Origin: a virus
Length of the DNA stretch: 20,365 nucleotides
Virus record (IMG/VR): IMGVR_UViG_3300024999_000477
Coordinates: 1-20,365 of that record
Strand: one strand, 5' to 3'
Position numbers and translations under genes: made by a program. The notes under the pieces were generated by a model. That model had not been told where the DNA came from and made no database searches. It was given only the letters and a program-made list of their open reading frames with translations. Below, piece after piece: positions 1-20,365 of this stretch. Within the stretch, counting starts at the first letter, position 1. Each line of letters opens with the position of its first letter.

Positions 1-463
1 TTCCATAGTTCGTTTCCCCGGCTGTTAGTAGGTGCGGATAATCCACAAGGTCCCTAACTATTAATCCTTTAGCGGATACACCTAATGGTAGTGGTAATTC
101 CATCTTGGAATATTTAGTGTGGTCATAAAGGGAGTAGGGGTATTTCTTTTTAAGTTCTTCAGTCATAACTTCCATAATTATAACCTTGCCACGTTTTTCA
201 ATATGGACTGACCCCCCGGTAGCATCTTGAAATAATATGCTCAACTTCTGAAATTCCATGAATCCAGTACCGGGGGGGAGAGAAATAATAAACGTCCATG
301 TTTCATCTTTCTTAGCTGAAGATACAATAAGGGGTCTAGTCCCTTCTTTATATTTAACATCTATAACATCCTGAACAGCCGCCCTAGCTTCATTCCCTCT
401 CCGATGTAACCAAAGTGATTTAAGTTGGTCCCTGACTTCCTCGATTGCATTTTGTTGCTTCAT
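1..463 (-). CDS. FtsK/SpoIIIE-like DNA translocase, N-terminal part (runs off window)
   Basis: The reading frame opens at ATG 463, after a good AAAGGGG site, and runs off the left edge after 154 codons. The first 110 or so residues match no domain I know. The last visible residues, around PHLLTAGETNYG, match the stretch leading into the Walker A loop of FtsK/SpoIIIE ATPases (GxxxxGKS/T). The frame is cut just before the expected Lys, and the next base (A) fits AAA or AAG. Such ATPases pump double-stranded DNA. In Bacillota plasmids and phage-plasmids they often sit beside replication or partition genes and may serve segregation or transfer. The start overlaps the end of the 64-residue gene by 44 nt, so the two are probably coupled. 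Walker B and any C-terminal DNA-binding domain lie outside the window. Confidence 0.75.
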   Translation of the reverse strand, partial: MKQQNAIEEVRDQLKSLWLHRRGNEARAAVQDVIDVKYKEGTRPLIVSSAKKDETWTFIISLPPGTGFMEFQKLSILFQDATGGSVHIEKRGKVIIMEVMTEELKKKYPYSLYDHTKYSKMELPLPLGVSAKGLIVRDLVDYPHLLTAGETNYG

Positions 464-614
464 TCATCAATCCCCTTTCAATTAATACTTTCCTCAGTCC
501 ATCTCTGATCATGTCGGCGAGTTCTCCTTCTTCAAGACTGAGACACATAATAGCTTGCCGAATATCCTTATCTCTCTTTCTCAGTCTAGCCCTAAGAATT
601 GATATATCATCCAT
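420..614 (-). CDS. Small RHH-like protein upstream of the FtsK-like gene
   Basis: This 64-residue ORF starts at ATG 614 with AGGAGGT six bases upstream, one of the best ribosome sites in the window. It is rich in charged residues. A stretch around residues 10-50 (LRKRDKDIRQAI, then ADMIRDGLRKVLIERG) resembles the helical part of short ribbon-helix-helix-type plasmid proteins. This is inferred from pattern, since no clear N-terminal beta strand is seen. It overlaps the translocase gene by 44 nt. A perfect 7-bp inverted repeat lies 34 bp upstream, so it could be an autoregulator of this two-gene operon or a partner of the translocase. Function not recognised. Confidence 0.65.
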   Translation of the reverse strand: MDDISILRARLRKRDKDIRQAIMCLSLEEGELADMIRDGLRKVLIERGLMNEATKCNRGSQGPT

Positions 615-647
615 ATGTGTACCTCCTGAGTGATTGTTGTGTTACAT

Positions 648-666
648 AATGATACGCCATATCATT
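648..666. promoter_or_regulatory. Inverted repeat, candidate operator of the FtsK-like operon
   Basis: AATGATA-cgcca-TATCATT is a perfect 7-bp inverted repeat 34-52 bp upstream of ATG 614. On the minus strand it overlaps a plausible but weak promoter (TTGGAC about 16 bp before CATTAT). A dimeric regulator site is the simplest reading. The binding protein is unknown. Confidence 0.4.
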
Positions 667-693
667 TGTCCAATATTCCTGTTAAATTTAGGC

Positions 694-722
694 AAAAAAA
701 GAACCCGGCTTTTCAGTCGGGT
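694..722 (-). terminator. Rho-independent terminator of the rep-parA-parB-like operon
   Basis: Read on the minus strand, an 8-bp stem (ACCCGACT / AGCCGGGT, one C-A mismatch, loop GAAA) is followed by TC and seven T. It lies 62 bp beyond the stop codon of the ribbon-helix-helix gene and before the promoter region of the FtsK-like operon, so it separates the two minus-strand units. Confidence 0.8.
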
Positions 723-783
723 AGTGTGTATTATTAATTATCTAAAATCAATATCATAAATCGGCCCAACAGGGTTTTTCTGA

Positions 784-1281
784 CTACTTCACTCCATCGA
801 AATAGTCAGGGGGCAAAGAATTTTTGAGCTCTTTCGGCATTAACTTTTCAGGCAAGAAGCGAACTAAAGCTCTTTCCACGAGCTCGTTCTTGCCCCTTCC
901 TGATGCCCTGTATGTCTTGTCTAGCCATTCCCATACCAACTCGTTGATCCTGACCGATAATTGTTCCTGCTTGACTCTCTTCTGCTTTTTTAACAGAAAC
1001 GAGCTTTCTTCCAAATTACTTTCTTGCTTGCTAGCGGGTGCGCTATCTTCCTCGCTTGCTAGCTTGCTAGAATTTGTGCTAGCTTGTGTGCTAGCGTGTT
1101 TACTAGCATCATTGCTAGCATTGATGCTGACACTCAAGCCATTATGCGTGCTTGTTGGTTCGCTTGCTAGTTCTCTAGTTTGATTGATAGTATCATTGCT
1201 GGCAAGTTGTCCCCCCGTGTCTTCTCCTTGATTAATGGGTCCGCGCTTTTTGTCCCATATATCAGGCTTCTTCAATACCAT
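784..1281 (-). CDS. ParB-like centromere-binding protein (ribbon-helix-helix) with tetrapeptide-repeat linker
   Basis: Likely the DNA-binding partner of ParA. The C-terminal part (LSVRINELVWEWLD, then GKNELVERALVRFL) has the strand-helix-helix pattern of MetJ/Arc/CopG-type ribbon-helix-helix proteins, the class used as centromere binders in many small ParA systems. The middle, about residues 25-90, is a run of 16 four-residue units, many ending in Ala-Ser, encoded by a 12-bp repeat (listed separately). I chose ATG 1281 (165 residues) because TAAGGAGGT stands nine bases upstream; a TTG at 1302 in the same frame lacks such a site. The gene overlaps the end of parA by 20 nt and is followed by a terminator at 694-722. 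The assignment as ParB-like rests on the domain and on its place after parA. Confidence 0.75.
   Translation of the reverse strand: MVLKKPDIWDKKRGPINQGEDTGGQLASNDTINQTRELASEPTSTHNGLSVSINASNDASKHASTQASTNSSKLASEEDSAPASKQESNLEESSFLLKKQKRVKQEQLSVRINELVWEWLDKTYRASGRGKNELVERALVRFLPEKLMPKELKNSLPPDYFDGVK
1018..1209. repeat. 12-bp-period tandem repeat with GCTAGC core inside the parB-like gene
   Basis: From 1030, successive 12-bp units begin with GCT or a near variant. GCTAGC or a one-base variant occurs at 1030, 1058, 1066, 1078, 1090, 1102, 1114 and 1126, with a strict 12-bp step from 1066 to 1126. GCTAGT follows at 1166 and GCTGGC at 1198. About 15 units stay in phase to 1209. On the coding strand this gives four-residue units with Ala-Ser. 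GCTAGC is self-complementary, so each copy could be a dimer-binding site. The repeat may be just a low-complexity linker, or an intragenic centromere (parS-like) array. Confidence 0.8.
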
Positions 1282-2050
1282 ACTCGGCAACCTCCTTAGC
1301 AAGCTCTACATACGTCTGTACGACCTCATTTTTAGGGTAGAGTACAATTGCTGGCTTTCCGTATCTAGGAGCGTCCCCAAACCTCACGGAACGGGGTATA
1401 GTGGTACGAAACATCTTTATACCCGTTTCAAGAAAGTGCCTCCTGGACGATTGCAGAACATCAGAACTAAGGACGGTACCAGTGACGTACATTGTGGCAA
1501 CTACGCCTAGTAACTTAAGATTTGGATTAGTTGCCCGTCTTGCTTGCCTAATCTCGTCTAGCATGGATTCTACGCCGTCTGTGGCAAGATATTCACATTG
1601 CATGGTTATTATAATCTTGTCGGCAGCGGTAAGCCCATTGAAGACCAACGGTCCACGACTCGGGGGGAGGTCTATAAATATAAAATCGTACTTATTCTTT
1701 ACCTTTACTAGAACATCCCTGAGCATAACCCTATGATCCGGATAAACGTCCGGATTCTCTTCTGCTAATTTGTCTAGCCCAGCAAGTTCTTTTTTAGCTG
1801 GGTATACATCAACGCCATAGGAAGTGCATACAATATCCTGCATAGTTGCTTCTTGTAAAAAAACATCATAAATAGAATACTTTAGCTCGCTCGGCAAAAG
1901 CCCGAAACTCTTGGATGAATCCCCCTGTGGATCAAAATCAATAAGAGCCACCTTATGCCCCATGTTTGCCAATGCACAGGATAAATTGGTAGCGGTAGCT
2001 GTTTTGCCGCATCCTCCCTTAGTTATGGCAATAGCGATAATCTGCCCCAA
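1262..2050 (-). CDS. parA: ParA family partition ATPase
   Basis: This 262-residue protein is a deviant-Walker ATPase that drives plasmid segregation on the nucleoid. The deviant Walker A motif KGGCGKTATA lies at residues 11-20, the Walker A' region around IDFDPQGDSS at 38-47, and the Walker B-like IFIDLPPS about residue 125. Length fits type Ib or phage-type ParA proteins without an N-terminal DNA-binding domain. The start is TTG 2050 with GGGAGG seven bases upstream. It lies 15 bp after rep and overlaps the ribbon-helix-helix gene by 20 nt, so the three form one operon. A complete parA beside a phage repressor is strong evidence that the element is maintained as a plasmid. Confidence 0.95.
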   Translation of the reverse strand: MGQIIAIAITKGGCGKTATATNLSCALANMGHKVALIDFDPQGDSSKSFGLLPSELKYSIYDVFLQEATMQDIVCTSYGVDVYPAKKELAGLDKLAEENPDVYPDHRVMLRDVLVKVKNKYDFIFIDLPPSRGPLVFNGLTAADKIIITMQCEYLATDGVESMLDEIRQARRATNPNLKLLGVVATMYVTGTVLSSDVLQSSRRHFLETGIKMFRTTIPRSVRFGDAPRYGKPAIVLYPKNEVVQTYVELAKEVAEYGIEEA

Positions 2051-2065
2051 AATAATTCCTCCCTT

Positions 2066-2566
2066 TCATAAATAAAACTTCTCATATTTTTCTGGTTTCT
2101 TAGTTCCCTTTTCTTTTTTATTATTAATTTTTTTATTAATACTGTTATTTTTAGAACTGTTAGTATTAGTTCCCTTGTTTTGCGTGCACTCATTTTCCGT
2201 GCACCCATTTTGAGGGATCGGTGCCGTTCCATCATTTTGAGGGATCGGTGATATCTCTGTATTTTGAATATAGACATTATGGCTGAATCTTCCGTTATCT
2301 TTAATTTGCTCGACTGTTATATATCCAATTGCGGTCAATAACTTAAAGTGCCTATAGTATCTAGATTCGCTAATTCCGAGATCATAAAGTATCTTAGATA
2401 ATCCGGGGAATGCGTTGCTACCTGCTCCGGCATAGCTAGAAAAGTACGCATAAATAGCCTTGGATTCTATAGTTAATCTCTTGTCTTGCATAACTAATTT
2501 GGGGATCGTGCCATATCCCCTAGAATTTATCCCGACTACTTTCAATATGTCCCTGTCTTTTCGCAC
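2066..2566 (-). CDS. HTH replication initiator-like protein (plasmid Rep)
   Basis: Residues 1-100 resemble winged-helix initiators of Bacillota plasmids and phages (HTH_36/RepA_N/DnaD-N type). The typical opening INSRGYGTIPKLVMQDKRL is followed by an AKAIYAYF-like helix and a recognition region, LGISESRYYRHFKLL. The C-terminal third is a Asn/Lys/Thr-rich tail with 18-bp DNA repeats and an AT-rich stretch. The frame is open up to TTG 2590, but GTG 2566 is preferred: ACAGGGG lies nine bases upstream, the family usually starts here, and TTG 2590 lies within the attenuator hairpin with no ribosome site. That gives 166 residues. Its place at the head of the parA operon, and the antisense RNA over its leader, support a copy-controlled initiator. 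It could instead be only a DNA-binding regulator. Confidence 0.7.
   Translation of the reverse strand: MRKDRDILKVVGINSRGYGTIPKLVMQDKRLTIESKAIYAYFSSYAGAGSNAFPGLSKILYDLGISESRYYRHFKLLTAIGYITVEQIKDNGRFSHNVYIQNTEISPIPQNDGTAPIPQNGCTENECTQNKGTNTNSSKNNSINKKINNKKEKGTKKPEKYEKFYL
2183..2250. repeat. Direct repeats in rep (possible iterons)
   Basis: CATTTTGAGGGATCGGTG occurs perfectly twice, at 2206-2223 and 2233-2250 (27-bp step). A second pair, CGTGCACTCATTTT at 2183 and CGTGCACCCATTTT at 2198, overlaps it with a 15-bp step. A very AT-rich tract (about 2100-2165) lies directly beside them. Several Bacillota theta plasmids have their origin iterons within rep, so this is a candidate plasmid origin. Confidence 0.55.
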
Positions 2567-2569
2567 AAT

Positions 2570-2606
2570 AAAAAACCCCTGTCTATTCAATTAGGAACTA
2601 GACAGG
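2570..2606 (-). terminator. Attenuator hairpin in the rep leader
   Basis: On the minus strand an 8-bp perfect stem CCTGTCTA / TAGACAGG (2599-2606 with 2578-2585, loop of 13) is followed by GG and a T run (2575-2570), just before the rep start. It has the form of an intrinsic terminator. A second copy of GACAGG upstream (2658-2663 on the minus strand) could pair with the first arm and block the hairpin. This is the layout of antisense-RNA-controlled attenuation. Confidence 0.65.
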
Positions 2607-2627
2607 AATAATTGAATGCTTTATAAT
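2599..2627 (+). promoter_or_regulatory. Promoter of antisense RNA
   Basis: TAGACA (2599-2604), a 17-bp spacer and a perfect TATAAT (2622-2627) form a strong sigma-A promoter on the strand opposite rep. No protein gene follows. The start point would be near 2634. Confidence 0.7.
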
Positions 2628-2633
2628 GTAAAC

Positions 2634-2719
2634 AACAACATAAAGCACGGGTTAATTCCTGTCTTCGGCATAACCTCTTTGAACATCACTTTGGCGGTGG
2701 GTAGTTCAGAGAGGTTTTT
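2634..2719 (+). ncRNA. Antisense RNA controlling rep (predicted, about 85 nt)
   Basis: The RNA would start near 2634 and end at a strong terminator. Its 13-bp stem is 2672-2684 with 2704-2716 (one G-U pair), followed by TTTTT. Within the big loop a further 4-bp helix (2686-2689 with 2697-2700) presents a seven-base loop UUUGGCG at 2690-2696. This contains a YUNR motif (UUGG), the signature of fast-pairing loops in plasmid copy-control antisense RNAs such as CopA/CopT. It is fully complementary to the rep leader and covers the GACAGG segment that could act as antiterminator. Its expected role is to lower rep transcription. Prediction only; no expression data. Confidence 0.7.
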
Positions 2720-2765
2720 CCTTTATGCCTAATTCGACAGGTTCAACCAATTATCCTTCAAAATC

Positions 2766-2879
2766 TTACCCGAAAAAATAAGTAACAAACTCATAGAGAT
2801 AAAGCGGGTCGAGTATAGTGAGTTCATCATCCACTACTATCCACTTAAAAAATCCTGCTAAATCGCGTTCAACAATCAT
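2766..2879 (-). CDS. 37-residue leader ORF upstream of rep
   Basis: The ORF starts at ATG 2879 with AAGGAAG eight bases upstream and ends in TAA at 2766. It lies between a weak promoter-like region (TATTAT at about 2901-2906 on the minus strand) and the antisense target. The peptide is hydrophobic and acidic, rich in Phe, Tyr, Leu and Asp, with no Cys and no known motif. It may be a small regulatory or leader peptide of the rep operon. The ribosome site supports translation; function is unknown. Confidence 0.45.
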   Translation of the reverse strand: MIVERDLAGFFKWIVVDDELTILDPLYLYEFVTYFFG

Positions 2880-2987
2880 TTGCAAAACTTCCTTTCTTTC
2901 TCTATAATACAATACATTTTCCTTGCCTTCAGGGGGTCTTTATAACCATAATTACGACTAGATATTCTCTTATATCTAAAAATGTGC

Positions 2988-3029
2988 AAAAAAAAGTGGG
3001 TATCCGATGTATTGCGATTGGATACTCAC
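2988..3029 (-). terminator. Terminator of the repressor gene
   Basis: Read on the minus strand, GTGAGTATCC (3029-3020) pairs with GGATACCCAC (3005-2996) with one mismatch, loop of 14, followed by eight T. It lies 9 bp after the repressor stop and separates immunity from the rep unit. Confidence 0.85.
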
Positions 3030-3037
3030 AAAAATAT

Positions 3038-3421
3038 TCACTTAGACTTCATTTTTTTGATCGACTCTAGGAGTTCGCGAAAGAAGATGGGGTCTATATC
3101 CTCGTTATATAAATCCTTGGCTAGCATAGCATATGGCAAGCTCTCCTGTTTGGCGAAGAACTCTATTACATCATCCGGTATATCAACATTATTCATCTCA
3201 GTGAGTTTACGCAGAGACATGATGTCGTTATCAAGGAGATATGCCGAATCAACACCCAGTGCCTTGGCCACCTTCTCTAATGCCCTGATCGACATGTTAC
3301 ATTTACCGTTTTCCGTGTCTGATAGATAAGACAAGGAAAGGCCTGTTCTTTTGTGCAGCTCAGTCAAGGATATATCCCTTATCTTTTCTCTAACATACTT
3401 TATCTTGCGGCCGTAGTCCAT
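3038..3421 (-). CDS. XRE-family repressor (cI-like immunity repressor)
   Basis: This 127-residue protein has an N-terminal XRE/lambda-type HTH domain (about residues 5-65, with SLTELHKRTGLSLSYLSDTE and the usual VAKALGV ending). A 60-residue acidic helical tail follows, with no LexA-type peptidase. It is divergent from a Cro-like gene with shared operators in between, the classical lysogeny switch. I chose ATG 3421, after AGGATG; a TTG one codon earlier is also open. No ImmA-type metallopeptidase gene is adjacent, so induction must use another route, perhaps an antirepressor. The gene has its own terminator. Confidence 0.85.
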   Translation of the reverse strand: MDYGRKIKYVREKIRDISLTELHKRTGLSLSYLSDTENGKCNMSIRALEKVAKALGVDSAYLLDNDIMSLRKLTEMNNVDIPDDVIEFFAKQESLPYAMLAKDLYNEDIDPIFFRELLESIKKMKSK

Positions 3422-3480
3422 CAATCATCATCCTATCTAAAATAAGTTGTAAGATTGTAGTTTCTCCTTTTATACATTCG

Positions 3481-3554
3481 TTATTCTCGAATAAACATAT
3501 TACATAATAACTAATATTTATGAAACAAAGCTTGATTATTCGAGATGTTCGAAG
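3481..3554. promoter_or_regulatory. Repressor operators
   Basis: An imperfect palindrome TTATTCTCGAATAA lies at 3481-3494, and the related TTATTCGAGATGTT at 3536-3549 followed by TTCGAAG (3548-3554). The first, read on the minus strand, is TTATTCGAGAATAA and shares 10 of 14 bases with the second. One sits near the repressor promoter region and the other fills the spacer of the cro promoter, as expected of operators for the XRE pair. Confidence 0.6.
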
Positions 3555-3560
3555 TATACT
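3532..3560 (+). promoter_or_regulatory. Early promoter (cro promoter)
   Basis: TTGATT (3532-3537), a 17-bp spacer and TATACT (3555-3560) form a good sigma-A promoter. The operator-like TTATTCGAGA overlaps its spacer, so the repressor should block it. It probably drives the Cro-like gene and may read on into the early operon. Confidence 0.7.
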
Positions 3561-3570
3561 ATATATATGT

Positions 3571-3600
3571 TATAGAGTAGCTTACCAGAACTACTCTATA
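3571..3600 (+). other. 10-bp perfect hairpin in the cro leader
   Basis: TATAGAGTAG (3571-3580) and CTACTCTATA (3591-3600) form a perfect 10-bp inverted repeat with a 10-base loop. It starts at or just after the expected transcription start and ends before the ribosome site. AAGGTATTTTT follows, so it could be a weak attenuator, a stability hairpin, or a DNA operator. Confidence 0.5.
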
Positions 3601-3627
3601 AGGTATTTTTACAAGGAGGTGAAAATA

Positions 3628-3825
3628 TTGACAATCGGCAGCCAAATTCGAAGATGTAGGAACACAAAGAAATGGACATTGAGTCAGCTTGGAGAACGCG
3701 CAAAGCTGAGAGAAAGCACTCTGAGTGAAATAGAGAACGGTAAGCACGGCCCGAGTATGAAATCACTTAAAAGGGTTGCCGAAGCCCTTGGGGTCGAAGT
3801 TGGGTATCTATTTCAGGCGGAGTAA
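3628..3825 (+). CDS. Cro-like XRE-family regulator
   Basis: The 65-residue protein is almost entirely one XRE HTH domain (helix-turn-helix around LSQLGERAKLRESTLSEIEN, then SLKRVAEALGV). The start is TTG 3628, because AAGGAGG (3613-3619) is eight bases upstream. A longer open frame from ATG 3520 would run through the promoter and is not credible. It is divergent from the longer repressor and has only the DNA-binding domain, as phage Cro proteins do. Confidence 0.85.
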   Translation: MTIGSQIRRCRNTKKWTLSQLGERAKLRESTLSEIENGKHGPSMKSLKRVAEALGVEVGYLFQAE

Positions 3826-3961
3826 TCTTTTTCTTTTAAAAGTTCTTTAACCTCAAACAAACCTTCCGATTGCACTTACCACGCAAGCAGAAGGAAAACA
3901 TCATTGTCAAAGTCATAATGAATAAACTTCCTAATCAATTATTACCAGTGGTTGAAAGGAG

Positions 3962-4480
3962 GTGGTTAAAATTAAAATTATACCATTATCCCAAGGAAAG
4001 TTCGCTCTCGTAGATGATGAAGACTTTGAAGAATTGAGTAAACATAAATGGTATGCCTGCAAAAACCGCAACACTTATTATGCTCGTAGAGGTACTAGAA
4101 TAAATGGGAAAGTTAAATTAATTCGTATGCATCAACAATTATTGGGTCAAAAGAGTGGATTAGTGATAGATCATCATGATGGTGATGGACTCAATAATCA
4201 ACGCCATAACATTAAACATGTAACCCAAAGGGAAAATCTGCAAAATAGACACCGGAATACGTCTTCAAAATATCCTGGAGTTTGCTGGAATAAGCAAATG
4301 GAAAAATGGCATGCATCGATACACATAAATGGTAAGCGAAAATACTTAGGGCTTTACCCCAATGAGTACGAGGCATATCTAGCTTATCGTAACGCAGAAA
4401 TGAGTTTGGCATACTCCCACACCAACAATTTACCAGATTGTAGGAACGAGAGTACGCCCAAGCGAGCAACCACGCTCTAA
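3962..4480 (+). CDS. HNH endonuclease with AP2 DNA-binding domain
   Basis: Homing-type endonuclease. Residues about 1-65 form the N-terminal region typical of this family (IIPLSQGKFALVDDEDFEEL). An HNH_3 motif follows around residues 69-95 (VIDHHDGDGLNNQRHN with TQRENLQNR), and an AP2 domain at about 100-150 (SSKYPGVCWNKQMEKWHASI, then KYLGLYPNEYEAYLAY). The start is uncertain. GTG 3962 touches the AAAGGAGG site, which is too close. ATT 3971 has ideal spacing (eight bases) and would give MKIIPLSQGK, exactly the usual family beginning, so a rare ATT start is likely. It stands alone between cro and the next regulator, with 130-200 bp gaps, and looks like a mobile insertion. I saw no group I intron core around it. 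Confidence 0.9.
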   Translation: MVKIKIIPLSQGKFALVDDEDFEELSKHKWYACKNRNTYYARRGTRINGKVKLIRMHQQLLGQKSGLVIDHHDGDGLNNQRHNIKHVTQRENLQNRHRNTSSKYPGVCWNKQMEKWHASIHINGKRKYLGLYPNEYEAYLAYRNAEMSLAYSHTNNLPDCRNESTPKRATTL

Positions 4481-4692
4481 GTAATTTGTTCCGTCAAGAA
4501 CACGTTTTAGCCATTTCCAGTGGCTAGATCAAACACTACCGTAGTCCAAGGGGCTTGTTTGCTACGCTCTTGTTTAACTGTGTTAAGTGTACACATTTTT
4601 AAAAGTGGTGTCAATAGGGTTTTATGACATTTTTGCAAAAAAGTATTAGAAAATGTATGTTTTGGAATCGTTTCGTCAAGGAGGGGGAGGCA
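4481..4692 (+). other. Intergenic region with inverted repeats
   Basis: The 212 bp between the HNH gene and the next HTH gene hold an inverted repeat AGCCA/TGGCT (about 4509-4525, no T run, so a poor terminator) and TGTGT-N7-ACACA (4579-4595), which is operator-like. A weak promoter match follows (TTGCAA, 17 bp, TATGTT) about 30 bp before the next ribosome site. No gene is seen. Confidence 0.3.
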
Positions 4693-4956
4693 ATGGAGAG
4701 GGAATTAGTAAGCGAATTTAAACGACTAACAGGGTTCAATGGCGGCGACGTTGCCGAAAAGTTCGGAGTAAGTCGGCAGTTCGTTCATCAAGCATTCAAC
4801 AACAACTCGTTGACGTATAAGGCGAGTTCGGCTTTTTACCTCAATTCGATGATCGGCGAAAAGATTTCAACCCTGAAGAAACAGGTGCAGGACTTGGAGT
4901 TTTTACAGGTCAGTATCGAGGGAAGCGTAACGAATGGAGAGGACAAACATGAGTAA
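4693..4956 (+). CDS. Small HTH DNA-binding protein
   Basis: This 87-residue protein starts at ATG 4693 after AAGGAGGGGGAGG; the open frame further upstream (to ATG 4624) has no ribosome site. Residues 15-40 (GGDVAEKFGVSRQFVHQAFN) form a clear helix-turn-helix. The C-terminal half (EKISTLKKQVQDLEFLQ) is likely a short coiled coil for dimerisation. It overlaps the Rha gene by 8 nt (ATGAGTAA), so they are coupled. Probably an early transcription regulator; the exact family is not recognised. Confidence 0.7.
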   Translation: MERELVSEFKRLTGFNGGDVAEKFGVSRQFVHQAFNNNSLTYKASSAFYLNSMIGEKISTLKKQVQDLEFLQVSIEGSVTNGEDKHE

Positions 4957-5623
4957 TTTAATCGCAATCCATGTTGAAGTTGATTTAGGAGTAAATGCTC
5001 ACGATGGTTCAGTGATAGTGAGTAGTAGATTTGTGGCAGATGTTTTTAATAAAGAACACAAGAATGTTCTGGCTGCAATCGAAAATTGCGAATGTAGTAT
5101 CGAATTCTCACGGCTTAATTTCAAGCCGTCAACCTATAAGGATTCACGAGGAAAAAAACAGCCCGAAGTCCTACTTACCAAAGATGGTTTCGCTTTTATT
5201 GTAATGGGTTTCACGGGAAAGAAAGCAGCGCAATTCAAAGAGGCTTATATCAATCGCTTTAACGAAATGGAAAAAGCCCTAAAGGATCTTAATATTGCAA
5301 GGCTCGAATATCCAGAACTCACCGATGCCATTAAGTCGATGCACGATGAACCAAAGTTCTTTCACTATGCAAATGAGGCCGATATGTTCAACCAGATAAT
5401 TTTAGGTATGAAGGCTAAGGAATTTCGCAAGAAACACGGTTTGGATAAAGGAGATTCAATCAGGCCATATCTTACTCCATTCCAAGCTGAAGCAATGCGA
5501 AAAATGCAACAGTTCGACGTTGGGCTAGTGGTGGCCGTACCGAACTTTACCGAGCGCAAGAAGATTCTCCAAACTTATTTCATGCAGACTTATTTCCCAG
5601 AGACATTAAGGCTGAAGAGTTAA
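4949..5623 (+). CDS. Rha-family phage regulatory protein / antirepressor-like
   Basis: Residues about 25-115 match the Rha (pRha) domain: VSSRFVADVFNKEHKNVLAAI, KDGFAFIVMGFTGKKAAQFK and the following NRFNEMEKAL helix. The C-terminal 100 residues (EADMFNQIILGMKAKEFRKK through TERKKILQTYF) resemble a second domain found at the C terminus of phage antirepressor-type proteins. ATG 4949 (224 residues) is chosen over the upstream ATG 4934, because GAGAGG lies just before it. Such proteins control early phage development. With no ImmA peptidase nearby, this is a candidate agent that lifts repression, which is inference. Confidence 0.85.
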   Translation: MSNLIAIHVEVDLGVNAHDGSVIVSSRFVADVFNKEHKNVLAAIENCECSIEFSRLNFKPSTYKDSRGKKQPEVLLTKDGFAFIVMGFTGKKAAQFKEAYINRFNEMEKALKDLNIARLEYPELTDAIKSMHDEPKFFHYANEADMFNQIILGMKAKEFRKKHGLDKGDSIRPYLTPFQAEAMRKMQQFDVGLVVAVPNFTERKKILQTYFMQTYFPETLRLKS

Positions 5624-5712
5624 TGAAAAGTTTAATCTGGATCTTTTAATTAGTAAGACCGTTCAAGGTAAGTATTTGAATTAAGTGGACAAGCAGTTTT
5701 TAAGGAGGAATT

Positions 5713-5901
5713 ATGGTTAAATATCGCGGTAAGTACAAGAAGTGTCGAACATGTACGCACGCTATCGAACCTTTAATGGTAATGGTACTCGTAAAGGAAT
5801 CTTGTCCAAGTAAGCGCGCGTTTCACGGTGGAGACATGGTTGATAAATACACATGCGAAAAGTGTGAACATTTTAAACCTAATGAAAGCGAGGGTATTTG
5901 A
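5713..5901 (+). CDS. Small Cys-rich protein (putative zinc-binding)
   Basis: 62 residues from ATG 5713 after TAAGGAGG. Cys pairs C11/C14 (CRTC) and C48/C51 (CEKC) plus C31 suggest a zinc-binding knuckle fold. The stop TGA overlaps the next ATG (TGATG). It is first in a run of nine small early genes. Function unknown; early, tiny, metal-binding phage proteins often modify host machinery or defence, but nothing here shows which. Confidence 0.7.
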   Translation: MVKYRGKYKKCRTCTHAIEPLMVMVLVKESCPSKRAFHGGDMVDKYTCEKCEHFKPNESEGI

Positions 5902-6116
5902 TGAAAGTACGAGTCCTGGAAACTGGGGAAGTGGTTAACGCCAAGAGATTCAAGGATATGAGAGAGGAAGAAATCAAACACTCAACCTTAGATCCAAATA
6001 ACTGGGGCAGAGAAGACTTGTTTATCGACCGAAAAAGTCTAGGAACCTCATGTATGGGATACATGCTCGATGATGAAGTAGAAATAATTCCCGAAGAAAG
6101 CGAGGAGTCAAATTGA
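5901..6116 (+). CDS. Small acidic hypothetical phage protein
   Basis: 71 residues from ATG 5901 (GAGGG upstream; TTG one codon earlier is less likely). It begins with MKVRVLETGEVVNAK, a beta-rich opening seen in many small phage proteins, and ends in a strongly acidic tail. Coupled at both ends: TGATG with the gene before and a 4-nt overlap with the gene after. No known domain. Confidence 0.65.
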   Translation: MKVRVLETGEVVNAKRFKDMREEEIKHSTLDPNNWGREDLFIDRKSLGTSCMGYMLDDEVEIIPEESEESN

Positions 6117-6364
6117 AATCTAACAATTCAGCAAACCAAATCAGCCAATCCGCTAAAGCTTGGGGACAATCTTATTGGGAGTACATGGAGATCAAGTTCC
6201 CTGGTTGCGTTCGTACCTATGTGTGGGGCACTAAGAAGGAAACGCGCAGGGAAAGGCGCGAGGCTGAGAATAAGATCATTTCATTTCTCGGTAGTTCGGG
6301 TAATCCCATGGCGAGGCTGTTCGCTCAAATGCGGAGTTTGATTGGGAAGAGGAGTGCTTATTGA
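6113..6364 (+). CDS. Basic hypothetical phage protein
   Basis: 83 residues from TTG 6113, with GCGAGGAG upstream, overlapping the previous stop by 4 nt. The centre and end are basic (KKETRRERREAENK), and Trp and Tyr are frequent near residues 17-40. It could bind nucleic acid, but no motif is recognised. The stop overlaps the next start (TGATG). Confidence 0.65.
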   Translation: MKSNNSANQISQSAKAWGQSYWEYMEIKFPGCVRTYVWGTKKETRRERREAENKIISFLGSSGNPMARLFAQMRSLIGKRSAY

Positions 6365-6696
6365 TGATGTTTCCGTCTGACTCATGGGGAAAGTTCGGAG
6401 CAACATGGACATCGAGTAGACCCGTTATGGCTCCAGTAAAAACGAACCGCAAAAAGAACCGCAAGTTGGCTAGGCAAATGCGAAGAATGAAGGGAGGCAT
6501 GAAGCAAGCAGAGCAAGTAAAATCCTCCAAACTAACATTATGTATCCCTAGATTTAATTTAGTTATCGGAAATGGCGACATTAGAAATTGCCATGATTGT
6601 GCCAACACATGGAACCTAGGTGAATTTCCTTGCAAAAAGTGCTTTGAGGTAGGTTATTCAGACACAGGAACGAGCTATTTCTTGCCAAAGGAGTGA
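6364..6696 (+). CDS. Hypothetical protein with C-terminal zinc ribbon
   Basis: 110 residues, ATG 6364 (TGATG overlap; AAGAGGAG upstream; TTG 6361 and ATG 6367 are also possible). The middle is very basic (KTNRKKNRKLARQMRRMKGG). A C-terminal ribbon has paired cysteines NCHDC and PCKKC about ten residues apart. Basic linker plus zinc ribbon suggests nucleic-acid binding. Family not recognised. Confidence 0.65.
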   Translation: MMFPSDSWGKFGATWTSSRPVMAPVKTNRKKNRKLARQMRRMKGGMKQAEQVKSSKLTLCIPRFNLVIGNGDIRNCHDCANTWNLGEFPCKKCFEVGYSDTGTSYFLPKE

Positions 6697-6728
6697 TTCT
6701 GATTCACCACTTGAAAGGGGCAAGTCTA

Positions 6729-6887
6729 TTGCGTAAAGATCAAAAACGCAGACTTCAATATCAAGCCAAACAGCAGTTAGTTGAGCAAACCGAAAAGGAC
6801 TCAAGAATACTTCGTCGTGGATGGGATTCAAGGATTGAGTTGTCGGAAGGACAGTTAAAATCGTTTACGAGCAAGCTAGTTAAATAA
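6729..6887 (+). CDS. Very small basic hypothetical protein
   Basis: 52 residues if TTG 6729 is used, chosen because AAAGGGG lies eight bases upstream. The frame is also open from GTG 6693, which overlaps the previous stop (GTGA) but sits almost inside its own AAAGGAG. Lys, Arg and Gln-rich helical protein without Cys. Function unknown. Confidence 0.5.
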   Translation: MRKDQKRRLQYQAKQQLVEQTEKDSRILRRGWDSRIELSEGQLKSFTSKLVK

Positions 6888-6906
6888 AATTTAGGAGGAA
6901 GAATCA

Positions 6907-7191
6907 ATGAATTTATTACCAGCCAAAAAGGTCAATGGTGCAATCGAGAAAGTCTTGCTAAGGGGTACGCAATCCAAAACTCGCAAATCCAATCTTCTCT
7001 CAGGACTTCAAAACACGCTGACCGGACTAAAGGAAGAGGAATCAATCCTGCACAGCGTTCGTTCGGAAGTAGAGGAAATTATGGTTAATCTCAGGGCTGA
7101 GGATGAGTTATTCATGAAGGAATTAGCCTCCATCTCTGCCGTTAGGTCAAATATTGAGAAACTATTGGGTAGCGAGGGGAATGACCAATGA
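6907..7191 (+). CDS. Helical/coiled-coil hypothetical protein
   Basis: 94 residues from ATG 6907 with TAGGAGGAAGAA upstream. Nearly all helical; residues 30-90 show heptad-like Leu/Ile spacing with Glu-rich faces, suggesting a coiled-coil dimer. ATGA overlap with the next gene. No known domain. Confidence 0.65.
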   Translation: MNLLPAKKVNGAIEKVLLRGTQSKTRKSNLLSGLQNTLTGLKEEESILHSVRSEVEEIMVNLRAEDELFMKELASISAVRSNIEKLLGSEGNDQ

Positions 7192-7448
7192 GAATTAATA
7201 TTAACGAAAAATTCTGTATCACTTCAAATACAAACTCCATGATGGTCAACCAAAGGAGCGTTCCGCCGAAGTTTGACAAGGATAACGAGGAAGTCCTTAC
7301 CACGATTGCCCACTTACTCACATTGAATCAGTGTTACAAGTTTCTACTTAGGCATCAAATTAGGATCTCCAAGGCGACGGGATTTAAAGAGCTCATGGAA
7401 GAGGTTGGCAGAATCGAGAAGGAGTTAGATGATTCAATAAATATTTAG
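7188..7448 (+). CDS. Hypothetical phage protein, helical
   Basis: 86 residues, coupled by ATGA to the gene before. The first 30 residues are polar; the rest (TIAHLLTLNQCYKFLLRHQI and EELMEEVGRIEKEL-like end) is helical. No domain recognised. A new ribosome site (TTAGGAGGGATT) begins right after its stop, leading to the next gene. Confidence 0.6.
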   Translation: MRININEKFCITSNTNSMMVNQRSVPPKFDKDNEEVLTTIAHLLTLNQCYKFLLRHQIRISKATGFKELMEEVGRIEKELDDSINI

Positions 7449-7460
7449 GAGGGATTCCAA

Positions 7461-7697
7461 ATGGTACAACCACAACCAACTCAACGGTGCCTTTGTGGTC
7501 GCACAATGAACTTTCCAGACGGGGAAATAAAGACAGTCTGCCAATGCAATCGCGTCTGGGAGATTAGCACAGAGGAGACATGGTTCACGAATCTAATGTT
7601 TCCATTTTGCCAGGGAGAATGTTCGAGACAGAAGAATGCGCCAATTGTGGCAAAGCGAGTGAGGAATAAGCGAAAGAGGAGGGCGTTGGGGTGTTAA
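7461..7697 (+). CDS. Zinc-ribbon-like hypothetical protein
   Basis: 78 residues from ATG 7461 after TAGGAGGGA. C10-x-C12 and C27-x-C29 (RCLCG, VCQCN) resemble a short ribbon with unusual CxC knuckles; a further CQGEC occurs near residue 50. The C-terminal tail is strongly basic (KRVRNKRKRR). Overlaps the next gene by 7 nt. Possibly nucleic-acid binding; function unknown. Confidence 0.65.
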   Translation: MVQPQPTQRCLCGRTMNFPDGEIKTVCQCNRVWEISTEETWFTNLMFPFCQGECSRQKNAPIVAKRVRNKRKRRALGC

Positions 7698-7993
7698 AGA
7701 AAATCGCAAAAGTCATCAAAACTTGGATCAACCGCGAAATCCAAGCCTATAAAATCGAGCAAGAGAAGAAGGTTATCGAGGAACGTATCAAGAGAAATAA
7801 GGCCGATTTTACCGAACTGATGCGGTGTGGTAATACGGTTCGTGGTGAGGATAAGGACGATGACAGGATGTCAGCCGTAGTGGTGGATTATGTTGGCAGG
7901 GGGAGAGTCGGGGAGCCGTTTAATCCGGTATTCTCCCGAACCGATTGTGTGAATTGGGCAGAGAAGTCTAAGAGGGTTGGGGATGGGTATTGA
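7691..7993 (+). CDS. Hypothetical phage protein
   Basis: 100 residues from GTG 7691 with AGAGGAGGG upstream. N-terminal half is a long charged helix (IAKVIKTWINREIQAYKIEQ and on); the C-terminal half is Gly/Arg/Asp-rich and polar. The stop overlaps the open frame of the methyltransferase (TTGA), so translation is coupled. No known domain. Confidence 0.6.
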   Translation: MLKKIAKVIKTWINREIQAYKIEQEKKVIEERIKRNKADFTELMRCGNTVRGEDKDDDRMSAVVVDYVGRGRVGEPFNPVFSRTDCVNWAEKSKRVGDGY

Positions 7994-9414
7994 GTATGGA
8001 ATTAACATTGGGTTCCCTGTTCGACGGCATTGCGGGATTTCCATTATCGGCGAGTTGTTACGGCATCGTGACAAAGTGGGCAAGCGAAATAGAAGCATTC
8101 CCCATCAAAGTAACGCAGGAACACTTTCCTAACATGGTGCATTTGGGCGATGTAACCCAAATAAACGGCGCAGAGATTGCACCAGTAGACATTATTAGCT
8201 TCGGCAGCCCTTGCCAAGATATGTCGGTCGCAGGTAAAAGGGCAGGGCTAGAAGGCGAACGGTCAGGGTTGTTCGTGGAAGCCGTAAGAATAATTAAGGA
8301 AATGAGGAATGCCACGTATGGAATATATCCAAAGTTTGCTATTTGGGAAAACGTCCCTGGAGCCTTCTCAAGTAATGGAGGTGCAGATTTTAGGGCAGTC
8401 CTTGAAGAAATCACAGAGGCCGAAATTCCAGTACCTAAATCTGGACGATGGGCAGAAGCCGGAATGGTTGGAGGGAACGGGCGTTCAGTGGCATGGAGAG
8501 TCCTCGACGCGCAATACTGGGGTGTTCCCCAACGTCGTAAAAGAATCTTCCTTGTCGCAGATTTTAGAGGAGAATGTGCCGGAGAAATACTTTTTGAGCG
8601 AGAAGGCTTGTCTGGGAATATTGAGGAGAGCGGAGAAGCGTGGGAAGAAGTTGCCGGAAGTGTTGGAGATGGCGTTGAGACAACAAGCCGGATTAATTGC
8701 GAACCGGGGGGGATTAGCGGAACCGTCAGTAGTAAATGGGCAAAAGGGACTGGTGGACAAGCAGGGGATGAACATTATAACCTCATAACTATAGCCACGA
8801 AGCAACTTTCACAGAACATTGGACATAACGTTGCGATGCCACTTATGGAAAGCGATTACAAGGAGCCACAAGTTGTGTTGGTGCCGTTGATGGTGGAAAA
8901 TCATCCAGCCGACTCAAGGGTAAAAATTGATGATACCGGTACTACGCAAACGCTAACCTCGCGCATGGGGACCGGGGGGGGCAACGTGCCGATGCTAATG
9001 CAACCGACCTACGCAATTCAAAGCGGAACGATGCCAAATAAGTCGCAAAACGGATTAGGAGTATCGAGGGAAATCATGTACACGTTGGACACCAGGGTTG
9101 ATCATGCGGTAACTTGTGCCATAGATGTTCGCAACCTAAACGAAACAGAAGAACTAAGCGGAACCCTGCAATCAAAAAACACCGGTGGATATAGCCTTAA
9201 CTATCAAAATCCTGTACGCATTGGCTACCGAGTACGACGACTGACCCCCACTGAATGCTTGCGCTTAATGGGATTTCCTGACAACTGGCTAGATATCGAA
9301 AAGGCAAGTGATTCGGCTAAATACAAAGCGGTCGGAAATAGCGTGGCAATACCTTGTGTGGAGTTTATTTTTAGTCAGATTGTGAAGGTTTTAAGAAAGG
9401 AGCAACCAATATGA
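7990..9414 (+). CDS. C5 cytosine-specific DNA methyltransferase
   Basis: Transfers a methyl group from SAM to C5 of cytosine. Conserved motifs are in order: I at residues 7-17 (LGSLFDGIAGF), IV with catalytic Cys75 (GSPCQDMS), VI at E120 (ENVPG), VIII at 181 (QRRKRIFLV), IX around 416-433 (RRLTPTECLRLMGFPDNW) and X at 447 (AVGNSVAIP). Between VIII and IX is a long insert of about 230 residues with Gly/Thr-rich segments, as in many phage enzymes, and here the target-recognition part must lie. Start TTG 7990 overlaps the previous stop; ATG 7996 is equally possible. No restriction nuclease is adjacent, so it is an orphan enzyme, probably protecting phage DNA against host restriction. Runs of seven and eight G lie in the insert. 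Confidence 0.95.
   Translation: MSMELTLGSLFDGIAGFPLSASCYGIVTKWASEIEAFPIKVTQEHFPNMVHLGDVTQINGAEIAPVDIISFGSPCQDMSVAGKRAGLEGERSGLFVEAVRIIKEMRNATYGIYPKFAIWENVPGAFSSNGGADFRAVLEEITEAEIPVPKSGRWAEAGMVGGNGRSVAWRVLDAQYWGVPQRRKRIFLVADFRGECAGEILFEREGLSGNIEESGEAWEEVAGSVGDGVETTSRINCEPGGISGTVSSKWAKGTGGQAGDEHYNLITIATKQLSQNIGHNVAMPLMESDYKEPQVVLVPLMVENHPADSRVKIDDTGTTQTLTSRMGTGGGNVPMLMQPTYAIQSGTMPNKSQNGLGVSREIMYTLDTRVDHAVTCAIDVRNLNETEELSGTLQSKNTGGYSLNYQNPVRIGYRVRRLTPTECLRLMGFPDNWLDIEKASDSAKYKAVGNSVAIPCVEFIFSQIVKVLRKEQPI
8309..8788 (+). CDS. Overlapping frame inside the methyltransferase gene (possible dual coding)
   Basis: A 159-codon frame, +1 relative to the methyltransferase, opens at ATG 8309 with AAGGA eight bases upstream. 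Its C-terminal part (SSLSQILEENVPEKYFLS, then ACLGILRRAEKRGKKLPEVL) reads like a true conserved protein segment and reminds me of a segment seen in proteins of other phage methyltransferase loci. This is from memory, not a search. The methyltransferase frame over the same bases also looks family-like. It may be an overprinted gene, a trace of ancient frame change in the insert, or chance. Confidence 0.3.
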   Translation: MPRMEYIQSLLFGKTSLEPSQVMEVQILGQSLKKSQRPKFQYLNLDDGQKPEWLEGTGVQWHGESSTRNTGVFPNVVKESSLSQILEENVPEKYFLSEKACLGILRRAEKRGKKLPEVLEMALRQQAGLIANRGGLAEPSVVNGQKGLVDKQGMNIITS

Positions 9415-9797
9415 GAAAACTAACCCCAACTGAATTATCTGCCATCCAAGACCTAGAGGACAGCCCACTCATCGAACAATGGTCAATCGACGGTCATTCC
9501 AACTCACTGAGACGCGTAACGATCATATCTAAGGTTAATGCCAATTGGAACGAGATAGATGTCTTGCTAAATGCAATCTTTCCCGAGATGGAATATCGTG
9601 GCAAGGCAGGGGTTGAAGTTAAGGATGGAATTATGTCGGAGTATTATTCCATCGACGTTGAGATGGAAACGCTTATAAATCTGTGCATGAAAAAGACTCT
9701 CGCGCCAACGAGAGCCGAAAAAGAAACTACTCAAGGTTATATTACTATAAAAATTGATGAATTGGAACTGGCTGGGCCGTGTGAATCTTTTGTTTAA
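9411..9797 (+). CDS. Hypothetical phage protein
   Basis: 128 residues from ATG 9411 with AAAGGAG upstream, overlapping the methyltransferase stop by 4 nt. Mixed alpha/beta composition, moderately acidic; one Cys near the middle and one at the end. No domain recognised. The opening MRKLTPTEL resembles methyltransferase motif IX only by chance over a few residues. Confidence 0.6.
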   Translation: MRKLTPTELSAIQDLEDSPLIEQWSIDGHSNSLRRVTIISKVNANWNEIDVLLNAIFPEMEYRGKAGVEVKDGIMSEYYSIDVEMETLINLCMKKTLAPTRAEKETTQGYITIKIDELELAGPCESFV

Positions 9798-9824
9798 AGG
9801 GAAATGAAGGGCGGTAATTAAAGA

Positions 9825-10727
9825 ATGAAAGCTAAAACAATCAAAGCAGTCCTGACCAAAAAGCACAAGGACTTTGTTGCCACTATCCAAGATGAGGAAG
9901 TACGTAAGCTAGTGGAAAAAAACTCCATCATCACGGGTGGTTCAATCGTTTCAATGTTGCTCGGTGAAGATGTCAATGATTTTGACTATTATTTCACCGA
10001 TAAAGCAACGGTATCCGCCGTGACTAATTACTATGTGAAAAAGTTCAATGAGCTAAACCCTAATAAGGACCCCAAGCCCGTAGTGGTTGAGACGGAAAAT
10101 CGTGTAAGAATCAGGGTCCAAAGTGCTGGTGTAGCATCTGAGGGGCAAAAGTCGGAGTATCAATACTTTGAAACAGTTGACCCATCAGAGGGTACAAGCT
10201 TTATCGATGAGGTTACTGAGGTCATTGAAAGAGAATTGGAAGAAAAGCAAAACTACAGACCAATATTTCTTTCGGATAACGCTATTACCTTGTCTGGAAA
10301 AATTCAGCTTGTAATTAGGTTCTACGGAGAACCAGAGCAAATACACGACAACTATGATTTTGTCCATGCAATGTGTTACTGGAGATCAGAAAACAAACAC
10401 TTAGATTTACCAAGAAATTCACTAGAGGCAATTATAACAAAAGAACTGGTGTATCACGGCTCTAAGTATCCATTGGCTTCAATAATTCGCACAAGAAAAT
10501 TCATACAACGAGGCTGGAGCGTTAATGCGGGACAATATCTAAAGATGTGCTTACAGATTAATGAATTAGATTTAAAAAACGTAGAGGTTCTAGAGGACCA
10601 ACTGATGGGGATGGATGCAGCCTACTTCGCACAAGTTTTATCTCTCATAAAGAAACGCATGGACGATGACGAAAACTTTAAGCTAACAAGTGCATATCTG
10701 ATCGAAATTATTGACCGAATATTTTAA
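9825..10727 (+). CDS. Nucleotidyltransferase-fold phage protein
   Basis: The 300-residue protein contains ITGGSIVSMLLGEDVNDFDYY at about residues 36-56. This is the GG[S]-x(n)-DxD signature of the DNA polymerase beta-like nucleotidyltransferase superfamily, also seen in CCA-adding enzymes and related phage proteins. The C-terminal half (NYDFVHAMCYW, then KYPLASIIRTRKFIQRGW) has a set of conserved-looking aromatic and basic residues that I associate with a family of phage nucleotidyltransferases of unknown substrate. It lies 27 bp after the previous gene and 11 bp before the HD protein. It may adenylate or otherwise modify an RNA, protein or small molecule; the substrate cannot be told from sequence. 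Confidence 0.7.
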   Translation: MKAKTIKAVLTKKHKDFVATIQDEEVRKLVEKNSIITGGSIVSMLLGEDVNDFDYYFTDKATVSAVTNYYVKKFNELNPNKDPKPVVVETENRVRIRVQSAGVASEGQKSEYQYFETVDPSEGTSFIDEVTEVIERELEEKQNYRPIFLSDNAITLSGKIQLVIRFYGEPEQIHDNYDFVHAMCYWRSENKHLDLPRNSLEAIITKELVYHGSKYPLASIIRTRKFIQRGWSVNAGQYLKMCLQINELDLKNVEVLEDQLMGMDAAYFAQVLSLIKKRMDDDENFKLTSAYLIEIIDRIF

Positions 10728-10738
10728 GGAGGAAGATC

Positions 10739-11281
10739 ATGGATAAAACATTGGAAAACAGAGAACAATCGTTCATTTCAGGGATGTCAGGGGTGCTTCA
10801 TAATCCACTCGAAATAATGATTTCCCTGAAAAATAACGGATTCTTTACTGCACCAGCATCGACTAAGTATCACGGAAATTACGAGGGCGGATTATTCGAC
10901 CATTCATTGCAAACAATGGATGAACTAGTTGATCTTTCCTTGCGAAACAGACTCGCATGGACTCGGCCTGAAAGCCCTTATATCGTCGGAATGTTCCATG
11001 ACTTGTGCAAAATGGATGCTTATAAAGTAGATCCCGAAAAGCCATTTGGCTGGGATCACAACGATGGCTTATTAATAAAAGGACATGGCGATAAGTCGGT
11101 TATGATCTTATCCACGCTTATGCAACTTACAGAAGAGGAAGTGCTATGTATTCGTTACCACATGGGGGCATTTACGGATAGGGAAGAGTGGGATTATTAC
11201 ACTCGGGCTATTCGTAAATATCCGAACGTATTATGGACACATCATGCCGATATGCTGGCTTCCAATGTTGCTGGAGTGTAG
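10739..11281 (+). CDS. HD-domain phosphohydrolase
   Basis: 180 residues, ATG 10739 after TAAGGAGGAAGATC. Metal ligands are in the usual order: His in LFDHSLQ (about 56), HD in GMFHDLCKMD (about 87-88), His in GHGDKS, His in CIRYHMGAF, and a final Asp in HHADMLAS (about 173). The HD superfamily cleaves phosphate esters of nucleotides or cyclic nucleotides. Small phage members are often thought to be nucleotidases. It directly follows the nucleotidyltransferase, so the two may act on related substrates (inference). Confidence 0.85.
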   Translation: MDKTLENREQSFISGMSGVLHNPLEIMISLKNNGFFTAPASTKYHGNYEGGLFDHSLQTMDELVDLSLRNRLAWTRPESPYIVGMFHDLCKMDAYKVDPEKPFGWDHNDGLLIKGHGDKSVMILSTLMQLTEEEVLCIRYHMGAFTDREEWDYYTRAIRKYPNVLWTHHADMLASNVAGV

Positions 11282-11326
11282 GAGAAATTGCGGGTATAAA
11301 TTCGAGAAGAAGGAAGAGGAAAAAAT

Positions 11327-13324
11327 ATGAAAACCATTAAACTCCAATCGTTATCCCTTAAAAACTTCAAGGGTGTAGAGGATTTTACTCTTGATCTGAA
11401 CGGTAAAAACGTTGACATATTCGGGAGAAATGCAACAGGCAAGAGTACGCTTTTTGACTCTAGCCAGTGGTTACTTTTCGGGAAAGATTCATCAGGAAGA
11501 ACGGACTACCAAGTGAAACCGCAGGATGAGAACGGAAACGAACTTCATCACTTAGATTGCATTGTCGAAGGAGTTTTCATGGTTGATGGAAAACCTCTCA
11601 AACTCAAGCGTCAACTATCAGAAAAGTGGGTAAAGAAACAGGGAACCCAAGTGAAAGAGTTTACTGGCAATGAAGCGAAATATTGGGTAAACGATGTCCC
11701 GGTAAAGGCCAAGGATTACGTCCTTGAAATAAACATGCTCATAAAAGAAGACATCTTCAAACTCCTGACGAATCCCCTCTATTTCAACACGAACGAGAAG
11801 GGTTTTGGGTGGCGGGAACGGCGTAAAATTCTGTTCGAGATATGTGGGAATATATCGGATTCGGATGTCATTGACTCGTTAGTTACCATTGGCGATAAAA
11901 GTATGTTGGATTTACAGATGGTTATTAACTCAGGCAGGACGATTGAGAATCATAGGCTGGTCGTTGCTGAGAAGATTAAAATCACTAAATCCCAAATGGA
12001 TGGGATACCTTCTCGGATCAACGAACAGCAACGAAATATCACAGAAGATGTCACTGATTATACAGCGATAGAAACCTCCGTACAGGACCATAAGGCCATC
12101 TTACAGGCGATTGAGCTTGAGTTGGCTACGAACGCCAAGGGAGCTAGTCTATACCGCCAGAAACAGCAACAGGCGTATAAGCTACAAGGCGAGTTGGATA
12201 CTCGAAAACGAGAACTTGACGCTATGGGTGGGGCAGCATTAAAGAAGTTGGTTGACGAAAAAGCAAAGTTGGAAAACGAAAAATTAACCACATCTTCAGG
12301 TATTTCGTTACTTAGCAACAAAATCAATGTTTGGAATGAAGAACTAAAAGTGATGGCCGATAAAGTCATCGAGCTTCGTAAAACATGGGCAGAAGAGAAC
12401 GCTAAACAATTTGTCCCTCCTACTGGTTTTAATTGCCCAACTTGCGAACAACCTCTACCCGAAGGAAAAACACAGGAGAAAATAGACAAACTGAAAGAGA
12501 ACTTTGACAAGGATAAGGCGCAAACCCTTCAGTCTATACGCAATGACGGGCAGGACAATACGAGACGAAAAGAATCTTTTACCGAAGAACTTGAAATTGT
12601 AAAAGGTAATCTTTCAACCAAAGAAGCCGAGATTGAACAAATTAACAACCGTATTTCTGAACTTGAAAAACAAATAGAACTCGAACAAGCACCGCCCGAG
12701 GAACCAAATTACTTCCTTGATGAACAATACGGAGTCCTCTTTGATCGGCTTAATGAGCTAAATGTTGAGTTAGGCAAACCTATCGAAGATACCGCTTCCG
12801 AAATCCTAGCCAGAAAGCAAGAAATAACCTCCCTCATCGAATCCCTGAACAAAACTCTCAACCAAAAGGAAGTAGTCGAAAAGGCTAAGATTCGCATTGA
12901 CGAACTAAAGGCAGAAGAAGGCAAGTTGGCTGATGAACTAAACAGCTACGAGCGTCAGGATTATCTAATTAAACAGTTCACAACTACCAAGGTCAAGATG
13001 CTTGAGGATAGCATAAATAACCGATTCAAGACGGTAAAATTCAAACTGTTTGACACGCTTAATGACGGAACTGAAAAAGAAGTTTGCCGGACGCTAGTTA
13101 ATACAAATGGGGTATGGGTGGAATTTGATGGGGCGAATAATGGGGGGAAGATTGTAGCCGGCCTATCAATTATCGAAATGTTATCGGAATATTACGGGGT
13201 ATCCTGCCCAATTTTTATTGATAATTTTGAGTCAATCACGGGCGTAGTGGATGTTAAATCACAGGTTATCAAGCTCATTGTGAGCGAATCAGATTCTATC
13301 TTGAAAGTGGAGGTACAAGTGTAA
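11327..13324 (+). CDS. SbcC/Rad50-like AAA ATPase of the phage recombination module
   Basis: 665 residues. The N-terminal ABC half has Walker A GRNATGKST at residues 33-41. A long coiled coil is broken by a zinc hook CPTC at 370-373, and the C-terminal half has a signature-like NNGGKIVAGLSIIEML (about 605-620) and Walker B CPIFIDNFES (627-636). This is the Rad50/SbcC/RecN plan: a DNA-end-processing ATPase that dimerises through the hook. It overlaps recT by one base (TAATG), so it likely acts with the annealase in phage recombination. The usual nuclease partner (SbcD) is absent; the metallo-beta-lactamase-fold protein after recT is a candidate partner. ATG 11327 has a purine-rich site GGAAGAGG. 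Confidence 0.9.
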   Translation: MKTIKLQSLSLKNFKGVEDFTLDLNGKNVDIFGRNATGKSTLFDSSQWLLFGKDSSGRTDYQVKPQDENGNELHHLDCIVEGVFMVDGKPLKLKRQLSEKWVKKQGTQVKEFTGNEAKYWVNDVPVKAKDYVLEINMLIKEDIFKLLTNPLYFNTNEKGFGWRERRKILFEICGNISDSDVIDSLVTIGDKSMLDLQMVINSGRTIENHRLVVAEKIKITKSQMDGIPSRINEQQRNITEDVTDYTAIETSVQDHKAILQAIELELATNAKGASLYRQKQQQAYKLQGELDTRKRELDAMGGAALKKLVDEKAKLENEKLTTSSGISLLSNKINVWNEELKVMADKVIELRKTWAEENAKQFVPPTGFNCPTCEQPLPEGKTQEKIDKLKENFDKDKAQTLQSIRNDGQDNTRRKESFTEELEIVKGNLSTKEAEIEQINNRISELEKQIELEQAPPEEPNYFLDEQYGVLFDRLNELNVELGKPIEDTASEILARKQEITSLIESLNKTLNQKEVVEKAKIRIDELKAEEGKLADELNSYERQDYLIKQFTTTKVKMLEDSINNRFKTVKFKLFDTLNDGTEKEVCRTLVNTNGVWVEFDGANNGGKIVAGLSIIEMLSEYYGVSCPIFIDNFESITGVVDVKSQVIKLIVSESDSILKVEVQV

Positions 13325-14376
13325 TGGCAAGCGATATCGCAGTAAAAGAACAACCTATGTCGGAGAGATTTATGCTTAAAGTAACGGCATTATTTAACAC
13401 AAATGTCGGTGATATAGCCTTAACTAATTTCCAGAAACGATTAGCTCAAAACTACTTTATCGTTGCCGATAATGTCCTGAAAAAAGCAGAGGAAAAACGA
13501 TTAAAGAAGTCAGAGGATTACAGGGATCCCCTACCTTATACATGGGCCAGTATTAATATGGAGGAACTTGCCGAGAGTGTTGTGGCGGCCGCTAGGGTTG
13601 GTTGGGACCCTACGCAAGACAATCACGTTGGCCTTATTCCATTCAAGCAAAACGGGGTGAATAAGTACGGAATAACCTTCATGCCTGGATATAAAGGTCG
13701 TCAACTAAAGGCAGTAAAATACGGTCTTGATGTACCGGATAACGTCATTGTTGAGCTTGTTTATTCCACCGACAAGTTCAAGTCCCATAAAAAGGATCAC
13801 AAAAACACGATAGAACATTATGAGTTTGATATCTTAAATGACTTTGAGCGCGGTGAAATTGTAGGAGGCTTTTATTACCACATATTCTTTGAGCATCCCG
13901 AGAAAAACAAACTCGTTATTTTTTCGCTGAAAGACATCCTGAAAAGGAAGCCAGATAAGGCATCGGCAGAGTTTTGGGGCGGAGAAAAAACGGTTTATGA
14001 AGATGTTTTAAAGGATGGGAAAGTGGTATGGAAGGACGGTAAAAAGGTTCAAAAGAGGGTACAGGTACAATCTGAGGGCTGGTATGAAAAAATGTGCTAC
14101 AAGACTGTGTTTATAGCTGCCTACAAAGATATCACTATTGACAGTCAAAAGATCGATGACGATTACCTGCGACTAAACCAACTTGAAAACGAGTTCAAGG
14201 AGGCTGAAGTCGAGCAAACGATTACTGAAAACGCTAACGGTAATGTAATCGACATCGTATCCGAGGACGTTCCAAACGACCACGAATCAGGGGAAGGTAT
14301 TACCGATGCCGAGATAGTTGAAGCGTACAAGCTGGCTGAAGAGTTGAACAATCCACCAACGGGGCATGGGTTTTAG
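13324..14376 (+). CDS. recT: RecT-family single-strand annealing protein
   Basis: 350 residues. It has the RecT core: LTNFQKRLAQNYFI near residue 38, AARVGWDPTQDNHVGLIPF (about 90-108), the hallmark GITFMPGYKGRQL (about 115-127), and KMCYKTV plus AAYKDITID near the end of the domain. It anneals complementary single strands during phage DNA recombination. The last 60 residues are acidic, as often seen in RecT proteins that bind SSB or partners. It is coupled to the SbcC-like gene by TAATG and is directly followed by the metallo-beta-lactamase-fold gene. Confidence 0.9.
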   Translation: MASDIAVKEQPMSERFMLKVTALFNTNVGDIALTNFQKRLAQNYFIVADNVLKKAEEKRLKKSEDYRDPLPYTWASINMEELAESVVAAARVGWDPTQDNHVGLIPFKQNGVNKYGITFMPGYKGRQLKAVKYGLDVPDNVIVELVYSTDKFKSHKKDHKNTIEHYEFDILNDFERGEIVGGFYYHIFFEHPEKNKLVIFSLKDILKRKPDKASAEFWGGEKTVYEDVLKDGKVVWKDGKKVQKRVQVQSEGWYEKMCYKTVFIAAYKDITIDSQKIDDDYLRLNQLENEFKEAEVEQTITENANGNVIDIVSEDVPNDHESGEGITDAEIVEAYKLAEELNNPPTGHGF

Positions 14377-14377
14377 G

Positions 14378-15121
14378 ATGAATTTAAAAGTTTTAGGTAG
14401 CAGTTCTAGCGGAAATTGCTACCTCCTACAGACAGAAACGGATACCTTGATTCTGGAATGTGGTGTTAAGTACAAGGAAATTCAGAAAGCGTTGAAGTTT
14501 GATTTCTCTATGGTTTGCGGATGCCTTATAACCCACGAACATAAAGACCATTCAAGGGCCATCAAGGAAGTTGCTCTCGCTGGTATTGACTGTTATATAT
14601 CTATGGGGACGCTGAAAACGATGGAAACCCTAAATACTCATAGACTAATGCCTGTTATATCAGGAATGCAGTTCGATGTTGGAGATTTTACAATTTTACC
14701 ATTTGACACTGAGCACGATTGCGCTCAACCACTTGGATATTTAATTTACTACAAGCCGACGAGAGAAAAACTAATATTCGCAACAGATACCTATTTCATC
14801 CGTAATCGCTTCAGTGGATTAGATTATATCCTGTGCGAGTGTAATTATTGCAAAGATACTTTGGACGCAAATATCGAAGCTGGGTATATATCCCGCGAAA
14901 TGAAAAACAGATTATTAGAAAGCCACTTTTCCCTAGAGCATGTCAAAGAGTTTTTATCCGCTAATGATTTGTCGAAGGTTAGGAAAATTGTCTTATTACA
15001 TTTGTCCTACAACAACTCGGATGCAGAAAGAATGGTCAGGGAGATAACAGAGTTAACAGGCAAGGATACGGAGATTGCGGAGGCTGGTAAAAACATACCA
15101 TTGGAACTTTATCCATTTTAA
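14378..15121 (+). CDS. Metallo-beta-lactamase-fold hydrolase (nuclease-like)
   Basis: 247 residues from ATG 14378, chosen because the family begins MxLKVLGSSSSGNCYLL; ATG 14366 in the same frame overlaps recT. The metal-binding THEHKDH motif lies near residues 58-64. Further ligands are the His of EHDC, the Asp of ATDTY, and a late His (LLHLS). The GSSSSGN opening is typical of the YycJ-like branch, members of which are DNA exonucleases. Proteins of this fold often accompany recT in Bacillota phages, so an end-resecting nuclease for the annealase is a reasonable inference. Confidence 0.85.
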   Translation: MNLKVLGSSSSGNCYLLQTETDTLILECGVKYKEIQKALKFDFSMVCGCLITHEHKDHSRAIKEVALAGIDCYISMGTLKTMETLNTHRLMPVISGMQFDVGDFTILPFDTEHDCAQPLGYLIYYKPTREKLIFATDTYFIRNRFSGLDYILCECNYCKDTLDANIEAGYISREMKNRLLESHFSLEHVKEFLSANDLSKVRKIVLLHLSYNNSDAERMVREITELTGKDTEIAEAGKNIPLELYPF

Positions 15122-15128
15122 AAATAAA

Positions 15129-15149
15129 GGGGTAGCCCATAACTACCCC
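15129..15149 (+). other. GGGGTAG/CTACCCC hairpin before the three-repeat gene
   Basis: A perfect 7-bp stem with loop CCCATAA stands between the metallo-beta-lactamase-fold stop and the next ribosome site. No T run follows, so it is not a normal terminator. A near copy occurs at 18813-18832 in the same position relative to another gene. Confidence 0.5.
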
Positions 15150-15168
15150 AATCCTCAGAGGTGAGATT

Positions 15169-15618
15169 ATGACCTACTATATCCAACCTTCGGATTATGA
15201 CATTGCCAAGCAAAACAACATAAACGCAAACGCCCTAAATCTTCGCATAAGAACCTTGGCTTGGCCTATGGAGAAAGCCGTTACAACCCCAGTTGTTCAA
15301 CGTGGAAAGTGGACTAAATACCTAAAAACTGCAGAACAAAACGGCATAAAATCCTCGACCTTTTATAGCCGAATCAGAAAGGGTATCGAACCTAATAAAG
15401 CTGCTACAACCAAAACTATGTCCAATAGTGACTTAATCAAAATGATCAACAAGAAAAGAAGAAACCACCCCCAAGAATTGATGGACTTAGCTCGCGAAAA
15501 CGGCATCCCTCAAGTGAACCTCTGTAAAAGAATAAGACTTGGATGGGATCCAAATTATGCCGCAACTACTCCGGTTGGTAAGCCGGGATTTAGAAAAAGT
15601 GTGGAGGTAAATGCATGA
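15169..15618 (+). CDS. Three-repeat HTH-like phage protein
   Basis: 149 residues from ATG 15169 with AGAGGTGAG upstream. It consists of three repeats of about 32 residues (about 10-41, 52-82, 104-135). Each has the pattern A..NGI....L..RIR.GW.P..AATTP. Each repeat looks like a short helix-turn-helix unit in which a small helix before 'NGI' is followed by 'xRIRxG'. Proteins of this type are common in Bacillota phages with unknown role; DNA binding is likely. Overlaps the next gene by 4 nt (ATGA). Confidence 0.7.
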   Translation: MTYYIQPSDYDIAKQNNINANALNLRIRTLAWPMEKAVTTPVVQRGKWTKYLKTAEQNGIKSSTFYSRIRKGIEPNKAATTKTMSNSDLIKMINKKRRNHPQELMDLARENGIPQVNLCKRIRLGWDPNYAATTPVGKPGFRKSVEVNA

Positions 15619-16175
15619 GGGTAAACTTTCTCAAAATTAAAGGATCATGGCAAGAGGTTAAAGATGCTGCAATGACCACTATCGGCAAGGATGCAGGAGT
15701 AAGCCCTACAAGTGAATGGAAGAGGAGGATGCTACTTTGCGAACACTCTCCGATTAGGAAAATACTTGTTAAGTGGAAATGGGATAATATCCTTTGGTGG
15801 GTGCAGACGCATTTTACTAGGCATCATGTCGGAGTAGAATGGCACGTAAGCACCAGCAGGACGGATAGGACAGGCGTGAACAGGGATGAGGTAGGTTCGC
15901 AAGCTAATCTTATTTCTGTCGAAGGAGAGGCTAATGCACAGGCTATTATTAATATTTCAAGGAAGAGGCTATGTAATTTGGCAAGTGCAGAAACAAGAGT
16001 CGCATGGAGAACATTTTTATGGGAACTAGCAAGAGATGAACCAGAGCTAGAAAGGGTAAGTGTTCCCGATTGCGTTTACCGAGGTTATTGCTACGAATAC
16101 AAGAGTTGTGGATACCACAAGACTCCTGATTATCAAGTTGAGTTAGCGAGATATAGAAAGGGGATAAATCAATGA
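15615..16175 (+). CDS. Divergent ThyX-like (FAD-dependent thymidylate synthase family) protein
   Basis: 186 residues. The stretch EHSPIRK (43-49) and WWVQTHFTRHHVGVEWHVST (61-80) fit the ThyX core. ThyX enzymes carry RHR-x7-S; here R69-H70-H71 then seven residues to S79 keep the spacing, with His replacing the second Arg. The region NISRKRLC and the Cys-rich end (PDCVYRGYCYEYKSCGY) are family-like for phage members; C153, C159 and C165 could bind metal. ThyX methylates dUMP using FAD and folate. Given the altered motif, this copy may make thymidylate, act on another pyrimidine, or have lost activity. Coupled to both neighbours by 4-nt overlaps. Confidence 0.65.
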   Translation: MRVNFLKIKGSWQEVKDAAMTTIGKDAGVSPTSEWKRRMLLCEHSPIRKILVKWKWDNILWWVQTHFTRHHVGVEWHVSTSRTDRTGVNRDEVGSQANLISVEGEANAQAIINISRKRLCNLASAETRVAWRTFLWELARDEPELERVSVPDCVYRGYCYEYKSCGYHKTPDYQVELARYRKGINQ

Positions 16176-16441
16176 AACAACTAGGAATCTCAGTAACAAT
16201 AGACTCTTTCGGAAGGATTACAATCCCCAAATCGTTTAGGCTGTCGATGGGATATGAACCAACTACGCCCTTAGAAATGTTATCGGATGGGAAAGAATTG
16301 CGTATTCGCAAGCATTTTACCGGCTGCATGTTTTGCGGATCAGACGATAAGGTTGTAGCGTGGCATGGGGACAGGGTTTGTAGGGCATGCGCGAGTGATA
16401 TTTTAGCGAAGAGCGTGAAGGAGAGTGTTGAAGATGCTTAA
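16172..16441 (+). CDS. AbrB-like DNA-binding protein with zinc knuckle
   Basis: 89 residues. Residues 1-48 form a SpoVT/AbrB swapped-hairpin domain (VTIDSFGRITIPKSFRLSMG, then LRIRKH). A C-terminal part with CMFCG and VCRACAS gives two CxxC pairs. This N-terminal AbrB plus Cys-pair tail is a known layout of AbrB-type regulators in Bacillota. ATG 16172 has AAAGGGG upstream and overlaps the previous stop (ATGA). Likely a transcription regulator of phage or host genes. Confidence 0.8.
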   Translation: MKQLGISVTIDSFGRITIPKSFRLSMGYEPTTPLEMLSDGKELRIRKHFTGCMFCGSDDKVVAWHGDRVCRACASDILAKSVKESVEDA

Positions 16442-16787
16442 AACGTGGGAAATGATCAAGTTGATGACCGAAAACCGCGATGCAAAATTTAAATGTACTA
16501 ACGGATGCATTATTGATCCGAGAAGGGACTTTGTAATCGGATGCGATAAAGAAGGATATATTAGATTCTTCGAACACGGAGAATTCAGGGATGCCTTCTT
16601 CGACATACACAATAAGTTCGATTGGGATTGGGAATTAGTTCCTCAACCTGTCGATTTCCTAACCGCAGTAAATAGCGGTAAAAAGATACGTCCGGATGAT
16701 GAACCAGCAAGAATTCACGGTTTTAATGAATTGGGTTACTGGTCATTAACTATTGACAGGATAAATGGAAAATGGCTAGTCGAGTAG
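16434..16787 (+). CDS. Conserved phage hypothetical protein
   Basis: 117 residues from ATG 16434; AAGGAG lies ten bases upstream, while GTG 16425 and TTG 16428 are too close to it. It overlaps the AbrB-like gene by 8 nt. The beginning KTWEMIKLMTENRDAKFK belongs to a common type of small phage protein of unknown role. A second half with WELVPQPVDFLTAVNSGKKI repeats the same kind of beta-rich, Trp-containing fold. Last gene of the early plus-strand operon before the GIY-YIG cassette. Confidence 0.65.
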   Translation: MLKTWEMIKLMTENRDAKFKCTNGCIIDPRRDFVIGCDKEGYIRFFEHGEFRDAFFDIHNKFDWDWELVPQPVDFLTAVNSGKKIRPDDEPARIHGFNELGYWSLTIDRINGKWLVE

Positions 16788-16789
16788 TA

Positions 16790-16817
16790 AAAAAATAAGC
16801 CAGATTATTTCTGGCTT
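16790..16817 (-). terminator. Terminator between early operon and GIY-YIG gene
   Basis: AAGCCAG (16797-16803) and CTGGCTT (16811-16817) make a perfect 7-bp stem with a 7-base loop. On the minus strand it is followed by ATTTTTTTAC, a strong T run; on the plus strand only by TCCTTCT. It overlaps the GIY-YIG stop codon and may stop both converging transcripts. Confidence 0.75.
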
Positions 16818-17314
16818 TCCTTCTCCTTATTAAGATTATCTTCAGCCATCTTGCAAATTTGCTGACTAAACGAACGTTTCTCCTTTTCTGATAGTTTTAG
16901 TATTTTATCATGTAGATCCCTGTCAATCGTTATGGTGACATTTATCCTGCTTGGGCGAGATATTTTCTTAGCTATACACCTATCTGATAATCCTCCTGTT
17001 CCAGTGAAGTTTAACGGAGGTATTAACGTTGAGATGTAAAACTTTTCTCTTTCTAATCTAGCTAATTCATTATCTATTCTTACGACTTTTACAATTCTAG
17101 CATTCTTTATGCCATCGCATCCTATATGGCAGCTATTTCCCATATAAGATTTAAGGCGAAAACCAAAATTATTAGTTTTTCCAACATACATTAATGATCC
17201 AAATCCGTCAAAGATAAAGTAAATTCCTCCTATTCCTTCAAGTAATTGAATGTCAGTCATATTGAATGCTACTTCATCGTCGAAATCAATGTCCTTAATC
17301 GCAAGATTACTCAT
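16805..17314 (-). CDS. GIY-YIG nuclease fused to a ribbon-helix-helix domain
   Basis: 169 residues. GIYFIF (about 29-34) and YVGKTNN (about 43-49), Arg in FGFRLKSY, Glu in ARLEREKFYI and Asn in PPLNFTG form an apparently intact GIY-YIG catalytic set. The C-terminal 45 residues (INVTITIDRDLHDKILKLSE, then SFSQQICKMAEDNL) form a ribbon-helix-helix DNA-binding domain, taking the place of the usual NUMOD or HTH modules. ATG 17314 has AAGGGAG upstream and overlaps the previous small RHH gene by ATGAGTAA. Orientation is opposite to the surrounding genes. A homing-type mobile nuclease is likely. Confidence 0.85.
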   Translation of the reverse strand: MSNLAIKDIDFDDEVAFNMTDIQLLEGIGGIYFIFDGFGSLMYVGKTNNFGFRLKSYMGNSCHIGCDGIKNARIVKVVRIDNELARLEREKFYISTLIPPLNFTGTGGLSDRCIAKKISRPSRINVTITIDRDLHDKILKLSEKEKRSFSQQICKMAEDNLNKEKESQK

Positions 17315-17486
17315 GATTATCTCCCTTTCTGGTTTCCCAATACTTCTTTAGACCAAGATCAATTAGGTCGCGAATTGCCAGTCCTTTGGCAGGTAATGTA
17401 TCCACATCTTTTCTGTATTCGTCAATCCTCTTTACCTGTTCCCCTGAAATCATTAAATTAAAGCGTATTAAATTATCCTTAGCCAT
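17307..17486 (-). CDS. Small ribbon-helix-helix protein (cassette regulator)
   Basis: 59 residues, ATG 17486 with TAGGAGGGG upstream. The pattern fits CopG/Arc-type proteins: a strand NLIRFNLMIS, helix EQVKRIDEYRK, and a second helix AIRDLIDLGLKKYW. It is the first gene of a two-gene minus-strand operon and overlaps the GIY-YIG gene by 8 nt. Direct repeats ATGGACA lie just upstream, so it may repress its own promoter and the divergent one. It resembles antitoxin-like RHH proteins, but its partner is a nuclease with an RHH domain of its own. Confidence 0.75.
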   Translation of the reverse strand: MAKDNLIRFNLMISGEQVKRIDEYRKDVDTLPAKGLAIRDLIDLGLKKYWETRKGDNHE

Positions 17487-17506
17487 GGTTATCCCCTCCT
17501 AAAAAT

Positions 17507-17535
17507 ATTATATCAGACAGGTATAGTATGGTCAA
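17507..17535 (-). promoter_or_regulatory. Promoter of the RHH / GIY-YIG cassette
   Basis: On the minus strand TTGACC (17535-17530), a 17-bp spacer and perfect TATAAT (17512-17507) lie just before the AGGAGGGG site of the RHH gene. One of the best promoters in the window. Confidence 0.85.
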
Positions 17536-17539
17536 CTTA

Positions 17540-17588
17540 TCCATGTTTCATACGTTGGTTTATATGGACAACATGGACATGTATATGG
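17540..17588. promoter_or_regulatory. Operator-like repeats between divergent promoters
   Basis: ATGGACA occurs at 17564-17570 and 17573-17579 (9-bp step), then ATATGG at 17583-17588 and the inverted TCCATG at 17540-17545. Short direct repeats of this size are typical targets of ribbon-helix-helix dimers. They overlap the plus-strand promoter. Confidence 0.5.
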
Positions 17589-17594
17589 TATACT
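17565..17594 (+). promoter_or_regulatory. Promoter of the replication gene group
   Basis: TGGACA (17565-17570), an 18-bp spacer and TATACT (17589-17594) on the plus strand, divergent from the cassette promoter. It should drive the genes from 17703 onward. Its -35 element is one of the ATGGACA repeats. Confidence 0.6.
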
Positions 17595-17702
17595 ACTAAT
17601 ATAGGAAGGAACGAGGTGAAAACTAATAATTGGGGAACATAAGAAGTCCTTGTCACCATGAATTAAAGTAATCGAAATAATTAAAAATAAGGAGTGAGAA
17701 CA

Positions 17703-18089
17703 TTGTCAAAAACTATAGAAAAAAGCGTTCTTGAAATGGCAAAGGGTGCCCTAATCGAACAATTTAACACTGAATTTGTAAAGATAGGTTCCAATATCCT
17801 CGACCCGAATACCGATGCTACTAAGGCCCGTAAAATTACCCTGACATTAACATTTAAGCCGGATGAAAACCGCGAATTTATTGGATGGGAAGCCCAAGCC
17901 AAATCTACTCTTGCACCCGTTATGCCGGTAGCGACGAGATTCTTCCTCGGTACAGACAAGGATGGGGTTCCTGTTGCTACAGAGATTGTTCGCGATGATC
18001 CAAACCAAGTTCGTATTTTTGATGAACCGGAAGATGGCCAACCCGAAGTCCAAGAATCTAAAGTATTAAAATTTGGAGGCGTGAAATAA
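17703..18089 (+). CDS. Phage protein of the type often annotated 'replication terminator protein'
   Basis: 128 residues from TTG 17703; AAGGAG (17689-17694) is eight bases upstream, and GTG 17694 overlaps that site. It contains ILDPNTDATKARKITLTLTF (about 32-51) and AKSTLAPVMPVATRFFLGTD, typical of a conserved Bacillota phage family that carries this annotation, although I know of no proof of such a role. An acidic, Pro-rich tail follows. It is one base from the next gene, which is a usual partner. Confidence 0.75.
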   Translation: MSKTIEKSVLEMAKGALIEQFNTEFVKIGSNILDPNTDATKARKITLTLTFKPDENREFIGWEAQAKSTLAPVMPVATRFFLGTDKDGVPVATEIVRDDPNQVRIFDEPEDGQPEVQESKVLKFGGVK

Positions 18090-18803
18090 ATGATTGAAGC
18101 AGCATTGAGATACCTTAACAGTTTCCGCGACATTCAAGTGATTCCTCATAATGGCCTTAACTTCACAAACGACAAACTTTATCAACTTCCTGAAGATGTT
18201 CCGGCTGTATTCTCTACCAAAACATTAGCGAGTCTAGTTGAACTGATTATTAAAGAACACTCTCACGACTCACTGAATGACCTTATTGTCCATGTCGATA
18301 GTCCAACTAAGGTAAACGTCCACACAACCCTTCGTGGGCATCTTGACCGCTTTAATCTTTACTCTGCTACTGCCGAACTTCCGAGGATTACACTTGATAA
18401 TTACATTGATCTCGAAGCCATGAACATCTTACTAAAAAGTGCATTTGTGCAGAACGGAACTCGTGATGAACTCATTAAGGTACTAGGACAAGTTGTTGAG
18501 GATGCTATTAAGACTAGTGTTGACGATGGCATGTCGCAGACGGTAACCGTAAATACAGGTGTTCGCTCGCTTGCCAAAATGGAAATGCCTACGATTGTGA
18601 AGCTGGCACCTTACCGGACGTTTATCGAAGTTCCTCAGCCCGAAGGTGAATTTCTACTTCGTTTAAGAAAGGGACCGGAGGCCGCGTTATTTGAGGCAGA
18701 CGGTGGGGCGTGGAAGATGGCTGCTCGTCAGAATATAAAGCAGTATTTCGAGGTTGCGCTTGTCGGATTAATTGAGGCCGGAAGGGTTATTGTTACTGAG
18801 TAG
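18090..18803 (+). CDS. Conserved phage protein, perhaps DUF2303/YfdQ-like
   Basis: 237 residues, starting directly after the previous stop (GGAGG 13 bases upstream). No catalytic motif is seen. The C-terminal third (TIVKLAPYRTFIEVPQPEGE, then FLLRLRKGP) recalls the end of DUF2303 proteins, with an Arg-rich strand and a beta-sandwich-like composition. This is a weak match by eye. It is paired with the 'terminator-type' gene and precedes the replisome organiser, so a role in replication or DNA handling is likely but unproven. Confidence 0.6.
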   Translation: MIEAALRYLNSFRDIQVIPHNGLNFTNDKLYQLPEDVPAVFSTKTLASLVELIIKEHSHDSLNDLIVHVDSPTKVNVHTTLRGHLDRFNLYSATAELPRITLDNYIDLEAMNILLKSAFVQNGTRDELIKVLGQVVEDAIKTSVDDGMSQTVTVNTGVRSLAKMEMPTIVKLAPYRTFIEVPQPEGEFLLRLRKGPEAALFEADGGAWKMAARQNIKQYFEVALVGLIEAGRVIVTE

Positions 18804-18812
18804 AAATAATAA

Positions 18813-18846
18813 GGGGTGGTTACGGCTACCCCATCCCTTTAGGGGT
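18813..18846 (+). promoter_or_regulatory. Alternative hairpins covering the ribosome site of the DnaD-like gene
   Basis: GGGGTGG (18813-18819) can pair with CTACCCC (18826-18832). The same ACCCC (18828-18832) can instead pair with GGGGT (18842-18846), which contains the ribosome site of the gene at 18855. The two pairings exclude each other, so this could tune translation. A similar first hairpin occurs at 15129-15149. Confidence 0.4.
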
Positions 18847-18854
18847 GATTTCAG

Positions 18855-19649
18855 GTGTCAAAAGGTTGGATCAGTATACACAGGAAACTTCAATTTCATT
18901 GGTTGTGGGAAGATAAACCTTTTAGTAAAGGACAAGCGTGGATCGACTTATTAATGTTAGCTAATCATGAAGATTCTAAATTTCTACTAGGCAACCAGCT
19001 TGTAGAAGCTAGTCGCGGAGACATAGTAACCAGTGAGGTCAAGCTCATGAATAGGTGGGGATGGTCGAACACTAAGGTTAGATCATTTTTAAATTTACTA
19101 GAAAAAGATTCAATGATTATCAAAAAAACAGACTCAAAAAAAAGTGTCCTTACCCTTACGAATTACGGCGTTTGGCAGGATACGAAAAGTGAAAAAGAAG
19201 TGGAAAAAAAGTTCGATAAAAGTGCATCAGAAGTGGAAGAACATACAATCAATAACTCCAATAACTCCAATAACTCTAATAACTCTAATAAAATAACTAT
19301 TGACGGTTTTGAAGAACTTTGGAAACTCTATCCGAGAAAAGAAGGCAAGGGTGGAGTTAGTAAAACTCAAAAAGAAAAACTGCGCAAGATCGGTATCGAA
19401 GAAATGACGAGAGCTATTAGCAGGTACATCAAAGCCAAGAGTGGAGAGGATAAGAAGTATCTGCAAATGGGGAGTACATTCTTTAACAGTGGATATGTGG
19501 ATTACTTGGATACAAATTATCAGGATGGGGGATTAAGTGGTGGAAATAACGGAAGCAAATCCAATGCAATCAATCAAGGAAATTCTAAACCTTGGGAAAC
19601 TGACCCATACCTCGCTGACATCCTCGGAAGAAACGAGAAAGAGGCTTAA
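18855..19649 (+). CDS. DnaD-like replisome organiser (phage replication initiator)
   Basis: 264 residues from GTG 18855 (AGGGGTG eight bases upstream). The start (GWISIHRKLQFHWLWEDKPF, then KGQAWIDLLMLANH) and the winged-helix part with WSNTKVRSFLNLLE are typical of phage replisome organisers. An Asn/Ser linker (about residues 132-146) encoded by 9-bp repeats joins it to a C-terminal domain with FEELWKLYPRKEGKG and YLQMGSTFFNSGYVDY, also typical of phage DnaD-type proteins. It opens the origin and recruits the helicase loader. Overlaps the DnaC-like gene by 86 nt if ATG 19564 is used. Confidence 0.85.
   Translation: MSKGWISIHRKLQFHWLWEDKPFSKGQAWIDLLMLANHEDSKFLLGNQLVEASRGDIVTSEVKLMNRWGWSNTKVRSFLNLLEKDSMIIKKTDSKKSVLTLTNYGVWQDTKSEKEVEKKFDKSASEVEEHTINNSNNSNNSNNSNKITIDGFEELWKLYPRKEGKGGVSKTQKEKLRKIGIEEMTRAISRYIKAKSGEDKKYLQMGSTFFNSGYVDYLDTNYQDGGLSGGNNGSKSNAINQGNSKPWETDPYLADILGRNEKEA
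19251..19286 (+). repeat. Four 9-bp tandem repeats in the replisome organiser gene
   Basis: AATAACTCC is repeated four times (last two AATAACTCT) at 19251, 19260, 19269 and 19278, encoding Asn-Asn-Ser units. The flanks are AT-rich. Repeats within the initiator gene are a common place for phage lytic origins. Confidence 0.7.
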
Positions 19650-20365
19650 CCTTTTCAATACAGGAACAGGATATAGCGTAAAGCCAGTCGAGAAGGTGTT
19701 CGCTTGTCAAGCTTGTGAAGATCGGGAGATAGTCGCTACTTCAGAACTAGACCCATACGGGTTAACTCTCTATGCTGATTGTATTTGTAAGGTCAAGAAG
19801 AACGCAGCGAGAAAGTTGAAATCATCCGGATTGACATCCCAACAACTAAAATACAACATTGCTGATTATAAAGTTAACGACGGAAACAGAAAAATGTTCC
19901 AAGGGGTAGTTAATTATTTAAAGATTTGGCCCGACTTAATTAAAAGCCCTTCGGATGCTAAAGGATTCCTATTACTTGGTAATGCAGGTATTGGAAAGAC
20001 GATGTTGGCAAGTATTATCTCAAGGGACATGCTTGACAAGGGAATTCAAGTGGTGTTCGTATCCTCTGCGGATCTACTGGCTGAATTAAGGGACTCTCAA
20101 TTCCGAAAGGACGAAGGCGGCGTAGAGGCAAAAATTGAGACATTAGCCAAGGCGCAAGCTTTAATCCTTGATGATGTGGGAAAGGAGAAGCCTACCGAGT
20201 GGGTGCAGAGTATGTATTACCGCCTGATTGACCTAAGATACAGAAACAACCTTCTTACCGGATTCACGACAAATTATTACCCTAAAGCCCTCGAAGAAAG
20301 ATTGGGTGATTTCGGAGAGGCAACAGTTTCGAGAATTTTGGGCATGACGGTAGATTACTTACTTT
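19564..20365 (+). CDS. DnaC-like helicase loader ATPase (runs off window)
   Basis: The frame runs through the right edge (267 codons visible). N-terminal Cys pairs CQAC (about 48-51) and CIC (about 72-74) form a zinc-binding part. The ATPase has Walker A GNAGIGKT near residue 145, Walker B LILDDVGKE near 200, and a sensor-type TTN (FTTNYYP) near 239. It loads the replicative helicase with the DnaD-like protein. ATG 19564 is chosen: it gives MQSIKEILNL, a natural beginning for this family, with GGAAG nine bases upstream, but overlaps the DnaD-like gene by 86 nt. GTG 19696 is the next credible start but would cut close to the zinc motif. Confidence 0.85.
   Translation, partial: MQSIKEILNLGKLTHTSLTSSEETRKRLNLFNTGTGYSVKPVEKVFACQACEDREIVATSELDPYGLTLYADCICKVKKNAARKLKSSGLTSQQLKYNIADYKVNDGNRKMFQGVVNYLKIWPDLIKSPSDAKGFLLLGNAGIGKTMLASIISRDMLDKGIQVVFVSSADLLAELRDSQFRKDEGGVEAKIETLAKAQALILDDVGKEKPTEWVQSMYYRLIDLRYRNNLLTGFTTNYYPKALEERLGDFGEATVSRILGMTVDYLL

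Follow-up and report, generated by a model that had tools for sequence, protein, structure and literature searches.

A putative antisense-RNA attenuation cassette in front of unrelated rep genes of probable phage-plasmids

The DNA stretch analysed here (the window) is a 20,365-base IMG/VR virus record. The leader of its replication gene, rep, contains a promoter on the opposite strand, a predicted antisense RNA of ~86 nt with a hairpin, four pairing arms and a terminator, all at the positions given in the preliminary description of this leader. Judged by sequence comparison, the arrangement is beyond chance and recurs in 12 distinct leaders. The cassette is likely (probability of roughly 0.8) to exert antisense-RNA attenuation that controls the copy number of a phage kept as a plasmid. 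In the proposed mechanism, a constitutively produced antisense RNA (positions 2634–2719, plus strand) would bind the nascent rep leader via its CUUUGG loop and then cover arm B of the leader. Once B is covered, arm C would be free to pair with arm D and form a terminator, and the rep ribosome-binding site lies in the 3′ arm of this terminator. Transcription would thus end before rep, and read-through RNA would be poorly translated. At a low copy number, with little antisense RNA, arms B and C would pair, the terminator would not form and rep would be made. More copies would produce more antisense RNA, which would close the feedback loop.

Organization of the rep leader

The rep gene (2066–2566, minus strand) encodes a 166-residue, winged-helix, initiator-like protein that lacks the DnaD C-terminal domain. 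The protein matches Pfam HTH_36 (5.6e-6) and a PHROG of DnaD-like helicase loaders and replication initiation proteins, and the rep protein of Enterococcus phage EF62phi exhibits ~51–55% identity to it over 70%. The start codon is most likely the GTG at 2566–2564, right after the terminator T run (2575–2570). On the minus strand, the genes are ordered as an XRE-type regulator, a 37-residue ORF, the leader, rep and ParA. The ParA partition ATPase (1265–2050, minus strand; phrog_164, 2e-55; Pfam AAA_31, 1.8e-46) is located downstream of rep. The XRE-type gene (3041–3424, minus strand; Pfam HTH_3, 1.9e-8), which lies upstream of the leader in the same direction, is a possible second regulator and is also observed upstream of the leader in L002, L016, L020, L021, L033, L034 and L037. 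The plus strand carries a divergent XRE regulator (3520–3825) and a Rha-like/antirepressor protein (4934–5623), so the earlier placement of the circuit beside a phage immunity region is fair. The small ORF of 37 residues (MIVERDLAGFFKWIVVDDELTILDPLYLYEFVTYFFG; 2766–2879, minus strand) is conserved upstream of related leaders, probably shares one transcript with the rep leader and has no relatives in plasmids by tblastn. The ORF is longer in L033, L034 and probably L029, with a hydrophobic, probably membrane-spanning end.

The antisense promoter (TAGACA-17-TATAAT; 2599–2627, plus strand), with its −35 box at 2599–2604 and its −10 box at 2622–2627, lies exactly where a strong promoter opposite rep had been proposed. 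It matches 11 of 12 consensus positions, and none of 300 shuffles of the window leader scored as high. In all 12 leaders, the promoter keeps its position with a spacing of 17–18 nt despite diverged surroundings, and its −35 box complements the 3′ end of arm C. Ten leaders have TATAAT or TATACT as the −10 box, and the other two have TAGATT and TACATT. The promoter is weak in L036 (p 0.21) and L037 (p 0.11).

The predicted antisense RNA (~86 nt; 2634–2719, plus strand) would start at ~2634 and end at its own terminator hairpin, with a folding energy of −31.4 kcal/mol (z −4.86). The long stem-loop with a T run that had been described downstream of the promoter corresponds to a hairpin at 2672–2716 (plus strand), which displays a CUUUGG (YUNR) loop, is followed by a T run to 2719 and covaries among the leaders. 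The apical loop had been given as the seven bases UUUGGCG; RNAfold closes a U·G pair and leaves a 5-nt UUGGC loop, but the YUNR motif holds in either reading. CUUUG occupies the hairpin tip in all leaders in three loop contexts (UUUGGC, UUUGCU and UUUGGUC), which agrees with expectation for a YUNR U-turn and may define specificity groups.

The four arms are located on the minus strand. Arm A (CCTGTC, 2736–2741) lies inside an invariant segment (CCTGTCGAATTA). Arm B (AGACAGGAAT; 2655–2664) is the antiterminator partner of arm C and resides within the antisense-covered region, in agreement with the earlier assignment of 2658–2663 as a covered antiterminator arm. Arm C (ATTCCTGTCTA; 2599–2609), whose complement holds the antisense −35 box, can pair with either B or D. 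Arm D (TAGACAGGGG; 2576–2585) forms the 3′ arm of the terminator and contains the likely rep Shine–Dalgarno sequence AGGGG (2580–2576). The predicted intrinsic terminator (2570–2606) consists of the C:D hairpin and six T residues (2575–2570) and ends three bases before the GTG, as expected from the earlier mention of a terminator hairpin just before rep. CCTGTC is found at 2741–2736 (A) and 2606–2601 (C) and GACAGG at 2663–2658 (B) and 2583–2578 (D). These four sites had been located precisely, but the statement that each motif occurs twice overlooked a third GACAGG at 2557–2552 (rep codons 4–6). Elements with another rep gene lack this copy, which is thus outside the cassette. As a whole, the window leader folds much better than its shuffles (z −4.98).

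Since arm D carries the ribosome-binding site, translation may also be blocked. Across the leaders, D has AGGGG, AGGAG or a near variant 8–9 nt before the GTG or ATG start, and antisense-induced sequestering of a ribosome-binding site is described for pSK41 RNAI (PMC5703833). The antisense RNA could accordingly act chiefly on translation through an induced C:D hairpin, with termination playing a minor part. We regard this alternative as somewhat unlikely: a run of 4–7 T residues follows C:D in 12 of 12 leaders, a feature that translation control alone does not require.

Pairing and predicted folding of the related leaders

The cassette was identified in 14 further IMG/VR contigs from six metagenome datasets, which yielded 12 distinct leaders including that of the window. 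Leaders were retrieved with a 21-base hairpin-loop pattern, a gapped A...B pattern, a small-ORF pattern and a second rep protein. L002 was obtained from a rep protein search (91% identity to the window rep). The leaders are non-independent samples from metagenome fragments. Neither A nor B was used to select L016–L022, L029, L036 and L037; L032–L034 were picked by the A...B pattern, and the conservation of A and B in these three is therefore partly by construction.

The antisense hairpin is strongly supported by covariation. In a MAFFT alignment of the 12 leaders (A2), 91.3% of the hairpin cells are paired, compared with at most 44% in slid controls. Two-sided changes occur at seven pairs in 17 cells, versus 4.6 expected, and none of 500 shuffles reached this level. 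RNAalifold recovered the antisense hairpin, C:D and an A:B helix unaided. In an alignment of B, C and D registered by hand, which favours the pairing percentages, B:C is 82.7% paired (slid controls, ≤49.1%) and C:D is 92.0% paired (≤57.5%). The duplex energies across all 12 leaders range from −9.5 to −16.6 kcal/mol for B:C and from −10.7 to −18.3 kcal/mol for C:D. B is the strongest partner of C between A and C in every leader and beats shuffles in seven (p ≤ 0.05); B:C does not rise above shuffles in L032, L033 and L037 (p 0.19–0.41).

Two diverged leaders retain the alternative pairings with other letters. In L036, arms B (GGGGTTC) and C (GAACCCCGTCTA) have changed together and D (TAGACGGGGG) remains complementary to C, and both B:C (GGGGTTC/GAACCCC) and C:D survive. 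In L037, B:C is rebuilt from ACGGGAG and CTCCTGT. B:C and C:D are mutually exclusive because both use C, and compensatory changes keep both. The suggestion that an antiterminator and a terminator exclude each other is thereby borne out, and the circuit withstands the ground that had been named for rejecting it, namely leader states that are not exclusive. Antisense binding to B would favour C:D. A chance assembly of inverted repeats and a promoter is vanishingly improbable. Simple promoter scanning over 1.2 kb does return five sites versus 4.1 in shuffles, but the compensatory changes in 12 distinct leaders refute this explanation.

Arm A (CCTGTCGAATTA) is identical in 12 of 12 leaders. It is predicted to pair with B in most of them, and in every leader it can pair with the C–D loop and D (shuffle p ≤ 0.016), though the loop sequences vary. 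In L036 and L037, A is unchanged and A:B is weakest (−8.9 and −6.3 kcal/mol, respectively). A:B was rejected as an essential first stem, given that A does not follow B in these two leaders. A stem around C (ATTCAATTA/TAATTGAAT) was also rejected, as it is broken in L023. In the predicted folds of L029 and L036, A:D closes around the hairpin and B:C. From the invariance of A, its capacity to pair with D and these two folds, we infer that the switch may have A as its fourth arm, paired with B when OFF and with D when ON. Calling A:D simply ON is difficult, because this pairing, too, would hide the ribosome-binding site.

A candidate mini-ORF of five codons (TTG AAC CTG TCG AAT TAG; 2730–2756, minus strand) overlies arm A and is preceded by AAGGA at a distance of seven bases. 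Translation of this mini-ORF (AAGGA-N7-TTG) or of the 37-residue ORF could in principle run the attenuator, with the antisense RNA being secondary. The 37-residue ORF is conserved, with only synonymous differences between the window and L023, and the mini-ORF frame with an upstream AGGA is present in nine of the 12 leaders over the invariant arm A. Nonetheless, the mini-ORF has lost its TTG in L033 and L034, A:D pairing also accounts for the invariance of A, and the conservation of the antisense promoter and the covariation of the hairpin would be left unexplained. Control by leader translation is thus very unlikely.

For control by the antisense RNA, the leader states were modelled as equilibrium ensembles. 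When the antisense-covered region was masked, C:D was predicted with a probability of at least 0.99 in 11 of 12 leaders; the exception is L034 (0.02), in which A:D probably wins. Without antisense RNA, B:C is the dominant pairing in nine leaders as long as D has yet to be transcribed. In the full leader without antisense RNA, B:C wins in seven and C:D in five (window, L016, L017, L020 and L032). The full window leader is predicted to adopt A:B and C:D at equilibrium, with a B:C probability of 0.00. At the stage that lacks D, A:B and B:C have probabilities of 0.80 and 0.20, respectively, a gap of 0.3 kcal/mol. The A:B helix of the window is strengthened by extra GGCATAA/TTATGCC pairs, and its closest relative, L023, folds to B:C without them. 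The default state of the window is not clear-cut because A:B competes with B:C. Folding with and without the antisense RNA, as proposed in the preliminary description, thus reproduces the terminated state upon masking but gives no clean ON state for the window itself.

Rep gene exchange and the phage setting

The leader homology reaches the rep start codon and then ends; the cassette is kept and rep is replaced. The window-type rep (HTH_36) is found in the window, L023 and L036, and a distant relative with 28–34% identity is found in L032 and L033. A Phage_rep_O-like rep follows the cassette in L016–L022 and L029, and a DnaD-loader-like rep follows it in L034 and L037. The three main rep types have no mutual similarity by BLASTP (E > 0.4). 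All rep proteins behind the cassette are short (128–169 residues where complete) and consist of the winged-helix domain only, without the C-terminal half of their ~300-residue relatives. The 166-residue window protein, compared with the ~300 residues of EF62phi and plasmid relatives, could on this account be a transcription regulator rather than a replication initiator, and the circuit would control something besides copy number. This interpretation is unlikely, as the rep types in this slot match replication-initiator and helicase-loader families and are adjoined by ParA (window and L002) and FtsK-like genes.

The cassette is not general to the window rep family. A covariance model built from the 12 leaders and run against EF62phi, Carnobacterium, Sarcina, Paraclostridium, Listeria and Enterococcus records detected no convincing homologue before related rep genes (best score, 14 bits), and a leader scan of the same rep genes found no comparable element set. 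The window leader also had no match by DNA search among 50,697 phages. In EF62phi (L007), the related rep is under other control; the region upstream of rep (1830–2160) contains a repeated, iteron-like GTGTACAGGTGTACAGGTAGACA and no antisense/terminator set.

The cassette-bearing elements are probable phage-plasmids, because in the 67.7-kb L029 contig the cassette, rep and an FtsK-like gene occur together with genes for terminase, portal, tail fibre and DnaB. The terminase was identified through PHROGs after a negative Pfam TerL_ATPase search. No ParA was identified in the L029 contig; ParA is present in the window, whose 20-kb record has no virion gene. The contigs are metagenome fragments without end repeats. 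The FtsK-like protein, searched in 98 genomes, has one relative (49%), which lacks the cassette.

Antisense-RNA attenuation is textbook plasmid biology. In the open-access papers searched, we found no account of antisense attenuation on tailed phages and no antisense attenuator common to unrelated initiators. The mechanism suggested by the sequences would thus be a known one, and the new aspects would be the phage setting and the placement of one cassette before three unrelated initiator types. If the attenuation reading is correct, the cassette is a compact replicon module movable between rep genes, and its natural compensatory mutants make the attenuator directly testable. It would also suggest RNA-level incompatibility, and hence superinfection exclusion, between phage-plasmids. 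More tentatively, the cassette may be a portable RNA device of tailed phages that sets lysogen copy number and loop-type incompatibility (UUUGGC, UUUGCU or UUUGGUC), whichever initiator follows. It would operate as a four-arm, two-register switch, with A:B and C:D in the OFF state (terminator formed and ribosome-binding site hidden) and B:C nested in A:D in the ON state, and A would be invariant through obligatory pairing with D in every element.

Comparison with known copy-control systems

The pT181/pIP501 logic ascribed to the leader holds at the sequence level: the promoter is kept, the hairpin covaries, B:C and C:D show compensation, B is antisense-covered and the terminator precedes rep. 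As in those mechanisms, a putative antisense RNA gene with its own promoter and terminator lies inside the rep leader, and the 5′ arm of a predicted pre-rep intrinsic terminator has an upstream pre-emptor as its alternative partner. The predicted antisense RNA overlaps the pre-emptor and would release the terminator, as modelled by masking (C:D ≥ 0.99 in 11 of 12 leaders). The leader has no Rfam match at the gathering threshold, and even at E ≤ 10 no copy-control RNA is among the hits. Weak L10-leader and PyrR matches were dismissed as below threshold and reflecting only an attenuator-like shape. The initiators are HTH_36 or Phage_rep_O-like winged-helix proteins rather than Rep_trans or PriCT_1. 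Given the lack of an Rfam match and the other initiators, the cassette falls outside pT181, pIP501 and pSK41 by descent. To the extent that sequence features define it, the cassette works like pT181 and pIP501 without being a member of those families.

The closest features are observed in staphylococcal pT181, in which RNAI/repC control uses an ~87-nt antisense RNA and a pre-emptor that pairs with the terminator 5′ arm, and the terminator immediately precedes the start codon and, by prediction, includes the ribosome-binding site (PMC5703833). The cassette resembles pT181 in antisense size, pre-emptor logic, terminator position and the ribosome-binding site in the terminator. The sequences and initiators are unrelated (rolling-circle Rep_trans in pT181, winged-helix here), and the extra invariant arm A, the upstream small ORF and the phage setting are distinctive. 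In the Inc18 plasmids pIP501 and pAMbeta1, RNAIII, alongside CopR, induces attenuation in a long rep leader via a U-turn loop (PMC4981023, PMC5703833). The cassette shares attenuation in a long leader, the U-turn loop and an upstream XRE-type gene, whose action on the rep promoter is only putative here. It differs in RNA length (136 nt in pIP501, ~86 nt here), in its unrelated initiator and in the small ORF between the regulator and the leader. The pSK41 RNAI of staphylococcal RepA_N plasmids (~83 nt) is similar in size and induces a hairpin that hides the rep ribosome-binding site, but it does so without attenuation (PMC5703833), whereas a T run follows the hairpin in the cassette.

Exchange of an antisense control module among non-homologous rep genes, up to the rep start, is described for Pseudomonas REx-C (PMC5304414) and resembles the exchange seen here. 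As far as the consulted part of that account goes, REx-C represents ColE2-like post-transcriptional control on Gram-negative plasmids, with no attenuator in its description. Extrachromosomal mycobacteriophage replicons require a non-coding RNA for replication beside parABS in plasmid-like prophages (PMC7157519). They likewise combine an RNA-based replication function with partition genes, but the RNA is required for replication there and is a predicted rep repressor here.

Two minor observations concern other sites. In L013 (Paenibacillus hexagrammi plasmid pYPD9-1), the ~330 bases before a distant rep (36% identity) at 2965 include a terminator that holds the ribosome-binding site (TCCTCCTG...AGGGAGGATTTTTT). 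This leader also has a candidate antisense promoter and hairpin and is possibly an independent case of such control. In the window, a non-coding region at 647–757 gives a 113-nt match with 89% identity to L002 (3812–3924), and the flanking genes are unlike. This region holds a strong minus-strand terminator (CCCGACTGAAAAGCCGGGTTCTTTTTTT) and could be a partition site or just a terminator that both records share.
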